DNA of 64,000 bases, taken from positions 124,001 through 188,000 of the forward strand of contig JAFRQQ010000009.1 in assembly GCA_017428525.1 (NCBI GenBank), read 5' to 3'. Below, piece after piece: positions 1 to 64,000 of this stretch. Origin of the DNA: Clostridia bacterium (GTDB taxonomy: Bacteria; Bacillota; Clostridia; Oscillospirales; Acutalibacteraceae). A program made the translations under genes and the position numbers. The first letter of the stretch is position 1; the number at the start of each line of letters is the position of its first letter. The notes under the pieces are model-generated. The model saw only the letters and a list, made by a program, of their open reading frames with translations. It was not told the DNA's origin and did no database searches.

Positions 1-469
1 CATAAACAGCTTTCAGCGTTTCGGGCTTTTCAAGCGATGCTTCGCGCGCCTCGACGGGGTTGATGACGTATTTTTTGATTTCCGCAAGCTCTGCGTCCGT
101 CAGGTCGCCGTAAAGCGCATACACCTTTGCGGATTGCACAAGTGGGCGATCCTGCTGCGAAATGATCTGGATGCATTGCGCGGCGGAATCCGCGCGCTGG
201 TCAAACTGGCCGGGCAAAAACTCAACGGCGAAGACGGCGGCGTCGCCGAATTCTGGCGCCGCATAGGTGTTGTCCAGCTTCGGCTCGGCAAAGACGGTTT
301 TGACCGCGTAGTCAAACAGCTCCTGCGAAATGTTTTCGGCGTCATAGCGGTTCAGGATGCGCAGATCCGTCAGCCCCTGAATGCCGAGCAGCGTTTTGCA
401 GTCGTTCAGCAGGGCGGCCGCTTCGTTGGCAAGCCCCGGCTTTTTTTCAACAAAAATTCGATAAACCAA
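1..469 (-). CDS. purL: Phosphoribosylformylglycinamidine synthase, N-terminal part (runs off left edge)
   Basis: FGAM synthase converts FGAR, glutamine and ATP to FGAM in purine synthesis. Only about 156 N-terminal residues are in the window. They begin MVYRIFVEKKPG, typical of the long single-chain clostridial PurL (about 1,250 residues). The start is a TTG at 467-469, eight bases after an AAGGAGG that lies inside the end of purD; no in-frame ATG fits as well. It is the last visible gene of the pyr-pur cluster, three bases after the purD stop. The family call rests on N-terminal resemblance and pathway context, because catalytic domains are outside the window. Confidence 0.82.
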   Translation of the reverse strand, partial: MVYRIFVEKKPGLANEAAALLNDCKTLLGIQGLTDLRILNRYDAENISQELFDYAVKTVFAEPKLDNTYAAPEFGDAAVFAVEFLPGQFDQRADSAAQCIQIISQQDRPLVQSAKVYALYGDLTDAELAEIKKYVINPVEAREASLEKPETLKAVY

Positions 470-471
470 AC

Positions 472-1740
472 TCAGCCCTCCTTGGCCTTCAGCGCGCGCG
501 CGCCGATATCGCGCCGATAATAGGCGTTTTCAAAATGAATGCGTTTCGCGATCGCGTATGCTTCCTGCACGGCGTGTTCGAGCGTATCCGCGACTGCCGT
601 TGCGCCGAGCACGCGGCCGCCGTCGGTCAGAAGCGCGTCGCCGTCCTTTTTCGCGCCGGCGATATAGACCTGGTCCGCAATGTCCGCAGGGATTGTGATC
701 GGGAAGCCTTTTTGATAAGAAGCGGGATAGCCGTCGGAAGCCAGGATCACGCAGCAGGCGTCGGCGTCCTTGAAGCGGACTTCAGTTTCCGCCAGCGTGC
801 CGTTCGTGGTCGCCTGCATGATCGTCAGCAGATCGCTTTCGAGCAGCGGAAGGACGACCTGCGTTTCCGGATCGCCGAAGCGGCAGTTGTATTCGATCAC
901 CTTCGGACCGTCGGGCGTGAGCATCAGTCCGAAATAAAGGCAGCCCTTGAACGTGCGACCCTCGGCGTTCATGGCGTTGATCGTCGGCAGAAAGATCGTT
1001 TCCATGCAGGTTTTCGCAACGGCGTCTGTATAGTAGGGATTCGGCGCAACGGTGCCCATGCCGCCGGTGTTCAGCCCCTGATCGCCGTCTTTCGCGCGCT
1101 TGTGGTCCATGGAAGAGACCATGGGCTTGATCGTTTTGCCGTCCGTAAAGGCAAGCACGGAGACCTCGGGCCCGGTCAGGAATTCCTCGATCACGATCTG
1201 ATCGCCGCTCTTGCCGAATTTTTTATCCAGCATGATGCTGTTGACCGCATCGATCGCTTCCTCCCGCGTTTGCGCAATGACGACGCCTTTGCCGAGCGCC
1301 AGTCCGTCGGCCTTGATCACGGTCGGCAGCGGCGCAGATTCAAGATAGGCAAGCGCCTGCGCGGGATCGTCAAAGACTTCATACTGCGCGGTCGGGATGC
1401 CGTAGCGCTTCATCAGATTCTTTGAAAAGACCTTGCTGCCCTCGATGATTGCGGCATTTGCGCGCGGGCCGAAGCAGGGGATGCCCCGGGCTTCGAGCGC
1501 GTCAACACAGCCGAGCACCAGCGGATCATCCGGCGCAACGACCGCGTAATCCATGCCGTTTTCTACCGCGAATGCGGTGATGGCGTCGATATCGGTCGCT
1601 TTGATAGGCACGCATTCCGCGTCAGCGGCAATGCCGCCGTTGCCGGGCAGGGCGTAAATGCATTCCACCGTCGGGTTTTCTTTCAGTTTCTTAATGATTG
1701 CGTGTTCGCGGCCGCCGCCGCCGACGACTAAAAGCTTCAT
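472..1740 (-). CDS. purD: Phosphoribosylamine-glycine ligase
   Basis: PurD joins glycine to phosphoribosylamine with ATP, giving GAR, the second step of de novo purine synthesis in the cytosol. The 422-residue product has the full family length. It starts MKLLVVGGGGREHAI, the N-terminal nucleotide-binding signature of the family. The ATP-grasp part follows, with a KADGLALGKGV loop near residue 145 and the RFGDPETQ motif near 290. An AGGAGG ribosome site precedes the ATG. It lies 12 bases downstream of the AICAR transformylase gene and almost touches purL, so it should be translated from the shared message. No damaged motif was seen. Confidence 0.96.
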   Translation of the reverse strand: MKLLVVGGGGREHAIIKKLKENPTVECIYALPGNGGIAADAECVPIKATDIDAITAFAVENGMDYAVVAPDDPLVLGCVDALEARGIPCFGPRANAAIIEGSKVFSKNLMKRYGIPTAQYEVFDDPAQALAYLESAPLPTVIKADGLALGKGVVIAQTREEAIDAVNSIMLDKKFGKSGDQIVIEEFLTGPEVSVLAFTDGKTIKPMVSSMDHKRAKDGDQGLNTGGMGTVAPNPYYTDAVAKTCMETIFLPTINAMNAEGRTFKGCLYFGLMLTPDGPKVIEYNCRFGDPETQVVLPLLESDLLTIMQATTNGTLAETEVRFKDADACCVILASDGYPASYQKGFPITIPADIADQVYIAGAKKDGDALLTDGGRVLGATAVADTLEHAVQEAYAIAKRIHFENAYYRRDIGARALKAKEG

Positions 1741-1752
1741 TGGTTTTCCTCC

Positions 1753-2937
1753 TTAATGATGGAACAGGCGCATGCCAGTGAATGCCATAGCCATGCCGTA
1801 ATGATCACAGCAGGCGATCACGGCGTCGTCACGGATGGAGCCGCCCGGCTGCGCAATGTAGCTTACGCCGCTGCGGTGCGCGCGTTCGATGTTGTCGAAG
1901 AACGGGAAGAACGCGTCGGAGCCGAGCGCGACGCCCTGCTTGCCGTCCAGATAGCTGCGCATTTCCTCCGCGGTGAAGGGTTCGGGCTTTCTGGTGAAAT
2001 ACTTTTCCCAAATGCCGTCCGCGCAGACGTCTTCTTCATTCTTATTGATGTAGCCGTCGATCACATTGTCGCGGTCCGGACGGCCGATGCTGTCCTTAAA
2101 TGGAAGATTGAGCACCTTTTCATGCTGCCGCAGGAACCACGTGTCGGCCTTCGTGCCGGCCAGGCGCGTGCAATGAATGCGGGATTGCTGCCCGGCGCCA
2201 ACGCCGATCGCCTGCCCGTCCACGGCATAGCACACGGAATTCGACTGCGTATATTTGAGCGTGATGAGCGCGATGATCAGATCGCGCACGGCGCTTTCTG
2301 GCAGGTCTTTATTCGCGGTCACAACATTCTGCAATAACTCACGGTTAATTTTGAATTCGTTGCGGCCCTGCTCAAACGTGACGCCGTACACCTGCTTATG
2401 TTCGACCGGCGCGGGAACATAATCCGGATCGATCTGAACAATATTGTAATTGCCCTTGCGCTTGGATTTCAGGATTTCGAGCGCTTCCGGTTCATAGCCC
2501 GGCGCGATGATGCCGTCGGATACCTCGCGCTGAATCATCTTCGCGGTCGTCACGTCGCACACATCCGAGAGCGCGACCCAGTCGCCGAAGGAGCACATGC
2601 GGTCCGTGCCGCGGGCGCGCGCATAGGCGCAGGCCAGGGGACTGTCGTCAAGCCCCGCGATATCATCGACAAAGCAGGCCTTTTTCAGCGTGTCGGAAAG
2701 CGGAATGCCCACTGCCGCGGAGGTCGGGCTCACGTGCTTGAAGGAGGTCACGGCGGGCAGGCCGAGCGCTTCCTTGAGCTCCTTGACCAACTGCCAGGAA
2801 TTGAACGCGTCCAGGAAATTGATATATCCGGGGCGGCCGTTGAGGATCTCGATCGGCAGGTCGCCGCCGTCAGCCATAAAGATTCTGGCCGGCTTCTGAT
2901 TGGGATTGCATCCGTATTTCAGTTCAAATTCTTTCAT
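1753..2937 (-). CDS. AICAR transformylase (PurH-like, no IMP cyclohydrolase domain)
   Basis: The protein should transfer a formyl group from 10-formyl-THF to AICAR, giving FAICAR, the penultimate purine step. At 394 residues it matches only the transformylase half of bifunctional PurH, which is normally about 510 residues. The N-terminal MGS-like cyclohydrolase domain is absent from the first residue (MKEFELKYGCNPNQ). The catalytic Lys-His pair is visible at K67-H68 in SFKHVSP, with RTDRMCSFGD and QSNSVC motifs further on. The neighbouring PurO-type gene can supply the missing cyclohydrolase, so the two steps appear split between adjacent proteins. This short form is known in Clostridia. Confidence 0.92.
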   Translation of the reverse strand: MKEFELKYGCNPNQKPARIFMADGGDLPIEILNGRPGYINFLDAFNSWQLVKELKEALGLPAVTSFKHVSPTSAAVGIPLSDTLKKACFVDDIAGLDDSPLACAYARARGTDRMCSFGDWVALSDVCDVTTAKMIQREVSDGIIAPGYEPEALEILKSKRKGNYNIVQIDPDYVPAPVEHKQVYGVTFEQGRNEFKINRELLQNVVTANKDLPESAVRDLIIALITLKYTQSNSVCYAVDGQAIGVGAGQQSRIHCTRLAGTKADTWFLRQHEKVLNLPFKDSIGRPDRDNVIDGYINKNEEDVCADGIWEKYFTRKPEPFTAEEMRSYLDGKQGVALGSDAFFPFFDNIERAHRSGVSYIAQPGGSIRDDAVIACCDHYGMAMAFTGMRLFHH

Positions 2938-2948
2938 GCTGCGCTCCT

Positions 2949-3668
2949 TTATTGATTCTTATTGATCAGGCGGCTTTCGCTCTCGCCCGTCGCGAGATCG
3001 GTATAGCGGACATAGAGTGAAATCTTATTGTCGGCGTCGAGCCCGTCCCATAGCGCGCAGGTGAACGCGTCAATATCATCGGGAATCGCAACGCGCTCGG
3101 GCTCACCCTGGAAGGTCGGGATCGGATTGCCGTCGCAGACATAGGTGTGAATAAAATGGCCGAGCCCGGGCAGCGACGGATAGGAGAAGGTGTAGCGGTT
3201 GCAGGCCGTGCCGGCGGTGTCCGCGCTTTTGAGGATGCTCATTTCATAAGTGAAATCGCCGTCTGCGAAGGTCAGCATGCCGCTGATGCGCGGCGTGAAA
3301 TTCGGCGCGTCCGGCTCGAATTCCCGCGTTTCCAGCGCGCCGGAGAAGCTCTTGCCCGCCTGCAGGCCGTCATAAATCGTATCGGTCTGATCGCCGTTGG
3401 TCACGATCAGCCGGTTGCCGAGCGTGCGCACCGCGGCGTAAATAATCAGGCTGGGGTCCTCCACTTTGGAGGCGTCAAACGGCTCGGTATAAATCACGCC
3501 GTCCTTTTCCGCAAAGATGCGGTTGCGGCTGTTGGCGCTGCGGCCCATGATGAAATAGGCGGTGCAGGCACGCTTGCCGTCGGTCGTTTTGCCGATGACG
3601 ATGCCGCGCCCGACATAGCTGTTGCCGCGAATGCGGTCCTCAATCGGTCTGATTTCATAAATATCCAT
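2949..3668 (-). CDS. PurO-type IMP cyclohydrolase
   Basis: This should close the ring of FAICAR to IMP, the last step of purine synthesis. The 239-residue product resembles the archaeal-type IMP cyclohydrolase PurO: RGNSYVGRGIV near the start, an N-terminal-nucleophile-like fold family, then GRSANSRNR and a TFADG segment. It is unrelated to the PurH cyclohydrolase domain. I chose the ATG at 3668 (MDIYEIRP) because AAAGG lies nine bases upstream. An ATG at 3677 overlaps the purN stop but has no spacing from that site. It sits directly upstream of the transformylase gene that lacks a cyclohydrolase. The family call is by resemblance. Confidence 0.85.
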   Translation of the reverse strand: MDIYEIRPIEDRIRGNSYVGRGIVIGKTTDGKRACTAYFIMGRSANSRNRIFAEKDGVIYTEPFDASKVEDPSLIIYAAVRTLGNRLIVTNGDQTDTIYDGLQAGKSFSGALETREFEPDAPNFTPRISGMLTFADGDFTYEMSILKSADTAGTACNRYTFSYPSLPGLGHFIHTYVCDGNPIPTFQGEPERVAIPDDIDAFTCALWDGLDADNKISLYVRYTDLATGESESRLINKNQ

Positions 3669-3673
3669 CGCGC

Positions 3674-4291
3674 TCATCCTTTCTTTTCGAGAATCTCTCG
3701 GCTGATCATTTCAACGGCGGCCGGCAGGAGCTGCCATTCCGCCTGCTCCATCACGCGGCGCTGCAGCACCTCGGGCGTATCGCCCGGCAGCACCTCCACC
3801 GCCTTTTGCAGCAGAATTTCGCCGCCGTCGGGGATTTCATTGACAAAATGCACGGTCGCGCCCGTGACCTTGACGCCTTTGGCGAGCGCCGCTTCATGCA
3901 CGCGCAGTCCGTAGAAGCCCTGCCCGCAGAAGGAGGGGATCAGGGACGGATGCACGTTGAGGATCCGCCGCTCATACCGCGCGGTAAAGTCTGCGCTTAA
4001 TATGCTCATGAAGCCGGCGAGCACGATCAGATCGATCTCACGCGCCGCAAGAGCTTCAAGGATCGCCGACTCAAACGCGGCCTGACTGCCGCAGTCCTTC
4101 TTTGTGATCACCGCGGCCTCCACGCCGGCATTCGCGGCGCGCGTGAGCGCGTAGGCGTTCGGATTGTTGGAAACCACGAGCACGACCTCGCCGCTGACGA
4201 TCTTCCCGCTCTGCTGCGCGTCGAGAATCGCCTGCAGGTTCGTGCCGCCGCCGGAAACGAGCACGGCAATCTTCGCTTTCTTCTGATCCAT
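3674..4291 (-). CDS. purN: Phosphoribosylglycinamide formyltransferase (10-formyl-THF dependent)
   Basis: PurN formylates GAR to FGAR using 10-formyltetrahydrofolate. The 205-residue product has the normal family length. It shows the N-terminal VLVSGGGTNLQAIL substrate loop, the catalytic N-H pair in ILNVHPSLIPSF near residue 110, and the downstream aspartate in EIPDGGEIL. Its stop codon overlaps the first possible ATG of the PurO-type gene, suggesting translational coupling. It begins 13 bases after purM. No purT, the formate-dependent alternative, is in the window. Confidence 0.95.
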   Translation of the reverse strand: MDQKKAKIAVLVSGGGTNLQAILDAQQSGKIVSGEVVLVVSNNPNAYALTRAANAGVEAAVITKKDCGSQAAFESAILEALAAREIDLIVLAGFMSILSADFTARYERRILNVHPSLIPSFCGQGFYGLRVHEAALAKGVKVTGATVHFVNEIPDGGEILLQKAVEVLPGDTPEVLQRRVMEQAEWQLLPAAVEMISREILEKKG

Positions 4292-4304
4292 GGCGTCACC
4301 TGCT

Positions 4305-5348
4305 TTAGCGGATCACGATCTTCTCGTCGCTTTGTGCGATCGTGCCGATGATGTAAGCGTCTTCGCCGTTCGCTTTCAGGATTTCAAGCGCGCGTTCGGC
4401 GTCCGCGGGCGCAACGACGATGCTCATGCCAACGCCCATATTGAAGGTGTTGAACATATCGCGCTCGCTGATGCCGCCGGTCGCGGCGATCAGATCAAAG
4501 ATCGGCAGCACGCGGATGCTGCTGCGGTCAATCACGGCGCCGAGGCCGTCCGGGATGCTGCGCGGGATATTCTCATAGAAGCCGCCGCCGGTAATGTGCG
4601 AAATGCCCTTGACCTTGATTTCATCCAGCAGCTCGAGCACGGGTTTCACGTAAATCTTCGTCGGCGTGAGCAGCGTTTCGCCGATGGACTTGCCGCCGAG
4701 GGCTTCCACGGGCGCGGTCAGATCGGCATTTTCCACGTCGAACACCTTGCGCACGAGCGAGAAGCCGTTGGAATGCACGCCGCTCGAGGGCAGCGCGAGA
4801 ATCACGTCGCCCGCGGCCATGGTTTTGTTATCGATGATCTTATCGCGGTCCACAATGCCGGTGCTGTAGCCGGCAAGGTCGTATTCATCCACGGGATAGA
4901 AGCCCGGCATTTCCGCCGTTTCACCGCCGATCAACGCGGCGCCGGCCTGCACGCAGCCGTCACAGACGCCCTTGACGATCTCGGCGATCTTTTCCGGATA
5001 ATTCTTGCCGCAGGCGATATAATCCAGGAAAAACAGGGGCTTTGCGCCGCAGCAGATGATGTCGTTGACGCACATGGCCACACAGTCGACGCCGACCGTA
5101 TCGTGCTTATCAAGCAGAAACGCGAGCTTGAGCTTGGTGCCCACGCCGTCCGTGCCGCTGACGAGCACCGGCTGCTTCATGCCGCTCAGATCCGGCAGAA
5201 ACAGGCCGCCGAAGCCGCCGACGTCGGAGAAGACGCCGGGCGTTGCCGTGCGGGCAATGTGGGCTTTCATCAGCTCCACCGAGCGGTAACCGGCTGTGAT
5301 GTCAACGCCGGCCGCGGCATAGCTGTCGGATTTTGATTGCAGATTCAT
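4305..5348 (-). CDS. purM: Phosphoribosylformylglycinamidine cyclo-ligase
   Basis: PurM closes FGAM to AIR with ATP. The start is the ATG at 5348 ([16 protein letters not shown]), seven bases after the purF stop; a longer in-frame reading into purF has no support. The resulting 347 residues match the family. Visible motifs are DYRS-like GYRSVELMK, the [10 protein letters not shown] nucleotide loop near residue 68, [12 protein letters not shown] near 145 and [11 protein letters not shown] near 180. The gene order purF-purM-purN is the standard Gram-positive arrangement. Confidence 0.96.
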
Positions 5349-5355
5349 CGGTTGA

Positions 5356-6777
5356 TTACTCCCTTCCGTTCCAGCAATAGGTGCAAAGCTCTTCTTCCGG
5401 CAGACCGATGGCGCGCACAACGCCTTCGAGCGACTGGAATTCGAGCGTTGCCAGATTCAGCTTTTCGCAGATGGTCTTGCGCAGTTTTTTGCCGCGCTCG
5501 GTTTCGCTGCTGCTGTATTCCTCAATATGTTCAAAGCCCTCGGGCCCTTCTAGCTCCATGATGACGCGGCGGGCGATCAGCTCCATATCGCTCGTAGCGC
5601 GCGAGAAATTCAGATACTTGCAGCCGAACATGATCGGCGGGCAGGCGGAGCGCATGTGCACGGATTTCGCGCCGCTCTCATAGAGGAATTCCACGGTTTC
5701 GCGCAGCTGCGTGCCGCGCACGATGGAGTCATCCACAAACAGCAGATTCTTGCCCTTGATCAGCTCGTTGACCGGGATCTGCTTCATCTTCGCGATCTTG
5801 TTGCGCTCGGTCTGCATCGTGGGCATGAAGCTGCGCGCCCAGGTCGGCGTATATTTGATGAATGCGCGCGCGAAGGGGAGACCGCTTTCATTCGCGTAGC
5901 CGATCGCGTGCGGCGTGCCGGAATCGGGAACGCCGCCGACGTAATCCACATTCTCATTCAAATGCTTCTCCGCGTCGTGCTGTGCGAGAATTCTGCCGTT
6001 GCGGTAGCGCATGGCCTCCACGTTGACGCCCTCATAGATGGAGGTCGGATAGCCGTAATAGCTCCAGAGGAAGGCGCAGATGCGCTTTTTTCTGCCCGGC
6101 TCGGACAGCTGCTTCCAGCCGTTCGCGCGCACCTCGACGATTTCGCCGGGGCCGAGCTCCTTCTCCTCCTCGAAGCCGAGCTTTTCCGCGGCGAAGGATT
6201 CAAACGAAACGCTGTAGCCGTTTTCGCCCTTGCCGATGAGCACCGGCAGGCGGCCGAATTTATCGCGCGCGGCGATGAGCGTGCCGTCCTCTTTCAGAAT
6301 CAGGATGCTCGCCGTGCCCTTGATCGCGCCCTGCACATAGCGGATGCCGGCCACGAAGCTCGTGTGCTGATTGATCAGCGCGGCAACCAGCTCCGTGGAG
6401 TTGACGTTGCCGGCGGTCATGGCGTCAAAATAGCCGCCGGTCGCGAGGTAATTCTCGATCAGATCCTTTGCGTTGTTGATGATGCCGATCGTGCAGATCG
6501 CGTAAGTGCCCAGATGCGAGCGGATCAGCATCGGCTGCGGATCGGTATCGCTGATGCAGCCGATCGCGGATGTGCCGCGCATTTCTTCAAAAATATGTTC
6601 AAACTTTGTGCGGAACGGCGAATTCTCTATGCTGTGGATCTTGCGCTGCAGCCCGATCTCCGGGTCATAAGCAGCCAGACCCGCGCGGCGCGTGCCCAGA
6701 TGAGAATGATAATCCGTGCCGAAAAATACGTCAGACATGCAATCCTTTGTCGATGCGACGCCGAAGAAACCTCCCAT
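5356..6777 (-). CDS. purF: Amidophosphoribosyltransferase-like protein lacking the N-terminal cysteine
   Basis: By position and C-terminal half this is PurF, making phosphoribosylamine from PRPP. The PRPP-binding loop is intact at residues 345-360 ([16 protein letters not shown]). The N-terminal glutaminase domain is altered: canonical PurF has Cys as mature residue 1 (CGVFGI), while this protein reads MGGFFGVAS with Gly there. The usual HNG motif is replaced by IGIINNAK. The start is firm, with AAAGGAC before the ATG. It belongs to a recognised MGGFFG-type subfamily in Clostridia and Bacteroidetes. It may use ammonia, a partner glutaminase or another role; a canonical purF elsewhere in the genome cannot be excluded. 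Confidence 0.85.
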
Positions 6778-6809
6778 AAGCCCGTCCTTTCTTTGCTTGT
6801 ATGAATCAC

Positions 6810-7298
6810 TTAAAGACGCTCAGCGATGCCTGCGTCCTTCGCGAGCACGGCGGCAGCGTCTGCCTCTCTTTTTGCGTCGAGCCGCTGCGCGAGCGCGGCG
6901 TCCTCCACGGCCAGAATCTGCGCGCACAGCAGCGCGGCGTTTGCCCCGCCGTTGACCGCGACCGTCGCCACGGGAATGCCTGTGGGCATCTGCACGGTGG
7001 AAAGGAGCGCGTCCATGCCGTCAAACACACTGGATTTGCAGGGTATGCCGATCACGGGCAGCGTTGTATTCGCGGCGATTGCGCCGGCCAGATGCGCGGC
7101 CATGCCCGCGGCGGCGATGATCGCGCCGAAGCCGTTAGCGCGTGCGCTGCGCGCGAACTCACGCGCCTGATCGGGCGTGCGGTGCGCGGAATAAACATGC
7201 ACCTCAAACGGAATTTCCAGCGCTTTTAACGTATCGGTCGCTTTCTGCACAATGGGCAGATCGCTGTCGCTGCCCATGACGATACCGATTTTTTTCAT
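6810..7298 (-). CDS. purE: N5-carboxyaminoimidazole ribonucleotide mutase
   Basis: PurE moves the carboxyl group of N5-CAIR to give CAIR. The 162-residue protein has the class I pattern: [11 protein letters not shown] at the N-terminus, YSAHRTPD near residue 37, and the [21 protein letters not shown] core. The partner PurK, expected for class I PurE, is not in the window. AAGGAGG sits seven bases before the ATG. It is the first purine gene after the pyrimidine block, separated from pyrI by 53 AT-rich bases. Confidence 0.95.
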
Positions 7299-7339
7299 GA
7301 ATCGTTCCTCCTTCTTTCCGAATAAACATTAAAATAATA

Positions 7340-7345
7340 ATTATA
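7340..7345 (-). promoter_or_regulatory. Candidate -10 box before purE
   Basis: The 53-base pyrI-purE gap contains a perfect TATAAT on the minus strand, 42 bases before the purE ATG. No good -35 hexamer lies 16-18 bases upstream, which would fall inside the end of pyrI. It may be a weak internal promoter for the purine half of the cluster, or chance in an AT-rich gap. No terminator hairpin is visible here. Confidence 0.3.
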
Positions 7346-7351
7346 AGCCCT

Positions 7352-7768
7352 TTATTTCGCTTTCGCTTCGCAGTAAATGCAGCGATAAATTTTTGCGTCG
7401 CGGTCCGTCAGACGGAAGACGTGCCGGATCTCCTGCTCGGTAGAAGTGATGCAGCGCGGATTCTTGCACTTGATGACGTCCGTGAGCGTTTCCGGCAGAC
7501 CGATCGTGCGTTTTTCAATCAGCAGTCCGTCGCGAATGACGTTGACCGTCGCGTCGGGATCGACATAGCCGATCGCGTCGATATCCACGGGAATATCCGC
7601 GTCGATCTTGATGATATCCTTTTTCCCCATTTTGCGGCTGCTGACATTCTTGATGATCGCCACGGAGCAGTCCAGCGCGTCCAGACCGAGCAGCTCATAC
7701 AGGCGCATGCTCTGACCGGCGCTGATATGGTCGATCACAAGGCCGTTGCTGATGGAATCAATATTCAT
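7352..7768 (-). CDS. pyrI: Aspartate carbamoyltransferase regulatory chain
   Basis: PyrI binds nucleotide effectors and pairs with PyrB trimers to make an allosteric ATCase. The 138-residue protein has the N-terminal allosteric domain ([20 protein letters not shown]) and a C-terminal zinc domain with four cysteines at C101, C106, C130 and C133 (CX4C...CX2C). Its ATG overlaps the end of pyrB by four bases. PyrI occurs in enterobacteria, archaea and some Clostridia but not in Bacillus, so ATCase here may be under feedback control in addition to PyrR attenuation. Confidence 0.95.
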
Positions 7769-8685
7769 CTCTTCGCCTCCTCAAGCAGCATCAGGATCAG
7801 TGCCATGCGGATATATTTGCCGTTGAGCACCTGTTTAAAATAGCAGGCGCGCGGATCGTCGTCGATCGCGACGCTGATTTCATTCACGCGGGGCAGGGGA
7901 TGCATGATGCAAAGGTCGGATTTCGCGTTGCGCAGTTTCGCGGGATCGAGAATATAACTGTCTTTCAGCCGCAGATAATCCTCTTCGTTGAAGAAACGTT
8001 CACGCTGCACGCGCGTCATATAGAGAATATCCAGCGAGGGCATCGCGTGCTCCAGGCTCGTCGTCTGCGTGTAAGGGATTTCACGCTTTCTGAGAATATC
8101 TTTTTTCACATAGCTCGGGAGTTTGAGTTCTTCGGGCGAAATCAGCGTGACCTGAATGCCCTCATAGCGCGACATGGCGGCGATCAGCGAATGCACGGTG
8201 CGGCCGAATTTCAAATCGCCGCAAAAGCCGATATTCAGATCGCTCAGCCGACCCTTTTCGCGGCGGATCGTTAAAAGGTCGGCAAGGGTTTGCGTCGGAT
8301 GATTGTGGCCGCCGTCGCCGGCGTTGATCACGGGGATCGTCGCATTCTGCGCAGCGATCAGCGGCGCGCCTTCCTTCGGATGCCGCATGGCGATGATATC
8401 CGCGTAGCAACTGACGGTTTTCGCCGTGTCCGCCACGCTTTCGCCCTTGGCCGCCGAGGAACTGTTCGCCTCGGAAAAGCCGAGCACACTGCCGCCGAGC
8501 TCGAGCATCGCCGCCTCAAAGCTCAGCCGGGTGCGCGTGGAGGGTTCAAAAAACAATGTCGCAAGCTTCTTATATCTGCACGCCTCGCGGTAGTTTTCAG
8601 GGTTCGCGATGATATCGTTTGCCTTCGCGATCAGCGCGTCGATTTCCTCGACGGAAAGATCGAGAATATTTATAAGACTTCTCAT
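7765..8685 (-). CDS. pyrB: Aspartate carbamoyltransferase catalytic chain
   Basis: PyrB condenses carbamoyl phosphate with aspartate to carbamoyl aspartate, the committed pyrimidine step. The 306 residues match the family. The carbamoyl-phosphate loop [10 protein letters not shown] lies near residue 50, the HP motif (MRHPKEGAP) near 105, and the aspartate-loop signature [10 protein letters not shown] near 265. It overlaps pyrI downstream and pyrE upstream by four bases each, so the PyrB and PyrI subunits are probably made in a coupled ratio. Confidence 0.97.
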
Positions 8686-9326
8686 GCGTTACCCTCCGTA
8701 CCGATCCAGCTTTCATCCGAGGGGTTGTTGCGGAATTGAATCAGCCGCGCAACGTCCGCCGGTCTGATATAACCTTCTTCGGCCGCGACCTTCGCGATCA
8801 CGTCGAAATTCGTCAGCGACACATTCTTCACGTTCGCGGCGGCGAGGCGGTCAAGGCCCTTCTTCATGCCGTAGGTGAAGATGGAAACGATGCCGAGCAC
8901 CTGCGCGCCGGCCTCCCGCAGCACGTTGACGACCTCGATCACGCTGCCGCCGGTGGAAATCAGATCCTCCACCACCACGACCTTCTGGCCGGGCAGGAGC
9001 TTGCCCTCGATCTGATTCTGCCGGCCGTGATCCTTCGCGCCCGAGCGGACATAGCCCATCGGCAGGTCGAGCAGATGCGCGGTGATCGCTGCGTGCGCGA
9101 TGCCGGCGGTGGAGGTGCCCATGAGCACTTCAACGTCGGGATAATGTTTTCTAACCAGTTCCGCAAGCCCGTTTTCAACGTCATTTCGAACCTGCGGCGC
9201 CGTCAGCGTCAGCCGGTTGTCGCAATAAACGGGGCTTTTGATGCCGCTTGCCCAGGTGAACGGCTCCTCCGGCCGGAAAAACACGGCCTGAATGGAAAGC
9301 AGATCTTTTGCAATGTGTGTTTCCAT
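8682..9326 (-). CDS. pyrE: Orotate phosphoribosyltransferase
   Basis: PyrE converts orotate and PRPP to OMP. The start chosen is [10 protein letters not shown] at 9326, five bases after AAAGGAG; an ATG at 9341 overlapping the pyrF stop lacks a ribosome site. The product is 214 residues. Visible are [16 protein letters not shown] near residue 22, the lysine-rich [13 protein letters not shown] flexible loop near 95 and the PRPP motif [13 protein letters not shown] near 115. It overlaps the end of the pyrF-pyrE junction closely and runs into pyrB with a four-base overlap. Confidence 0.96.
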
Positions 9327-9340
9327 AGTCGCTCCTTTCA

Positions 9341-10039
9341 TCAGTCAACAAATTCCGCCACGCAGCGGCGATAAGCCGCCACGGGGTCCTCGGCTGCCGT
9401 GATCGGCCGGCCGACGACGATATAATCCGAACCGAGCGCCTTTGCCTGCGCCGGTGTGGTGACGCGTTTCTGGTCGCCGACGTCGCCGTCCGCAAAGCGC
9501 ACGCCGGGCGTTACGGTCAGAAAGCTGCTGCCGCAGGCGGCATGCACTTTTCCGGCCTCGAGCGGAGAGCAGACAACGCCGTCGAGCCCCGCCGCTTTCG
9601 CGTTCGCCGCGTAGTGCAGCACCACCTGATCGATCGGCGCGTGAATGAGCAGATCGTTCTCCATCGCGGCCTGATCGGTCGAGGTCAGCTGCGTGACGGC
9701 GATCAGCAGGGGACGCGTGCCGTCCGGGCGGGTCAGCCCTTCGAGCGCGGCTTTCATCATGGCGATCGTGCCGGCAGCGTGAAGATTGCAGATATCCACA
9801 TCCAGCGCGGAGAGCACCGCCATGGATTTTTTGACTGTGTTGGGAATGTCGTGGAGCTTGAGATCCAGAAAAATCTTATGCCCGCGCGCTTTGATTTCGC
9901 GGATGATCGACGGACCTTCCGCGTAAAAAAGCTCCATGCCGATCTTGACAAACGGTTTCTCCATCGTAAACCGGTCAAGAAACGCGATGCATTGCGCGGC
10001 CGATGCGAAATCGCAGGCGATAATGACGTCTTTACCCAT
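9341..10039 (-). CDS. pyrF: Orotidine 5'-phosphate decarboxylase
   Basis: PyrF decarboxylates OMP to UMP. The start is MGKDVIIACDF at 10039, with GGAGG eight bases upstream inside the end of pyrD; the longer reading from 10063 is unlikely. The 232-residue protein has the short class I pattern: ACDFAS at the N-terminus, the catalytic FLDLKLHDIPNTV segment near residue 60, VVCSPLEAG near 150 and a C-terminal VVGRPITAAEDP phosphate-binding motif near 212. It overlaps pyrD by eight bases. Confidence 0.96.
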   Translation of the reverse strand: MGKDVIIACDFASAAQCIAFLDRFTMEKPFVKIGMELFYAEGPSIIREIKARGHKIFLDLKLHDIPNTVKKSMAVLSALDVDICNLHAAGTIAMMKAALEGLTRPDGTRPLLIAVTQLTSTDQAAMENDLLIHAPIDQVVLHYAANAKAAGLDGVVCSPLEAGKVHAACGSSFLTVTPGVRFADGDVGDQKRVTTPAQAKALGSDYIVVGRPITAAEDPVAAYRRCVAEFVD

Positions 10040-10949
10040 TGTGCGCACCTCCGATGATATCATTCAGATTCTCTATGCCGTATCTGTCCATCACAGCGGG
10101 CAGGTCTTCAATGATTTTCGGGCAGATATAGGGATCAATCAGATTCGCAGCGCCGATGCCGACCGCGGTCGCACCGGCAAGCATCATCTCGATCACGTCC
10201 TCCGCCGAGGATACGCCGCCCATGCCGATGACGGGAATCTTCACCGCGCTTGCGACCTGATAGACCATGCGCAGCGCGACGGGGAAGATCGCGGGGCCGG
10301 AAAAGCCGCCCATTTTGTTCGCGATCACGGGCTTGCGCGTTTTCAGATCGATCCGCATGCCGAGCAGCGTATTGATCAGGCTGATGCCGTCCGCGCCGGC
10401 CGCTTCGCACGCTTTGGCGATTGCGGCGATATCGGTCACATTCGGCGATAATTTGATAATGACGGGTTTCGTCGTGACAGCCTTGACCGCGGCAGTCACT
10501 TCTGCGGCGGCTTCGGGCGAAGTGCCGAAGCTCATGCCGCCGCCGTGGACATTCGGGCAGCTGACGTTGATTTCCAGCCAGCCGATCCCGTCCTCCCGGT
10601 CGAGGCGCGCGGCGACCGTGCGGTATTCCTCCACGGAAAAGCCGCTGATATTGGCCATGACAGGCTTATGAAACACGGCTCGCAGCTTCGGCAGCTCCTC
10701 ATTGACCGTTGCTTCCAGACCGGGATTCTGCAGGCCGACAGCGTTGATCATGCCCTGCGTGCATTCCGCGATGCGGGGCGTCGGATTGCCGAAGCGCGGC
10801 TCGCGCGTGGTGCCTTTGAAAGAAAACGTGCCCAGACAGTTGATATCGTAATAATCCGCGAATTCATAGCCGTGACCGAAGGTGCCGGAGGCGGGGATCA
10901 GCGGATTCTCAAGCGCAATGCCGCACAGGTTCACGCTCAGTCTTCCCAC
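10032..10949 (-). CDS. pyrD: Dihydroorotate dehydrogenase, catalytic subunit (class 1B, NAD-linked)
   Basis: PyrD oxidises dihydroorotate to orotate with FMN, and in class 1B passes electrons to PyrK and on to NAD. The start is taken as GTG at 10949 (VGRLSVNLCGI), seven bases after AAGGAGG that lies in the tail of pyrK; it gives 305 residues, the family norm. Upstream in-frame codons reach deep into pyrK without a ribosome site. Seen are NPLIPASGTFG near residue 17, the loop with the catalytic cysteine in EINVSCPNVHGGG near 130 and GMGGVSSAEDVIEM near 225. pyrK lies immediately upstream with a 13-base overlap. Confidence 0.95.
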   Translation of the reverse strand: MGRLSVNLCGIALENPLIPASGTFGHGYEFADYYDINCLGTFSFKGTTREPRFGNPTPRIAECTQGMINAVGLQNPGLEATVNEELPKLRAVFHKPVMANISGFSVEEYRTVAARLDREDGIGWLEINVSCPNVHGGGMSFGTSPEAAAEVTAAVKAVTTKPVIIKLSPNVTDIAAIAKACEAAGADGISLINTLLGMRIDLKTRKPVIANKMGGFSGPAIFPVALRMVYQVASAVKIPVIGMGGVSSAEDVIEMMLAGATAVGIGAANLIDPYICPKIIEDLPAVMDRYGIENLNDIIGGAHNG

Positions 10950-11674
10950 AGGATCTCCTCCTTTCGCAGCACCGGTCCGTCCTTGCAGATGCGTTTGTAG
11001 CCGGTGATCGTTTTGCACGGGCAGCCCAGGCAGACGCCGAAGCCGCAACCCATGCGCTCTTCAAAGCTGAACTGCCCGCCGGTTTTGCTTGCGCGATAAA
11101 CGGCGCGCAGCATCGGCTCGGGACCGCAGGTGTAAACATAGGAATAGGGCGCGGCCTCCATCGCGGCGGTCGCAAAGCCCTTGACCCCGCGCGAGCCGTC
11201 GACGGTGGTGACTGTCACGTTGCAGCCGAGCGCGGCAAAATCGTCTTCACAGAATACTTCCGAAGCCGTGTTGAAGCCGAGGATCACGCGCACCTGTTTG
11301 CCTTCGGCGCGCAGCTGTTTCGCAAGCAGATAGAGAGGAGGAATGCCGACCCCGCCGCCGATGAGCAGGGGCCGGTCGCCGCTGTCGGTCAGGTCATAGC
11401 CGTTGCCCAGACCCGTCAGCGCGTCGAGCGTCTGCCCGGGCTGCATGGCGGCAAGCATCTGCGTGCCGCGGCCGACGACTTTATAAATGATCGTCACGCA
11501 ATCGCCGTCGGCGTCATGCACCGAGATCGGGCGGCGCAGATAGCAGCCGTCGATCTGCAGGTTGAGGAACTGCCCCGGCTTTGCGGGCACGGGCTCGTCC
11601 GCCTTGAGCGCCATGCGGTAAACCTGCGGCGCGATCGCGCGGTTATCAAGGATGGTCAGCAATTGCTGTTTCAT
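10937..11674 (-). CDS. pyrK: Dihydroorotate dehydrogenase electron transfer subunit
   Basis: PyrK carries FAD and a [2Fe-2S] cluster and hands electrons from PyrD to NAD. The 245 residues show the FAD motif RRPISVHD near residue 47, the NAD-binding stretch LLIGGGVGIPPLYLL near 104, and a C-terminal cysteine cluster CGFGVCLGCPCK followed by a further cysteine at RICKDG, as in the family. It lies 15 bases after carB and overlaps pyrD, matching the usual pyrK-pyrD pairing in Firmicutes. Confidence 0.95.
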   Translation of the reverse strand: MKQQLLTILDNRAIAPQVYRMALKADEPVPAKPGQFLNLQIDGCYLRRPISVHDADGDCVTIIYKVVGRGTQMLAAMQPGQTLDALTGLGNGYDLTDSGDRPLLIGGGVGIPPLYLLAKQLRAEGKQVRVILGFNTASEVFCEDDFAALGCNVTVTTVDGSRGVKGFATAAMEAAPYSYVYTCGPEPMLRAVYRASKTGGQFSFEERMGCGFGVCLGCPCKTITGYKRICKDGPVLRKEEILWED

Positions 11675-11689
11675 GCAGCAAGCCCTCCG

Positions 11690-14600
11690 TCAGGAATCAA
11701 TCGTGGAAATGGTCAGCGTCGTTTCTTCGAGCACGTCCAGCAGCACGCGCACGGTATCGAGCGAGGTGAAGATCGTCACGTTGTTTTCGGTCGCGAGGCG
11801 GCGGATCAGCAGGCCGTCGCTCGCCTGATCCGTGGATTTCAGATCGCGCGTATTGATCAGATACGCGATATGACCCTGCCGGATCGCATTGGGGATCTCT
11901 TCGCTGTTTTCGCTGATTTTCCTGAGCACATGCGTGCGGATGCCGTTCTGCTTGAGGAAATCCGCCGTGCCCTGCGTCGCTTCGATGTTGAAGCCGAGAT
12001 TATAGAATCTGCGGATCAGCGGCAGCGCTTCGGCCTTGTCACGGTCGGCGAGCGTCGCGAACACGGTGCCGTAATTCTGCAGATGCGTGCCGCCGGCCTG
12101 CAGCGCTTTATAAAGCGCGCGGTTGAGCTTGTCGTCATAGCCGATCGCTTCGCCGGTCGATTTCATTTCGGGCGAAAGATAGGCATCCAGACCCTTGATC
12201 TTATTGAAGGAGAAGACGGGAACCTTGACGTAGTAGCGTTTCTTCTCCTCGGGATACAGGCAGAAGATGCCCTGCTCCTTGAGCGATTTGCCGAGGATGA
12301 CCTCAGTCGCGATATCGGCCAGACTGAAGCCGGTGGATTTGGAGAGGAAGGGGACGGTGCGCGAGGAGCGTGGATTGACCTCGATAATATACACGTCGTC
12401 GTTCTGATCGACGATGAACTGAATGTTGAACAGGCCGACAATGCCGATGCCCAGACCCAGCTTCTTCGCATACTGCAGGATGATGCCCTTGACCTTGTCG
12501 GAAATGCTGAAGGTCGGGTAAACGCTGATGGAGTCGCCGGAGTGGATGCCCGTGCGCTCGACCAGCTCCATGATGCCGGGCACGAAGACGTCGATGCCGT
12601 CGCAGATCGCGTCGACCTCCACTTCCTTGCCCTGAATATATTTATCCACGAGCACGGGTTTATCCGCGTCGATTTCAACCGCGGTTTTCAGATAATGCGT
12701 CAGCTGCGATTCATTGGCGACGATCTGCATCGCGCGCCCGCCCAGCACGAAGCTCGGGCGTACAAGCACGGGATAGCCGATTTCCTCTGCGGCAGCCAGA
12801 CCGTCGGGGATGTTCGTCACGGCTCTGCCCATCGGCTGCGGAATATTCAGCTCCTTGAGGATCTTTTCGAAGCTGTCGCGGTTTTCCGCGCGTTCGATCG
12901 CTTCACAGTCCGTGCCGATGATCTTCACGCCGCGCTCCACAAGCGGCTGCGCGAGGTTGATCGCGGTCTGCCCGCCGAGCGAGGCAATCACGCCCTCCGG
13001 CTGCTCAAAGTCAATGATATTCATCACGTCTTCGGGCGTGAGGGGCTCGAAATAGAGCTTGTCCGCCGTAGTGTAATCCGTGGACACTGTTTCGGGATTG
13101 TTGTTGATGATGATCGCTTCATAGCCGGCGCGCTTGATCGTCTGCACGGCGTGCACCGTGGAATAGTCGAATTCCACGCCCTGACCGATGCGGATAGGCC
13201 CGGCGCCGAGCACGATGATCTTTTTCTTATCCGTCAGGCGGGAGTCGTTCTCGCCGTAATAGGAGGAGTAAAGATAAGCGATGTATTTGCCTGTGTGGAG
13301 CGTGTCCACCATGCGGAAGACCGGGCGCAGGCCGATTGCCTTGCGCATTTCGTATACTTCGATCTCCTTGCAGCCCCAGCACGCGGCAATGTATTTATCG
13401 GAGAAACCGATCAGCTTTGCCGCCTCGAGCGTTTTCCTGTCGTTCGGATTCTCTTTAATCGTCTTTTCCGCTTCCACGATGCGCTGAAACGCTTCGAGGA
13501 ACAGCTCCGTGATCATCGTGATCCGGTGGAGCGTCGCAATATCGACGCCGCGCCGCAGCAGCTCAAAGATCGCGAACACATTGTCGTCGCGGAATTTTTC
13601 AATATAGGTCAGGATCTCGTCGGTCGGCATCTCATCGAACTTTGCGAGGTGGAAGTGGCAAACGCCGGTTTCGAGCGAACGCACGGATTTCAGCAGGCAT
13701 TCGTCGAGCGTTGTGCCGATGCCCATGACCTCGCCGGTCGCTTTCATCTGCGTGCCGAGCAGATTCGGCGCGTCGGTGAATTTATCAAACGGGAAGCGCG
13801 GGAATTTGGCAACGATATAATCGAGCGACGGCTCGATATCCGCCGTGCCGCCGGCGACCGGGATCTCCTCGAGCGCCATGCCCATGGCGATCTTCGCCGT
13901 CACGCGGGCGATCGGATAGCCGCTGGCTTTGGAGGCGAGCGCGGAGGAGCGGGACACGCGCGGGTTGACCTCGATCAGATAATATTCGCTCGTTTCCGGA
14001 TGCAGCGCAAACTGCACGTTGCACCCGCCCTCGATTTTCAGCTCGCGGATGATCTTGATCGCGCTGTCGTTGAGCATCTTGAGATCCTGATCATTCAGCG
14101 AGAGGATGGGCGCAACCACAAGGGAATCGCCGGTGTGCACGCCGACCGGATCGATATTCTCCATGCCGCAGATCGTGATCGCATGATCGTTGGAATCGCG
14201 CATGACCTCGAATTCGATCTCTTTATAGCCCTTCACGCTCTTTTCGATCAGCACCTGATGCACAGGGGAGAGCTTGAAGGCGTTGAGCGCGATTTCGATC
14301 AGCTCTTCTTCGTTATCCGCAAAGCCGCCGCCGGTGCCGCCGAGGGTGAAAGCCGGGCGCAGCACCACGGGATAACCGATTCGGCCGGCCGCCGCCTTGG
14401 CTTCCTCAATGCTGTAGGTGATTTCGGAGGGGATGACCGGCTCGCCGATGGATTCGCACATCTCCTTGAACAGCTCGCGGTCTTCTGCGCGCTCAATGCT
14501 CTCGCCGCTCGTGCCGAGCAGCAGGGTGCCGCATTCGCGTAGCACGCCTTTTTTCTCGAGCTGCATCGCTAGATTCAGACCGGTCTGCCCGCCGATGCCG

Positions 14601-14863
14601 GGCACGATCGCGTCCGGGCGCTCATAACGCAGGATCTTCGCGATATATTCGAGCGTGAGCGGTTCCATATAGACCTTGTCCGCGATCTGCGTGTCGGTCA
14701 TGATCGTGGCGGGATTCGAGTTGCACAGGATGACCTCATAGCCCTCTTCCTTGAGCGCCAGGCAGGCCTGTGTGCCGGCATAGTCGAATTCCGCCGCCTG
14801 ACCGATGACGATCGGGCCCGAGCCGATGATCAGCACTTTTTTGATGTCCGTTCGTTTTGCCAT
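11690..14863 (-). CDS. carB: Carbamoyl-phosphate synthase large chain
   Basis: CarB makes carbamoyl phosphate from bicarbonate, ATP and ammonia delivered by CarA. The start is the ATG at 14863 (MAKRTDIKKVLIIGSGPIVIGQ), after GGAGGAAAG. At 1,057 residues it has full length with two ATP-grasp halves: GSGPIVIGQAAEFDYAGTQA near 17 and the matching GAGPIRIGQGVEFDYS near 565. A C-terminal MGS-like allosteric domain contains the NTRDLKS region. The glutaminase subunit gene carA, usually adjacent, is absent from this cluster and the whole window, so it must be elsewhere or substituted. Confidence 0.97.
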   Translation of the reverse strand: MAKRTDIKKVLIIGSGPIVIGQAAEFDYAGTQACLALKEEGYEVILCNSNPATIMTDTQIADKVYMEPLTLEYIAKILRYERPDAIVPGIGGQTGLNLAMQLEKKGVLRECGTLLLGTSGESIERAEDRELFKEMCESIGEPVIPSEITYSIEEAKAAAGRIGYPVVLRPAFTLGGTGGGFADNEEELIEIALNAFKLSPVHQVLIEKSVKGYKEIEFEVMRDSNDHAITICGMENIDPVGVHTGDSLVVAPILSLNDQDLKMLNDSAIKIIRELKIEGGCNVQFALHPETSEYYLIEVNPRVSRSSALASKASGYPIARVTAKIAMGMALEEIPVAGGTADIEPSLDYIVAKFPRFPFDKFTDAPNLLGTQMKATGEVMGIGTTLDECLLKSVRSLETGVCHFHLAKFDEMPTDEILTYIEKFRDDNVFAIFELLRRGVDIATLHRITMITELFLEAFQRIVEAEKTIKENPNDRKTLEAAKLIGFSDKYIAACWGCKEIEVYEMRKAIGLRPVFRMVDTLHTGKYIAYLYSSYYGENDSRLTDKKKIIVLGAGPIRIGQGVEFDYSTVHAVQTIKRAGYEAIIINNNPETVSTDYTTADKLYFEPLTPEDVMNIIDFEQPEGVIASLGGQTAINLAQPLVERGVKIIGTDCEAIERAENRDSFEKILKELNIPQPMGRAVTNIPDGLAAAEEIGYPVLVRPSFVLGGRAMQIVANESQLTHYLKTAVEIDADKPVLVDKYIQGKEVEVDAICDGIDVFVPGIMELVERTGIHSGDSISVYPTFSISDKVKGIILQYAKKLGLGIGIVGLFNIQFIVDQNDDVYIIEVNPRSSRTVPFLSKSTGFSLADIATEVILGKSLKEQGIFCLYPEEKKRYYVKVPVFSFNKIKGLDAYLSPEMKSTGEAIGYDDKLNRALYKALQAGGTHLQNYGTVFATLADRDKAEALPLIRRFYNLGFNIEATQGTADFLKQNGIRTHVLRKISENSEEIPNAIRQGHIAYLINTRDLKSTDQASDGLLIRRLATENNVTIFTSLDTVRVLLDVLEETTLTISTIDS

Positions 14864-14890
14864 GATTCTTTCCTCCAAATCTATCTGCAA

Positions 14891-16096
14891 TCAAATCATA
14901 CGCTTTCCGTTGAAAACCGTCGCTTTCAGAACGCCCTGCAGCTCCTCGCCCGCAAAGGGCGTCGCGCGGCCCTTGCTCAGAAATGTGTCCGGATCGACCG
15001 TGAACCGCTCGTTCAGATCCCAGACGGAAAAATCCGTGCCCAGCGGGATGCCGAAGCGGCTGCGCGGCCGATCGATCAGCATTTGCAGCAGCGTTTCCAT
15101 CGGCAGGATGCCGGGGAGCACCAGCTTTGTATACAGCACCGGGAACGCCGTTTCCAGCCCGACGATGCCGAAGGCGCTGCCAGCAAGACCCTTGCTTTTT
15201 TCTTCCGCGCTGTGCGGCGCGTGGTCGGTCGCGATCATATCGATCGTGCCGTCGATTACGCCGGCCAGCAGCGCTTCTCTGTCCGCAGCAGAGCGCAGGG
15301 GAGGATTCATCTTGAAGCGGCCGTCCTCCTGCAGATCGTTTTCATCGAGCGCCAGATAATGCGGCGCCGTTTCGCAGGTGACGTCCACGCCGCTTTTTTT
15401 CGCGTCCCGGATCAGCGCAACGCTTTCCTTCGCCGAAATATGGCACACATGAAACGCGCAGCCGGTTTCGTCCGCGAGCCGCAGATCGCGCTCGATCTCG
15501 CGCCATTCGCTCTCGCTGCTTATCCCGCGGTGCCCGTGCGCGGCTGCGTAAGCGCCGTCATGAATGTAGCCCCCGTGCAGCAGCGCGTTGACCTCGCAGT
15601 GCGCGGCGATCACCTTGCCCAGCCGTTTTGCCTCCTGCATCGCTTCGCGCATCACGCCTTCATCCTGCACGCCGCGCCCGTCGTCGGAAAAGGCGACGAC
15701 CTCGGCGGCCATGCCGGCAAGATCCGCAAGCGTTTCGCCCTGCTCGCCCACGGTGATCGCACCGTAGGGGCGCACGTCGATGCACGCGTCGCGTTGAATC
15801 AGTTCGATTTCTTCCCGCAGATGCGCAGCGGAATCCGGCACGGGATTCAGATTCGGCATTGTGCAAACCGCGGTGTAGCCGCCGTGCGCAGCAGCCAGAC
15901 TGCCGGAAGCAATTGTTTCTTTATTAGAAAAACCCGGCTCGCGAAAATGCACATGCACATCGCAAAAACCGGGAATGACAGTATATTGAGGATCGTTGAA
16001 GACGGCCAGGGAAGGGTCACGGGTCAGCAAGCGAGCCGCAGAACAGGCCGTCTGCGGTGCAATTGCGGATTTGAAGATCCCTGCGCTCAAAGACAT
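14891..16096 (-). CDS. pyrC: Dihydroorotase
   Basis: PyrC cyclises carbamoyl aspartate to dihydroorotate. The 401-residue protein is a class I bacterial-type dihydroorotase. It shows the metal motif GFCDVHVHFREPG near residue 45, AAHCEVN near 160, a histidine in FHVCHISAKES near 207 and the catalytic aspartate in TDHAPHSAEEK near 288. It is the first gene of the supercluster, following the attenuator; GAGAGG precedes the ATG. A 27-base gap separates it from carB. Confidence 0.95.
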   Translation of the reverse strand: MSLSAGIFKSAIAPQTACSAARLLTRDPSLAVFNDPQYTVIPGFCDVHVHFREPGFSNKETIASGSLAAAHGGYTAVCTMPNLNPVPDSAAHLREEIELIQRDACIDVRPYGAITVGEQGETLADLAGMAAEVVAFSDDGRGVQDEGVMREAMQEAKRLGKVIAAHCEVNALLHGGYIHDGAYAAAHGHRGISSESEWREIERDLRLADETGCAFHVCHISAKESVALIRDAKKSGVDVTCETAPHYLALDENDLQEDGRFKMNPPLRSAADREALLAGVIDGTIDMIATDHAPHSAEEKSKGLAGSAFGIVGLETAFPVLYTKLVLPGILPMETLLQMLIDRPRSRFGIPLGTDFSVWDLNERFTVDPDTFLSKGRATPFAGEELQGVLKATVFNGKRMI

Positions 16097-16131
16097 GCTT
16101 TCGCCTCTCTTTCAAACGGATCGTGAGTCGC

Positions 16132-16169
16132 AAAAAAAACAAAAAACGTCATGCCGGAAACGGCAAGAC
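16132..16169 (-). terminator. Intrinsic terminator of the pyr attenuator
   Basis: On the minus strand a hairpin at 16169-16148 pairs GTC-TGCCG with CGGCA-GAC around a TTTC loop and one T-T mismatch. It is followed by an almost pure T run to 16132. It lies between the PyrR-binding loop and the pyrC start, about 36 bases before the ATG. This is the arrangement expected for UMP/PyrR-dependent premature termination. Confidence 0.88.
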
Positions 16170-16215
16170 GGTATACAAACAACGGCGCAAAGCACCGAAG
16201 ACAGCTGTATGACGC

Positions 16216-16250
16216 GACCTTGCCGACATCTCTGCATCGGCTTAAAGATC
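16216..16250 (-). promoter_or_regulatory. PyrR-binding loop in the pyr leader
   Basis: The minus-strand RNA folds as a lower stem GAUCUU/AAGGUC, an internal loop, an upper stem CCGA/UCGG and a terminal loop holding GCAGAGAUG. The CAGAGA plus GGCAAGGU pattern matches the PyrR-binding loops of Firmicutes. It is 47 bases upstream of the terminator hairpin and near the predicted 5' end. The same lower-stem and TTTAAG sequence recurs before pyrR at 24599-24634. With UMP bound, PyrR should hold this loop and favour termination. Confidence 0.85.
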
Positions 16251-16258
16251 TTGTCTAT

Positions 16259-16287
16259 ATATTATCATTATAAATGAAATTTGTCAA
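16259..16287 (-). promoter_or_regulatory. Promoter of the pyr-pur supercluster
   Basis: Perfect -35 TTGACA at 16287-16282, 17-base spacer, and -10 TAATAT at 16264-16259 on the minus strand. Transcription should start about ten bases before the PyrR-binding loop. It is the only strong promoter seen upstream of the 16-kb gene run. Confidence 0.85.
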
Positions 16288-16347
16288 CCACAAAATCCTG
16301 TGGAAGCAGAAGTTTTTTTGCGCCTTTTCCACAAAGTTTTGTATAGT

Positions 16348-16386
16348 TTGTATGAAAGGGGAGCCGACGGCAACGCATCGGCTCCC
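16348..16386 (-). terminator. Terminator after the ChbG/YdjC-family gene
   Basis: A nine-base stem GGGAGCCGA/TCGGCTCCC lies 14 bases after the stop of the upstream deacetylase gene, followed on the minus strand by CTTTCATAC. The T tract is poor, so termination may be partial. Confidence 0.6.
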
Positions 16387-16399
16387 GTATAGGCGGTTT

Positions 16400-17290
16400 T
16401 TACTTTTTCAATTCGACCAGATCGCGGTAATTGATCAGCTGAATGCCCTTGTCCGCAAAGAACTGATGCGTTTTCGGATCCTTCATCAGCAGGTATTCCC
16501 AGTAGCGGCGCTCCCAGCTGCCGGCGATCATTTTCATCTCGTCCGTCGCGAATGCGGGATGAATGAAGGTCTCCGTGATGCCTGCGGGGATCGTGCCGTG
16601 GAAGTACAGGAACATATCGCGGAAGGTCTCGTAATCCTTGATGCCCTTCAGGCACTTGACCTGATCGGTCAGGATCAGATAATCCGGCGTCGGGACTTTA
16701 TACATTTTGCTCAGGCCTTTGCTGATTTTGCAGAACAAATGATAGAGCCCGTAGGAAACGCCGTCGGGGCAGTATTCCTTTTTGGGTGTAGTGCACATGC
16801 GGAAGGGATAGCCCTTTTCGCGGCAGACGTCAAACACCTTCATGAGCATCAGGTATTTGCCGTTCATGCCGTAGAGCGAGCCCATGTGATTATCCACCTG
16901 CGCCGGCTTCATGCCGAGCTGCTCCGCGCGTTCGATCTGCGCGCGCACCTCCGCCATGGTATCCGCATAGGTGCAGTGCGCCTCGAAATCCTCATTCTCC
17001 GGCCACATGCGCCCCTCCGGCATGCGGATGGAGGGCCCGTCCGTCAGCGGCCCCCAGGGCCAGCGCTCTTTCCATTCATTCGTCAGCGTCAGATGCACGC
17101 CGATCGCGTATTCCGGATGCGCAGCGGCAAAGCGCGCCGCGTCCTCCGCCTTCGGGCAGGGGATCATCAGGGAGGAGGATTTCAGACAGCCGCTTTCAAA
17201 CAGATCGAAGACCGCTTCATTCGCGCTGTCGCATAGGCCGAAATCATCCGCGTTGATGATCAGATAGCGTTCGCTGGATTTCTCTTTCAC
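16400..17290 (-). CDS. ChbG/YdjC-family carbohydrate deacetylase
   Basis: The 296-residue protein begins with YLIINADDFGLCDSANEA; the NADDFG aspartates are the metal and catalytic signature of the YdjC/ChbG family, which removes acetyl groups from small sugars such as chito-oligosaccharides. Further conserved histidines appear in IGVHLTLTNEW near residue 65, DNHMGSL near 133 and a C-terminal ETFIHPAFA near 240. No signal peptide, so the substrate would be intracellular. The start is GTG at 17290 with GAGG seven bases upstream. It stands alone with its own promoter and terminator, between two nucleotide-related regions. The exact substrate is unknown. Confidence 0.88.
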   Translation of the reverse strand: MKEKSSERYLIINADDFGLCDSANEAVFDLFESGCLKSSSLMIPCPKAEDAARFAAAHPEYAIGVHLTLTNEWKERWPWGPLTDGPSIRMPEGRMWPENEDFEAHCTYADTMAEVRAQIERAEQLGMKPAQVDNHMGSLYGMNGKYLMLMKVFDVCREKGYPFRMCTTPKKEYCPDGVSYGLYHLFCKISKGLSKMYKVPTPDYLILTDQVKCLKGIKDYETFRDMFLYFHGTIPAGITETFIHPAFATDEMKMIAGSWERRYWEYLLMKDPKTHQFFADKGIQLINYRDLVELKK

Positions 17291-17330
17291 CGTTATGCCT
17301 CATTTCTGTATCAGAATCAGGGACAAATAT

Positions 17331-17359
17331 ATTATATCAAAGAATTCTTCCAAAGTAAA
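17331..17359 (-). promoter_or_regulatory. Promoter for the ChbG/YdjC-family gene
   Basis: TTTACT (17359-17354), 17-base spacer, TATAAT (17336-17331) on the minus strand, 40 bases before the GTG start. It is divergent from the TerB operon promoter in the same 184-base gap. Confidence 0.7.
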
Positions 17360-17413
17360 GCCCAATCTATGAAACTGATTTTAAAATTACACGCACAAAT
17401 GTTCGGATTTTGC

Positions 17414-17442
17414 TTGCATATCCGGCAAGAGTGTGTTATAAT
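17414..17442 (+). promoter_or_regulatory. Promoter of the TerB-BrxD-BrxHI operon
   Basis: TTGCAT at 17414-17419, 17-base spacer and perfect TATAAT at 17437-17442. GGAAGGGAG follows about nine bases before the ATG at 17475. This strong sigma-A-type promoter implies the three-gene module is expressed in ordinary growth rather than silent. Confidence 0.82.
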
Positions 17443-17474
17443 ACAGAAAAAGATTTCGGAAGGGAGCGGGCGTT

Positions 17475-18959
17475 ATGGATGCAGACTGGCTGATCGATCT
17501 GGTTGTCAGCGATGATCCGCGCGACGGGCGCGACTATGCGCGCCAGCCGTACCGTGACGAACCGATCCGCCCGCAAGCTTCCGACCGGGCAGCCACGCTG
17601 CCGCAGCCGCTCAGGGAAGCGCGGCGGTATGCGCGAGAAAGCAATCCGTGGCAAACGTCCGGTAACGCCGTCTTTGCCGCGCAGGCAAAAATGCTCGCGG
17701 ATTATGAGGACGACACGGTATTCACCGGGACGTTTCAGCGGTATTTCCCGACCTATGAATCAATGAGCGACGCTCAGCTGCGCGGCTATTTCGGTTTTCG
17801 CACACGCCTGCGTCGCGGTGAAACGCCGAAGGCGCCGGTCAGCTTTGTCTATGTGCATGTCTACGAGCTGCTGCATCTCATCGGCGCGGCGGACGCGCAC
17901 GACGCCTTCCGGCAGCTGCAGGCGCTGCTTGCGGCCTACGGCACGCTCGATTACAATCTGCATCACCAGCTGACCGAATGGCTCTGGGATTTTGTCGTAT
18001 ACTATCATCTGCCGGTTGATTATCTGAACGGTCTGCCGAATTATGACCGTCTGGCCGCGGCGCAGACGCTGACCGACTGGGAAACCGCGCCGGACGACGC
18101 GCTGGCATCCGCGCTGATCCTGCTTTCGCCCTATCAGGTCGAGCGCTCACGTTTTTATAAATCGCACAGCGCAGAATTCCGCGAGGCGCTCTGCCTTGCC
18201 TACCGCGCCTATGCGGCCTATTATCAGTCACACCGTGCGCGCGCGCTTTCGGAATCCTGGTTCGGCCGCTGCTATTTCGAGCGCTGCCGCCTGTTTGCCG
18301 GCGCGGTATTCTGCGACGAACGCTCCCTGCAGGAGGACAGCTACGAGATCAACGCGCTGTGCAGCTATCGCTGCGTCAATCGCAACTGGAGCCGGAATTC
18401 CATCGTGCTCCCGCCCGCAAAGCCGCAGGCGCTCGGCAGTTTCATCAAAACAGTCGACGCGCAGCTGCGCATTGCTTACAACGATCCGCATCCGATCCGG
18501 TCGGAAACGGAAACCGCCCATTTGCGCGAACTGATCCGTGACGCCGTTGCGCAAAGCATGCAGGCAAAACGCGAACGCGAGCAGCCGAAGCTGGAATTCG
18601 ATTTTTCCAAGCTGGACGCCATCCGGAGCGACGCCGATCACACGCGCGATCAGCTTCTGACGGAGGAAGAAACGGCCGAGGACGCCGAACCGATTGCGCA
18701 GGAAACCGTAGAAGCACCGGCAAATCAGCCGTCAAATGCGCTGCCGATCGATGAAGCGGAAGCGGCGTTTCTGCGCTGCCTGCTCGACGGCGGCGACTGG
18801 AAAGCGGCGGCTGCGCGCGCGAACGAAATGCCGTCGATTCTGGCAGATACAATTAACGAAAAACTGTTTGATCTCTTTGCCGATACCGTTATCGTCTTTG
18901 ACGGCGACCGTCCGGAGATTCCGGAAGATTACATTGAAGAACTGCGAGGATATGTATGA
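17475..18959 (+). CDS. TerB-N/TerB-C domain protein
   Basis: This 494-residue protein has a TerB-N domain at roughly residues 50-230. Its signature is YFPTYESMSDAQLRGYF followed by FRTRLRRG and a VYELLHLIG segment. A charged linker rich in Glu and Ala spans about 385-425. The last 65 residues resemble TerB-C (FLRCLLDGGDW... ending IPEDYIEELRGYV). TerB-type domains occur in membrane-linked tellurium and phage-stress systems; their biochemical role is not established. No signal peptide or membrane helix is seen. Its stop overlaps the start of the ATPase gene by four bases, so the two should be made together, and a helicase follows. A scaffold or sensor role is inference. Confidence 0.8.
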   Translation: MDADWLIDLVVSDDPRDGRDYARQPYRDEPIRPQASDRAATLPQPLREARRYARESNPWQTSGNAVFAAQAKMLADYEDDTVFTGTFQRYFPTYESMSDAQLRGYFGFRTRLRRGETPKAPVSFVYVHVYELLHLIGAADAHDAFRQLQALLAAYGTLDYNLHHQLTEWLWDFVVYYHLPVDYLNGLPNYDRLAAAQTLTDWETAPDDALASALILLSPYQVERSRFYKSHSAEFREALCLAYRAYAAYYQSHRARALSESWFGRCYFERCRLFAGAVFCDERSLQEDSYEINALCSYRCVNRNWSRNSIVLPPAKPQALGSFIKTVDAQLRIAYNDPHPIRSETETAHLRELIRDAVAQSMQAKREREQPKLEFDFSKLDAIRSDADHTRDQLLTEEETAEDAEPIAQETVEAPANQPSNALPIDEAEAAFLRCLLDGGDWKAAAARANEMPSILADTINEKLFDLFADTVIVFDGDRPEIPEDYIEELRGYV

Positions 18960-20293
18960 TGGAGCCTGCACGTCAGCCGAAGATTCCGATCCGGATCGCT
19001 TCGGCCGTTCTGAATTCACTCAAAGGCGGCGTTGTGCCGCGCATCGGTCTGCCTTATATCGCCGTGGGGCGCAAGGCGGAGATCGACGCGCTGCTGCATG
19101 ACGTGGAGATCGTTGCCGACGGCGGCGCTTCCTTCCGCTTCATCGTTGGCAAATACGGCAGCGGCAAGAGCTTTCTGCTGCAGACCATCCGCAATTATGT
19201 TATGGATCGCAATTTCGTCGTGGTGGACGCCGATCTTTCGCCCGAGCGCCGTCTGCAGGGCACAAAAGGGCAGGGGCTGGCCACATACAAAGAGCTCGTG
19301 CGCAATATGTCCACGAAAACGCGGCCGGAGGGCGGCGCGCTCACGCTGATTCTCGATCGCTGGATCAGCGGGGTGCAGACCGCGGTCGCGGCCGAAACGG
19401 CGCTCTCGCCGGAGGATCCCGCGTTTGCGAAAGCGGTGGAGCAGAAGATCTACGACGTGATCCGCGCGCTGAATGAAATGGTGCACGGCTTTGATTTCGC
19501 GCGACTGCTGATCCTCTATTACCGCTCTTATCTCGCGGACGATGAAGACACGAAAGCGCGCGTCGTCAAATGGTTTCGCGGCGAATATGCGCTCAAAAGC
19601 GAGGCGAAAGCGGAGCTCGGCGTCAATATCATCATCACCGACGACGACTGGTATGAATACCTCAAGCTCTTTGCCATGTTCCTAAAAAACGCCGGCTACA
19701 GCGGCATGATGGTGCTCATCGACGAGCTTGTGAATATCTATAAAATCCCCAACAGCATCACGCGGCAGTATAATTATGAAAAGATTCTGACCATGTATAA
19801 TGACGCGCTGCAGGGCAAGGCGCAGTATTTCGGCGTGATCATGTGCGGCACGCCGCAATGCATGGAGGATCCGCGCCGCGGCATCTACAGCTATGAAGCG
19901 CTGCGTTCCCGGCTCGCGCAGGGGCGTTTTTCGGATGAACAGACGCTCGACCTGCTCTCGCCCGTGATCCGCCTGCAGCCGCTCACGCAGGAGGAGCTGC
20001 TGGTGCTGACCGAAAAGCTCGCGGACATTCATGCGGGGCTCTATCATTATGAACGGCAGCTGCGTGAGCCGGAGCTTGCGGCGTTTCTGCGCGTGGAATA
20101 CAGCCGGATCGGCGCAGATAACAGACTCACGCCGCGCGAGGTGATCCGCGACTTCATCGAGCTGCTGAATCTCCTGTATCAGAATCCCTCTCTGACCACG
20201 GAAGCGCTGCTGCAATCCGGCGATTTCGCGTTCTCCGAGGCCGACGCGCAGGAGGAATCAGCCGACACGGGATTCGTGGAATTTGAACTGTAA
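18956..20293 (+). CDS. BrxD-like P-loop ATPase (DUF2791 family)
   Basis: A 445-residue AAA+-like ATPase of the BrxC/BrxD (DUF2791) group. Walker A is GKYGSGKS at residues 65-72, and a Walker B-like MMVLIDEL lies at 251-258. The N-terminal VGRKAEID segment and the DADLSPERRL region after Walker A are typical of the family. In type II BREX this ATPase partners the BrxHI helicase. Here it lies between a TerB-N protein (four-base overlap upstream) and such a helicase (12-base gap downstream), but no PglW/X/Y/Z genes are near. A role in ATP-driven DNA remodelling is inferred. The start could also be the second ATG at 18959. Confidence 0.88.
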   Translation: MMEPARQPKIPIRIASAVLNSLKGGVVPRIGLPYIAVGRKAEIDALLHDVEIVADGGASFRFIVGKYGSGKSFLLQTIRNYVMDRNFVVVDADLSPERRLQGTKGQGLATYKELVRNMSTKTRPEGGALTLILDRWISGVQTAVAAETALSPEDPAFAKAVEQKIYDVIRALNEMVHGFDFARLLILYYRSYLADDEDTKARVVKWFRGEYALKSEAKAELGVNIIITDDDWYEYLKLFAMFLKNAGYSGMMVLIDELVNIYKIPNSITRQYNYEKILTMYNDALQGKAQYFGVIMCGTPQCMEDPRRGIYSYEALRSRLAQGRFSDEQTLDLLSPVIRLQPLTQEELLVLTEKLADIHAGLYHYERQLREPELAAFLRVEYSRIGADNRLTPREVIRDFIELLNLLYQNPSLTTEALLQSGDFAFSEADAQEESADTGFVEFEL

Positions 20294-20305
20294 GGAACCG
20301 ATGCA

Positions 20306-22531
20306 ATGAATGTATTCGATCGTTACGCACCGTTTGTGCAGGATTTTATCTATCGCAATCATTGGGACTCGCTGCGCGCCGTGCAGGTCGCGGCTGGGGA
20401 CGCCATTTTCAATTCGGATGAAAACGTGCTGATCTCCGCCTCCACCGCCGCCGGGAAAACCGAGGCCGCGTTCTTTCCGATTCTCACGCTCTTTACGGAA
20501 TCGCCCCCGACGTCGGTCGGCGCGATCTACATCGGGCCGCTCAAGGCGCTGATCAACGATCAGTTTCTGCGCCTGAACGACCTGTGCGCCGAAGCGGAGA
20601 TCCCGGTCTGGCACTGGCACGGCGACGTTGCGCAGTCGCATAAAAACAAGCTGCTTAAAAATCCCTCGGGCATCCTGCAGATCACGCCGGAATCGCTCGA
20701 AGCGCTGCTGCTGCATAAGCATTCCTATATCCCGCGTCTGTTCGGCGATCTGCGTTTCATTGTGATCGATGAAGTGCATTCGCTCCTGCGCGGCGACCGC
20801 GGCGGTCAGACGCTGTGTCTGATCGAGCGGCTGAGCCGCATGGCCGGAGTCAATCCGCGGCGCATCGGTCTGTCCGCCACGATCGGCGACCCGGAAGGGA
20901 CCGGCGCTTTTCTCGCGCAGGGCACCGGCCGCGGCACGCTGATCCCGCGCATCGAAGCGAAGGGCGCGAAATGGCGGCTTTCCATGGAGCATTTTTATGT
21001 TGCCGGCCCGCAGGCCTCCGAGGGGCAGCCGGCACACGTCGCGCTTCCTTTCGCGCCTGCCGACGCGACGGATCAGGCGCCGAAAAATGCCGATCCCGGC
21101 ATCGGCTATATCTTTGAGCATACGCGCGGCAAAAAGTGCCTGGTCTTCGTCAATTCCCGCGAGGAATGCGAAGCAGTCACGACCTCGCTGCGGCAGTATT
21201 GCGAAGCGAAGCGCGAGCCGGACCGTTTTCTGATCCACCACGGCAATCTGTCGGCCTCCTTCCGCGAAACGACGGAGGGCATCATGAAGGACGATAACCA
21301 GAGCATGACGACCGTCACCACGGCAACGCTTGAGCTCGGCATCGATATCGGCCGGCTCGAACGCGCCTTTCAGATCGACGCGCCGTACACCGTTTCGTCT
21401 TTCCTGCAGCGCATGGGCCGCACCGGGCGGCGCAATCTGCCGCCGGAAATGTGGTTCGTCATGCGCGAGGAAATGCCGGAAGCCCGCGCGCTCATGCCCA
21501 CGACCGTGCCGTGGAAGCTGCTGCAGGGGATCGCGCTCGTGCAGACCTATCTCGAAAACCGCTGGGTGGAGCCGCCGCGCCTGAATCGCTATCCATACAG
21601 CCTGCTCTATCATCAGACGATGAGCACGCTGGCCTCCGGCGGTGAAATGACGGCCGCGCAGCTGGCTTCGCGTGTGCTGTCGCTGCAATATTTTCATCAG
21701 ATTTCACCGGAGGATTATAAAATCCTGCTGCGGCATCTGATCGAGCTCGATCACATCCAGCGCACGGAGGAGGGCGGCCTGATCGTCGGCCTTGCGGGCG
21801 AGCGGATCGTGAATCATTTCAAATTCTATGCCGTGTTTCAAGAGAATGAGGAATACACCGTGCGCTCGGAATCGCAGGAGCTCGGCACGATCGTCATGCC
21901 GCCGCCTGTCGGCGAAAAGATCGCCATCGCCGGTCACGTCTGGGTCGTGGAGGAGATCGATCACAAGCGCCATCTGGTCTACTGCACGATGGTCAAGGGC
22001 AAGGTGCCGGCCTATTTCGGCGAATGCCCGGGCGATATCAACACCGTGATTCTTAGGCGCATGCGCGAAGTCCTGCTGGAAGCGCGCGATTATCCCTATC
22101 TGATGAACAACGCCGTCGCCCGTCTGCAGCAGGCGCGGCACACTGCAGCGAATTCCGGCGTCGCGGAGCATACGCTGATCTGCCTGGGCGGCGATATGTG
22201 GGCGCTGTTTCCGTGGCTTGGCACTTATGCGTTCCTCGCGCTGGAACGCTTCATTAAGATTCGCTGCGCGCAGCAGCTCGGGCTCAAAGGGCTCGACCCG
22301 GCCAGACCGTATTTCATGACGTTTAAAATGCAGGCGGGCCCGGAGCAATTCTTTGCCGTTCTGAAGGAACAGGCTGAATTGCCGCTCGATCCGATGGAAC
22401 TGGTTTATCCGGGCGAGGTGCCGCTGTTTGAAAAATATGATGAATTCGTGCCGCCCGAGCTTGTGCGCAAAGGCTTCGCCTACGGCGTGCTCGGCACGCA
22501 AGAAATGCTCGACTGCATCCGCAGCTGGTAA
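20306..22531 (+). CDS. Lhr/BrxHI-like DEAD/DEAH-box helicase
   Basis: A 741-residue superfamily 2 helicase. Motif I ASTAAGKT is at residues 45-52, motif II DEVH at 155-158, motif III SAT at 190-192 and motif VI QRMGRTGRR at 368-376, preceded by the TTATLELGIDIG motif V region. Order and spacing match the Lhr-type core; the roughly 350-residue C-terminal part includes a winged-helix-like stretch and lacks the extra length of full Lhr (about 1,500). The size fits BrxHI of type II BREX. It is the last gene of the TerB-ATPase operon, with a hairpin terminator 12 bases after its stop. Likely it translocates on or unwinds DNA; the substrate is unknown. Confidence 0.87.
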   Translation: MNVFDRYAPFVQDFIYRNHWDSLRAVQVAAGDAIFNSDENVLISASTAAGKTEAAFFPILTLFTESPPTSVGAIYIGPLKALINDQFLRLNDLCAEAEIPVWHWHGDVAQSHKNKLLKNPSGILQITPESLEALLLHKHSYIPRLFGDLRFIVIDEVHSLLRGDRGGQTLCLIERLSRMAGVNPRRIGLSATIGDPEGTGAFLAQGTGRGTLIPRIEAKGAKWRLSMEHFYVAGPQASEGQPAHVALPFAPADATDQAPKNADPGIGYIFEHTRGKKCLVFVNSREECEAVTTSLRQYCEAKREPDRFLIHHGNLSASFRETTEGIMKDDNQSMTTVTTATLELGIDIGRLERAFQIDAPYTVSSFLQRMGRTGRRNLPPEMWFVMREEMPEARALMPTTVPWKLLQGIALVQTYLENRWVEPPRLNRYPYSLLYHQTMSTLASGGEMTAAQLASRVLSLQYFHQISPEDYKILLRHLIELDHIQRTEEGGLIVGLAGERIVNHFKFYAVFQENEEYTVRSESQELGTIVMPPPVGEKIAIAGHVWVVEEIDHKRHLVYCTMVKGKVPAYFGECPGDINTVILRRMREVLLEARDYPYLMNNAVARLQQARHTAANSGVAEHTLICLGGDMWALFPWLGTYAFLALERFIKIRCAQQLGLKGLDPARPYFMTFKMQAGPEQFFAVLKEQAELPLDPMELVYPGEVPLFEKYDEFVPPELVRKGFAYGVLGTQEMLDCIRSW

Positions 22532-22543
22532 GACAGAAAGAAA

Positions 22544-22573
22544 GCAGCCTCTCGCCGCGTGACGGGAGGCTGC
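22544..22573. terminator. Shared terminator between the helicase operon and uraA
   Basis: An 11-base stem GCAGCCTCTCG/CGGGAGGCTGC with one wobble pair separates convergent genes. On the minus strand it is followed by TTTCTTTCT, a good tail for uraA. On the plus strand the tail is TGTATTATTATG, weaker for the helicase operon. Confidence 0.8.
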
Positions 22574-22599
22574 TGTATTATTATGGATGAAAACGCTGA

Positions 22600-23943
22600 T
22601 TACGCGCCTTTCTTTTCATCCTTTTTGGAAACGATCAGATTCACGATGATGCCGAGGATCAGCGCGCAGGCAATCGAAGTAAGCGTCACGTGCGTGTTCT
22701 CCGTGCCGATGCAGAGCTTCATTCCGCCGATACCGCTGATCAGAACGACGGCGACGACGAAGAGGTTCTTGTTCTGGCCGAGGTCCACATTCTGGATCAT
22801 CTTCAGACCGCTGACTGCGATGAAGCCGTAGAGCGTGATGCACACGCCGCCCATGACGCAGGAGGGAATCGAGCTGAGCAGAACGATGAACGGATTGAAG
22901 AAGGAAGCAAGGATCGCGATGATCGCGGTCGTGGTGATCGTGATGACCGAAGCGTTGCCGGTGATGGCAACGCACCCGATGGATTCGCCGTAAGTGGTGT
23001 TCGGGCAGCCGCCGAAGAACGCGCCGACCATGGAGCCGATGCCGTCGCCGAGCAGAGTGCGATGCAGGCCGGGATCCTCAAGCAGCTCCTGACCGATGAT
23101 GGAGGACAGATTCTTGTGATCCGCGATATGCTCCGCAAAGACGACAAACGCGACCGGAATATAGGCAACGGCGATCGTCGCAAGATAGGAACCGTTGATT
23201 TCGGACAAGCCTTTCACGCCGGTGAGGAAGGTGAATTCCGGAACGGCAAACAGCTTCATGCCGCTGAACTTGCTGAAATCAATGACCTGGCAAACACCGG
23301 TCACAGTGAAGATGGTCGCAACGAGATAACCTGCAGCAATACCGATGATGAAGGGGATGAGCTTAGCGGTTTTTTTGCCGAAGACCGAGCAGATGATCAC
23401 GACAAAGAGCGTCACGAGCGCGCAGAGGAAGAAGACCCAGCCGCTCTTGGTCATCAGATAGCCGTCGTCGATTGCGGTCGCGCCGCCGAGGGAATCGCCG
23501 ACAGCGTTGCCTGCAAGAGAGAGACCGATGATCGCAACCGTGGGGCCGATCACGCAGGCAGGCATGAGCTTATTGATCCAGTTGACGCCGGCAATCTTGA
23601 CAATGATCGCGATCACAACATAGACAAGGCCTGCAAACGCCGCACCGAGAATCAGGCCCGCAAAGCCGAGCGAAGCGGAAACGCCGCCGGCAAATGCAGC
23701 CGCCATCGAGCCGAGGAACGCGAAGGAGGAGCCGAGGAACACAGGGCTTCTGAACTTCGTGAACAGCTGATAGACGAGTGTGCCGATGCCCGCGCCGAAC
23801 AGCGCTGCCGACTGCGCCATGTTGTGGCCGACGATGACGGGAACCACGATGGTTGCCGCAAGGATTGCAAGGAGCTGCTGGAAAGCGAAGACGATGATTT
23901 GACCCGCTTTCGGTTTGTCTTTCACGCCGTAGATCAGATTCAT
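22600..23943 (-). CDS. uraA: Uracil permease (NCS2 family)
   Basis: An integral membrane uracil-proton symporter of 447 residues. About twelve to fourteen hydrophobic segments are apparent, starting FAFQQLLAILAATIVVPVIVG. NCS2 markers seen are the FLGSSFAFLG segment near residue 72, a glutamate in the AFVVFAEHIADHKN motif near 240 and CPNTTYGESIG near 300. It lies 29 bases after pyrR behind the same PyrR-controlled leader, so uptake should be repressed when UMP is plentiful. GGAGG precedes the ATG by seven bases. Confidence 0.95.
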   Translation of the reverse strand: MNLIYGVKDKPKAGQIIVFAFQQLLAILAATIVVPVIVGHNMAQSAALFGAGIGTLVYQLFTKFRSPVFLGSSFAFLGSMAAAFAGGVSASLGFAGLILGAAFAGLVYVVIAIIVKIAGVNWINKLMPACVIGPTVAIIGLSLAGNAVGDSLGGATAIDDGYLMTKSGWVFFLCALVTLFVVIICSVFGKKTAKLIPFIIGIAAGYLVATIFTVTGVCQVIDFSKFSGMKLFAVPEFTFLTGVKGLSEINGSYLATIAVAYIPVAFVVFAEHIADHKNLSSIIGQELLEDPGLHRTLLGDGIGSMVGAFFGGCPNTTYGESIGCVAITGNASVITITTTAIIAILASFFNPFIVLLSSIPSCVMGGVCITLYGFIAVSGLKMIQNVDLGQNKNLFVVAVVLISGIGGMKLCIGTENTHVTLTSIACALILGIIVNLIVSKKDEKKGA

Positions 23944-23972
23944 AAAACTACCTCCATAAATATATTGCTGCT

Positions 23973-24506
23973 TTATTTCTGCCAGATCGCAACGCTGATT
24001 TCCTCGTCAAACGGCGGCATGCTCACAACGATGACCTCGTTGCGCGCTGTCGGCACATTTTTGCCGATGAAATTCGCGACGATCGGAAGCTCTCTGTGAC
24101 CGCGATCCACCAGCGCGGCAAACTGAATCTTTGCCGGCCGGCCCAGCGAGATGATCGCGTCCATCGCAGCGCGCGCCGTGCGCCCGGTGAACAGCACGTC
24201 ATCCACCATGATCACGGTTTTTCCCGTCACGGAAAAATCGATTTTGGTTGCGTTGACCTGCGGCTGCGCCGCCGCCGCGTCCAGATCGTCCCGATAGAGC
24301 GTGATATCGAGATATCCGACCTCAACGGGCGTGCCGAACGCGCGGATCTTTTCGGCCAGCAGATCGGCCAGGGGCGCGCCGCGGCGCATGATGCCGATCA
24401 GGCAGATCGGCAGATCATCCGGGTTGCGTTCGATGATCTCATGCGAGATTCTCGCAAGCGCGCGGCAGACGGCCTGCTCGTCCATAATATAGGATTTGAA
24501 TTCCAT
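23973..24506 (-). CDS. pyrR: PyrR: pyr attenuation protein and uracil phosphoribosyltransferase
   Basis: PyrR binds pyr mRNA leaders when loaded with UMP or UTP and promotes termination; it also has weak uracil phosphoribosyltransferase activity. The start is MEFKSYIMDEQ at 24506 after GGAGG; a longer reading starting inside the terminator is rejected. The 177 residues contain GIMRRGAPLADLLAEKI near residue 38 and the PRPP motif VIMVDDVLFTGRTARAA near 95. It controls its own unit, through the loop at 24599-24634, and very likely the pyr-pur cluster 8 kb away. Confidence 0.96.
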   Translation of the reverse strand: MEFKSYIMDEQAVCRALARISHEIIERNPDDLPICLIGIMRRGAPLADLLAEKIRAFGTPVEVGYLDITLYRDDLDAAAAQPQVNATKIDFSVTGKTVIMVDDVLFTGRTARAAMDAIISLGRPAKIQFAALVDRGHRELPIVANFIGKNVPTARNEVIVVSMPPFDEEISVAIWQK

Positions 24507-24518
24507 GGCAGACCTCCG

Positions 24519-24553
24519 CAAATAAAAACGATCCTGCCGGTCCGGCAAGATCG
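24519..24553 (-). terminator. Intrinsic terminator of the pyrR-uraA attenuator
   Basis: A 25-base hairpin (24553-24529) with an 11-base stem CGATCTTGCCG/CGGCAGGATCG and a GAC loop is followed by TTTTTATTT on the minus strand. It ends 13 bases before the pyrR ATG, so the ribosome site is exposed only on read-through. Confidence 0.92.
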
Positions 24554-24598
24554 CAGTTGCGCGCAATCGGCCGCAATGCAGCCGGGCGCTATATAAAC

Positions 24599-24634
24599 AA
24601 TCTTGTCGGTCTCACGGAACCGCTCTTAAAGATT
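24599..24634 (-). promoter_or_regulatory. PyrR-binding loop before pyrR
   Basis: Minus-strand RNA with lower stem AAUCUU/AAGAUU, internal loop, upper stem CGGU/ACCG and loop UCCGUGAG; this is close to the classical UCCAGAGAGG...GCAAG consensus (GUUCCGUGAGACCGACAAG). It lies 46 bases before the terminator. It shares the TCTTTAAG element with the leader at 16216-16250. Confidence 0.88.
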
Positions 24635-24645
24635 CTTTCGCAGTT

Positions 24646-24674
24646 ACAATACCACAATATGAACGATTTGTAAA
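24646..24674 (-). promoter_or_regulatory. Promoter of pyrR-uraA
   Basis: TTTACA (24674-24669), 17-base spacer, TATTGT (24651-24646) on the minus strand, placing the transcript start just before the PyrR-binding loop. Confidence 0.72.
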
Positions 24675-24744
24675 TAGGAAAATCGAAATTTTTTTCAAAA
24701 AAACGCAAGATTCTGTGTTTTTCACAAAAATTCACACAATCTGT

Positions 24745-24775
24745 AGCGGTAATCTGAAAAATCTGCTTTACCGCT
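24745..24775. promoter_or_regulatory. Inverted repeat, possible operator for the ABC exporter
   Basis: AGCGGTAA (24745-24752) is repeated inverted as TTACCGCT (24768-24775), with a 15-base spacer. Its right arm ends at the -35 box of the exporter promoter, a position where a repressor or activator dimer could act. No T tract suited to a terminator follows beyond TTTC. Confidence 0.45.
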
Positions 24776-24803
24776 TTTCAACGCATTAAAAATATGTTAT
24801 AAT
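24775..24803 (+). promoter_or_regulatory. Promoter of the ABC exporter operon
   Basis: TTTTCA (24775-24780), 17-base spacer, perfect TATAAT (24798-24803), then GCAGGTAATTT before the ATG at 24835. The weak -35 suggests that the overlapping inverted repeat may bind a regulator. Confidence 0.62.
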
Positions 24804-24834
24804 ACTTTAAAAATCACATTAAAGCAGGTAATTT

Positions 24835-26565
24835 ATGCGCTTATTCAAACTGTTTGCTCCGTATCTGCGCGGCAGCCGCACGCAATGTGTGCTCGCGCCG
24901 CTGTTCAAGATGTCGGAGGCCGTGCTCGAATTGCTCACGCCATTGGTGGTCGCCCGGATGATCGATCAGGGCATCGCCGCCGGGGACCGCAATTACATAA
25001 TAAAAATGGTCGGGCTGCTCGCACTCTTTGCCGCGGTCGGGCTTGCGTTTTCACTGACTGCGCAGTATTTTGCCGCGCACGCGTCGGTCTCCTTTGTGCA
25101 GCGGCTGAAATCCGCTTTGTTTGATCGTGCCGTCCGCCTGACGGACGCGCAGACCGACGCGGTCGGCGTGCCGACCTTGATCGCGCGCATGACCGGCGAT
25201 ATGGATACGGTGCAAAACGGCGTGAATCTTTCGCTGCGTCTGCTGCTGCGCTCGCCCTTCGTCGTTGCCGGCGCGATGATCATGGCCTTTACGGTGGATG
25301 CGCGGGCCGCCGTGACCTTCGCCGTCGTTATCCCGCTGTTGTCGCTGATCGTTTTCGGCATTCTGTATGCGACGATCCCGCTCTATGACCGCATCCGCGC
25401 CGCGCTGGACGGCGTGCTGTCAACGGCGCGGGAGGGGCTGATCGGCGTGCGCGTGCTGCGCGCATTCCGCGTCGAGCACCGGCAAACCGAAGAATTCAAA
25501 GAGAAAAATGAGCGGCTGACCCGCCTGCAGATTGCGACCGGCCGCATTTCCGCGCTGCTCAATCCGCTCACCGTGATCCTGATCGATCTGGCAGTCGCAG
25601 TGCTGATTTATGTCGGCGCCGTGCGTGTGGATCGCGGCCTGCTCACGCAGGGCGCTGTTGTTGCGCTTTATAATTATATGGCGCAGATTCTGATCGAGCT
25701 GATCAAATTCGCGAATCTCGTCATCACGATCACCAAATCCGTTGCCTGCGCGCGGCGCATCGGCGGCGTGCTCGATCTGCCGGTTGAAAAACAGACGGGC
25801 GGCGTGACAACCGGCGCGGGGGAGGAAGCGATCCGCTTTGATCACGTCACATTTACCTATGAAAATGCAGGCGAAGCGACGCTGCGCGACGTCAGCTTTA
25901 CTGCGCGGCGCGGCGAAACCGTCGGCGTCATCGGCGCGACAGGCGCGGGCAAATCCACGCTGATCGACCTGATTCCGGGCTTTTATAAGACGGAACGCGG
26001 CGATGTGTTCGTGCTCGGCGCGAATGTGAAGGACTGGGATCCGCAGGCGCTGCGGTCGCGTATCGCCATCGTGCCGCAGAAATCCCGCCTCGTCAAGGGC
26101 ACGGTGCGCAGCAATCTGCTCTGGGGCGATCCGGATGCGTCGGAGGATACGCTGATCGAAGCGCTCAAGGTCGCGAAGGCTTATGATTTCGTCATGGAAA
26201 AGGGCGGTCTGGACGCGCCGGTCGGGCAGGCCGGCAGCGGCTTTTCCGGCGGGCAGCGGCAGCGTCTTTGCATTGCGCGCGCCCTGGTGCGGCACGCCGA
26301 GATTCTGATTCTGGACGACAGCTTCAGCGCGCTGGATTATGTCACGGAAGCGGCCGTGCGCCGCGGGATCGCCCGGAGCTGCAAAGATACGACCGTCGTG
26401 ATCGTTTCCCAACGCACGTCCTCGATCCTGCACGCGGACCGCATTCTGCTCATGGAGGAGGGCGCGTGCACGGTCGGCACGCACGCGTCATTGCTGCAGA
26501 TGAGCGACGTTTATCGCGAAATCCATCGGACACAATTTGAAGAGGAGGCGGCGGCGCATGCGTAA
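24835..26565 (+). CDS. ABC exporter half-transporter with degenerate ATP site
   Basis: A 576-residue fused membrane-ATPase subunit: six-helix ABC transmembrane domain (about 1-310), then the nucleotide-binding domain. Walker A is GATGAGKST near residue 367 and the signature is SGGQ near 475. Walker B reads ILILDDSFSALD, with Asp in place of the catalytic Glu. The switch position has Gln (VIVSQRT) instead of His. These changes define the non-catalytic subunit of heterodimeric exporters such as BmrC/D and TM287/288. It overlaps the next gene by eight bases, which supplies the competent site. The substrate (drug, lipid or peptide) cannot be read from sequence. Confidence 0.92.
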   Translation: MRLFKLFAPYLRGSRTQCVLAPLFKMSEAVLELLTPLVVARMIDQGIAAGDRNYIIKMVGLLALFAAVGLAFSLTAQYFAAHASVSFVQRLKSALFDRAVRLTDAQTDAVGVPTLIARMTGDMDTVQNGVNLSLRLLLRSPFVVAGAMIMAFTVDARAAVTFAVVIPLLSLIVFGILYATIPLYDRIRAALDGVLSTAREGLIGVRVLRAFRVEHRQTEEFKEKNERLTRLQIATGRISALLNPLTVILIDLAVAVLIYVGAVRVDRGLLTQGAVVALYNYMAQILIELIKFANLVITITKSVACARRIGGVLDLPVEKQTGGVTTGAGEEAIRFDHVTFTYENAGEATLRDVSFTARRGETVGVIGATGAGKSTLIDLIPGFYKTERGDVFVLGANVKDWDPQALRSRIAIVPQKSRLVKGTVRSNLLWGDPDASEDTLIEALKVAKAYDFVMEKGGLDAPVGQAGSGFSGGQRQRLCIARALVRHAEILILDDSFSALDYVTEAAVRRGIARSCKDTTVVIVSQRTSSILHADRILLMEEGACTVGTHASLLQMSDVYREIHRTQFEEEAAAHA

Positions 26566-28306
26566 CGAAAAGAAAAAGCCGACGCTGCGCAGGATCCTGC
26601 ACCTCGTCGGAGCGTATCGATTTCATATTCTTTGTTCTCTGCTGCTCGCGGCGCTTGCCGTTGCGGCAACGCTGTATATTCCGATCCTGGCCGGGCGCGC
26701 GATCGACACGGTGATCGGCGCGGGCCACGTGGAGTTTGCGCGTCTGCTGCCGCTGCTATATCGCATCGCGATCATTGCCGCTGTCAACGGACTGTCGCAA
26801 TGGTTTATGCAGCTGCTCAATAACCGCGTTTCCTTCCGCGTCGTGCGGGATCTGCGCAATCAGGCCATGGCGCATATCGAGCGTCTGCCGCTTTCCTATC
26901 TGGATGCACACGCGACGGGCGACACGGTCAGCCGCATCATTTCCGACGCGGATCAATTTGCCGACGGGCTGCTGATGGGCTTTTCCCAGCTGTTCACCGG
27001 CGTGCTGACGATTCTCGGCACGCTCGTGCTGATGTTTGCGATCAATTATAAAATCGCGCTGACCGTGATGCTCCTCACACCGCTGTCGCTGTTTGTTGCC
27101 AGATTCATCGCGCGGCGCACGTTCGCCATGTTTCAGAAGCAATCCGAAACGCGCGGCCGGCTGACGGGCTACATCGAGGAAATCATCGGCAGCAAGCGCG
27201 TGGTGAATGCGTTCGCGCGCGAGGACGCCGCGAAAGAGGACTTTGACGAAATCAACGGCGACTACGCGCATTTCTCGCTGCGGGCAATCTTCTTTTCCTC
27301 GCTGACGAATCCGACGACGCGCTTTGTCAATGCGCTCGTTTACGCCGCGGTCGCCCTGGTCGGCGCGTTGGCGGTGGTCGGCGGCAGTCTGACCGTCGGC
27401 ATACTGACCTGTTTCCTGAGCTACGCGAACCAATACACCAAGCCCTTCAACGAGATTTCGGGCGTGATCGCGGAGCTGCAGAATGCGCTGGCCTGCGCCG
27501 AGCGGATATTCTCGCTGATTGACGCGCCGGAGGAACCGCCGGACGCGGAACAGGCAGAAACGCTGCAGCACGCGGAGGGCCGCGTCGACCTGGAAGGCGT
27601 CTGCTTCTCCTATGACCGCGCGCGCCCGCTGATCGAAAACCTGAATCTGCACGTGACGCCGGGCAGCCGCATCGCGATCGTCGGGCCGACCGGCTGCGGC
27701 AAAACGACGCTTGTCAATCTGCTGATGCGGTTTTATGAAATCCAAAGCGGCTCAATTTCCGTTGACGGCAGATCCGTTGATCAGATCACGAAAGAGAGCC
27801 TGCGCGCAAACTTCGGCATGGTGCTGCAGGATACCTGGCTGAAAGCCGCCACGGTGCGCGAGAATATCGCGCTCGGCAAGCCCTCGGCGACGGAGGAAGA
27901 GATCATTTCGGCTGCGAAAGCAGCGCATGCGGACGGCTTTATCCGCAGCCTGCCGCAGGGCTACGACACGCCGCTGACGGACGACGCGAGCGTGCTGTCC
28001 GTCGGTCAGAAGCAGCTGCTCTGCATCGCGCGCGTGATGCTCTCGCTGCCGCCGATGCTGATCCTCGACGAGGCGACGTCCTCGATCGATACGCGCACCG
28101 AGCAGCAGATTCAGCAGGCATTTTCCCGCATGATGCGCGGGCGCACGGTCTTCATCGTCGCGCACCGCCTGACGACGATCAAGGACGCCGACCTGATCCT
28201 CGTGATGCAGGACGGCAAGGTGGTCGAGCAGGGGAATCACGCGCAGCTCATGGCGAGCGGCGGCTTTTACGCAGAGCTCTATCAGAGCCGGACGGCGCAA
28301 GTTTAA
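26558..28306 (+). CDS. ABC exporter half-transporter, catalytically competent partner
   Basis: A 582-residue ABC exporter subunit starting MRNEKKKPTL at 26558, nine bases after GGAGG; an upstream TTG start is less likely. After the membrane domain (about 15-310) come Walker A GPTGCGKTT near residue 380, Walker B LILDEATSSID with the catalytic Glu, and the switch His in FIVAHRL. Its signature motif is SVGQ rather than SGGQ, so the paired site is mixed as usual in heterodimers. It completes the exporter with the upstream subunit. Its stop codon overlaps that of the convergent MocR-type gene. Confidence 0.92.
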   Translation: MRNEKKKPTLRRILHLVGAYRFHILCSLLLAALAVAATLYIPILAGRAIDTVIGAGHVEFARLLPLLYRIAIIAAVNGLSQWFMQLLNNRVSFRVVRDLRNQAMAHIERLPLSYLDAHATGDTVSRIISDADQFADGLLMGFSQLFTGVLTILGTLVLMFAINYKIALTVMLLTPLSLFVARFIARRTFAMFQKQSETRGRLTGYIEEIIGSKRVVNAFAREDAAKEDFDEINGDYAHFSLRAIFFSSLTNPTTRFVNALVYAAVALVGALAVVGGSLTVGILTCFLSYANQYTKPFNEISGVIAELQNALACAERIFSLIDAPEEPPDAEQAETLQHAEGRVDLEGVCFSYDRARPLIENLNLHVTPGSRIAIVGPTGCGKTTLVNLLMRFYEIQSGSISVDGRSVDQITKESLRANFGMVLQDTWLKAATVRENIALGKPSATEEEIISAAKAAHADGFIRSLPQGYDTPLTDDASVLSVGQKQLLCIARVMLSLPPMLILDEATSSIDTRTEQQIQQAFSRMMRGRTVFIVAHRLTTIKDADLILVMQDGKVVEQGNHAQLMASGGFYAELYQSRTAQV

Positions 28307-29697
28307 CTCATCCCGAATTCCGCTTCCAGCCGTTGCAGCGCCGCGCGAAAATGTTCAAGCGAAACGCCGGAATAATTGACCAGCGCCTGATGCGCCGGCG
28401 CTTGCTCCGGCAGGCGATAATAATCCGATAAACAGGAAATCCGGATGCCGCAGGCGGCGCAGAGGCGCTTGATCTGCGCATCCGTTTTTTCCGTCTGCAT
28501 GCCGAGCGAAAAGTGCAGCCCGGCGTCCAGCTCCTGAATGGTCAGATACGGCGCGAGCGCGCTTGTCTGAATCTCCTTGATCACCGCGTCCCGCAGATCG
28601 CGGTAATAGCGCTTCATGCGGTTGATATGCCGCTCGAAATGGCCGCTTTTGATGAAGGATGCGAGCGTATACTGCTCGAAGGCCGGCACCGTGCAGGCGT
28701 AAAAGCCGAGCTTCTGCTGCCAGCGCTCTGCCAGATGCGGCGGCAGGATCAGATAACTGATGCGCACGGACGGCGCGATCGTTTTGGAAAACGTATTAAT
28801 ATATATGACGGATTCCGACCCGTCCGTCGCGATCATCGGCGGGATCGGTTTGCCGTGAAAACGGAACTCGCTGTCATATTCATCCTCAATAATATAGCGC
28901 TCCGGTCGCTCAGCCGCCCAGGAAAGCAGCTCCAGACGGCGGTTCTGCGTCGTCACCGTGCCGGTCGGGAAATGATGCGCGGGAGAGATATGCACCACCT
29001 GCACATCGGCTTGCGTGAGCTTGTCCATCTGCACGCCCTGCGCGTCCATGGGCAGATACAGGCAGTCCGCGCCGTGCGCACGGTAAACCTGCGGGATCTT
29101 GCTGTAGGAGGGATCCTCGAGCGCAAAGCGCACATCCGTGCCGAGCAGCTGCAGGATCATCCCGTAAAGGTATTCCGTGCCCGCGCCGATAACAACCTGC
29201 GAGGGATCCGCATACAGCCCGCGGTTCTGCGCGAGATAATCGCAGATCGCTTCCCGCAGGCAGACAGCGCCCTGATTCGGCAGCGGGGCGAGCAATTCGC
29301 GCGCATAGGTGAGCACCGTCTCGCGCATAAGTCTGGACCAGACGGAAAAGGGGAAGCGCTCCGGATCGACGCTGTTGCTGCACAGATCGACGTCATAGAC
29401 CGCTTGCTTTGCCGCAGATACCGCCGCGGGCTTGACGGGCAAAGCAGGCGGCAAGGCAACGCGCGCCACATAATAGCCGCGTTTTTCAAATGAGGCCACA
29501 TACCCCTCGTCGATCAGCTGCGCGTAGGCGTTTTCGACCGTCACCTTGCTCACGCCCAGATGCTCCGCGAACGAACGCTTGGACGGCAGCTTTGCTCCGC
29601 AGGGGAGGACCCCGCTGCGGATATCGTCGCGAATCTTTTGATATAATTGCGAATACAGCGGCGCGTGCTGCTGTTTTTCCAATGTATAAGTCAGCAT
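28303..29697 (-). CDS. MocR/PdxR-type GntR regulator with aminotransferase domain
   Basis: This 464-residue protein has an N-terminal GntR winged helix (residues 1-75, with LPSKRSFAEHLGVSKVTVENAY) and a fold-type I aminotransferase domain. The PLP lysine is in NTFSKTIAPSVR near residue 300, with the DEYDSEFRF segment about 20 residues earlier. MocR proteins of the PdxR branch respond to pyridoxal phosphate. It starts at 29697 with GGAGG before the ATG. It is divergent from an ECF transporter S-component, which suggests control of vitamin B6 or precursor uptake. The ligand is not proven by sequence. Confidence 0.9.
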   Translation of the reverse strand: MLTYTLEKQQHAPLYSQLYQKIRDDIRSGVLPCGAKLPSKRSFAEHLGVSKVTVENAYAQLIDEGYVASFEKRGYYVARVALPPALPVKPAAVSAAKQAVYDVDLCSNSVDPERFPFSVWSRLMRETVLTYARELLAPLPNQGAVCLREAICDYLAQNRGLYADPSQVVIGAGTEYLYGMILQLLGTDVRFALEDPSYSKIPQVYRAHGADCLYLPMDAQGVQMDKLTQADVQVVHISPAHHFPTGTVTTQNRRLELLSWAAERPERYIIEDEYDSEFRFHGKPIPPMIATDGSESVIYINTFSKTIAPSVRISYLILPPHLAERWQQKLGFYACTVPAFEQYTLASFIKSGHFERHINRMKRYYRDLRDAVIKEIQTSALAPYLTIQELDAGLHFSLGMQTEKTDAQIKRLCAACGIRISCLSDYYRLPEQAPAHQALVNYSGVSLEHFRAALQRLEAEFGMS

Positions 29698-29801
29698 GGT
29701 TTCCTCCATCTGGCCTGAAAAGATAATCGAATTCTGGCGCTTTTATTCATGCCACTTTTGATTATACTTGAAGTAGACCGAAAAGGCAAGGGGGAAAACG
29801 G

Positions 29802-30323
29802 ATGAATGTGAAACAAATTCAGCGCCTGGTCACTGCGGCGCTGATGGCGGCATTGGTGTTTGTCGCAACGCTCCTGATTCAGATCCCGATCCCCGCGACC
29901 GGCGGTTACGTCAATTTCGGCGACGGCTTTGTCATTCTCTGCGGCGTGCTGCTCGGCCCGCTTTACGGCGGTCTCGCCGCCGGCATCGGCGCGATGCTGA
30001 CCGACCTGATCACCGGCTACGCGATTTATTGCCCGGCAACCTTTCTGATCAAAGGCTGCATGGCGGTGATCGCCTTCCTGCTTGTGCGCCGTATCGGCCG
30101 GCGATGGGTCGCTTATCTGCCCGCGTCCCTTTGCGCGGAGGCGCTCATGGTGCTCGGATATTTTGCGTTTGAAGCGCTCGCGCTCGGCTACGGCAAAGCG
30201 GCGGTCGCTTCGCTCGTGCCGAATCTGATGCAGGGCGCGGCGGGCACGCTTATCGCCTGCATCCTGCTCATGACAATCACGAAAAATCAAAGACTGGCTG
30301 ACTTTTTCTTCAAAGGAGAATGA
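29802..30323 (+). CDS. ECF transporter S-component (possible vitamin B6-type substrate)
   Basis: A 173-residue membrane protein with five to six hydrophobic segments and an N-terminal LVTAALMAALVFVAT stretch. This carries the AxxxA pattern used by S-components to dock on the EcfT subunit. It matches the ECF-type riboflavin/S-component family by pattern, including the GYVNFGDGFVILCGVLLGP segment near residue 36. It is divergent from a MocR/PdxR-type regulator across a 104-base gap. A PdxU-like pyridoxine or hydroxymethylpyrimidine substrate is a reasonable inference. The energising EcfA/T genes are not in the window. Confidence 0.82.
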   Translation: MNVKQIQRLVTAALMAALVFVATLLIQIPIPATGGYVNFGDGFVILCGVLLGPLYGGLAAGIGAMLTDLITGYAIYCPATFLIKGCMAVIAFLLVRRIGRRWVAYLPASLCAEALMVLGYFAFEALALGYGKAAVASLVPNLMQGAAGTLIACILLMTITKNQRLADFFFKGE

Positions 30324-30326
30324 AGT

Positions 30327-30860
30327 ATGCGTATTTATGATGAAACGAAAGCGGCGGCCGAGGAGCTGCTCGCGCTATCTAATCTGAAGCCCGGCGCGCT
30401 TGTCGTCGTCGGCTGCTCAACGAGCGAGGTCAAGGGCGAACGCATCGGCTCCGACGGGAGCACGGATACGGCGGGCGAAATCGTCCGCGCGCTGCTGGAC
30501 GTCCTTGCCCCTGCAGGCATTCAGCTTGCGGCGCAGTGCTGCGAGCATCTGAACCGCGCGCTGATCCTTGAGCGCGCCGAAGCGGAGAAACGCGGGCTGG
30601 AAATCGTCTCCGTCGTGCCGCATCCGCATGCCGGCGGCTCGTTTGCGACAACGGTGTACCATACCATGCAGGATCCGGTTGCGGTCGAGGAGATCCGCGC
30701 GGACGCAGGGCTCGATATCGGCAACACGCTCATCGGCATGCATTTAAAGCACGTCGCCGTGCCGCTGCGGCTGCAGCATCATCAGATCGGCGCAGCGCAG
30801 GTGAACGCCGCGCGCACCCGGCCGAAATTCATCGGCGGCATCCGCGCACAATACGAATAA
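30327..30860 (+). CDS. YwlG/DUF436 (TIGR01440) family protein
   Basis: A 177-residue member of the YwlG-type UPF0340 family, recognised from LVVVGCSTSEVKGERIG near residue 28, AAQCCEHLNRALILE near 68 and VPHPHAGGSFAT near 97. The family has no firm biochemical function. It follows the ECF S-component by three bases, with AAAGGAG before its ATG, so both should share a transcript, ended by the hairpin just after it. In other Firmicutes it often sits near serine or glycine metabolism genes. Confidence 0.85.
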   Translation: MRIYDETKAAAEELLALSNLKPGALVVVGCSTSEVKGERIGSDGSTDTAGEIVRALLDVLAPAGIQLAAQCCEHLNRALILERAEAEKRGLEIVSVVPHPHAGGSFATTVYHTMQDPVAVEEIRADAGLDIGNTLIGMHLKHVAVPLRLQHHQIGAAQVNAARTRPKFIGGIRAQYE

Positions 30861-30867
30861 ATGAATG

Positions 30868-30900
30868 CAGCCTGCAGGCAGACCCGCAGGCTGATTTTTC
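30868..30900 (+). terminator. Terminator of the ECF-ywlG operon
   Basis: Stem CAGCCTGC/GCAGGCTG with a ten-base loop, followed by ATTTTTC. The convergent CHAP gene ends four bases further on. Confidence 0.85.
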
Positions 30901-30903
30901 TCT

Positions 30904-31527
30904 TTACGGCTTGCGCAGAACGCCCTCTTTCAGCAGCTCGAGCATCAGCGTATTCTGCTCCGCGGTGCCGCTGTAATCGCGGATATCGTTCGCTGCTGCG
31001 ATCCGCCGTCGATGCGTGTAGCTGCCGTCTGCGCCCACGGAAATCAGCGCGTCGGCAATGCTGTAATAATCCGCGTCGCAGGCCGGATAGCAGGCGCCGC
31101 CGTCCGTGATCGGCGACCGGTCATCCGCGCGCAGCACGCCGAGAAAACCGTTGTAATTGTGCTCCACAAGCTTCATGGCCTTGCCGTTCCAGTTGACGTC
31201 ATAGCTGCAGAAGCGCCGCGTATCGCCCGCGCCGGAAGCGATCGCCACATGCCCGTTGCCGCCGCCGTAAATCCCGTTCCACACGCAGAGATCGCCTTTC
31301 AGCGGCACGAGTTCGGGTGTATTCTCCAACTTGTGAAACTTCGCGGAGAACGTCGGATACTGCTCGAATTTCAGATAATAATTCTTCGCGCTGCCTACGG
31401 AAAACGGCGAAATGTCGAAAACCGTCTGCAGATAGAGCTTTGCCAGATCCACGCACTGCACGCCGGCGGCGCCGTCGTAATCGATCGTCGTTGCGTAATA
31501 CTTTTTGATGAATGCATCAAAGGTCAT
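30904..31527 (-). CDS. CHAP-domain amidase/endopeptidase
   Basis: A 207-residue protein whose N-terminal 140 residues form a CHAP (NlpC/P60-like) peptidoglycan hydrolase domain. The likely catalytic Cys lies in GVQCVDLAKLYL near residue 26, and the His in NGHVAIASG near 92. The start at 31527 follows GGGAGG. No signal peptide or membrane anchor is seen, as in phage endolysins, which need a holin. No holin or phage genes are nearby. The C-terminal 60 residues (SYTHRRRIAAAND...) may bind cell wall. It could be a domesticated endolysin. Confidence 0.8.
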   Translation of the reverse strand: MTFDAFIKKYYATTIDYDGAAGVQCVDLAKLYLQTVFDISPFSVGSAKNYYLKFEQYPTFSAKFHKLENTPELVPLKGDLCVWNGIYGGGNGHVAIASGAGDTRRFCSYDVNWNGKAMKLVEHNYNGFLGVLRADDRSPITDGGACYPACDADYYSIADALISVGADGSYTHRRRIAAANDIRDYSGTAEQNTLMLELLKEGVLRKP

Positions 31528-31598
31528 ATCGATCCCTCCCGGATGCATTCTATGCTTTGCCGCTTGTTTGATTTCACACTTTTTTCAAATTTTTTCTC

Positions 31599-31627
31599 TT
31601 GTAAATCCGAAGAAAACGTGCTATATT
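31599..31627 (+). promoter_or_regulatory. Promoter of the AIM24-family gene
   Basis: TTGTAA (31599-31604), 17-base spacer, TATATT (31622-31627), then AAAGGGAGG before the ATG at 31658. Confidence 0.7.
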
Positions 31628-31657
31628 AAATTTATTAAACAAAAGGGAGGACCTGTT

Positions 31658-32329
31658 ATGCAATATGAAATCAAAGGCGCGCCGATGCCGGTCGTGGAAT
31701 GCACGCTCGAGGCGGGCGAAAGCCTGAAATGCGAAGGCGGCTCCATGAGCTGGATGACTTCGAATATGAAGATGCAGACCAGCGGCGGCGGGATCGGCAA
31801 AATGTTTTCCAAGGCGCTCAGCGGCGAGAAGCTCTTTCAGAATATTTACACCGCTGAAGGCGGCAGGGGGCAGATCGCGTTTGCGGCGACCTTCCCCGGC
31901 AACATCATCGCCGTTGAGATCGCGCCCGGCAAAGACCTGATCTGCCAGAAATCCGCGTTCCTTGCCTCCACAATGGGCGTGGACATCTCCATCTTCTTCC
32001 ACCGCAAGCTCGGCGCGGGCTTCTTCGGCGGCGAAGGCTTCATCATGCAGCGTCTGTCCGGCACGGGGCTTGCGTTCCTCGAGCTTGACGGCTCGGTGGA
32101 AACCAAATTTCTGCAGCAGGGCGAGCAGATCATCGTGGACACCGGCTACCTTGCCATGATGGACGCCACCTGCTCGATGGATATCAAATCCGTCGGCGGC
32201 ATTAAGAATGCGCTTGTCGGCGGCGAGGGGCTGTTCAATACGGTGATCAGCGGGCCGGGCAAGGTCGTGCTGCAGACCATGCCGGCCTCCAAGCTGCTCA
32301 GCCTGATCACACCGAAAACGTCAAGCTGA
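31658..32329 (+). CDS. AIM24/TIGR00266 family protein
   Basis: A 223-residue protein of the AIM24-like (TIGR00266) family, known widely in bacteria and as a mitochondrial biogenesis factor, without a settled bacterial function. Family marks are the start MQYEIKGAPMPVVE, LKCEGGSMSWM near residue 30, repeated beta-rich Gly segments (GGGIGKMFSKALSGE, GAGFFGGEGF) and the C-terminal GPGKVVLQTMP. An upstream in-frame extension is rejected because GGGAGG sits eight bases before the chosen ATG. It is monocistronic, with its own promoter and a strong terminator. No signal peptide. Confidence 0.9.
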   Translation: MQYEIKGAPMPVVECTLEAGESLKCEGGSMSWMTSNMKMQTSGGGIGKMFSKALSGEKLFQNIYTAEGGRGQIAFAATFPGNIIAVEIAPGKDLICQKSAFLASTMGVDISIFFHRKLGAGFFGGEGFIMQRLSGTGLAFLELDGSVETKFLQQGEQIIVDTGYLAMMDATCSMDIKSVGGIKNALVGGEGLFNTVISGPGKVVLQTMPASKLLSLITPKTSS

Positions 32330-32341
32330 TCTGTCATTGTA

Positions 32342-32385
32342 AAAAATCCTGCGGCTTCGTTGAAAGCTGCAGGATTTTTCTTTTA
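32342..32385. terminator. Bidirectional terminator between AIM24 and deacetylase genes
   Basis: An 11-base stem AAAAATCCTGC/GCAGGATTTTT with a 16-base loop gives T runs on both strands, so it can end both convergent genes. The left-most bases of the deacetylase gene overlap its edge. Confidence 0.9.
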
Positions 32386-33705
32386 CGTTGTTTCGTTTTT
32401 GATCGTTTCCGCGTCCAGATACTGCGTGCCGCTCTCCGGCGCCTTGCCGGTCTTCGCGGCAATCAGCTGCCGGCAGGTGACCAGCTGATAGCCCTGATCG
32501 AGCAGGGCGGGGATCATGCGTTCCACAGCGTCGGCGGTGGAAAGATAGATCTCATGCATCAGGATGATATCGCCGTCCGACACGTTATTCATCACTGCGT
32601 TGTAAATGTGATCGGCGTTGCGGTATTTCCAGTCCTGCGTGTCCACGGACCAGTAATACAGCGGCATGTTTTCCTTCGCGCATTCCTGCCGTATGAGCTC
32701 CGTTGTGTTGCCGCCGGGCGAGCGGAAGCTGGAGGGCCGCACGCCGGCCGTCTGATAAATCGCATCCGAGCAGTCGATGATATCCGCCTGCGTCACGCGC
32801 GAGCCCAGGTGATCGTGCCGCATGGTGTGATTGCCCAGCTCGCAGTGCAGCTCGACCTTGCGTTTGACGTTCTCCGGATGATCGAGCACGTTTTCACCGA
32901 TCATGAAGAAGGTCGCGGTCACGCCGTATTTTTCGAGAACGTCGAGAATCCGGTCGGACGCTTCATTATAACCGGGACCGTCGTCAAAGGTCAGCGCGAT
33001 CATGGGTTTATTCAGATCAATGCCGGTCAGATCGACGCCTTCCATGGCGAAATATGCTTCCGGTTCGCTCCACGCGCCGGCAACGGCGTTTTTGCCTTCG
33101 CCCGCAAGCGCGCGCACGCGGAAATAATACTGCTGATTATATTGCACGGGCGATACCGTAAACGCGTCGGTATCCGGCTGCACGGTCAGCGACTGCGCCT
33201 GGTCGAAATTCGCCTGCTCGCCGATCATATACTGCAGCTCATAGCTTGCCGCCTTCGGATTCGGCGTGAAGGTCACGCGCAATTGGTCCGTGCCGTCCAT
33301 CGCCTGCGTGATCGCGTCGAGCTTGCCCTGCATGGGCGGCGTCATGGCCTGCAGCACCGCGGGATGCTTCGTTTCATTGCTGCCTTTCTGCGCGACCACA
33401 CACACTTCATAAGGCGTCGCCTGCGTCAGATTCGTCAGCGTGCACGAGGTCTGCGCGCCGTCCAGCTGCAGCGCGTCGGAAAAGGAATCCTCGGCCTCGC
33501 TGCGCAGCAGGATTTTATAGCCTTCCGCGTGCCTGACCGGCTCCCAGGAAAGCGCAATGGAGGAATCGGTTACATCCCCGATTTTCACGCCGCCGATCTT
33601 CAGCCCCGAGCCGCCGCGCGCAATCGCGATGACAAGCAGCAGGAGGATCAGCACAACGCCGACGACCAGCACGCCGAGGCGCGTATTCTTTCTCGTTCGT
33701 TTCAT
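32383..33705 (-). CDS. Membrane-anchored FnIII-polysaccharide deacetylase
   Basis: A 440-residue envelope protein: cytoplasmic basic tail, one membrane helix (about residues 10-30), two fibronectin III-like modules (about 35-120 and 128-215) and a C-terminal NodB-type deacetylase. Catalytic marks are TFDDGPGYNE near 240, the metal histidines in GNHTMRHDHLG near 297, FRSPGGNT near 332 and ILMHE near 383. It probably removes acetyl groups from peptidoglycan or another surface glycan. The start is MKRTRKN at 33705 with AAAGGA upstream. It is the last gene of a four-gene minus-strand run. Confidence 0.9.
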   Translation of the reverse strand: MKRTRKNTRLGVLVVGVVLILLLLVIAIARGGSGLKIGGVKIGDVTDSSIALSWEPVRHAEGYKILLRSEAEDSFSDALQLDGAQTSCTLTNLTQATPYEVCVVAQKGSNETKHPAVLQAMTPPMQGKLDAITQAMDGTDQLRVTFTPNPKAASYELQYMIGEQANFDQAQSLTVQPDTDAFTVSPVQYNQQYYFRVRALAGEGKNAVAGAWSEPEAYFAMEGVDLTGIDLNKPMIALTFDDGPGYNEASDRILDVLEKYGVTATFFMIGENVLDHPENVKRKVELHCELGNHTMRHDHLGSRVTQADIIDCSDAIYQTAGVRPSSFRSPGGNTTELIRQECAKENMPLYYWSVDTQDWKYRNADHIYNAVMNNVSDGDIILMHEIYLSTADAVERMIPALLDQGYQLVTCRQLIAAKTGKAPESGTQYLDAETIKNETT

Positions 33706-33726
33706 ATGCAACATCCTTTAAACAAA

Positions 33727-34293
33727 TCATTCATCCGTGCCGTAAAGACCGATCTCCGCCGCGTGCACGCGCATGCCTTCGATGCAGATCGCAGCGACCT
33801 GCTGCAGCTCCATGCCGAGCAGCTCGCAGCCCTGCAGGATCAGCGCGCGATCGCATTTCGCGGCGAATTTCTTATCCTTGAATTTCTTCATGAAGCTCTT
33901 GACCTCAAGGTCGCGGATGCCGCGCGGGCGCATACGGGCGCAGGCCTGAATGATGCCGGTCAGCTCGTCCACGGTGAACAGGCTCTTTTCCATGGGCGTT
34001 TCCGGCTTGACGTCATTGAGAATGCCGTAGCCGTGGCTGAGAATCGCGCGCACATCCTCCGGCGCGACGCCGGCAGCGAGCAGCGGCGCTTCCGTATGCT
34101 GCAGGTGCTCCTCCGGATAGGCCTCATAATCATAGTCATGCAGCAGACCGATCGCCTGCCAGTATTCGACGGATTCGCCGAAGTGCTCCGCCATCGCGCC
34201 CATGGCATAGGAAACATTCAGCGCGTGAATCTTCAAATGCTCCTCAGTCACCGTATCGGCAATCAATGCCTGCGCTTTCTCCAATGTCAGCAT
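33727..34293 (-). CDS. HD-domain hydrolase
   Basis: A 188-residue HD-superfamily protein with the metal pair in IGLLHDYDYEAYPEEH near residue 50, preceded by a candidate first His in LKIHALNVSYAM near 22 and followed by ILSHGYG near 85. Such small HD proteins are phosphohydrolases or phosphodiesterases of unknown substrate. No targeting signal. It lies 16 bases after the GNAT-oxidoreductase fusion gene and 21 bases before the deacetylase gene, so it is co-transcribed. Confidence 0.85.
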   Translation of the reverse strand: MLTLEKAQALIADTVTEEHLKIHALNVSYAMGAMAEHFGESVEYWQAIGLLHDYDYEAYPEEHLQHTEAPLLAAGVAPEDVRAILSHGYGILNDVKPETPMEKSLFTVDELTGIIQACARMRPRGIRDLEVKSFMKKFKDKKFAAKCDRALILQGCELLGMELQQVAAICIEGMRVHAAEIGLYGTDE

Positions 34294-34309
34294 CGTTATT
34301 TTCTCCTTC

Positions 34310-36133
34310 TTATTTCTTCTGATTCCATCTTTGTCTTAGTTTTTCATATGTTTCGGGCGGGATCTCGGGATTCCCCTTGGAATAGCTGGGAATGACGTGA
34401 TTCTCCGGATTCTTCGGATCGGTGCAGGTCGTATCGTTGCGCCACTTGTCGCGTTCTTCCTTGCTGCGCAGATCCGGGATCTCCTTGGGCACGCCGCCGT
34501 CCAGCACGGAATAATAGGCGAACATGCCGGGCAGGAACATATTCAGCGCTTCGTAAACGTCCACGATTTCCGCGTTGCGGTTGCCGCGCAGACGCTGCAC
34601 AAAATGAAACATCACATAGGTGTCGCTGCCGCCGTGACCTGCGGATTCCGAAAACGCGGTCAGCCCGTCGGCGGTATCCTCCGGCGCGGCCTTGCCCTCG
34701 TTGGAGCCTTCCTGCGCGTCAAGATTGGCATAGAGCGTGTTGACGCCGCCGGCAAGCGCGTCCTCGCGCGCGCTTTCCAGGCGCCCCTTGGAGCCGTAAA
34801 CCGTGTACCACACGGAATCCTTGGAGGGCCCCACGCCGTGCAGGCTCTTGAGGATCGCGCCGTTTTCGAGCGTCACGATTTCCAGCGCAAAGGGACCGGC
34901 TTTCGCGCCCATGCGCGCCATGCGGGTGTTGAATGGCGCCTCAATGCCGACGACCTTCACCGGCCGCAGACCGCAGATATGCACCAGCGGGCCGAGCGAA
35001 TGCGTGCAGTAATAAAACGCGCTCATCGTATTGCGCCAGTGCAGCGGATCGCAGCAGGACCAGCCCGGCCAGCCGTTTTCACAGTTGTGCATATATTCGC
35101 CCTCGCCGTATTCAAAGCTGCCCAGCGCGCCTTCACGGTAAAGACTGCGCATGGCCTTGGGCGCTGCCATAAAGCAATAGTTCTCGGCGTATGCATAAGT
35201 CATGCCGGTTGCTTCCACGGTTTCGATCAGCTCGACCGCTTCCTTCATCGTCTGCACGGGCAGCACCTCGGAGAGCACATGCTTGCCCGCGCGCATGGCG
35301 CGGATCGCGTAGGGCGCGTGCTCGTTCGCGAAGTTCGCAAGGCAGACCGCGTCCATATCATGCGCGAGAAATGCATCGAAATCTTTATAAAACGTCACGC
35401 CGCTGCAGTCAAAGGCGCTGCGGATTTCATCAAACCGCGCTTCATTGCGATCGCAGACGGCCACAAGCTCGGCGTCGTCAAAGGTCTTGCAATACTGCAT
35501 GAAGGTCTTGCCGCGCGCGCCGCCGAAGACGCCGAAGCGGATCTTGCGCGTCAGGCCCTTGCGCTTGATGGTTTTATACGGCGTCGCGTCTTCATAGACC
35601 ATCTGCACGCTGTCGATGCCGTAGTCCTCGAGCACGGCGTTCCAGCGGTTTTCCATATTCAGGTCATATTCGACCGGCAGGAAGCCGGCGGTCAGATAGG
35701 ATTTCACAGCGCCCTTGCGCCATTCATCCGTCGTCAGATAAATGTAGCGGCAGCCTGTGGCTTCCAGCTTTTTGCAGGCGACGGCGGTCAGGAAACGGCT
35801 GAGCCCGCGGCCGCGGAAATCGGTGCGGATAGCGACCATGTGGAATTCACCGATTTGCTCCGCCGGATGAAAGACCGCGGTGAAGGTGCCGATATGCTCG
35901 CCCTGATAATCCAGAAAGAAAACATCCCGCTGCAGATCGACGTCGTCGTGCTCGGTGATCGCGCTGTCAAACGCCGAGTTATCGGCGTCGTCGCCGATCA
36001 GTCCGTTTTTGCAGATCTCCACCCAGTCGGCTTTGTCCGCTTCGGTCTGATAATTTGAAAAAGCGTAGCCCGCGGGCAGCGGCGCGTCGTCGATCGGCGT
36101 GCCGGGGAACCAATACATTTTCAGCTGTGCCAT
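34310..36133 (-). CDS. GNAT acetyltransferase-Gfo/Idh/MocA oxidoreductase fusion
   Basis: A 607-residue two-domain protein. Residues 1-185 form a GNAT domain; the acetyl-CoA loop reads RTDFRGRGLSRFLTAVA near 103 and a TTDEWRKGAVKSYLTAGF segment near 135. From about 198 a Gfo/Idh/MocA dehydrogenase follows: IRFGVFGGARGKTF is a variant of the NAD(P) loop (GxGxxG replaced by GGARG), AVCDRN binds the cofactor end, and EVLPVQTM replaces the usual EKP catalytic motif. The reading frame is continuous, so the fusion is not an artefact of a lost stop. It probably acts on a sugar derivative. The substrate is unknown. Confidence 0.85.
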   Translation of the reverse strand: MAQLKMYWFPGTPIDDAPLPAGYAFSNYQTEADKADWVEICKNGLIGDDADNSAFDSAITEHDDVDLQRDVFFLDYQGEHIGTFTAVFHPAEQIGEFHMVAIRTDFRGRGLSRFLTAVACKKLEATGCRYIYLTTDEWRKGAVKSYLTAGFLPVEYDLNMENRWNAVLEDYGIDSVQMVYEDATPYKTIKRKGLTRKIRFGVFGGARGKTFMQYCKTFDDAELVAVCDRNEARFDEIRSAFDCSGVTFYKDFDAFLAHDMDAVCLANFANEHAPYAIRAMRAGKHVLSEVLPVQTMKEAVELIETVEATGMTYAYAENYCFMAAPKAMRSLYREGALGSFEYGEGEYMHNCENGWPGWSCCDPLHWRNTMSAFYYCTHSLGPLVHICGLRPVKVVGIEAPFNTRMARMGAKAGPFALEIVTLENGAILKSLHGVGPSKDSVWYTVYGSKGRLESAREDALAGGVNTLYANLDAQEGSNEGKAAPEDTADGLTAFSESAGHGGSDTYVMFHFVQRLRGNRNAEIVDVYEALNMFLPGMFAYYSVLDGGVPKEIPDLRSKEERDKWRNDTTCTDPKNPENHVIPSYSKGNPEIPPETYEKLRQRWNQKK

Positions 36134-36159
36134 GCCAGAACCTCCGTAATCGTTAGGAT

Positions 36160-37683
36160 TTATGATTTCATGACGACGTTGATCTCATTCGTCATATAAT
36201 TGAATGTGACTTTCACGACCGTGTTGTTATGCTGAATCGAAAGAATGCCCAGACTGCCGGTGCCGGAGAAGGGGAAGGGGTGCGCCGTGCTCACGCAGGC
36301 GGAGAGCGTGCCCCAGGTGGAAACGGCGAAATCGTAGTCGCCCGCATAGGGCATCACAAAGCTCAGACTGTAGTTGCCGTTGCCGGTATAATACATGCGC
36401 GTGATCTCGCTGTTGGAATCGTATCGCACCGCGCCGACATAAGGCTGGAAGCTGCCGTAGAGCACGACCTTCTCCGGAAATTGCACGCCGGTTTCCGGAT
36501 CGGATTCATTCTTTCCGCCGTAATCGAGCATGGAGGGATTCGCCAGCGTACGATACGCGTCATAGCCTTTTGCGAGCAGCGCGGCAACGGCGTCCTCCTG
36601 CGAAAAGCCGTCGGGGCAAGCGTCGGAGCGGTTGTTCATTTTATAGGTATGATCCTGACCGTCGCCGCCTTCGCCCAGACCCCGCATGAGCGGAAAGGCA
36701 AAGAAGCCGTCGGGATTGTTGATCGCCGTCCATTTGAACGTGTAATCCAGAAACGCGTCGCGCGCGGCCTGCGGCTGATCGGCAAACCAGGAGATCTGAT
36801 CGCCGCCCCACCACTGACTCCAGGCGAGCTCGTCATAGGAGAGGTGTTCACGCGCCCAGCGGTCGCGCCCGCCCCAGTTGTCATATTCATAGAGGAACGG
36901 CAGCGCGTCTTCATAAACGCCCTCGGGCGAAATGCCGCCGCCGGATTTGCCCTCGCGCACGAGCACCAGCTGCTCGCCGGGGCGGTCCAGGATCGGGAAA
37001 CGCGTGAGCGGCATCGCGTTGTAATCGAGCAGGCTTTTGCCGTTGACGACCAGCGAATGCGAATGCGCGTCAAAGATCACCTTGTGGCGCCGCGCGTGCG
37101 CTTTGCCGTAAGCCCGAAGCATGTCGAGCACTTTCGCAATTGCCTGATACCCGCGGTCATGGCCGGTATAAAGATGAATCTGCCCCATATGGAACGCTTC
37201 ATAGCCGCTGTCGATATAGCGCACGCCGCGGTAATAAAACCACATCTGCGTTTCGAGCTGCGAGATATCCGGCATATTGCTCCATGTGCCGGCCTCGGGC
37301 GGAAACACGCAGGCGTCAAAGCTGAAATTGCGACGCTCGGCAGGCAGCCCGAACGCCTCAAACACCCAGGCGGGCACCGGCACGGATTCGACATCCTCGC
37401 GATAGACCACTTCGAAAATGCAGGCCTGCAGGATGATTTCCGGATCGGCGGCGTGAATGCGATCGGCCGCGTTTTTCACCGTTTCATAATGCTGATCGTC
37501 CGGCATGGAGCCTTTCCAGATGCCCGCGGCTCGACCGAGGAATTTCAGTCCCGTCTTCAGTATCACGCGGATATCGTCGTCGAGCGTATCGCTCAGCGAG
37601 ATCCACTGCGCGCTCGCCGCGTGGGCAAGATAATATTCCAGCACTTTCCTCGGCATGGCGCCGTCAAAATAGCCTTCGCTCAT
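36160..37683 (-). CDS. Unrecognised 507-residue protein, possibly carbohydrate-active
   Basis: I do not recognise the family. The protein is soluble, without signal peptide or membrane helix, and rich in Trp, Tyr and Asp. The first 400 residues alternate helix and strand elements (VPAWVFEAFGLP, GQIHLYTGHDRGY, HKVIFDAHSHS, WGGRDRWARE), suggesting a glycosidase-like barrel. The last 100 residues look beta-rich (SLSFVMPYAGDYDFAVSTWG). It is the first gene of the run with the GNAT-Gfo/Idh fusion, HD hydrolase and glycan deacetylase, consistent with sugar metabolism. AAAGG precedes the ATG by about ten bases. Confidence 0.7.
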   Translation of the reverse strand: MSEGYFDGAMPRKVLEYYLAHAASAQWISLSDTLDDDIRVILKTGLKFLGRAAGIWKGSMPDDQHYETVKNAADRIHAADPEIILQACIFEVVYREDVESVPVPAWVFEAFGLPAERRNFSFDACVFPPEAGTWSNMPDISQLETQMWFYYRGVRYIDSGYEAFHMGQIHLYTGHDRGYQAIAKVLDMLRAYGKAHARRHKVIFDAHSHSLVVNGKSLLDYNAMPLTRFPILDRPGEQLVLVREGKSGGGISPEGVYEDALPFLYEYDNWGGRDRWAREHLSYDELAWSQWWGGDQISWFADQPQAARDAFLDYTFKWTAINNPDGFFAFPLMRGLGEGGDGQDHTYKMNNRSDACPDGFSQEDAVAALLAKGYDAYRTLANPSMLDYGGKNESDPETGVQFPEKVVLYGSFQPYVGAVRYDSNSEITRMYYTGNGNYSLSFVMPYAGDYDFAVSTWGTLSACVSTAHPFPFSGTGSLGILSIQHNNTVVKVTFNYMTNEINVVMKS

Positions 37684-37715
37684 TCCATCGGATTCCTTTC
37701 AGATTCATTGACTGT

Positions 37716-37721
37716 ATTCTA
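37716..37721 (-). promoter_or_regulatory. Candidate -10 box of the 32.4-37.7 kb operon
   Basis: TAGAAT on the minus strand, 33 bases before the ATG at 37683; a TTTCTT lies 17 bases upstream as a weak -35. It is back to back with the phosphoesterase promoter. Confidence 0.5.
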
Positions 37722-37793
37722 ACATAAGCGCATAAAAAAAGAAACAGGAAAATGAAAAATAATGCGCTTTTTCTCTGATTTTGCAGATTGCTC

Positions 37794-37822
37794 TTGCGTC
37801 GGCATGCCGGATATAGTATAAT
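37794..37822 (+). promoter_or_regulatory. Promoter of the metallophosphoesterase gene
   Basis: TTGCGT (37794-37799), 17-base spacer, perfect TATAAT (37817-37822), then AAAGGAG before the ATG at 37857. Confidence 0.75.
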
Positions 37823-37856
37823 GAATTAAAAAATTACCCGTCAAAGGAGCGCAGCT

Positions 37857-39290
37857 ATGAAAAAAACTGCCTTTTATCTGTTGACCGATTCGCATCTGGT
37901 TTCCGAACGGATCTGGGAAGAGGGGAGCTCGATTTCCAACCGCGAGCGCGGCGATCAGATCGTACTGATCGATACGCCGAAGATTCTTGACGGCTTCATC
38001 GAAAAGATTCTTGCCGATCCGGAGGCGGAGACCGTCATATTCACCGGCGACAATGTCAACAGCGGCGACCTTGCCTCGCATGAGGATTTTCGCGCGCGGC
38101 TGGATCGTCTTGTCGCGGCGGGCAAGAAGGTCTGCGTCACCACGGCCACGCATGATTACTGCGGTGAAGGGGACGACGAAAACTTTTTCCACGCCGTGCG
38201 TTACACGAAAGACGGCACTGAGCCGACGCCCTTCATGCGCAAGAGCGGCCTGTTTGATTTCTATTATGATTACGGCCCGCGTCAGGCGCTCAACGTGCAC
38301 CGCGAAAGCGGAAGCTACTGCGTACAGCTCGGCGAAGGGGTGCGCATGATCCTGATCAACGACAACGGCAACGGCCGCAGCCACTGCGGTCTGTTTGAGG
38401 ACGGCGTCGCCTGGCTGAAAGCGCAGATCGCGCAGGCAAAGGAAGCCGGCGATTTCGTGCTGCTTGCCGTGCATCATCCGGTGATTGCGCCCTGGGAGGT
38501 TTATCGCCACGTTGTCGATTTTGAGCTCTACGGCGGCTACCGCGACCTCTGGGCGCTGATGTGCAAGGAGCATGTGCGCGTCGTTTTTACCGGCCACACG
38601 CATGTGCAGAACATTCAGAAATACACAGATGAAAACGGCGAATGGTTCCTGGATATTTCGACCATCGCGATGGCCAATGCTGCGGGCAAAATGCGCCGCG
38701 TCGTCATCGATCCCGACGCCGGGCGCTGCGATGTGACCAGCGTGGGCATTGACCGCGTGCCGGGCATCGATCTGCAGGGCAAAACCCCGTTTGAGCATTA
38801 TTACGGGCTGAATTTCCCCGGCATCCTCCAGCGCATCCTGCCGCTTGCTGAAACGGATTTCAACGCGTTTCTGAAAGCGTCGCGCGGCGTCCTGCCGACG
38901 GAGCAGCTGGAGAAATACCGTCTGATTGCAAAGCCCGTCCTTCGCCGCGTGCTGAAGATGAAGCTCTCCACGCCCGCGAAGTTCGGCAGAAAATACAACG
39001 GCATGACCCGTGACGAGTGCAAAGCGCTGCGCGACAAGCCGATGATGGATACGCTTTACGAGATCCTGAAGCATATCTACACCGGCAACGCGCCCTTCCC
39101 GCCGGAAACGGTCGAATTCCGTGTTGTGACCGGTGTGACCGCGCGGCTGGATCGCATCGTCGACAAATTCAATATCAAAAAAATCAAGGAGATCATCCCG
39201 CCGGGCTCCTCGCTGACCGAAATCGTGGAGGCGTTTCTTTACAACAACCGCACGGGGGATGACGACGCGATCTCCTTCGATCTGCGCTGA
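37857..39290 (+). CDS. Calcineurin-like metallophosphoesterase
   Basis: A 477-residue phosphoesterase. The metal motifs are in order: LLTDSHL (D-x-H, residue 9), FTGDNVN (GDN, near 63), TATHDYCG (in place of GNHD, near 98), AVHHPVI near 204 and FTGHTHVQN (GHTH, near 246). The Asn normally found in GNHD is Thr here. The C-terminal 180 residues after the core (from about 300) look helical and are not recognised. No signal peptide, so it is likely cytosolic. Monocistronic, with its own promoter and terminator, divergent from the 37.7-kb operon. Substrate unknown. Confidence 0.87.
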   Translation: MKKTAFYLLTDSHLVSERIWEEGSSISNRERGDQIVLIDTPKILDGFIEKILADPEAETVIFTGDNVNSGDLASHEDFRARLDRLVAAGKKVCVTTATHDYCGEGDDENFFHAVRYTKDGTEPTPFMRKSGLFDFYYDYGPRQALNVHRESGSYCVQLGEGVRMILINDNGNGRSHCGLFEDGVAWLKAQIAQAKEAGDFVLLAVHHPVIAPWEVYRHVVDFELYGGYRDLWALMCKEHVRVVFTGHTHVQNIQKYTDENGEWFLDISTIAMANAAGKMRRVVIDPDAGRCDVTSVGIDRVPGIDLQGKTPFEHYYGLNFPGILQRILPLAETDFNAFLKASRGVLPTEQLEKYRLIAKPVLRRVLKMKLSTPAKFGRKYNGMTRDECKALRDKPMMDTLYEILKHIYTGNAPFPPETVEFRVVTGVTARLDRIVDKFNIKKIKEIIPPGSSLTEIVEAFLYNNRTGDDDAISFDLR

Positions 39291-39304
39291 ATCAAATACA
39301 GCAG

Positions 39305-39347
39305 CACCGGATGCACGGCCGTTGCGCCGCACATCCGGTGTTCTTTT
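39305..39347 (+). terminator. Terminator after the phosphoesterase gene
   Basis: Nine-base stem CACCGGATG/CATCCGGTG with an inner GC-rich hairpin (GCGGCGCAACGGCCG on the opposite strand), followed by TTCTTTTAT. The end of the convergent polymerase gene overlaps the T tract. Confidence 0.82.
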
Positions 39348-40881
39348 ATGCTTTATGGCCGCCGACCTGCCGGTTGCGCTCCACGGTCGTGGCGCCGTCC
39401 AGCAGATTCATGCCCCTAAGGATCGCATTCTTTCCGTATTTGTCGCGAATGCCGATGATCGCCGCCTGCATCCGGCGCTCCTTTTCCTCCTGCGCGGTCA
39501 GCCGGGCGCGCGCAATCGCCTGCGCTTCATAATCGGTGAAGAGATTCAGCTGTTCATACTGCGGCGCCGCGTCCCGCACCTGCTCGATCGTCAGCAGATG
39601 CTCGGCTGTGATATTCACGCGGCGCACGGTCAGCGCGGGATTCACGATCCGGTCATACAGCGCCTCGATCGCGGGAAGGAGAACGGAGGAAACGCAGGCA
39701 TGCCGGCCCAGGTTGACCGAGCCGTGCGCGCTTTTCGGCGCGAGGCGGCCATAATGATCCGCCTGAATTTCGCCGTGATAGGCCGCCGCCGTGTCGCCCT
39801 GCCGCAGGTTTTCGATATCATAGCAGACATCCAGCACCAGCTGATCGGTCATCAGACGCTTGCGCACAAGATCCGTCGCGAGCAGATCCGTCATTTCCTT
39901 GACGATCAGCTTTCCTTTGTCGGCGGGGTAGGGCTTGGCGAGCACCTGACCGGAGCTTAGGCTCCTGCTCTCCGGCGTGTAGGCCTTGCAGTCGGCGATC
40001 TCCGTGGGCTCATAGCCCCAGGCATGATCGATCAGCAGCTCGGCGTTGACGCCGAACAAATGATAAAGGAATTCCTCATTATAATAATCGGACGGTTTGC
40101 CGACCGAGCAGCGCGCGATATCGCCCATCGTCTGCAGGCCGTTGCGCTCGAGCTTGCGCGCGATGCCGGGCCCGATGCGCCAGAAATCCGTCAGCGGCGT
40201 GTGGCACCAGAGCTGCTCGCGAAAGGAGCGCTCGTTCAGCTCCGCGATGCGCACGCCGTCCCGATCCGCCGGCATGTGCTTGGCCACGATATCCATGGCG
40301 ACCTTCGCAAGATACAGATTCGTGCCGATGCCGGCCGTGGCGGTGATGCCCGTTTCCCGCAGCACCTCGCGGATCATCTTCACCGCGAGCGTATGCGCAT
40401 CCGTTTTATAGGTGCGCAGATAATGCGTCACGTCGATGAAGACCTCGTCGACGGAATACACCAGCAGATCCTCCGGCGAAACATACCGCAGATAAATCTC
40501 CACGACCCTGCGGCTGTAATCCATATAGTATGCCATGCGCGGGGGCGCGATCACGAGATCGATCTCCAGCGAAGGGTCGGCCGCGAGCGCCGCGCCGGAG
40601 ATGGATTTGCCGCGGAATGCGTGCCCGGGCGCCTGCGCGCGCCTTGCGCTGTTCACCTCGCGAATGCGCTGCTTTGCCTCAAACAGCCGCGGGCGGCCCG
40701 GAATGCCGAGCTGCTTGAGGGAAGGGGAGACGGCAAGGCAGATCGTTTTGTCCGTCCGGCTTTCATCCGCGACCACGAGATTCGCATCCAGCGGATCCAG
40801 CCCGCGCTCGGCGCATTCGACGGAGGCATAAAACGATTTCAGGTCGATGGCAATGAATTGTTTCCTTGCTTCTTCCATCAT
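39346..40881 (-). CDS. Y-family DNA polymerase (UmuC/DinB-like)
   Basis: A 511-residue translesion polymerase. Catalytic acidic residues are in FIAIDLKSFYASVE near residue 11 and VYSVDEVFID near 143. A helix-hairpin-helix-like RIGPGIARKLERNGLQTMGDIA lies near 240, then the little-finger region. It is about 100 residues longer than the Bacillus UvrX/YqjW type. Its start overlaps the stop of the ImmA/IrrE gene. With an XRE repressor and a GAAC-N4-GTTC box upstream, it should be induced by DNA damage. The C-terminal SRSLSSGQVL segment near 330 is usual in the UmuC group. Confidence 0.9.
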   Translation of the reverse strand: MMEEARKQFIAIDLKSFYASVECAERGLDPLDANLVVADESRTDKTICLAVSPSLKQLGIPGRPRLFEAKQRIREVNSARRAQAPGHAFRGKSISGAALAADPSLEIDLVIAPPRMAYYMDYSRRVVEIYLRYVSPEDLLVYSVDEVFIDVTHYLRTYKTDAHTLAVKMIREVLRETGITATAGIGTNLYLAKVAMDIVAKHMPADRDGVRIAELNERSFREQLWCHTPLTDFWRIGPGIARKLERNGLQTMGDIARCSVGKPSDYYNEEFLYHLFGVNAELLIDHAWGYEPTEIADCKAYTPESRSLSSGQVLAKPYPADKGKLIVKEMTDLLATDLVRKRLMTDQLVLDVCYDIENLRQGDTAAAYHGEIQADHYGRLAPKSAHGSVNLGRHACVSSVLLPAIEALYDRIVNPALTVRRVNITAEHLLTIEQVRDAAPQYEQLNLFTDYEAQAIARARLTAQEEKERRMQAAIIGIRDKYGKNAILRGMNLLDGATTVERNRQVGGHKA

Positions 40882-41402
40882 CAGAAATCATAACGCAGAA
40901 AATCGCTGCGGTGCTCCTGCCTGCGCAGGCGATAGCCCTGCGCGATCAGCACGTCGGCCTTGAGCGCCACCAGATTGATATCCGACTCCATGGCGGCGGC
41001 AATCTGCTGCGCGTCATAGCCGTTTTCACACAGGCGCAGGAAGGTTTCATCCTCCAGCGCGATCTGCGCGGCAAAGACGTTCGCCTCATATTCCAGGCGG
41101 TTGTTTTTCATATTGAACAGGTTGAATTCCCGGAACCCGCCGACCTTCACCGCCTCCGCGCGGTGCAGCGTGTCATGGCCGAGCTCATGCAAAAGCACGA
41201 TCCGACCGGAGATTTCATCCAGATTCTGATTGAGAAAAACAAAGCGGTTGCGCAGGATCACTTTATAAACGCCGCGCTGACCGGAAAAATCGCAGGGATA
41301 GACCTCCACGCCGAGCTGCTCCGCAAGCCGGAACGGATCGCGCGTGTCATATTTTCTGATCATTGCGTCGGCAGTGCGCACAATGGCGGCCGTTGTCGGC
41401 AC
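40881..41402 (-). CDS. ImmA/IrrE-family metallopeptidase
   Basis: A 173-residue zinc protease with the HELGH motif near residue 72 (VLLHELGHDTLHR) and a downstream EYEANVFAAQIAL helix near 103 that gives the third ligand. ImmA/IrrE proteases cleave XRE-type repressors on damage signals, as ImmA cuts ImmR in ICEBs1. The putative target is encoded 35 bases upstream, and the Y-family polymerase immediately downstream shares a start-stop overlap. Confidence 0.92.
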   Translation of the reverse strand: MPTTAAIVRTADAMIRKYDTRDPFRLAEQLGVEVYPCDFSGQRGVYKVILRNRFVFLNQNLDEISGRIVLLHELGHDTLHRAEAVKVGGFREFNLFNMKNNRLEYEANVFAAQIALEDETFLRLCENGYDAQQIAAAMESDINLVALKADVLIAQGYRLRRQEHRSDFLRYDF

Positions 41403-41437
41403 GGAATCACCTTCTTTCGGCGGGTTGCAGGGGGCAA

Positions 41438-41836
41438 TCAGTCCTGTTTCCGGCCGTATTTTTTATTCTTCTCCTTCGCCTGCCAGTAGGCGTCCTGCAC
41501 CGCTTTCATGAAAACGTCCAGATCGTCTTCATTCAGCGAACCGCCGGCGAAGAGCCCGGTCACATCCGCCATGAGCGCCTGCGCCTGCCGCCGCCCGCGC
41601 GCGCCGAACTGCAGACCGGCCTGTGCGGCAAAATCATCGTTTTCGTTGTGGAGATAATCGGGATTCACATCCAGGATCTCCGCAAGCCTGCGATAGACGT
41701 CGCGATTCTGCGGATAGGTCGCGCCGCTTTCGTAGTTTGTGATCGTTTTCAGGCCGAGGCCTGCCTGCTCCGCAAGCGCGCGCTGCGTGAGCCCTTTCTC
41801 TTTTCTTGCCTTTTGCAGCTTTTCGCCGAACTTCAT
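41438..41836 (-). CDS. XRE-family transcriptional repressor
   Basis: A 132-residue regulator with an N-terminal XRE helix-turn-helix (residues 1-66; KGLTQRALAEQAGLGLKTITNYESG) and a C-terminal part (NEDDLDVFMKAVQDAYWQ) that may be the protease-sensitive or oligomerisation region. The start is MKFGEKLQ at 41836 after GGAGGG; a longer reading is unsupported. It probably represses its own operon and is inactivated by the adjacent ImmA/IrrE protease. Confidence 0.9.
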   Translation of the reverse strand: MKFGEKLQKARKEKGLTQRALAEQAGLGLKTITNYESGATYPQNRDVYRRLAEILDVNPDYLHNENDDFAAQAGLQFGARGRRQAQALMADVTGLFAGGSLNEDDLDVFMKAVQDAYWQAKEKNKKYGRKQD

Positions 41837-41859
41837 ACGGCCACCCTCCAATCAAAACA

Positions 41860-41871
41860 GAACATGCGTTC
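41860..41871. promoter_or_regulatory. SOS-type operator GAACATGCGTTC
   Basis: A GAAC-N4-GTTC palindrome, the Gram-positive LexA-box pattern, 24 bases before the XRE start and 60 bases after its promoter -10, where bound repressor would block elongation. A second partial copy sharing AACATGCGT lies inverted at 41911-41919. It could be read by LexA, or by the operon's own XRE protein. Confidence 0.75.
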
Positions 41872-41910
41872 TACAAAGAAGCAAGTATCTTGCGCCACTT
41901 TTGACAAATC

Positions 41911-41919
41911 ACGCATGTT
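41911..41919 (-). promoter_or_regulatory. Second half-operator AACATGCGT
   Basis: A nine-base match, in opposite orientation, to the left arm and centre of the GAACATGCGTTC box 40 bases away. It lies just downstream of the -10 box, a good place for repressor binding. The right arm (GATT) is degenerate. Confidence 0.5.
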
Positions 41920-41931
41920 ATTTACGCTTTT

Positions 41932-41960
41932 ATTCTATCATACGCAATCGCATTTGTCAA
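41932..41960 (-). promoter_or_regulatory. Promoter of the XRE-ImmA-polymerase operon
   Basis: Perfect TTGACA (41960-41955), 17-base spacer, TAGAAT (41937-41932). The leader to the XRE start is about 90 bases and contains both operator copies. Confidence 0.85.
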
Positions 41961-41985
41961 TCATGAACAGCAAAAAATCTGCCTC

Positions 41986-42023
41986 TAAAAAAACAAAGCC
42001 ATCCGCAAAAAGCAGATGACCTT
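41986..42023 (-). terminator. Terminator of the 42.0-48.5 kb glycan operon
   Basis: Twelve-base stem (42023-42012 with 42006-41995, three wobble pairs), T5 loop and a seven-T tail on the minus strand, 21 bases after the GH43-like stop. Confidence 0.85.
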
Positions 42024-42043
42024 GCAGAAAATATGAAACAGAA

Positions 42044-43426
42044 TCAGTCGACATAAACGAAGAAATCCCCATGCAGGCCGTTCCAGTGCAGCTGCACGCG
42101 CGTGCTCCCTTTGCCGACCGCGTAGATCCGGCCGCCGGAGATGCGGATCACGGAGCGATCGTAGCCGTCAAACCGCGTGCCGAAGAGGAGCGGGAAAGAG
42201 AAGCAGTCCGAATCAAAGGCCATGACCCAGAGCTTCGCGCTGTCGGTCACGTGATAAACCTGCTTTTCCGCTTTGATCAGAGTGACCTCCGGGATCAGGC
42301 GCGCGTTGCGGCGCGTCGGCGGCTGATCGATATTGGTCTGCGCGGCAGGATCCGTATCGGGCGCGTCGGAGAGCGACAGCTGCACGCGATGGAACCGCGT
42401 CGGCCAGTTGCCCCAGTCGGAACCGTAGGCATAGGCAAGATAGACCGGATCGCCCGCGCCGATGTGACCGTCCGCGCGACCGGAAATGCCGCAGTTGTGC
42501 AGCTTCTTCATCGTGTTGTCCTTCACGCAGCCGCAGGGGCGGAAGCGAATGCCGTCAAAGGATTCCCAGACAGAAACATAGCTGTCATCGGAGAAGCGCT
42601 TTTCGGTGAAGACCGCAAGAAAGCGTCCGAACGCGTCGGCATATTTCACGTCGCAGGAGTCGCCGCCGTCCTTGGGCGGAATGCATTCGCCGTGATGCAC
42701 AAGCGTGGCGGGCCAGTTTTCGTCCGTCGCGTCGGCGGTGGCCACGCGCGTGGTCGATCCCGCGGCGGTATTCCACGAATAATAAATATAAAGTGTGTCG
42801 CCCATAAGCACAAACGACGGCTCGCCCGACCCGAACTGATTCGGATCGTCGGTATATTTGATCAGCGGAACAACCGGCGCAACGCCCCAGCCGCTGCCGG
42901 TCCATTTTTCAAACGGGCCGTCCGGATTTTTGCTGCGCGCGATATAAACGCTGTTGTCCGTGCCGCGCTCGTCGAGCGTGGAGGTGTAGCCAATATAATA
43001 GTAATCGCCGAATTTGATCACGCCGGGGTCGCAGGTCCACTTCCAGTCCTCCGTTTCCGGCGTCGGATGCACGGCAACCGTTTCGCGCGAGCGCTTTCTG
43101 CCTTCGTCAAACAGACGGAAATAGGAGACGACGTCAACGATATCGCCCGGCCCGGTCGCGGCGCACCAGACGTCCAGGCAGCCGTCCCGATTGAGGATCA
43201 TCGACGGCCCGTAGTGATAACCGCCGGTCTGCTTGCAGGGCTGAAAGATGTCGATGCCCGCGTCCTCAGCTGTGATCTGCAGATACTTTTCCTCATCGCC
43301 GCCCGGCACCGGCGCAGACGGCGCGAAATCACCGCCGCCGGTCCGCGGCGCAAACCCGGCATTGCCGAGGCCGATGACAGTCAGAGAAACCAGAATCGTT
43401 TTCATGATCAAATAGAATGTTTTCAT
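42044..43426 (-). CDS. Secreted GH43-like five-bladed propeller glycosidase
   Basis: A 460-residue exported protein. It starts MKTFYLIMKTILVSLTVIG, a signal peptide, at 43426 eight bases after AAAGGA. Residues 60-345 resemble a GH43/GH-F propeller: GPSMILNRDG near 75, the candidate base Asp in TCDPGVIKFGDYYYIGYTS near 130 and the candidate acid Glu in GSGEPSFVLMGDTLYIYYS near 200. The C-terminal 75 residues form a small beta module, perhaps carbohydrate-binding. A plant or host polysaccharide side chain is the likely target. It is the last gene of the operon after DUF218, GH116 and an MBL hydrolase. Confidence 0.78.
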   Translation of the reverse strand: MKTFYLIMKTILVSLTVIGLGNAGFAPRTGGGDFAPSAPVPGGDEEKYLQITAEDAGIDIFQPCKQTGGYHYGPSMILNRDGCLDVWCAATGPGDIVDVVSYFRLFDEGRKRSRETVAVHPTPETEDWKWTCDPGVIKFGDYYYIGYTSTLDERGTDNSVYIARSKNPDGPFEKWTGSGWGVAPVVPLIKYTDDPNQFGSGEPSFVLMGDTLYIYYSWNTAAGSTTRVATADATDENWPATLVHHGECIPPKDGGDSCDVKYADAFGRFLAVFTEKRFSDDSYVSVWESFDGIRFRPCGCVKDNTMKKLHNCGISGRADGHIGAGDPVYLAYAYGSDWGNWPTRFHRVQLSLSDAPDTDPAAQTNIDQPPTRRNARLIPEVTLIKAEKQVYHVTDSAKLWVMAFDSDCFSFPLLFGTRFDGYDRSVIRISGGRIYAVGKGSTRVQLHWNGLHGDFFVYVD

Positions 43427-43428
43427 AA

Positions 43429-43536
43429 TCAATCCTTTATTCTTACTTTAGGATGGGCAGCTCTGTCATCCGCAGGCGGGCACAGCCATCCCTGCGGCAG
43501 GATCTCATTGCAGGTATAGAATTGCCATTTGTCCAT
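43429..43536 (-). CDS. 35-codon ORF resembling a glycosidase N-terminus
   Basis: ATG at 43536, with GAGG six bases upstream, gives MDKWQFYTCNEILPQGWLCP and 15 further residues, ending two bases before the GH43-like ATG. The FYTxNEIxPxGWL pattern recalls the N-terminus of GH127/DUF1680-type glycosidases, but the remaining 600 residues are missing. It is either a deletion remnant left between two genes or a short translated leader coupled to the next start. The ribosome site of the next gene lies inside it. Confidence 0.45.
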   Translation of the reverse strand: MDKWQFYTCNEILPQGWLCPPADDRAAHPKVRIKD

Positions 43537-43544
43537 ATGCGTCC

Positions 43545-44528
43545 TCAGGAAACATCATTGAAGATCTGCCCGTAATAGTCGATTGCGCCGCCGTCGCCGA
43601 TCACGGCCAGCACGCCGCTTTCGTTGCCGGTGATATAGACATTCCTGTGACGGCAGATGCGCACGATGCGCGCGAGCGTCTTGCGATCCACATTGTGGCC
43701 GTCATTCGTGATCACGCAGGCGTCGGGCAGCAGGGTGGAGATAAAGGTTTCCGAGCTCGAGCCGCTGTAGCCGTGATGGCCAACCTTCAGCAGATGCACC
43801 TTGCCGATGACCGGCGCATAGCGCGTTTCGTCGCCGCTGTAGTCGTCCATATCCCCGGCAAGGAAGATTTTCGTGCCGTTCTTTTCCAGCAGTACGCCGA
43901 GGGAATTGTCGTTTTCACCGACCTTTTCCGGACTCTCGGGATCGTCCGTATTCAGGATCGTCACCTGAAAATCGCCGAGCGTGAAGGGCGTTTCATCCGG
44001 GCGCACAAGCGGAATATCACGCGCCGCGAGCGCATTCACCATCTGGTCATAGACCTCCTGGTTATCCCAGTTTTCGAGTTCGTACTCCCGGATTTTGCTG
44101 CTCTCATAGGCTTTCAGATACGCGCGGTCGATCGTCACGTCTGGGTCAAGAATCACCGTATCAAAGCCGCCGATATGATCGGAATGCGCGTGCGTGCCGA
44201 GGATAAAATCCAGATGCACCTTGCCGTTTGCATCCGCCGCGTGCGCCTTGAGATAGGCCAGCACTTCCAGCTCGTGGCCTTTGAATACCAGATTGTCAAA
44301 GCCGCGCGGATTATCCGCGTCCTCCGCGGCGTCGACCAGCGCAAAATGCCCGTTGCTTTCAATCAGAATCGCATCGGAGCTGCCCGTTTTCATGAAATGA
44401 ATGCAGTCGTCGCCGACCTGCGCGGGCGCCGCGGGCAGCACAGGCACTTCCGTTTTGATCGAGAGCGCCGTCAGATTCGGAAACAGAAAACAAACGAGGG
44501 AGAGCAGCGTAGAAATCACTTTATTCAT
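43545..44528 (-). CDS. Secreted metallo-beta-lactamase-fold hydrolase
   Basis: A 327-residue exported protein with an N-terminal signal sequence (MNKVISTLLSLVCFLFPNL). The MBL zinc motif is THAHSDHIGG near residue 113; other ligands are in FLAGDMDDYSGDE near 220 and VGHHGYSGSS near 245. The pattern is that of the ComEC C-terminal-like group (DHIGG, GHHG). The start is uncertain: ATG 44528 gives the signal peptide, GTG 44537 is closer to AAAGGA. Its role in a glycan operon is unknown; it may cut a phosphodiester in an extracellular polymer. Confidence 0.87.
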   Translation of the reverse strand: MNKVISTLLSLVCFLFPNLTALSIKTEVPVLPAAPAQVGDDCIHFMKTGSSDAILIESNGHFALVDAAEDADNPRGFDNLVFKGHELEVLAYLKAHAADANGKVHLDFILGTHAHSDHIGGFDTVILDPDVTIDRAYLKAYESSKIREYELENWDNQEVYDQMVNALAARDIPLVRPDETPFTLGDFQVTILNTDDPESPEKVGENDNSLGVLLEKNGTKIFLAGDMDDYSGDETRYAPVIGKVHLLKVGHHGYSGSSSETFISTLLPDACVITNDGHNVDRKTLARIVRICRHRNVYITGNESGVLAVIGDGGAIDYYGQIFNDVS

Positions 44529-44561
44529 TTGAAACACGCGTCCTTTCCATGTATAATTTGC

Positions 44562-47030
44562 TTATTTTACCTGCACGGTCCAGCCGTCCAGATTGCCTTC
44601 AATCAGGCGGATCGTCGCTTCTCCTTGTGCAACCCTGACCGTGCCAAGCACGCCGGGAAAGCACAGCGGCAGCGTGAGGTTTTCAGCGACCGGCGAAAAC
44701 CGGAGCAGTTTTTTCGCAAAATCAATCTCAAGGCCGAGCGCTGCGTTGAGCGTGGTCCAGCTCGACATCGGGCGCGAATAGTGATGCCCGCACTCCCAGT
44801 GATCCCACAGCGCGCCGAAGCGGGACTGATTGTCGCGAATCGCCGTGACGAGCGCATCCGCGTCCTCGCGCAGACCGACGCGCATGCAAAGCGCCGCCAG
44901 CGCGTAGCCGATGCCCGTCCAGACGGCCTGCGCCTGGCAGTTCTGATGGGAATGCAGCGTGGTGCGCCGTCCTTCGGCGCAGGTCGCGTTGATCAGACCG
45001 CTGTCCGGATCGAAATTCCGATCGACGATGACGCGCAGGATCGCGCGGATCCGCGCATCCGGCAGATTGCCGCCGATGCCCGCGACGCGCAGGAACCACT
45101 CGCCGTCGAGCTGATCGGTCATCAGCGTTTCGTCCTTTTCCGCGTCGGATTTCCATAAATCATAATACTCGCCGTTCCACAGGCGACGCTCAAGGGATGC
45201 AAGGCCGGATGCAAGCAAGGATCGCCATGTATTTGCGCGTTCCGCGTCGCCCATTTCGTCGGCCATCCGCGCGGCAGCTTTCAGCGCGGCAAGCCACAGG
45301 ATCGAAATATAGACCGGTGTGCCGGAGAAATTCCAGGCGTCATAGGTGTTGCGTTTCGTTTCGCGGTCGGGCAGGCCGTCGCCGTCGCTGTCGAGCGCGC
45401 CGATGGAATCCATCGCGCGGATCACATGCGGCCACATCTCGTTCAGATACGCCCTGTCGCCGGTGAACAGATAGTCGCGCAGCACCATGAGCACAAACTG
45501 ATTGTTCATATCCACGCGGTCAAAGCCGTTGTCCACATGCTCCAGATCCGGTGTGAAGAAATGATGCACGCGCCCGTCCTCCCGCTGGAAGGCGGCGCCC
45601 ATGCGCATCTGCCCCAGCTGCAGATCGGGAAACAGCGCCAGCAAGCCGAACGACGCATGATAGGTGATATCCGTCGTATGAAAGCCGCAGAAGCCCTGCC
45701 CCTCCCAGATGCCGAATTTGCCGTCCTTCAGATACCAGGCACACTTGACAAGCGTGCTCAGATGGCCGCTCCAGCAGTCGGGATAGACCGACGGCAGATC
45801 CGTATCATAGAGCAGCCGTGCAAACGCGACCGCCTTGTCGAACACTTCCGGCCGGTGCGTGCGCAAAAAGGCATTCGCGTGCGCGGCGCCGTCGAATAGC
45901 GTTTCGTAAAAATGCCCGAGCCGACGACCGTCTTTTGAGAAATGATTCGGGAAACACCACGTCAGGATAAAGCGCACGGTCTTTTTCTCGCCCGGCGCAA
46001 GGCGGATTTTGCTGCATAGCGCCGTCGCGCCGAAGGCTTCTCCGGGCTTGATCAGCCGATCCTGCCCGCGCAGGCTCGCGAGAAACTTTGCCTGCTCGTC
46101 GCGGCCTGAGGGAAACGCCGGCTGCACGTCGCGGATGCGCCGCAGCACAGAAGCGGCATAGGGGTATTGACTGTAAGTAGCAAACAGCGCGGCGATTTCG
46201 TCATCGGTCAGCGTCTGCAGATCCTCCGGCAGCGCCGGAGGCGGCGCGCCGGCTTCACTGTCCGGCAGACAGCCGGTTTCACGGAAGCTGAACAGCACGG
46301 ATTCCTGACTGACGCCGAACGCGTCGTCGTCGTAAATGTATTCTCTGATAAATCGCGCGTAATCGCCCGTAATACAGCTCTTTTCGCCGTCGCCGCCGAT
46401 GCTCAGGCAGACCTCGCCGCAATCCGGCGCGTCGGTCTGCTGCGCGGGATGCAGCGTGACGCTGACTGTTTCGGCGTCGCCGGAACGCGTATTGCGGCAA
46501 TCGCCCTCGTTGCAGAAGGTCGGCACCAGCGTGCCGAGCAGGCTGACGGTCAGAGGCACGTCCGCGGGATTCTCAATCTCAAAATCCATATAAAAGCCGG
46601 GCGTTGCGGCCACGCTTGTGCGGTGCGGCACAAACGGCGCGACGGCGCGGCCGGTCAGCCGGCAGGGGAGCGCGGCGTCTTCATATTGCAGCTCGCAGAC
46701 GGGAAACCGCCCGTCGAAGCAGATGCGTTCAACGGGTTTGTTCCACGGAAACATGCGATAGGAGAATTCATCCGCTTCGGTCTGCATGCCGAGCTTGCGC
46801 ACAACCGGACGCCGCCCTTCCTGCTCCGCGCGGACCCAGAAGGAAAGCGCGCCCGTATGCTGCTCGCCGTCATCCGCTTTTCTTTCCCAGCAGACTTCGG
46901 TCATGCGCGGGGGATTGGCAATCTGCCAGTAATGGAATTCGCCGTCCGGCATGAGCTCGACGCTGCCCGCGCCGATGCCGCCCAGGGCAATGCCGCTCTG
47001 ACTGGGCTTGGTCAAGATAATCTTCGCCAT
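44562..47030 (-). CDS. GH116-family beta-glycosidase
   Basis: An 822-residue protein of the GH116 (non-lysosomal glucosylceramidase-like) family, acting on beta-glucosides or beta-xylosides. An N-terminal beta domain begins SGIALGGIGAGSVELMPDGEF. In the C-terminal alpha-barrel, the expected nucleophile Glu is in FGIWEGQGFCGFHTTDITYH near 455. The expected acid Asp lies in the NTYDAWNFSGTPVY segment near 560, after DSDGDGLPD. No signal peptide, so it is probably cytosolic and splits imported oligosaccharides. GGGAGG precedes the ATG, 30 bases after the DUF218 gene. Confidence 0.88.
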   Translation of the reverse strand: MAKIILTKPSQSGIALGGIGAGSVELMPDGEFHYWQIANPPRMTEVCWERKADDGEQHTGALSFWVRAEQEGRRPVVRKLGMQTEADEFSYRMFPWNKPVERICFDGRFPVCELQYEDAALPCRLTGRAVAPFVPHRTSVAATPGFYMDFEIENPADVPLTVSLLGTLVPTFCNEGDCRNTRSGDAETVSVTLHPAQQTDAPDCGEVCLSIGGDGEKSCITGDYARFIREYIYDDDAFGVSQESVLFSFRETGCLPDSEAGAPPPALPEDLQTLTDDEIAALFATYSQYPYAASVLRRIRDVQPAFPSGRDEQAKFLASLRGQDRLIKPGEAFGATALCSKIRLAPGEKKTVRFILTWCFPNHFSKDGRRLGHFYETLFDGAAHANAFLRTHRPEVFDKAVAFARLLYDTDLPSVYPDCWSGHLSTLVKCAWYLKDGKFGIWEGQGFCGFHTTDITYHASFGLLALFPDLQLGQMRMGAAFQREDGRVHHFFTPDLEHVDNGFDRVDMNNQFVLMVLRDYLFTGDRAYLNEMWPHVIRAMDSIGALDSDGDGLPDRETKRNTYDAWNFSGTPVYISILWLAALKAAARMADEMGDAERANTWRSLLASGLASLERRLWNGEYYDLWKSDAEKDETLMTDQLDGEWFLRVAGIGGNLPDARIRAILRVIVDRNFDPDSGLINATCAEGRRTTLHSHQNCQAQAVWTGIGYALAALCMRVGLREDADALVTAIRDNQSRFGALWDHWECGHHYSRPMSSWTTLNAALGLEIDFAKKLLRFSPVAENLTLPLCFPGVLGTVRVAQGEATIRLIEGNLDGWTVQVK

Positions 47031-47060
47031 GCGTGAAACCTCCCGACAAAGGATGATGAA

Positions 47061-48536
47061 TCAAAACAGAATGATCGACAGATAGTTCAGCATCACCAGC
47101 ACGGCAACGCCGGCAATCAGCATGGCGATCACCTGCAGGTGACGGCGTTTCTGCGACACGAGCGTCGCAATGAATTCCCGGATGAAGGCATTCACCCAGA
47201 AATAGCGTTTGGTCGTGCTGCCGACGCCCTCCATGCGGTAGCCCTGCTCCAGCGCGATGAGCCCCGAGCGGAAGACGTGATAATTCGTCGTGGCAAAGGC
47301 CACGGCAGGCGCGCCCTCGCCGCTGAAATGATCCTGAATGAGCGCCATGGAATTGCGCATGTTTTCTTCGGTATTCGCCGACTGATTCTCCGCGAGGATC
47401 TGCTCCTCCGGCACGCCTTCGGCCAGCAGATACGCCTTGATCGCGTCGGCCTCCGCAATGCATTCATCCGCGCCTTTGCCGCCGGAGGGCACAAAGACGA
47501 GCGCCTTGCCGGTCGCCTCCCGCTGCAGATTCGCAAATTCCATCGCTTTATCCGCCCGCGCGCGCAGCAGCGGCGGCAGCGACCCGTCTGCGCGGATCTT
47601 GCAGCCGAGAATCAGCATGTAATCCTTGTCAAAGGCCGGCATATGCCGCCCGGCCTGCACGCTGAACACGATCGTTCCTACGAGGATGCATTCCAGATAG
47701 GCGACGATATAAAAGATTACGTTTGAGAAGAAGGAATACAGCTGCGTGCCGAGACCTTTTTCGTTGAAAATATCCACGATCTGGTGCCGCAGGTTGAAAG
47801 TGTAAAACACCTCGGGCAGAATCGTCATGAAGCAAATTCCGAGCCCCAGCAGGAAGCCGAGCATATTGCGCGGATTGACGCCCTCTTTTCTCATCAGGTT
47901 CACGTTGCTGATGCTCACAAGCACAAACACGACAAACGCGACCGGCAGCACGACGTGTGCGAAAGTCTCCGCCGTGGCCAGCACGGAGTACACCGCCGCC
48001 TCAATTCCTCTGTTTTTCACCACAATCTGCACCAGCTGCAGGATAAAAAAGGCCATAAACACGATCAGGCCGAGATTCATGATGTTTCTGTAGCGATAAA
48101 AGCTCACGCGCGTTTCGATGCGGAATTTGTGAATGCGGTCGATGAACAGCAGCACGGTCACGATCAGCACGGACAGCGGGAGCAGAAAACACATCGAGCA
48201 ATTGCCGAAAAACGAGTTGACGGTAATGATATTCCATCTGTGCACATAGACGCTCTGCAAGCCGGTCATGTCATCGGTCAGATTCGTGATATAAAGGTAG
48301 GTTTTGCCCCGCCCGAGCGCCGTGAGATCATATTTCAGTTTGCTGCCCTCAAGCCGGACGCCGGAAACGGCAACAATGCCGGGCTCCTCCGGCGTGACAG
48401 AGAACTCCTCTGCGCGCTGACCTTCACGCGGCGCGAAGGAATAATACGCCGTATACCGGCTGCCTGTGGCGGCAATTACGGCAAAAGATCCAAGCAGCAG
48501 AATAACGGAAAGGACGGCAATCAGCTTCTTGCTCAT
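47061..48536 (-). CDS. Membrane protein with C-terminal DUF218 (YdcF/ElyC-like) domain
   Basis: A 491-residue protein. An N-terminal helix (5-25) is followed by a small external beta segment (30-110). Six or so membrane helices follow between about 115 and 305. Then comes a DUF218 domain with DYMLILGCKIRADGSLPPLL near 320, SGGKGADECIAEADAI near 360, ENQSANTEENMRNS near 398 and TTNYHVFRSG near 428; a last helix ends the chain. DUF218 proteins act in envelope lipid-carrier metabolism (ElyC) or remain unassigned. It is the first gene of the GH116-MBL-GH43 operon. Confidence 0.88.
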   Translation of the reverse strand: MSKKLIAVLSVILLLGSFAVIAATGSRYTAYYSFAPREGQRAEEFSVTPEEPGIVAVSGVRLEGSKLKYDLTALGRGKTYLYITNLTDDMTGLQSVYVHRWNIITVNSFFGNCSMCFLLPLSVLIVTVLLFIDRIHKFRIETRVSFYRYRNIMNLGLIVFMAFFILQLVQIVVKNRGIEAAVYSVLATAETFAHVVLPVAFVVFVLVSISNVNLMRKEGVNPRNMLGFLLGLGICFMTILPEVFYTFNLRHQIVDIFNEKGLGTQLYSFFSNVIFYIVAYLECILVGTIVFSVQAGRHMPAFDKDYMLILGCKIRADGSLPPLLRARADKAMEFANLQREATGKALVFVPSGGKGADECIAEADAIKAYLLAEGVPEEQILAENQSANTEENMRNSMALIQDHFSGEGAPAVAFATTNYHVFRSGLIALEQGYRMEGVGSTTKRYFWVNAFIREFIATLVSQKRRHLQVIAMLIAGVAVLVMLNYLSIILF

Positions 48537-48593
48537 AAAACATCACCAGTTTTAAAGAATTGAATCTATATCACATTGTTTGTATTACAAATA

Positions 48594-48622
48594 ATTTTAG
48601 CATAAACGGCAGGGCATTTCAA
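48594..48622 (-). promoter_or_regulatory. Promoter of the DUF218-GH116-MBL-GH43 operon
   Basis: TTGAAA (48622-48617), 17-base spacer, TAAAAT (48599-48594) on the minus strand, 58 bases before the DUF218 ATG. A divergent promoter faces the HAD gene 43 bases away. Confidence 0.7.
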
Positions 48623-48664
48623 CCGTAAATTCAAAAAGGGAGGACAGAATCATCTATCTTCCTA

Positions 48665-48693
48665 TTGAATCCGGTTTTGATTTATGCTATAAT
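48665..48693 (+). promoter_or_regulatory. Promoter of the HAD phosphatase gene
   Basis: TTGAAT (48665-48670), 17-base spacer, perfect TATAAT (48688-48693). The leader is about 70 bases, with AAAAGGAG before the ATG at 48773. Confidence 0.78.
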
Positions 48694-48772
48694 TCATTTG
48701 CCCGATTTCCGGAATATTCCATACCGGAAACTGAAGAGGATTTCGTAAAAGCGAAAAGGAGTTCTGACGAAA

Positions 48773-49897
48773 ATGAGCGAAAAGAAACAGAAGAACGTCT
48801 GGAAACCCGTGGCGATCATCGCCATCTGCCTGCTGCTGATTGTCAGCGCCTGTTACGGCCTGGGCATCGGCTATGAGAAAAATGTATGCAGCCTGCCGGC
48901 AAAAGACGAACCGTCGGCCGCAAGCCTCGACAAAGCGCTCAGTTTATGGAATGACGACGCGGCGGCGAAAAAGGAGATCACGGAGTATCTCAAAGCCGTG
49001 ACGGATGAAAAATCAACGGATTTCATTCCGGTTGAAAACCGCATCGCGGTGTTTGACCTGGACGGCACCCTCGCGTGTGAAACCGATCCCGTCTATTTCG
49101 ACCACTGCATTTATTATTATCGCGTGATGGAAGATCCGACGTATAAAGACAAAGCGAGCGATTTTGAAAAGGAAGTCGCCGCGGAGGTCAAGCAGTTTAT
49201 GGACACCGGAGTTTCTGCGCCGGATTCCATGGAGCATCACGGCATGGGCGTCGCCTCCGCGTTCGCGGGACTCACGCCCGAGGAGTTTGTCAGTTACGTT
49301 GCCGATTACGCAAAAAATACCGCGTCGCCCGGCTACAACAATCTGACGAGAGCCGAAGCATTCTACAAACCGATGCTGGAAGTCATTGACCTGCTTGAGC
49401 AAAACGACTTCACCGTTTACATTGTCAGCGGCACCGACAGATTTATCGTGCGCGGTCTTGTGGAGGCCTCGCCGCTTAAAATTCCCGCGAATCAGATCAT
49501 CGGCTCGGATGAAAACATGGTCGCCACCGACCAGGGCGATACCGACGGCATTGATTATGTGTTTGACGAAAACGATCAGCTCGTGATGGGCGGCGAATTC
49601 CTTATCAAGAATCTTGATATGAACAAGGTGACGGTGATTCAGCAGGAAATCGGCGTGCAGCCCGTGCTCGCATTCGGCAACAGCGGCAGCGATTTCAGCA
49701 TGGCGCAGTATGTGCTCAATGACAATCCCTACAAAGCGAAGGCGTTTATGCTTTGCTGTGATGATACCGCGCGCGAAAACGGCAACCCCGAAAAGGCCGC
49801 AAAAATGGTGAAATCCTGCGAAGAAAACGGCTACACGGCCATCTCAATGAAGAACGACTGGAAAACCATTTACGGCGACAACGTCACGAGGAAATAA
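48773..49897 (+). CDS. Membrane-anchored or lipoprotein HAD-family phosphatase
   Basis: A 374-residue HAD hydrolase. N-terminal KKQK is followed by a hydrophobic helix and LLLIVSACYG, which fits a lipobox with Cys near residue 27; alternatively it is a simple anchor. HAD motif I is AVFDLDGTLA near 92 (nucleophile Asp), motif II YIVSGTDRF near 216 and motif IV AFGNSGSDFS near 300. It resembles secreted phosphoserine-phosphatase-like proteins of Firmicutes. Monocistronic, with its own promoter and a terminator after it. The substrate is unknown; an extracellular phosphomonoester is likely. Confidence 0.88.
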   Translation: MSEKKQKNVWKPVAIIAICLLLIVSACYGLGIGYEKNVCSLPAKDEPSAASLDKALSLWNDDAAAKKEITEYLKAVTDEKSTDFIPVENRIAVFDLDGTLACETDPVYFDHCIYYYRVMEDPTYKDKASDFEKEVAAEVKQFMDTGVSAPDSMEHHGMGVASAFAGLTPEEFVSYVADYAKNTASPGYNNLTRAEAFYKPMLEVIDLLEQNDFTVYIVSGTDRFIVRGLVEASPLKIPANQIIGSDENMVATDQGDTDGIDYVFDENDQLVMGGEFLIKNLDMNKVTVIQQEIGVQPVLAFGNSGSDFSMAQYVLNDNPYKAKAFMLCCDDTARENGNPEKAAKMVKSCEENGYTAISMKNDWKTIYGDNVTRK

Positions 49898-49914
49898 TCG
49901 ATTTTAAAACTGCA

Positions 49915-49938
49915 GCCGCCCGGATTCCTCCGGGCGGC
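49915..49938. terminator. Terminator between the HAD gene and a convergent XRE gene
   Basis: Perfect ten-base stem GCCGCCCGGA/TCCGGGCGGC with a TTCC loop. The plus tail is GCTTCATTG; the minus tail has TTTTAAAA seven bases on. It probably serves both genes. Confidence 0.8.
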
Positions 49939-49941
49939 GCT

Positions 49942-50472
49942 TCATTGATTCTCGGCGGTTTTTTCGAGAAACTTTCGAATTTCAAACACCATTTTCTTAT
50001 TTGTGAAATTCGCATCCACTTCGTCCAGATCCACCGTTCTGCCTGCAAGGATGCCCTGAATGAGCACCTCCGCCCAGAGCGCCTCGCGCGTCTTGCGATG
50101 GCTCAGATAGTCGAGCAGATCGATGTTCATTTTCCGGTCGATGCCCTCCACCATGCCGGTGAAAAAGTCGCAGTTTTCACCGAAGCAACTTCCCATTTTC
50201 TCCATGTGCTCAAAGCCGGCAATCACGTCCTCCACACGCATCAGCCTTCTGTTTTTCAGCAGCACGCTCCCGCCGTTGAGGAGCTTGTCCGCGGTCGTAT
50301 TCAGCGCGTCGCACAGCTCGAGCAGCAGCCCGGTATCGGGCAGCGCTTCGCCGCGCTCCCATTTGGAAACTGCCTGAAACGAAATGCCGAGCTGATCGGC
50401 AAGCGCCTTCTGCGTCAGGCCGGCGGCTTTGCGCAGATGCTGAATGTAGCCGCCGATTTTCATCATATCCAT
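49942..50472 (-). CDS. XRE-family transcriptional regulator
   Basis: A 176-residue protein with an N-terminal XRE domain (residues 5-65; AGLTQKALADQLGISFQAVSKWERGEALPD). A helical C-terminal domain of about 100 residues (FFTGMVEGIDRKMNIDLLDYLSHRKTREALW) may sense a signal or oligomerise. The start is MDMMKIGG at 50472 with AAGGAT upstream; a longer reading runs through the promoter and is rejected. The target genes are not evident; it stands alone with its own promoter. Confidence 0.85.
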   Translation of the reverse strand: MDMMKIGGYIQHLRKAAGLTQKALADQLGISFQAVSKWERGEALPDTGLLLELCDALNTTADKLLNGGSVLLKNRRLMRVEDVIAGFEHMEKMGSCFGENCDFFTGMVEGIDRKMNIDLLDYLSHRKTREALWAEVLIQGILAGRTVDLDEVDANFTNKKMVFEIRKFLEKTAENQ

Positions 50473-50514
50473 TGTTATCCTTCTTTCTGAATTTTTCTGA
50501 TCCGGATCGTCTTT

Positions 50515-50543
50515 ATCATACGGCATCACAAGCAAAATGTAAA
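50515..50543 (-). promoter_or_regulatory. Promoter of the XRE gene
   Basis: TTTACA (50543-50538), 17-base spacer, TATGAT (50520-50515), 43 bases before the ATG. An AATTG...CAATT inverted repeat lies just upstream (about 50549-50571) and could be an operator. Confidence 0.65.
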
Positions 50544-50610
50544 TAATCGAATTGTTGATAAAATTCAATTTTCAGTTGAACTTATAAAGATTTTTTATTC
50601 AGATAAATAA

Positions 50611-50647
50611 CTCCGCATCAGCATCCCGGACGGACGTCGACGCGGAG
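50611..50647 (-). terminator. Terminator of the cell-envelope operon
   Basis: Nine-base stem CTCCGCGTC/GATGCGGAG with a 19-base loop, then TTATTTAT on the minus strand, 12 bases after the stop of the endo-alpha-N-acetylgalactosaminidase-like gene. Confidence 0.75.
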
Positions 50648-50658
50648 CTATGATTATA

Positions 50659-52038
50659 TCATTCCTGCGCTTCCTTCAGCACGATCGCGGACCCCGCGGG
50701 CACACGCAGGCGGATCCTGCCGTCTGTGATGTCCGCGCTGCCGCAGGGGATATTGCCCTCGGGCGTAACGGCAAACAGCGCAGCTTTTGTAAATGCTGCG
50801 TCGGGGATATCCCATGCGCCGTCTTTCCCGTGCTCGGAATAGGCGATCAGCGTTTCGCACGCGGCGTCCAGCGGCAGGAGCACGTCGCCGCCGTCCTTGA
50901 GCACCGCGCCGTTTTTCGTGATGCGCCCGTCCTTGCCGCTGCTGACCACGCCGTCGGAGAATGCGACCGTGTAAGCGCCGTCCGCTTGCGAAAGCCGCAG
51001 CCGCTGCAGACGGTTGAGATAGAAATACGGCAGCTGCAGCAGGCAGAACTGCCTGAGGAATTCCGGCGCCCAGTCGTTCACGTCGTTGCCGAAATCCCGC
51101 CAGATATCCTCGCCGTGCACCGCGCCGTAAAACACGGCCAGCAGCGCGGGATCGGTCAGATGTCCGCTGTATTCCGCGGGCGGGATACGCATGCAGTCGT
51201 CGGCGGTCATGCCGCTCGTCCACCACGAGGCCGGAATCCTGCCGAGCGAACGGATCGGCGCGTCCTCAAACGTGCCGACGGGGAGGGGATGCCCCGCGGT
51301 TTCATAGAAGCGACGGATCGGATGCTCCGGCGAATCCGCGCGCCATTCCAGCTCGCGGTAGGTGTATTCCGTGGTCACGTCGATGCCCATGGACTGAATC
51401 TCATCGAGCATTTTGTTGCGCGCTGCGTCTTCCTCCTCAACGCTCGTATAGGGATTCAGGCTCTGCGCGATGCAAAAGTTATCCAGATGCACGGTGCCCG
51501 CCGCACGCACGGGCGTCGCTTCGCAGAAGCGGTCCCAGTTTTTGCGAAACAGGCCGCTTTCATAGTAGCCCTTGTAGGAAACTTTGAAGGCGTCTCTGCC
51601 GTTGAAGCGTTCAATGACCGCGGGCCGCCCCTGCGCGTCCTTCACGACGGCATTGCCGCTGACAAGCGCGGGGAAGCAGGGCGTGTCGCTGTAGGCGTCC
51701 GCCAGATTGCCGTGGAAGCTCACGACCGTATGATACCACTTTGCTTCTTCAAAGAGCCACCAAAGGCTGTCCCGCGCGGTTTTGTCTTCCGGGCGTTTGA
51801 GGGCTTCATTCACGATCTCCATTTCGGGATAGCAGTCGTCATGCCCGAGCCCCTGCCAGCCGACAAGATAAACGATTTTCGGAATTCCCTGCGTCATCGC
51901 GTCGACGGCCTTGATGATGTCCAGCGCCTGCGCGAAGGTGATGAAAACCCGCGAGCAGTGATGCGGAAAATCCGGCTCCGCGAGATACATTTTCATCCAC
52001 AGCGTCTGTGAATAATCATAATTCCATTTGTTACTCAT
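50659..52038 (-). CDS. Endo-alpha-N-acetylgalactosaminidase-like glycoside hydrolase
   Basis: A 459-residue protein starting MSNKWNYDYSQTL at 52038 after GGAGGG. The segment KIVYLVGWQGLGHDDCYPEM near residue 58 and the following VSFHGNLADAYSDTP resemble catalytic-barrel strands of the endo-alpha-N-acetylgalactosaminidase family, known for mucin-type glycans. A DNFCIAQSLNPYTSVEEED segment near 190 has acidic residues that may be catalytic. It is shorter than the secreted GH101 enzymes and has no signal peptide, so it may work inside the cell. It is the last gene of the DacA-hydrolase-VanX run. Confidence 0.72.
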   Translation of the reverse strand: MSNKWNYDYSQTLWMKMYLAEPDFPHHCSRVFITFAQALDIIKAVDAMTQGIPKIVYLVGWQGLGHDDCYPEMEIVNEALKRPEDKTARDSLWWLFEEAKWYHTVVSFHGNLADAYSDTPCFPALVSGNAVVKDAQGRPAVIERFNGRDAFKVSYKGYYESGLFRKNWDRFCEATPVRAAGTVHLDNFCIAQSLNPYTSVEEEDAARNKMLDEIQSMGIDVTTEYTYRELEWRADSPEHPIRRFYETAGHPLPVGTFEDAPIRSLGRIPASWWTSGMTADDCMRIPPAEYSGHLTDPALLAVFYGAVHGEDIWRDFGNDVNDWAPEFLRQFCLLQLPYFYLNRLQRLRLSQADGAYTVAFSDGVVSSGKDGRITKNGAVLKDGGDVLLPLDAACETLIAYSEHGKDGAWDIPDAAFTKAALFAVTPEGNIPCGSADITDGRIRLRVPAGSAIVLKEAQE

Positions 52039-52075
52039 AGCACCCTCCAAGTAAAGAATCCATACGCAAGAACGC

Positions 52076-52729
52076 TTACTTTTTCAGATATGACGCCGAA
52101 ACGGGGAAATCAAAATAGGTTTCCGGATACGGCTCGTCCCGCAGCGTGAAATGCCACCATTCGCAATCGAGCGGCGCAAAGCCGTTGCGCACCATGATTC
52201 TCTGCAGGAACATCCTGTTTTCATATTGCTTTTCCGTGACGCCCTTGTAATCCGGATGAGAAACCTCGCTGAAGAAATCGAAAGGGCTGCCCATATCGAC
52301 TTCCTTGCCCGTCGTCATATCCAGCAGCGTCAGGTCCACGGTGCTGCCGCGGCTGTGGCTGGACTGACTGGCAATATAACCGAGCTGAAACAGCGCCGTC
52401 TTTTCCAGATCGGGATAGAAGAAGGGCTTGGTGCGCAGGTCGAGGTCCTCGATGCCCCAGAGCACAAAATGCTTGACCGCGCGCGCAGGCCGGTAAGCGT
52501 CAAAGATTTTCAGCCGATAGCCCGCGACGTTCGCTTCGTTCGCAACGCCTTTCAAAGCACGCGCCGCTTCCTTCGTCAGGATCGCGCAGGGCTCCTCGTA
52601 GCCGTCGATCCGGTCGCCGACAAAATTATAGGTGGAGAAATACCGGATCTCCTGCACGATCGAGGGCACATAATCCGAAAGCAGAACAAAGCCGGAGCTG
52701 TCGTTTTTCGCCTGTTTTTCAAAATCCAT
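52076..52729 (-). CDS. VanX-like D-Ala-D-Ala dipeptidase (M15D)
   Basis: A 217-residue zinc dipeptidase of the VanX/DdpX family, which splits D-alanyl-D-alanine. Zinc and catalytic marks are SSHSRGSTVDLTL near residue 125 (His and Asp), and EWWHFT near 195 (Glu and His). The arginine-containing FDAYRPARAV segment near 78 is also typical. No signal peptide, so it is cytosolic like VanX. No vanHA/RS genes are in the window, so a role in recycling wall dipeptides is more likely than glycopeptide resistance. It is 37 bases upstream of the GH gene and six bases after the hydrolase gene. Confidence 0.92.
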   Translation of the reverse strand: MDFEKQAKNDSSGFVLLSDYVPSIVQEIRYFSTYNFVGDRIDGYEEPCAILTKEAARALKGVANEANVAGYRLKIFDAYRPARAVKHFVLWGIEDLDLRTKPFFYPDLEKTALFQLGYIASQSSHSRGSTVDLTLLDMTTGKEVDMGSPFDFFSEVSHPDYKGVTEKQYENRMFLQRIMVRNGFAPLDCEWWHFTLRDEPYPETYFDFPVSASYLKK

Positions 52730-52734
52730 ATTCG

Positions 52735-53532
52735 TTACTCCTTCGTAAAAAATGCAAACAGCCGCTGCGCATAATCCGGCGCGGTGTCATACGCCGCATG
52801 CCCGCAGCCTTGATACAGATACATTTCACAATCCGGACGCCCCTGCAGCTGCGCCGAGATTTCATTCGATGCATCCGCGCCGAGCACCCGATCGTCGCTG
52901 TCGCCGAGCACAAGCACCGGGCAGGCGACGCCGGGCAGATGCGCCCGCACGTCAAAGTCCGCCGTGCCCTTTGCGAGAATGATAAATCGCTCTAAATCCT
53001 GCGGTGTGACCGTAGACGCCATCATGGAAAACGCCGCACGGTATTTTTCAAACACCGCCGCGGGATAGACCGCTTTGCCGAAGGAATGGTATAATTCGTC
53101 GCTTTGCTGTTCCCGTGCCAGGCGGATCCAACCGTCAATCACCGCGCAGCGGGCTGCATCCATGCGGCAGGCCGTGGAGCCGAGCGCTAATTTCCCGACA
53201 AGCGACGGTTCGTTTACAGCAATCGTCATGGCGATCATGCCGCCCTGCGACGCGCCGAACAGACACGTGTCCGAAAGCCCGAGCTGCCGCATGGCCGCCG
53301 CGGTATCATCCGCCATATCACAGACGGAATAACTCTCCGGCGGATGCTTTCGGCGGTCAAACAGATACACCGTAAAGTCACGGCAAAAGAGGTGATACTG
53401 CCGTTCGATTGCGCCGGCAGCGGAAAGGACGCTTTGCACGCTCAGCCCCGGCAGGATCACCAAGGGCTTTGCGCCGCTTCCGAATCTGAGATAGTCCATT
53501 TCAAACGCGTCTGTTGCGACTGTTTCAATCAT
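52735..53532 (-). CDS. Alpha/beta-fold hydrolase
   Basis: A 265-residue alpha/beta hydrolase starting MIETVATDAFEM at 53532 with GGTGA upstream. The nucleophile elbow is GASQGG near residue 91, the oxyanion-side segment VILPGLS near 26, the Asp in LVLGDSDDRVLG near 215 and the His in GCGHAAYD near 244. Substrate unknown. It lies between dacA and the VanX-like gene, so a peptide, ester or amide of wall turnover is a guess. Confidence 0.85.
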   Translation of the reverse strand: MIETVATDAFEMDYLRFGSGAKPLVILPGLSVQSVLSAAGAIERQYHLFCRDFTVYLFDRRKHPPESYSVCDMADDTAAAMRQLGLSDTCLFGASQGGMIAMTIAVNEPSLVGKLALGSTACRMDAARCAVIDGWIRLAREQQSDELYHSFGKAVYPAAVFEKYRAAFSMMASTVTPQDLERFIILAKGTADFDVRAHLPGVACPVLVLGDSDDRVLGADASNEISAQLQGRPDCEMYLYQGCGHAAYDTAPDYAQRLFAFFTKE

Positions 53533-53554
53533 AGGATTCACCGTTTTTTCAGCA

Positions 53555-54949
53555 TCACTGCGCACTGTTTTTCATGCGTTGCGCGCGTCTCTTTTTGCGT
53601 CTTGCGGACCGTCTGACCGCCGCGACCACGAAAAGGAGCATCAGCGCGGCGGCGAGCGAAACGAGCAGATTATACAGCCAGAAGGGCTTTTTGATCACTT
53701 CGTTGCCCGCAATCATATTCGCGGAATAAATCAGGCCGTCCACGCGGTAAGTGACGGTGCCGAGCACCTGATGCTTCTGAATCGGCGCTTTCAGCTCCTC
53801 CGGCAGGTCGATCTCCGTGATCACATTGTCTTCATTGACGCTGTTCGGCGCGACGGAGAAGATGTCAGTCTGCAGCACCACGTTGAGCATCGGCGTATCC
53901 TTGACGGCATTGTCGATGTTGACCTGCGCGAGCGGCTTGCGTTGATCCGCTATTTTTTTGTATGAATAGTTCTCATACACGTAATCCAGCAGCGTGATCG
54001 TATCGGAGAAGCGCTCGTTTTCGTCATCGAGGATCCTGCCGCCGAGCACCACGCAGATCAGATCCAGCCCCGCCCTGGAGGCGCTGGAAACCAGACACTC
54101 GCCGGCGGGCGTCGTGTGCCCGGTTTTGATCCCCGTGCAGTCCGCATAGAAGTTGCCGGAATAGGGCAGCAGCAGCTCGTTCGTATTGGTATATATTCTG
54201 TCCTTGCGCGGATAGCGGTCGGTCGCGGGAACGGTGAAATACTTCGTGCTGACGATTTCGTTGAATACGTCGTATTTCCGGCACTCTCCGGCAATCAGAT
54301 AAAGGTCATACGCGCTGCAGTAATGATCCTCGTCATGCACGCCGTTCGGATTGACAAAATGCAGCGTTTCGCAGCCGAGGGCCTTCGCTCTGTCGTTACA
54401 AAGCGACGCGAAGGCTTCGATGTTGCCGCTCACATGCTCGGCCAGCGCATAGGCCGCGTCGTTCGCGCTGGGAATCAGCAGCGCCTGCAGCATGACGTAA
54501 ACGCTCAGCGATTCGCCGGCCTGCAGCGCCGCCGTGGTGTAGCCCTCCGGCACAAGATCGATCGCGCGCTGCGATACGGTCACCATATCATCTGGATCGC
54601 AGTTTTCCAGCACAAGCAGCGCGGTGAGGATTTTCGTTGTGCTCGCCGGATACATTTTTGCGTGCGCGTTTTTTTCAAAAAACACCTTGCCGCTCACGGG
54701 GTCGGCAAGATACGCCGCCCTGCAGCCGATCTCGGGCATATCGTCGGGCACTGCCTGCTCCGCCCGGAGATATTCAAATGTGACCCGCGCTTCCCCGGCA
54801 ATTTCATCCGCCGCATAAAGCGAATCGGAGAAGGGGAGCGCGCCGTCATATGCATCCGGGTGATAGCCCGCGTCCGCGGCAAACGCGCAAAGGGGCGAGG
54901 CCAGCAGCATGAACACAAGCAGGAGGGAAATCAAGCGTCTTCTTTTCAT
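53555..54949 (-). CDS. dacA: D-alanyl-D-alanine carboxypeptidase (PBP5-type, S11)
   Basis: A 464-residue penicillin-binding protein that trims the terminal D-Ala from peptidoglycan. A signal peptide (1-24, MKRRRLISLLLVFMLLASP) is followed by the S11 motifs: SxxK in YPASTTK near 102, SxN in IPSANDA near 160 and KTG in GIKTGHTTPAG near 262. The C-terminal PBP5-like beta domain (about 320-410) precedes a hydrophobic helix and a basic tail, which anchor it. It is longer than Bacillus DacA. It is the first gene of the envelope operon; VanX-like dipeptidase and DacA act on the same D-Ala-D-Ala chemistry. Confidence 0.94.
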   Translation of the reverse strand: MKRRRLISLLLVFMLLASPLCAFAADAGYHPDAYDGALPFSDSLYAADEIAGEARVTFEYLRAEQAVPDDMPEIGCRAAYLADPVSGKVFFEKNAHAKMYPASTTKILTALLVLENCDPDDMVTVSQRAIDLVPEGYTTAALQAGESLSVYVMLQALLIPSANDAAYALAEHVSGNIEAFASLCNDRAKALGCETLHFVNPNGVHDEDHYCSAYDLYLIAGECRKYDVFNEIVSTKYFTVPATDRYPRKDRIYTNTNELLLPYSGNFYADCTGIKTGHTTPAGECLVSSASRAGLDLICVVLGGRILDDENERFSDTITLLDYVYENYSYKKIADQRKPLAQVNIDNAVKDTPMLNVVLQTDIFSVAPNSVNEDNVITEIDLPEELKAPIQKHQVLGTVTYRVDGLIYSANMIAGNEVIKKPFWLYNLLVSLAAALMLLFVVAAVRRSARRKKRRAQRMKNSAQ

Positions 54950-54982
54950 AATTCAGCATCCAATCCGAGAATTTACGAATTC

Positions 54983-55011
54983 ATTCTATCATATCCGATG
55001 CGTCTTTTCAA
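54983..55011 (-). promoter_or_regulatory. Promoter of the dacA operon
   Basis: TTGAAA (55011-55006), 17-base spacer, TAGAAT (54988-54983) on the minus strand, 34 bases before the dacA ATG. Confidence 0.78.
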
Positions 55012-55069
55012 CCGTCTTTTCCGGCGGAACTGCGCTGCGGCGAAAAAATGCGGCAGCCGGAGACAAATC

Positions 55070-55085
55070 TTACACTTTAGTGTAA
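55070..55085. promoter_or_regulatory. Palindrome TTACACT-TT-AGTGTAA, possible operator
   Basis: A perfect seven-base inverted repeat with a two-base centre, located between the divergent dacA and surface-protein promoters, seven bases before the latter's -35 box. Its length and position suit a dimeric regulator. No T tract or RNA role is apparent. Confidence 0.55.
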
Positions 55086-55091
55086 AAATAA

Positions 55092-55120
55092 TTGTTTTTT
55101 TATGGATTTTGTGATAGAAT
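55092..55120 (+). promoter_or_regulatory. Promoter of the surface-protein operon
   Basis: TTGTTT (55092-55097), 17-base spacer, TAGAAT (55115-55120). A further TATAAT at 55145-55150 lacks a good -35. The leader is about 80 bases. Confidence 0.65.
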
Positions 55121-55209
55121 AAATAGATAAAAATTTCAATGTGTTATAATCTTCATTTCAAAAATCATTTTTTACATTGAACACTTTAATCAATGAAGGA
55201 GGAATCTTC

Positions 55210-58200
55210 ATGATTCGAACATTCAAAGCAGCAGTCAGCCTTCTGCTGGCGGTGATGATGGTCGTCAGTCTGTTCACGGCTTTGCCGCTCACGGCAAACG
55301 CGGTGAACGTTTCGGGCTTCCTCAACACCTCGTCCGGCTCCGCGACGGGGTATTTTACCTATGGCAACCATTTCTACAAAATCGAATGGACGTCGATCGA
55401 CGGGACCCAGACGGTTTCCCTGATGCTGGATATCAGCACATCGGACGGCTATCTGCGCGCCTATCGAAACGGCAGCACGTCGAGCGCGACGTATCTGTAT
55501 TCGACCACCTCAAACACGAGCCACTGGACAAAAACGGATCTCACCGATCTGACGCCCGGCCAGTCTACGCACGGCTATACGTCGAATAGATTTATTGCGG
55601 CGGGCAGCAGCTCCACGAACATGACGAAGGTCTGTACCGTCACCTGCGTTGCGGCGAGCGAACCGACCTGGGACTGGGCCCCGAATTACGAATCCTGCAC
55701 GGCAACCTTTACCTGCGTCGATCATCCGGACCTGACCGCAACGGTCAATGCGGAGATTTCGACCTCCGGCTTCAACAAAACGGCAAGCGTGACCTTCAAT
55801 AACGCATCCTACTCGGATACGGCTTATGCAGGTGTGTCTGTCGTGTGGGTGGACGGCGACGGCCAGACGCTGCAGACCGATACCGTGCTCTACGGCGAAA
55901 CGCCGACTTACAGCGGCGCGACGCCCACGAAGACCAGAACCGCGCAGTATTCCTACACCTTCACGGGCTGGTCGCCCGCGGTCGGCCCCGTGAGCGAGGA
56001 TACAGTCTTTACGGCACAGTTCAGTGAAACGGTCAACGCCTACACGATCACCTGGGTGAACTATGACGGCACCGTGCTGGAAACGGATACGGACGTGGAA
56101 TACGGCGATATGCCGGTTTATGACGGCTCCGAACCCGAACGCCACGCTTTCGGATATGATTATTATTTCTTATGCTTTACGCCTGATGTGACCACGGTGA
56201 CGGGCGATCAGACGTATACGGCATATTTCAGCGAGCTGCCGGACCGCTACGCTGTCGAGCTGCATCCCGTCGGCGGTCAGATCAACGCCGGCAATTTGAA
56301 TAACTATACCTACGGCACGGGCGCGGTGCTTCCGACAGATGTGACGAAGGAGCATTACGCCTTCGGCGGCTGGTATACCAACGCGCAGTATCAGGGCGAT
56401 CCCGTCACCGCGATCAGCACGACCGATTACGGTCGTAAGGATTTCTATGCAAAATGGATCCCGGATGCATTCGGCATTACCTACTATCTCGACGGCGGCA
56501 CAGTCGATCCCGCCAACCCGACTTCTTACAATTATGATACGGAATCCTTCATGCTGCGGAACCCCACGCGCCCGGGTTACAGTTTCGACGGCTGGACCGG
56601 CACGGGGATCAACGGCTCCTCTTATTACGTCGAGATCCCGCAGGGCTCGACGGGGGACAGAGCCTATTATGCAAACTGGTCTCCCAACAATTATTTCGTT
56701 GTGTATGACAAAAACGACGCGGGCGCGACGGGCACGATGGATTGGCAGCGCCTGACCTATGACGAGAGACCGACGGAACTCCTGCCCTGCACGTTCGCGG
56801 CGCCTGCGGGCTATCACTTCATCGGCTGGGCGACCTCCGCGGACGGCGAAGTCGTTTATGACGACGAAGAACTCGTGATGAATCTGACGACCGAAAACGG
56901 CGGCACGGTCACGCTCTATGCGAAATGGGCGCCGAATACCTATACCGTCCATTTTGATATCAACAACGACGGCGCCGGCGGCACGATGGAGGATCAGAGC
57001 TTCGTCTATGACGAGGCGGCAAAGGCGCTGACCGCAAACGCCTTCCATTCGACCGTCGACGAATTCCTCGGCTGGGCGACTGCTCCGAACGGCGCGGTCG
57101 TTTATGAAGACGAAGAGGCCGTACGGAATCTGACGGCCGAAAACGGCGGCACGGTCACGCTCTATGCAAAGTGGCGGATCCGATACCGTATCTGGTTTGA
57201 TACCGACGTCTTCTCCTGCTACATCGACGCCAACCAGGGTCAGGGTCGCATCTATCGCGCATTTGCCGGCGATACCGTCAGGATCAACGTCAACAACGTC
57301 ACCTATGAATACACGATCTCTGTTGTGGATGAAAACAACAACAGCATTGCTTATAATGCGACAACACACACGTTCGTGATGCCTGAAAAAGACGTGTGGA
57401 TCAACGCGACCGCCGCAAAACGCATGGTTTATACGGACATTTTGCTTGATGATTTTAATTCCTGGGATGACGTTTCCTATATATATGACGCGGAGAACCC
57501 CACCGTGACCCCGACCGTCACGGTGAAAGACGGCGAGACCACACTGGAAGAAGGCGTCCATTACACGCTTGAGATCACGAACAACACCGGCAGCCCCGAT
57601 GAAACGGTCACGGCAACCGTGACCGTCACCGGCATTGACGCGAACGGTTACACGGGAACGGCGACGAGGGAATTCCGCATCTCGCCCAGAAATATTGCCA
57701 ACTGCACGATCGGCGGCCGGCTCGAAACCTATGACGACGGCTACGGCATTTATTATCCGCTGAGTGAAAACGTGGAGGTCTATTTCGGCGACGTACAGCT
57801 TGAGATGTACACGGATTACGAGCTGGAAATTGAAGATGCCGATTCCTTCGAGGTTGGCGAGACCTATCAGGCAACGATCGTCGGCCGCGGCGACTGGAGC
57901 GGCTCGCAGACGTTTGAATTCACCGTGATCGAGCTTGCCCACACCATCGTTTTCGACGCAAACGGCGGCTCCGGCGAAATGGAAAATAAAACGGTGTCCA
58001 ACAGCAGCTCCCGCAATTATTACCTGCCTCCTTGCGATTTTGAACCGCCCTTCGGCTATGCATTCGACCATTGGGAGGTCAGCTGCGAACCCGGAGAAAA
58101 GAATCCCGGCGATTACTTCACCGTTCCCTATATCTGGAGCGAATATGACGTGCAGACGATCTATATCACGGCCTACTGGCGTGAAAGAACAGCGTACGAC

Positions 58201-59322
58201 GTCACGCTTCCCGCGCACATGATTGCCGTGAGCGGCGTCACGGCCGACGGCATCGCGTATGAAAATGACGAGATCGTTTTCAGAGCGGAAGGCGGCTATC
58301 TTGCAAGCAACGTCATGGCAAACGGCGTCGCGCTCACGCCCGCCGACGGCGTATACACGCTCACTGCGACGGAAGATATTGTCATCACCGCGGACCTGGT
58401 TTATGTCTGCGGCGTCGGCGCTCATTCCCTGACCCTCAACGGCAGCATCGGCGTGAACTTCTATGCCTATATTCAGGATGTGACGGATACGGCCTACGCG
58501 GTCTTTACCGTGGCGGGCGAGACTGTGCAAGTGCCGATCGACCTGAACAAATTCGAAGTAATTGAAGGCAATCCGCTTTATAAATTCACCTGCACCGTTG
58601 CCGCCGCGCAGATCGATACGCCGATCACCGGCAAGATCGTCAACGGCGACATGGAAACCGAGGAATTCACCTATTCCGTGCAGGAGTATCTGACCGAAGC
58701 GCAGCAGACAATGGCTGACAAGGCGGCGTTCATGGCGCTAGCCGGCAGCCTTGCGACTTACGGCTACTACGCGAATGAACTCTTCGGCTACAACGACGAG
58801 TTCACGCAGCACGCGCTCTTTAACAATGACGGTTTCGCAAACGTGACCGCTGCCTCCCTTGCGTCTTACGCGCCGCGGATGATCAGCGAGCCGGACAGCA
58901 TGACCTACGTCGGCTCGAGCCTCATGCTCAAGAGCGAAACTGCGATCCGTCACTATTTCAAATGCACGAGCAGCCGCCCCGTGAGCTATTTCCGCTTCGC
59001 GCTGAAGAATGCGGACAACACCTGGGCCGATCTCACGCCGGTCGAAAGCGGCGAATTTTACTACGTCGAGATCCCGAATATCGCGTCGGCCGATCTCGGC
59101 AGGACCTATACCATTCGCGTGCTGCCGAAAGGCATTCCGCCGCAGGATGAGGGCAGCATTTACAACGAGTGGGTTTATTCCCCGATGAGCTACGTTTACA
59201 AGGTGCTCACGCTCCGCGAAGCGAACAGCTCCTCCGTGAGCATGGCGCTTGAAAACGCCGTGAAGGCCCTGACGCTTTATTATCAGGCGGCGGAAGCGTA
59301 TTTCGCGCTGCTCAACGCGTAA
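55210..59322 (+). CDS. Large secreted repeat protein with InlB-type B repeats
   Basis: A 1,370-residue exported protein. The start MIRTFKAAVSLL at 55210 follows AAGGAGG and gives a signal peptide (about 1-31). A beta-rich N-terminal domain (about 35-170) is followed by at least six Listeria-Bacteroides (InlB B/Flg_new) repeats between about 205 and 660, each ending in patterns such as FTAQF, YFAKW or LYAKW. An MBG-like domain (about 750-920) follows. The C-terminus has SLTLNGSIGVNFYAYIQD near 1080, a module common in secreted proteins of Ruminococcus-like bacteria. No LPxTG anchor or membrane helix at the end, so attachment is unclear. It is probably a surface or matrix protein. Confidence 0.88.
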   Translation: MIRTFKAAVSLLLAVMMVVSLFTALPLTANAVNVSGFLNTSSGSATGYFTYGNHFYKIEWTSIDGTQTVSLMLDISTSDGYLRAYRNGSTSSATYLYSTTSNTSHWTKTDLTDLTPGQSTHGYTSNRFIAAGSSSTNMTKVCTVTCVAASEPTWDWAPNYESCTATFTCVDHPDLTATVNAEISTSGFNKTASVTFNNASYSDTAYAGVSVVWVDGDGQTLQTDTVLYGETPTYSGATPTKTRTAQYSYTFTGWSPAVGPVSEDTVFTAQFSETVNAYTITWVNYDGTVLETDTDVEYGDMPVYDGSEPERHAFGYDYYFLCFTPDVTTVTGDQTYTAYFSELPDRYAVELHPVGGQINAGNLNNYTYGTGAVLPTDVTKEHYAFGGWYTNAQYQGDPVTAISTTDYGRKDFYAKWIPDAFGITYYLDGGTVDPANPTSYNYDTESFMLRNPTRPGYSFDGWTGTGINGSSYYVEIPQGSTGDRAYYANWSPNNYFVVYDKNDAGATGTMDWQRLTYDERPTELLPCTFAAPAGYHFIGWATSADGEVVYDDEELVMNLTTENGGTVTLYAKWAPNTYTVHFDINNDGAGGTMEDQSFVYDEAAKALTANAFHSTVDEFLGWATAPNGAVVYEDEEAVRNLTAENGGTVTLYAKWRIRYRIWFDTDVFSCYIDANQGQGRIYRAFAGDTVRINVNNVTYEYTISVVDENNNSIAYNATTHTFVMPEKDVWINATAAKRMVYTDILLDDFNSWDDVSYIYDAENPTVTPTVTVKDGETTLEEGVHYTLEITNNTGSPDETVTATVTVTGIDANGYTGTATREFRISPRNIANCTIGGRLETYDDGYGIYYPLSENVEVYFGDVQLEMYTDYELEIEDADSFEVGETYQATIVGRGDWSGSQTFEFTVIELAHTIVFDANGGSGEMENKTVSNSSSRNYYLPPCDFEPPFGYAFDHWEVSCEPGEKNPGDYFTVPYIWSEYDVQTIYITAYWRERTAYDVTLPAHMIAVSGVTADGIAYENDEIVFRAEGGYLASNVMANGVALTPADGVYTLTATEDIVITADLVYVCGVGAHSLTLNGSIGVNFYAYIQDVTDTAYAVFTVAGETVQVPIDLNKFEVIEGNPLYKFTCTVAAAQIDTPITGKIVNGDMETEEFTYSVQEYLTEAQQTMADKAAFMALAGSLATYGYYANELFGYNDEFTQHALFNNDGFANVTAASLASYAPRMISEPDSMTYVGSSLMLKSETAIRHYFKCTSSRPVSYFRFALKNADNTWADLTPVESGEFYYVEIPNIASADLGRTYTIRVLPKGIPPQDEGSIYNEWVYSPMSYVYKVLTLREANSSSVSMALENAVKALTLYYQAAEAYFALLNA
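56891..57167 (+). repeat. Direct DNA repeat in adjacent B-repeats
   Basis: A 31-base identical stretch (56891-56921 and 57137-57167), encoding AENGGTVTLYA or TENGGTVTLYA, lies 246 bases apart inside the surface-protein gene. Identity at third positions too suggests recent duplication or gene conversion of one B-repeat unit. Confidence 0.8.
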
Positions 59323-59376
59323 ACACAGGATTCTATTCAATTGCCACCACGGCACTCGAATGAAGGAGGTCACTCC

Positions 59377-61833
59377 ATGAAAAATCGCATGCTTTCCTTA
59401 TTCCTCGCGCTTGTCATGGCGCTGACGCTGCTTGCCGGCATCCAGCTCGGCACGGCGCAGGTCGCATCCGCCTATGCCAACGATTCGGGCGTCGCCGCGT
59501 CAGGCATCACTTCCGGCAACGTCAAATGGACGCTCTATCGGGATCAGACGCTGTATCTGTATCCCGATCAATCCGGCGCAAAACGCACGCTGGCAGCCGG
59601 AGATGACGTCTGGGCGGGCAGAATTCAATATATGATCTCGAACAGCTACGGAACGTATGAAAACGGGAAGGAGATCATCGAGCAGCTGGTGATTGCCGAC
59701 GGGATCGTCAGCATCGCCGATGAACTGTTCATGGGCTATCCGGCCCTTAAAACTGTCACGCTGCCCGGCATGGAAACGATCGGGAAGAAGGCGTTTTATC
59801 AGTGCCCGCTGCTGAACCGTGTGACGGTCAACGGCTCGATCGACACGATCGGGGACAATGCGTTTGAAGGCTGCAAGCGTCTGGAAACCTTCGCGGTATC
59901 CGGCGTCGTGGGGCAGGTGGGCGCTTACGCGTTTCAGAGTGATTACGAAAACGAGGGGAACAGCCAGTACGGTCTGCGCACGTTCAGCGCACAGTCGCTC
60001 AACGGCGTCGGCCGCTGCGCCTTCGGCGATTGCGTCTATCTGACATCCGTCCCGCCGATCCGCGGCAGCGTTGACGATCTCGCGTTCTACGGCGCGGGAC
60101 TGACGCAAAACAACAGACCGGTGCTGGTTTCCGGTCATTCCGGCACGCTGGGCAACCGCAGCTTTTCAGCGGGTGTCTGCTATACCGGCACCAACGAGGA
60201 ATTCCGGGCCTGCTATACGGATGACGGCGGCAACGCGGTGGCCTGCCAGTCGCTCGGCAACGGGATTACCTGGAGCCTTAATGACGGCGCGCTGGTCATT
60301 TCCGGCTCCGGCCGGACGATCGACCTGCTCTCTGCGGATGAGCAGCCCTGGGTAAACCGCCCGGGTGCGGGGTCGGCAAGCGCACAGCGCGACGCCATCC
60401 AGTCGGTGATGTTCAACGGATCCGTCACATGCGGCGCGCACGTGCTGGACGGTCTTGAATCAAAGATTCTCACGCCGTTCAGGGTGAATATTACCGACGG
60501 AACCTGCTACGGCAAAATTTCCGGCTACTCCGCAACCTTCTATGCGGGCGAACAGGTCAAGATTACCGCAAATTCGATCGCAAATAAATCCTTCAAGGAA
60601 TGGGAAGGTCTCGAAGGCCTGACGCTGATCGACGGCGGCAGGACCAGCAATCCGACGTCGTTCACGATGCCGGCGCACGACGTTACGATCAAGGCGAAGT
60701 TTCTGCCGCTCTATACGATCAAGGTCAACGGCGGCAAAGTGAACTGGCGCTCCGAATTCCAGGCCGTGGAGGGCAAGATCTTCATTGTCAAGGCGGATAC
60801 CGCACCCGACGGCATGCAGTTCAAGGAATGGTCAGGCGCGGACGATCTGGTCTTTGCCAACGGAAACAAAACCTCTTATACCGCGCAGATTTATATGCCT
60901 GCGCATGACGTGACGCTGACCGCCGTTTATGTGGATAAATCCGCCACGCTGTATTACACCGTCAGTCTGTACGCTAACGACGGCACGAACGCGAGCAGCG
61001 TTACGGAGATCGTGCGCGGCAGTCGGTTTGACATGCCGAGCGCGCCGTTCACGCGCAAGCATTATCAGTTGACGGGCTGGAATACTGCCGCAAACGGCAG
61101 CGGCTCATCGGTCAGCTGCGGACAGACGCTCAATCCGTCGGGCGATCTGAAGTACTACGCACAATGGGAATTCGCGCCGGAAGAAACACTCACGCTGACA
61201 GAGGACGCGCAGATCACCATCGACCGGGATCTCGGCATCATCAGCGGCCTGCATCCGGCGACGGATGCGGCGGAGTTGCTGCAGCAGTTTACCAACGATC
61301 CCGCGCAGATCTCGATTTCCACCGGCAGCGGCACTGTTTCCACCGGCAGCGTCATCCGGCTGAAGGACGGCAATCTTGTGCTGGATGAATTAACAGCCGT
61401 GCTCTACGGCGACGCGAACGGCGACGGCTGGTATGACGAGGAAGATGCCGCATTCGTGATGTTAGCTGCAAGCGGCACGGTCGCGCAGTCGTCTTTGTCC
61501 GTTGCGCAGCACATGGCTTGCGACGTGAATCATGACGGTGAGATCACCGACGAAGACGCTGATATCCTGGCGAACGCCGCTTCCATGCTGGAGGATTTCG
61601 ATCGGAACGCGTCACAGGAAGCGCTGCAGGAGGATGAAGCCTATCAGGCATATTGCGACGCGATTGACCAGACCGTCGAAATCACAGTGCCCGATCCGCC
61701 GGTCGTTTCCGGCGAACCGGAGGAAGAGCAGAAGACCGCGCTCGAACTGATTCTCGACTTCATTCGCGACGTGCTGACCTTCGTTTCAGACCGCTTCCAC
61801 GCGCTTGTGACGGATCTGCTGAAGCTGATTTAA
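59377..61833 (+). CDS. Secreted LRR protein with dockerin domain
   Basis: An 818-residue exported protein starting MKNRMLSLFL at 59377 after AAGGAGG, with a signal peptide to about residue 31. Residues 100-270 hold BspA-like (LRR_5) repeats, with LKTVTLPGMETIGKKAF and TIGDNAFEGC units. Two or three Listeria-Bacteroides-like repeats follow (about 380-605). A type I dockerin lies at about 675-745, with two calcium loops: GDANGDGWYDEEDA and CDVNHDGEITDEDA. The end is a helical segment rich in Leu. It lies 54 bases after the first surface gene without a terminator, so they are probably co-transcribed. The dockerin implies docking to a cohesin scaffold not seen here. Confidence 0.87.
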   Translation: MKNRMLSLFLALVMALTLLAGIQLGTAQVASAYANDSGVAASGITSGNVKWTLYRDQTLYLYPDQSGAKRTLAAGDDVWAGRIQYMISNSYGTYENGKEIIEQLVIADGIVSIADELFMGYPALKTVTLPGMETIGKKAFYQCPLLNRVTVNGSIDTIGDNAFEGCKRLETFAVSGVVGQVGAYAFQSDYENEGNSQYGLRTFSAQSLNGVGRCAFGDCVYLTSVPPIRGSVDDLAFYGAGLTQNNRPVLVSGHSGTLGNRSFSAGVCYTGTNEEFRACYTDDGGNAVACQSLGNGITWSLNDGALVISGSGRTIDLLSADEQPWVNRPGAGSASAQRDAIQSVMFNGSVTCGAHVLDGLESKILTPFRVNITDGTCYGKISGYSATFYAGEQVKITANSIANKSFKEWEGLEGLTLIDGGRTSNPTSFTMPAHDVTIKAKFLPLYTIKVNGGKVNWRSEFQAVEGKIFIVKADTAPDGMQFKEWSGADDLVFANGNKTSYTAQIYMPAHDVTLTAVYVDKSATLYYTVSLYANDGTNASSVTEIVRGSRFDMPSAPFTRKHYQLTGWNTAANGSGSSVSCGQTLNPSGDLKYYAQWEFAPEETLTLTEDAQITIDRDLGIISGLHPATDAAELLQQFTNDPAQISISTGSGTVSTGSVIRLKDGNLVLDELTAVLYGDANGDGWYDEEDAAFVMLAASGTVAQSSLSVAQHMACDVNHDGEITDEDADILANAASMLEDFDRNASQEALQEDEAYQAYCDAIDQTVEITVPDPPVVSGEPEEEQKTALELILDFIRDVLTFVSDRFHALVTDLLKLI

Positions 61834-61857
61834 GACATCATTCACTAAGAATTCATA

Positions 61858-61885
61858 CAGCCGCTCGGAGCGATCCGGGCGGCTG
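61858..61885 (+). terminator. Hairpin after the surface-protein operon
   Basis: A 12-base stem CAGCCGCTCGGA/TCCGGGCGGCTG with one T-G wobble and a GCGA loop, 25 bases after the stop. The tail AGCTATAAATG lacks a T run, so it may need a factor or only protect the 3' end. Confidence 0.6.
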
Positions 61886-62178
61886 AGCTATAAATGAATA
61901 CAATAATGTTTTCATAAAATTGCTCACGAGCGTGGTAAATCCAAATCCGTCCTTCTCCCGAATGAAGTGCGGATTTCACCGCGCAGCGATTTCACCCGAG
62001 CGCAGCGAGGATTTCATCCGTTTCGCGGCCCCTCAGAAACATGGTCACACTGCTTGCTTGTAGCGCTGCGCATTGCTCCCTGTTTCTTCACCTCACCGCC
62101 TCGCTGCATCCGACACCGGCGGCGCTTCGGCGGTTCGCCCCGGCACGCTCCGCGTGCCTCGGGTCATCGTTTCCACGC
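61886..62178. other. Intergenic region with short GATTTCA repeats
   Basis: No convincing gene. Three GATTTCA units (61972, 61988, 62010) are spaced 16 and 22 bases apart and flanked by CGCGCAGC/GAGCGCAGCGAG. After 62040 the sequence is GC-rich and irregular (GCGGCGCTTCGGCGG). Short open frames here have no ribosome site and run into the tRNAs. Confidence 0.6.
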
Positions 62179-62218
62179 AAATCAAAAGCGGACGCCTTGC
62201 GGCATCCGCTTTTGATTT
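62179..62218 (-). terminator. Terminator of the tRNA operon
   Basis: A long hairpin, 18 bases per arm with one mismatch and a GCAA loop (AAATCAAAAGCGGA.../...TCCGCTTTTGATTT), starts right at the 3' end of tRNA-Trp; the T-rich arm gives the release tract. Confidence 0.85.
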
Positions 62219-62293
62219 GGCAGGGGCAGAAGGACTTGAACCCTCGGCACGCGGTTTTGGAGACCGCTGCTCTACCAACTGAGCTATACCCCT
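62218..62293 (-). tRNA. tRNA-Trp (CCA)
   Basis: A 76-base cloverleaf with encoded CCA end. The acceptor AGGGGTA pairs with TGCCCCT. The D-arm has AGCTCAGTTGGTAGAGC, and the anticodon stem GCGGT/ACCGC encloses CTCCAAA with anticodon CCA. The T-arm has GGTTCAAGTCC. It lies nine bases after the CAU tRNA in one transcript. Confidence 0.96.
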
Positions 62294-62302
62294 ATATCAA
62301 AT

Positions 62303-62379
62303 TGGTGGGCCATCAGGGACTCGAACCCCGGACCGACCGGTTATGAGCCGGTTGCTCTAACCAACTGAGCTAATGGCCC
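62303..62379 (-). tRNA. tRNA with CAU anticodon (Ile2 likely, Met possible)
   Basis: A 77-base cloverleaf with encoded CCA. The anticodon stem CCGG/CCGG encloses CTCATAA. Acceptor pairs are GGGCCAT/ATGGCCC, including C4-G69 and C5-G68, which are recognition features of the lysidine synthetase TilS on isoleucine tRNA(CAU) and are not found in typical elongator tRNA-Met. Final assignment needs TilS-based scoring. Confidence 0.85.
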
Positions 62380-62397
62380 ATACACTCAACGCAGATT

Positions 62398-62426
62398 ATC
62401 ATATCAAAAAACTGTTCATTTGTCAA
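62398..62426 (-). promoter_or_regulatory. Promoter of the tRNA operon
   Basis: Perfect TTGACA (62426-62421), 17-base spacer, TATGAT (62403-62398), about 18 bases before the first tRNA. Confidence 0.85.
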
Positions 62427-62475
62427 TCACTTTTTGAAATCTTTTTCATTTCACGCGCGGCGAAGGGGCGGGTCC

Positions 62476-62504
62476 TTGACTTTCGGCGCGCGGATTGCTA
62501 TACT
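62476..62504 (+). promoter_or_regulatory. Promoter of the monooxygenase-YgjP pair
   Basis: TTGACT (62476-62481), 17-base spacer, TATACT (62499-62504), then CACGGAGG before the ATG at 62534. Confidence 0.78.
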
Positions 62505-62533
62505 GAATTCAAATAAATAACACGGAGGCAATC

Positions 62534-62821
62534 ATGACTGCACTGATTCTGACCTATCATCTCAAGGACGAGGCGACGCGCGTCGCCTTTTATCACGCGC
62601 TGATTGATAACAACATTCAGGCTCTGACGCAAAAAGAAGACGGCTGCGTCAAATATGATTATTATCTGCCTTGCCACTGCGCGAGCGATCTGCTGCTGGT
62701 CGAAATCTGGGAAAGCCCTGCGCATCAGACCGCGCATACACAGCAGGCGCATTTTGCAAAAACACAGGCGCTCAAAGCGCAGTTCGGCGTGACCATGGAC
62801 TGCGAGAGCTTTTCCCGCTGA
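62534..62821 (+). CDS. Antibiotic biosynthesis monooxygenase (ABM)-like small protein
   Basis: A 95-residue protein with the ferredoxin-like ABM fold pattern: N-terminal strand LILTYHLKDEATR, a helix with HALIDNNIQAL, then EDGCVKYDYYLP, LLLVEIWESPAHQTAHTQQAHF and a C-terminal short segment. These are found as YgiN-like quinol monooxygenases or unassigned homologues. Substrate unknown. Its stop is 21 bases before the YgjP-like gene, so they are likely co-transcribed. Confidence 0.85.
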   Translation: MTALILTYHLKDEATRVAFYHALIDNNIQALTQKEDGCVKYDYYLPCHCASDLLLVEIWESPAHQTAHTQQAHFAKTQALKAQFGVTMDCESFSR

Positions 62822-62841
62822 AAAAGCAGGGGAGACGACCG

Positions 62842-63402
62842 ATGAAACAGGCTGTGCCGGAGTATAGAATCATTCGCTCCGATCGCAAATCCGTCGCGCT
62901 GCAGGTCAGACCCGAAGGGCTGATCGTCCGCGCGCCCAAGCGCATGTCCGACAGGCAGATCAAAGCCTTTGTCGAATCGCGGTCGGACTGGATCGCCGCG
63001 CACACTGCAAAGATGCAGGCGGCGCAGCAGGCAGCCGTGCAGCCGCTGACCGATGCGGAAATCCGCGCCCTTGCCGCGCAGGCGCGCAGAGAGATCCCGC
63101 CGCGCGTTGCCTATTATGCCTCCCGGCTCGGCGTCACATACGGGCGCATCACCATCCGCTGCCAGCGCTCCCGCTGGGGCAGCTGCTCGGCCAAGGGGAA
63201 TCTGAATTTCAACTGCCTGCTGATGCTCACGCCCCCGGAGGTGCGCGACAGCGTGATCGTGCACGAGCTGTGTCACCGCAGGGAGATGAATCATTCCGCG
63301 GCGTTTTACCGACTGGTCTGTCAGCTCATGCCCGACTATCCGGCCCGGAATCGATGGCTCAAGGAAAACGGGACCGCGCTGATGCTGCGGCTGAGCCGAT
63401 AA
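62842..63402 (+). CDS. YgjP/DUF45-family metal-dependent peptidase
   Basis: A 186-residue protein starting MKQAVPEYRIIRS at 62842 after GGGGAGA; a longer reading through the ABM gene is a shadow. The zinc motif HELCH sits near residue 138 (VIVHELCHRREMNHSAAFY), with a third His or Glu following. The core ITIRCQRSRWGSCSAKGNLNFN near 105 is the YgjP signature. YgjP-like proteins are putative zinc peptidases of unsettled role. It ends before a hairpin terminator. Confidence 0.9.
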   Translation: MKQAVPEYRIIRSDRKSVALQVRPEGLIVRAPKRMSDRQIKAFVESRSDWIAAHTAKMQAAQQAAVQPLTDAEIRALAAQARREIPPRVAYYASRLGVTYGRITIRCQRSRWGSCSAKGNLNFNCLLMLTPPEVRDSVIVHELCHRREMNHSAAFYRLVCQLMPDYPARNRWLKENGTALMLRLSR

Positions 63403-63418
63403 CTGCATACGCATTTTC

Positions 63419-63449
63419 AGCCGAACGACGGGAACGCCGCTCGGCTTTT
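63419..63449 (+). terminator. Terminator after the YgjP-like gene
   Basis: Stem AGCCGA/TCGGCT with a 16-base loop, followed by TTTTGTCGTTCTTT. Confidence 0.65.
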
Positions 63450-63504
63450 GTCGTTCTTTGCGACGGATCGTTTCGTGAATTTCGCAAGTCCTTGTGCTTC
63501 GGGC

Positions 63505-63532
63505 TTGACATTGACGCTAGATTTGGTATAAT
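63505..63532 (+). promoter_or_regulatory. Promoter of the topoisomerase B-subunit gene
   Basis: TTGACA (63505-63510), 16-base spacer, TATAAT (63527-63532), then CCGGAGG before the ATG at 63569. Confidence 0.8.
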
Positions 63533-63568
63533 AGTATTTGTTTTACTATATCTTTCCGGAGGTTCGGC

Positions 63569-64000
63569 ATGGCAAAGAAACCGACCTATAACAATGAAAG
63601 CATCAAAACATTGAAGGATGAAGAGCGTGTGCGCAAAAAGCCGGCGGTCATTTTCGGTTCGGACGGCATCGACGGCTGCGAGCACGCGATCTTTGAGATC
63701 GTTTCCAATTCCGTGGATGAAGCGCGCGAAGGCTACGGCAACAAGATCATCGTCACGCGGTATGCCGACCGTTCGGTCGAGGTGCAGGATTTCGGCCGCG
63801 GCATTCCCGTCGATTACAATCCCAAAGAAGGCCGCTACAACTGGGAATTGGTCTTCTGCGAGATGTATGCCAGCGGCAAATATGACAACGGCGACAACGG
63901 CAGCTATGAGTATTCGCTGGGCACCAACGGCCTGGGTCTGTGCGCGACGCAGTATGCCTCGGAATACATGGAGGCGGAGATCCACACCGGCGGCTTCCGT
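63569..64000 (+). CDS. Type II topoisomerase B subunit (GyrB/ParE), N-terminal part
   Basis: Only 144 residues are in the window, the start of the GHKL ATPase domain. The ATP-binding Asn is in IFEIVSNSVDEAREG near residue 50, the DxGRGIP motif in VQDFGRGIPVDYN near 77 and the lid GTNGLGLCATQYAS near 118. The early segment reads VRKKPAVIFGSDGIDG in place of the common VRKRPGMYIGS, as in a divergent GyrB/ParE group in Oscillospirales. Whether it is gyrase or topoisomerase IV cannot be decided without the rest. It has its own promoter. Confidence 0.88.
   Translation, partial: MAKKPTYNNESIKTLKDEERVRKKPAVIFGSDGIDGCEHAIFEIVSNSVDEAREGYGNKIIVTRYADRSVEVQDFGRGIPVDYNPKEGRYNWELVFCEMYASGKYDNGDNGSYEYSLGTNGLGLCATQYASEYMEAEIHTGGFR

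Follow-up and report, generated by a model that had tools for sequence, protein, structure and literature searches.

A GNAT acetyltransferase fused to a GH109-like Gfo/Idh/MocA domain in gut Clostridia, a possible acetylate-then-cleave enzyme for amino-sugar glycosides

Does a protein that joins a GNAT N-acetyltransferase to a Gfo/Idh/MocA domain make an acetamido sugar or break one down? Such a protein is encoded in the window, by which we mean the whole stretch of 64,000 nucleotides analyzed here, taken from a Clostridia bacterium genome of 2.76 Mb in 43 contigs. The initial annotation described one continuous frame linking an N-acetyltransferase to a sugar-type dehydrogenase, and suggested that the product could make an acetamido sugar in two linked steps. 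The continuous frame is confirmed:

34310..36133, minus strand: fused GNAT – Gfo/Idh/MocA (GH109-like) gene, 607 aa (ORF, Pfam and AF2 model)
35564..36133, minus strand: GNAT N-acetyltransferase domain, residues 1-190 (PF00583; folds near MshD and glucosamine N-acetyltransferase)
34313..35548, minus strand: Gfo/Idh/MocA domain, residues 196-607, GH109-like (PF01408; 2ixa and 6t2b top by sequence, 6t2b top in Foldseek)

The open reading frame starts with ATG and runs without interruption through both Pfam domains, Acetyltransf_1 at residues 67-151 (E 6.5e-10) and GFO_IDH_MocA at residues 198-314 (E 2.1e-14), both above the Pfam cut-offs. The AF2 model of the full-length protein has a mean pLDDT of 92.7 and a pTM of 0.89, and the GNAT domain modeled alone has a pLDDT of 95.6. 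Both domains are under purifying selection, with dN well below dS for the GNAT and Gfo domains alike in 5/5 comparisons. The fusion is no chance read-through.

The Gfo domain had been described as having an altered glycine loop and an altered EKP motif, and possibly different chemistry. Both motifs are present as claimed, and three further positions align with catalytic residues of AmGH109A:

35507..35524, minus strand: GGARGK dinucleotide loop, residues 204-209 (G204, R207 and G208 in 84/84 fused sequences)
35258..35269, minus strand: EVLP, residues 289-292, where EKP is expected (position 290 surveyed against 25 controls)
35093..35095, minus strand: Y347, equivalent of AmGH109A Tyr226 by alignment, conserved
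35000..35002, minus strand: H378, equivalent of AmGH109A His259 by alignment
34634..34636, minus strand: H500 in SAGHGGSD, equivalent of AmGH109A His404 (GGHGG loop) by alignment, in all fused and close unfused rows

At position 290, the fused set has V, L or T and none of the close unfused set has Lys, while the EKP lysine is kept in 22/25 controls, that is, other Gfo proteins from the same loci. Passages of PMC10755693 give the proposed roles in AmGH109A as oxidation and reduction at C3 for His404, action at C2 for Tyr226, and glycosidic acid/base for His259. The residue equivalences were counted along printed alignments, with His404 assumed to be the histidine of the GHGG loop; the offset of the count is checked, because the same count lands the 6t2b Tyr and His on the other two numbers. 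Y347, H378 and H500 occur together in 84/84 fused and 22/22 close unfused sequences, the latter including L068:13, a gene cut by a contig end and treated as unfused both here and in the Gfo tree, where the row of the window protein is slightly shifted. In a wider set, the three residues without the EKP lysine are found in 88/88 fused rows and 32/32 close unfused rows (87 and 31 distinct genes, as the window protein is counted twice and one unfused gene is duplicated), and in 3/25 controls, which are more distant Gfo proteins (25 distinct genes). Two of these three controls are genes of one genome (G350), one directly upstream of a GNAT gene and the other 2.4 kb away. Since single residues also occur in the controls (H378 in 23/25, H500 in 15/25, Y347 in 9/25), the case for a GH109-type domain rests on their combination. 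In addition, E317 and Y375, which we take to correspond to E149 and Y225 of 2ixa, do not vary within the family, and each is present in 3/25 controls.

The suspected change of chemistry is thus supported, as EKP is replaced and GH109-type catalytic residues are in place. Of the description as a sugar-type dehydrogenase, the Gfo fold stands; the lysine of classical Gfo/Idh/MocA dehydrogenases is replaced by valine, and the residue set that is kept is that of a glycosidase. We also considered a decayed dehydrogenase and set it aside, as the replaced EKP accompanies a GH109 residue set that does not vary.

The two best PDB sequence matches of the domain are both GH109, 2ixa (E 4.8e-14) and 6t2b (1.6e-12), and the same two are top by profile search, with a match that takes in the C-terminal GHGG motif. 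Foldseek against the PDB also places 6t2b first (E 2.3e-22), by a narrow lead that leaves it level with the second match, the uncharacterized oxidoreductase 4h3v (E 2.8e-22). With VIA-align, the Z-scores were 34.0 for GH109, 34.5 for GH188, 33.7 for levoglucosan dehydrogenase and 34.9 for another oxidoreductase; GH188, GH109 and several dehydrogenases all lie within Z 33-35, and therefore fold alone cannot settle the identity. The Pfam model Glyco_hydro_109_C gave no match to the fused window protein at E ≤ 1 (cut-off 27 bits) and four weak matches among seven relatives, the best with E 0.0027. As the model stays below its cut-off for the fused protein, we call the domain GH109-like, not GH109. 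The same model matches the Gfo proteins adjoining GNAT in L037, L043 and L177 (2e-18 to 8e-21) and did not match the Gfo neighbors tested in L162 and L164.

The likeness to GH109 (NAD+-dependent alpha-N-acetylgalactosaminidase; 2ixa, 6t2b) comprises the Gfo/Idh/MocA fold with its Rossmann domain in the predicted model, the three catalytic equivalents, and the missing EKP lysine, whose absence in GH109 was read from the 2ixa and 6t2b alignments. The differences are the low identity (19-22% in structure alignments), the fused GNAT, the C-terminal Pfam model below its cut-off, and an N-terminus that is not hydrophobic. GH188 (NAD+-dependent sulfoquinovosidase, 8qc series) shares the fold and two histidines with the domain. 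Membership in GH188 was rejected: according to passages of PMC10755693, GH188 keeps Lys107 and has Glu163 where GH109 has Tyr226, and the window protein has V290 and Y347 at these positions, Lys107 presumably being the EKP lysine. On the strength of its residue set, the domain looks built for cutting sugars off, which makes it a GH109-like candidate for an NAD-using sugar-cleaving enzyme.

The GNAT domain has the GNAT fold, the R-G-x-G CoA loop and the Tyr of the A...Y...GF motif:

35696..35698, minus strand: Y146, tyrosine of the GNAT domain

A catalytically dead N-terminal domain in all homologs, which the initial annotation had raised against its own proposal, is not what we see. Y146, which we take to be the usual GNAT general-acid position, is kept in 91/91 GNATs fused to Gfo or GH28-like domains and in 31/31 unfused GNATs; H98 is kept in 90/91 and 31/31, and R107 in 90/91 and 28/31, respectively. 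By these residues the domain looks intact and active. Structurally, the domain comes closest to mycothiol synthase MshD (Z 17.4), followed by a mycobacterial tandem GNAT (16.7) and VipF (16.2), with the glucosamine N-acetyltransferase of Clostridium acetobutylicum lower (Z 13.3-13.8). The GNAT profile matches RmNag, a GH3-GNAT fusion, with E 5.9e-5, and peptide and other acetyltransferases score equally well or better. A GNAT fold is no proof of the identity of the acceptor.

The fusion is found in dozens of gut Clostridia genomes. Elsewhere in its own genome are another fused copy on contig C5 (54% identical), a Gfo relative without GNAT on contig C12 (33%) and, on contig C21, a related GNAT (37%) that is attached to a GH28-like beta-helix domain. 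A match over both domains was found in 27/37 same-genus genomes, own included; among these matches, the one in G033 has an in-frame stop and the one in G034 ends at residue 543. In the family, at least 20/300 genomes have a stop-free match over both domains (own included; at most four candidates per genome were scored). The GNAT was found at E ≤ 1e-15 in 21/394 genomes of the order and at E ≤ 1e-12 in 4/398 genomes of the phylum, own included in both. A scan of the genome collection found 234 encoding stretches, and 79 loci were kept; these hold 81 fused proteins longer than 540 aa, with two fused genes each in L057, L088 and L089. The named records are mainly rumen and gut MAGs of Oscillospiraceae/Clostridia. 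None of the 308 matching plasmid records covers 80% of the query, and the best 8 of these 308 matches fall on the Gfo part.

The two domains are also brought together in other arrangements. The order is reversed, Gfo-GNAT in one chain, in L181, and in L174 and L175 the GNAT is fused to a second Gfo subfamily with the same catalytic residues. Gfo-GNAT-Gfo gene runs occur in L176 and L178, Gfo genes in one run with a solute-binding protein gene and a GNAT gene in L162, and adjoining separate GNAT and Gfo genes in L037, L043, L164 and L177. Among GNATs not fused to Gfo, 6/26 have a Gfo gene within 3 kb and 20/26 do not. The chance expectation is roughly 4% per GNAT, and the probability about 5e-4, on the assumptions of 14 Gfo genes in 2.4 Mb and of independence between loci, the second of which holds only in part. 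Among the 26 GNATs are one cut by a contig end (L038), four that are fused to GH28-like domains, and some with short flanking sequence; L176-L178 are outside the count, as their gene runs came to light through a single match spanning both domains. Close Gfo genes without any GNAT also occur, so that the Gfo can do without a GNAT.

Fusions of this GNAT to a GH28-like domain have the order GNAT-GH28-like in the own genome (C21) and GH28-like-GNAT in three other genomes (L167, L168, L173). These two orders fall into separate clades of the GNAT tree, with supports of 100/100 and 100/99, values that come from a tree with a slightly shifted row for the window protein; the clades were again apart with a clean row. 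L038 and L071:5006, both cut by contig ends, are left out of the trees. Given their separate supported clades, the two GH28 fusion types probably have independent origins. We know of no action of GH28 enzymes on amino sugars, which counts against an amino-sugar reading.

The initial annotation placed the fused gene in an operon with a glycan deacetylase and an HD hydrolase. The surroundings of the gene are as follows:

33727..34293, minus strand: 188-aa HD-domain protein, next gene downstream in the run (HD E 2.6e-4, narrowly missing the Pfam cut-off)
32383..33714, minus strand: Fn3-Fn3-polysaccharide deacetylase, 443 aa, with a hydrophobic N-terminus (PF01522, E 8.7e-28)
36160..37683, minus strand: uncharacterized upstream gene, 507 aa, with no Pfam family above cut-off
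32342..32379, no strand assigned: terminator-like hairpin, preceded by an A-run and followed by a T-run, closing the gene run
37815..37844, minus strand: promoter-like site with 10/12 matches, upstream of the 507-aa gene

The fused, HD and deacetylase genes are indeed adjacent on the same strand, with gaps of 12-16 bp, and the 507-aa ORF lies 26 bp upstream. Across the loci compared, the deacetylase, HD and 507-aa genes had relatives only in L048/L009, a near-identical sister genome, which led us to reject a deacetylase/HD gene run that is conserved beyond that genome. The terminator- and promoter-like patterns are no commoner than chance: hairpin counts were no higher than in shuffles, and five promoter-like sites were found where 2.8 ± 1.5 were expected. 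If the deacetylase and HD partners matter, one may speculate that the enzyme might recycle the cell's own de-N-acetylated glycan.

The relatives have other neighbors. One recurring family, an MFS_2/GPH sugar transporter as judged from one member, lies directly downstream of at least 16 fused genes, and an epimerase-like family directly upstream of at least 13; these loci belong to related genomes and are not independent events. Neighbor genes were picked by length and recurrence, and antisense ORFs displaced some true genes, the fused genes of L054, L059 and L063 included. Other neighbors encode an SBP_bac_1 protein, Xylose-isomerase-like TIM barrels, further Gfo proteins, phosphoesterases, a heparinase II/III-like protein and ADP-ribosylglycohydrolases, as well as the glycosidase types GH3 (named from the start of its sequence, not via search), GH27-type melibiase, GH28, GH92, GH127 and GH130. 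The context is thus mostly, not only, one of breakdown, and the neighbors indicate varied glycans rather than one substrate; a galactosaminide or heparan would be a guess.

We tentatively read the fused protein as a cytosolic bifunctional enzyme in the breakdown of imported glycosides, which would acetylate an amino-sugar glycoside and then cleave it; for this reading as a whole, location included, we see a little less than an even chance. The GNAT domain would use acetyl-CoA to N-acetylate the free amino group of the glycoside, yielding an acetamido sugar. The Gfo domain, if its conserved catalytic residues act as in GH109, would then oxidize the sugar (at C3 in the GH109 scheme) with NAD+ as a recycled cofactor, Y347 would remove the C2 proton, the aglycone would leave and water add with H378 and H500 as acid/base, and the ring would be reduced back, so that the net reaction would be hydrolysis. 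The fusion may serve to hand on the acetylated glycoside for cleavage, or to restrict cutting to acetylated units. Of the two-step proposal of the initial annotation, a fusion of two enzymes, linked steps and an acetamido sugar are retained, and the making of that sugar is less supported, given the GH109 residues and the import and breakdown neighbors. On the side of acetylation followed by cleavage are the GH109 matches, the residue set, the intact GNAT, the repeated pairing, the transporter neighbors and the precedent of RmNag; on the other side are the Glyco_hydro_109_C miss, the near-ties in Foldseek and VIA-align, the occurrence of each residue by itself in controls, the GNAT-free Gfo relatives, the 20/26 GNATs with no Gfo gene within 3 kb, the variety of glycans that the neighbors indicate, and the DegT loci described below.

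We infer the order of the steps, the sugar and the activity, borrowing the logic from RmNag (PDB 4ZM6), a fungal beta-N-acetylglucosaminidase of family GH3 that carries a glucosamine N-acetyltransferase at its C-terminus. As described in passages of PMC4680927, RmNag cleaves (GlcN)2 only with acetyl-CoA present, the GNAT acetylating first and the glycosidase then cutting. It resembles the window protein in having a GNAT and a glycosidase in one chain and, by analogy, in that acetylation would be needed before a free-amine substrate is cleaved. It differs in being fungal, GH3 and NAD-free, with two tandem C-terminal GNATs, whereas the window protein has a Gfo fold and a single N-terminal GNAT. 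The same passages say that bacterial glucosamine N-acetyltransferases recover non-acetylated ends before glycosidase cleavage (PMC4680927). The C. acetobutylicum enzyme (5kf1 series) shares the GNAT fold and differs in being a separate protein of about 320 residues with low sequence similarity (E 6e-4). In human heparan sulfate breakdown, the partner of HGSNAT is alpha-N-acetylglucosaminidase. This lysosomal system, in which passages of PMC11357348 call acetylation of the terminal glucosamine by HGSNAT essential, consists of two proteins with unrelated folds, one a membrane enzyme, and offers an analogy only.

The same two domains could also work in the reverse order, the Gfo (or GH28-like) domain cleaving first and the GNAT then acetylating the released amino sugar or amine as a trap or for detoxification. 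Fusion and linkage leave the order free, the folds near MshD and glucosamine N-acetyltransferase permit free sugars as acceptors, and RmNag, in passages of PMC4680927, acetylates free GlcN best in the series from GlcN to (GlcN)5 (115.2 U/mg, against 5.4 at the low end). We still hold this order to be unlikely: GH109 acts on an N-acetylated sugar, so that a free-amine glycoside would need to be accepted, and RmNag, the fused precedent, acetylates before (GlcN)2 is cleaved (same passages of PMC4680927). It is very improbable that the acceptor of the GNAT is a protein, possibly its own Gfo domain, or that the GNAT serves as a pseudo-enzyme tag, given that its CoA loop and Tyr are conserved under purifying selection and that the same GNAT line is paired with an unrelated glycosidase fold; the reason to consider it is O-GlcNAcase, a GH84 enzyme with a GNAT-like domain for which a tag is debated and which, in passages of PMC4680927, illustrates that sugar acetylation does not follow from the presence of a GNAT on a glycosidase.

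The neighborhoods bear on two further readings. In one, the Gfo domain would only oxidize the acetylated glycoside at C3, and neighboring TIM-barrel isomerase/lyase-like enzymes would complete the cleavage, as in C-glycoside and levoglucosan breakdown. AP_endonuc_2 TIM barrels and further Gfo genes do lie beside or near the fused gene in seven loci (L055, L057, L058, L067, L069, L070, L074), and DgpA and levoglucosan dehydrogenase are near in fold. Against this, the GH109 residue set is invariant, and no TIM barrel is seen among the annotated genes of the window locus or in the loci where the epimerase and MFS_2 genes adjoin the fused gene; we regard a 3-keto route as improbable. In the other, which we consider about as improbable, the Gfo domain would make a 3-keto sugar, a separate aminotransferase would aminate it and the GNAT would acetylate it, giving an acetamido sugar by biosynthesis. 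The best NCBIfam match, far below threshold (44.8 bits against a cut-off of 450), is UDP-N-acetylglucosamine 3-dehydrogenase, and WlbA is present in the structure match lists. DegT-family aminotransferases make amino sugars in biosynthesis, and L035, L044, L176 and L178 each have a gene of this kind at a distance of 1.5-5 kb from a family gene. These loci all lack the fused gene, however, and a DegT search with one query at E ≤ 1e-10 gave no match in the fused-gene loci. UDP-sugar dehydrogenases are found in L035 and in G417 (L122/L160/L128), in the latter 939 bp from a fused gene on the opposite strand. In G017 (L035/L186), a polysaccharide-type cluster precedes a close unfused Gfo gene; it comprises a UDP-sugar dehydrogenase, a DegT gene, glycosyltransferase-like genes and an apparent left-handed-helix acetyltransferase, but it seems to have a Gfo-type dehydrogenase of its own (L186:10294-11373, named from its N-terminus only). 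Moreover, the lysine present in 22/25 controls is missing from the fused protein, and the neighbors include transporter and glycosidase genes.

GNAT-glycosidase fusions and NAD-dependent Gfo-fold glycosidases are already known separately. Neither the union of a GNAT with an NAD-dependent Gfo glycosidase nor one GNAT line with two glycosidase folds is evident in the titles and abstract openings of the papers that searches of the PMC open-access library listed. The more specific proposal, which we hold more tentatively than the general reading and as clearly short of an even chance, is an acetyl-CoA-gated NAD+-dependent amino-glycosidase, a new family beside GH109 in which the GNAT would first acetylate free-amine glycosides, and one GNAT line joined separately, in both orders, to two unrelated glycosidase folds in uncultured gut Clostridia. 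Free-amine sugars, as in de-N-acetylated peptidoglycan, chitosan, N-desulfated heparan and galactosaminans, resist glycosidases that require an N-acetyl group. If the proposal is true, one polypeptide that first restores the acetyl group and then cuts would account for the use of such sugars by gut and rumen bacteria, and acetylation followed by cleavage would be a general bacterial strategy against glycans protected by free amines. It would also enlarge the small set of NAD-dependent glycosidases and provide a tool for releasing or labeling amino sugars. For the wider Gfo family, it offers a testable reason for the recurring "decayed" EKP motifs: some of these proteins may be glycosidases.

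A second GNAT-Gfo fusion paralogue is encoded in the same genome as the window; its product shares 54% identity with the window fused protein, and its gene neighbours differ from those of the window copy. The features considered here are as follows (L-numbers are loci of the genome collection, with coordinates per locus).

Window 36160-37683, minus strand: 507-aa protein gene adjoining the fused gene on its upstream side
L002 / L029:8037-10112 (own genome, contig C5): second GNAT-Gfo fusion paralogue
L181:5881-7776: Gfo-GNAT in a single frame, 631 aa
L180:5072-6601: Gfo protein with an apparent GNAT remnant in front
L005:1507-2766 (own genome, C6): more distant Gfo, GNAT absent
L028:7730-9841 (own genome, C21): GNAT-GH28-like protein, 703 aa
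L032:4546-6156: carbon-nitrogen hydrolase and glycerophosphodiesterase domain in a single frame
L186:2541-13459: polysaccharide-type cluster that includes genes for UDP-sugar dehydrogenase and DegT as well as glycosyltransferase-like ones, then Gfo
L176:794-9298: same-strand row of DegT aminotransferase, heparinase II/III-like, two amidohydrolases, Gfo, GNAT and Gfo

The L181 protein has the reverse domain order of the window protein, with Gfo before GNAT. In L180, 48 residues of the apparent GNAT remnant were matched, and this gene is perhaps a fusion in decay. The GH109-type residue set (equivalents of Y347, H378 and H500) is also present in the GNAT-less Gfo of L005.

GNAT is N-terminal to the GH28-like beta-helix domain in the L028 protein, while three genomes of the same genus (L167, L168 and L173) carry the opposite order. 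The L032 fusion directly adjoins an unfused GNAT.

The 507-aa protein yielded no Pfam family over the cut-off; its C-terminus has a weak X25 match. The gene directly after the L186 polysaccharide-type cluster encodes an unfused protein closely related to the Gfo domain. The L176 row is an amino-sugar cluster that may serve either synthesis or breakdown.
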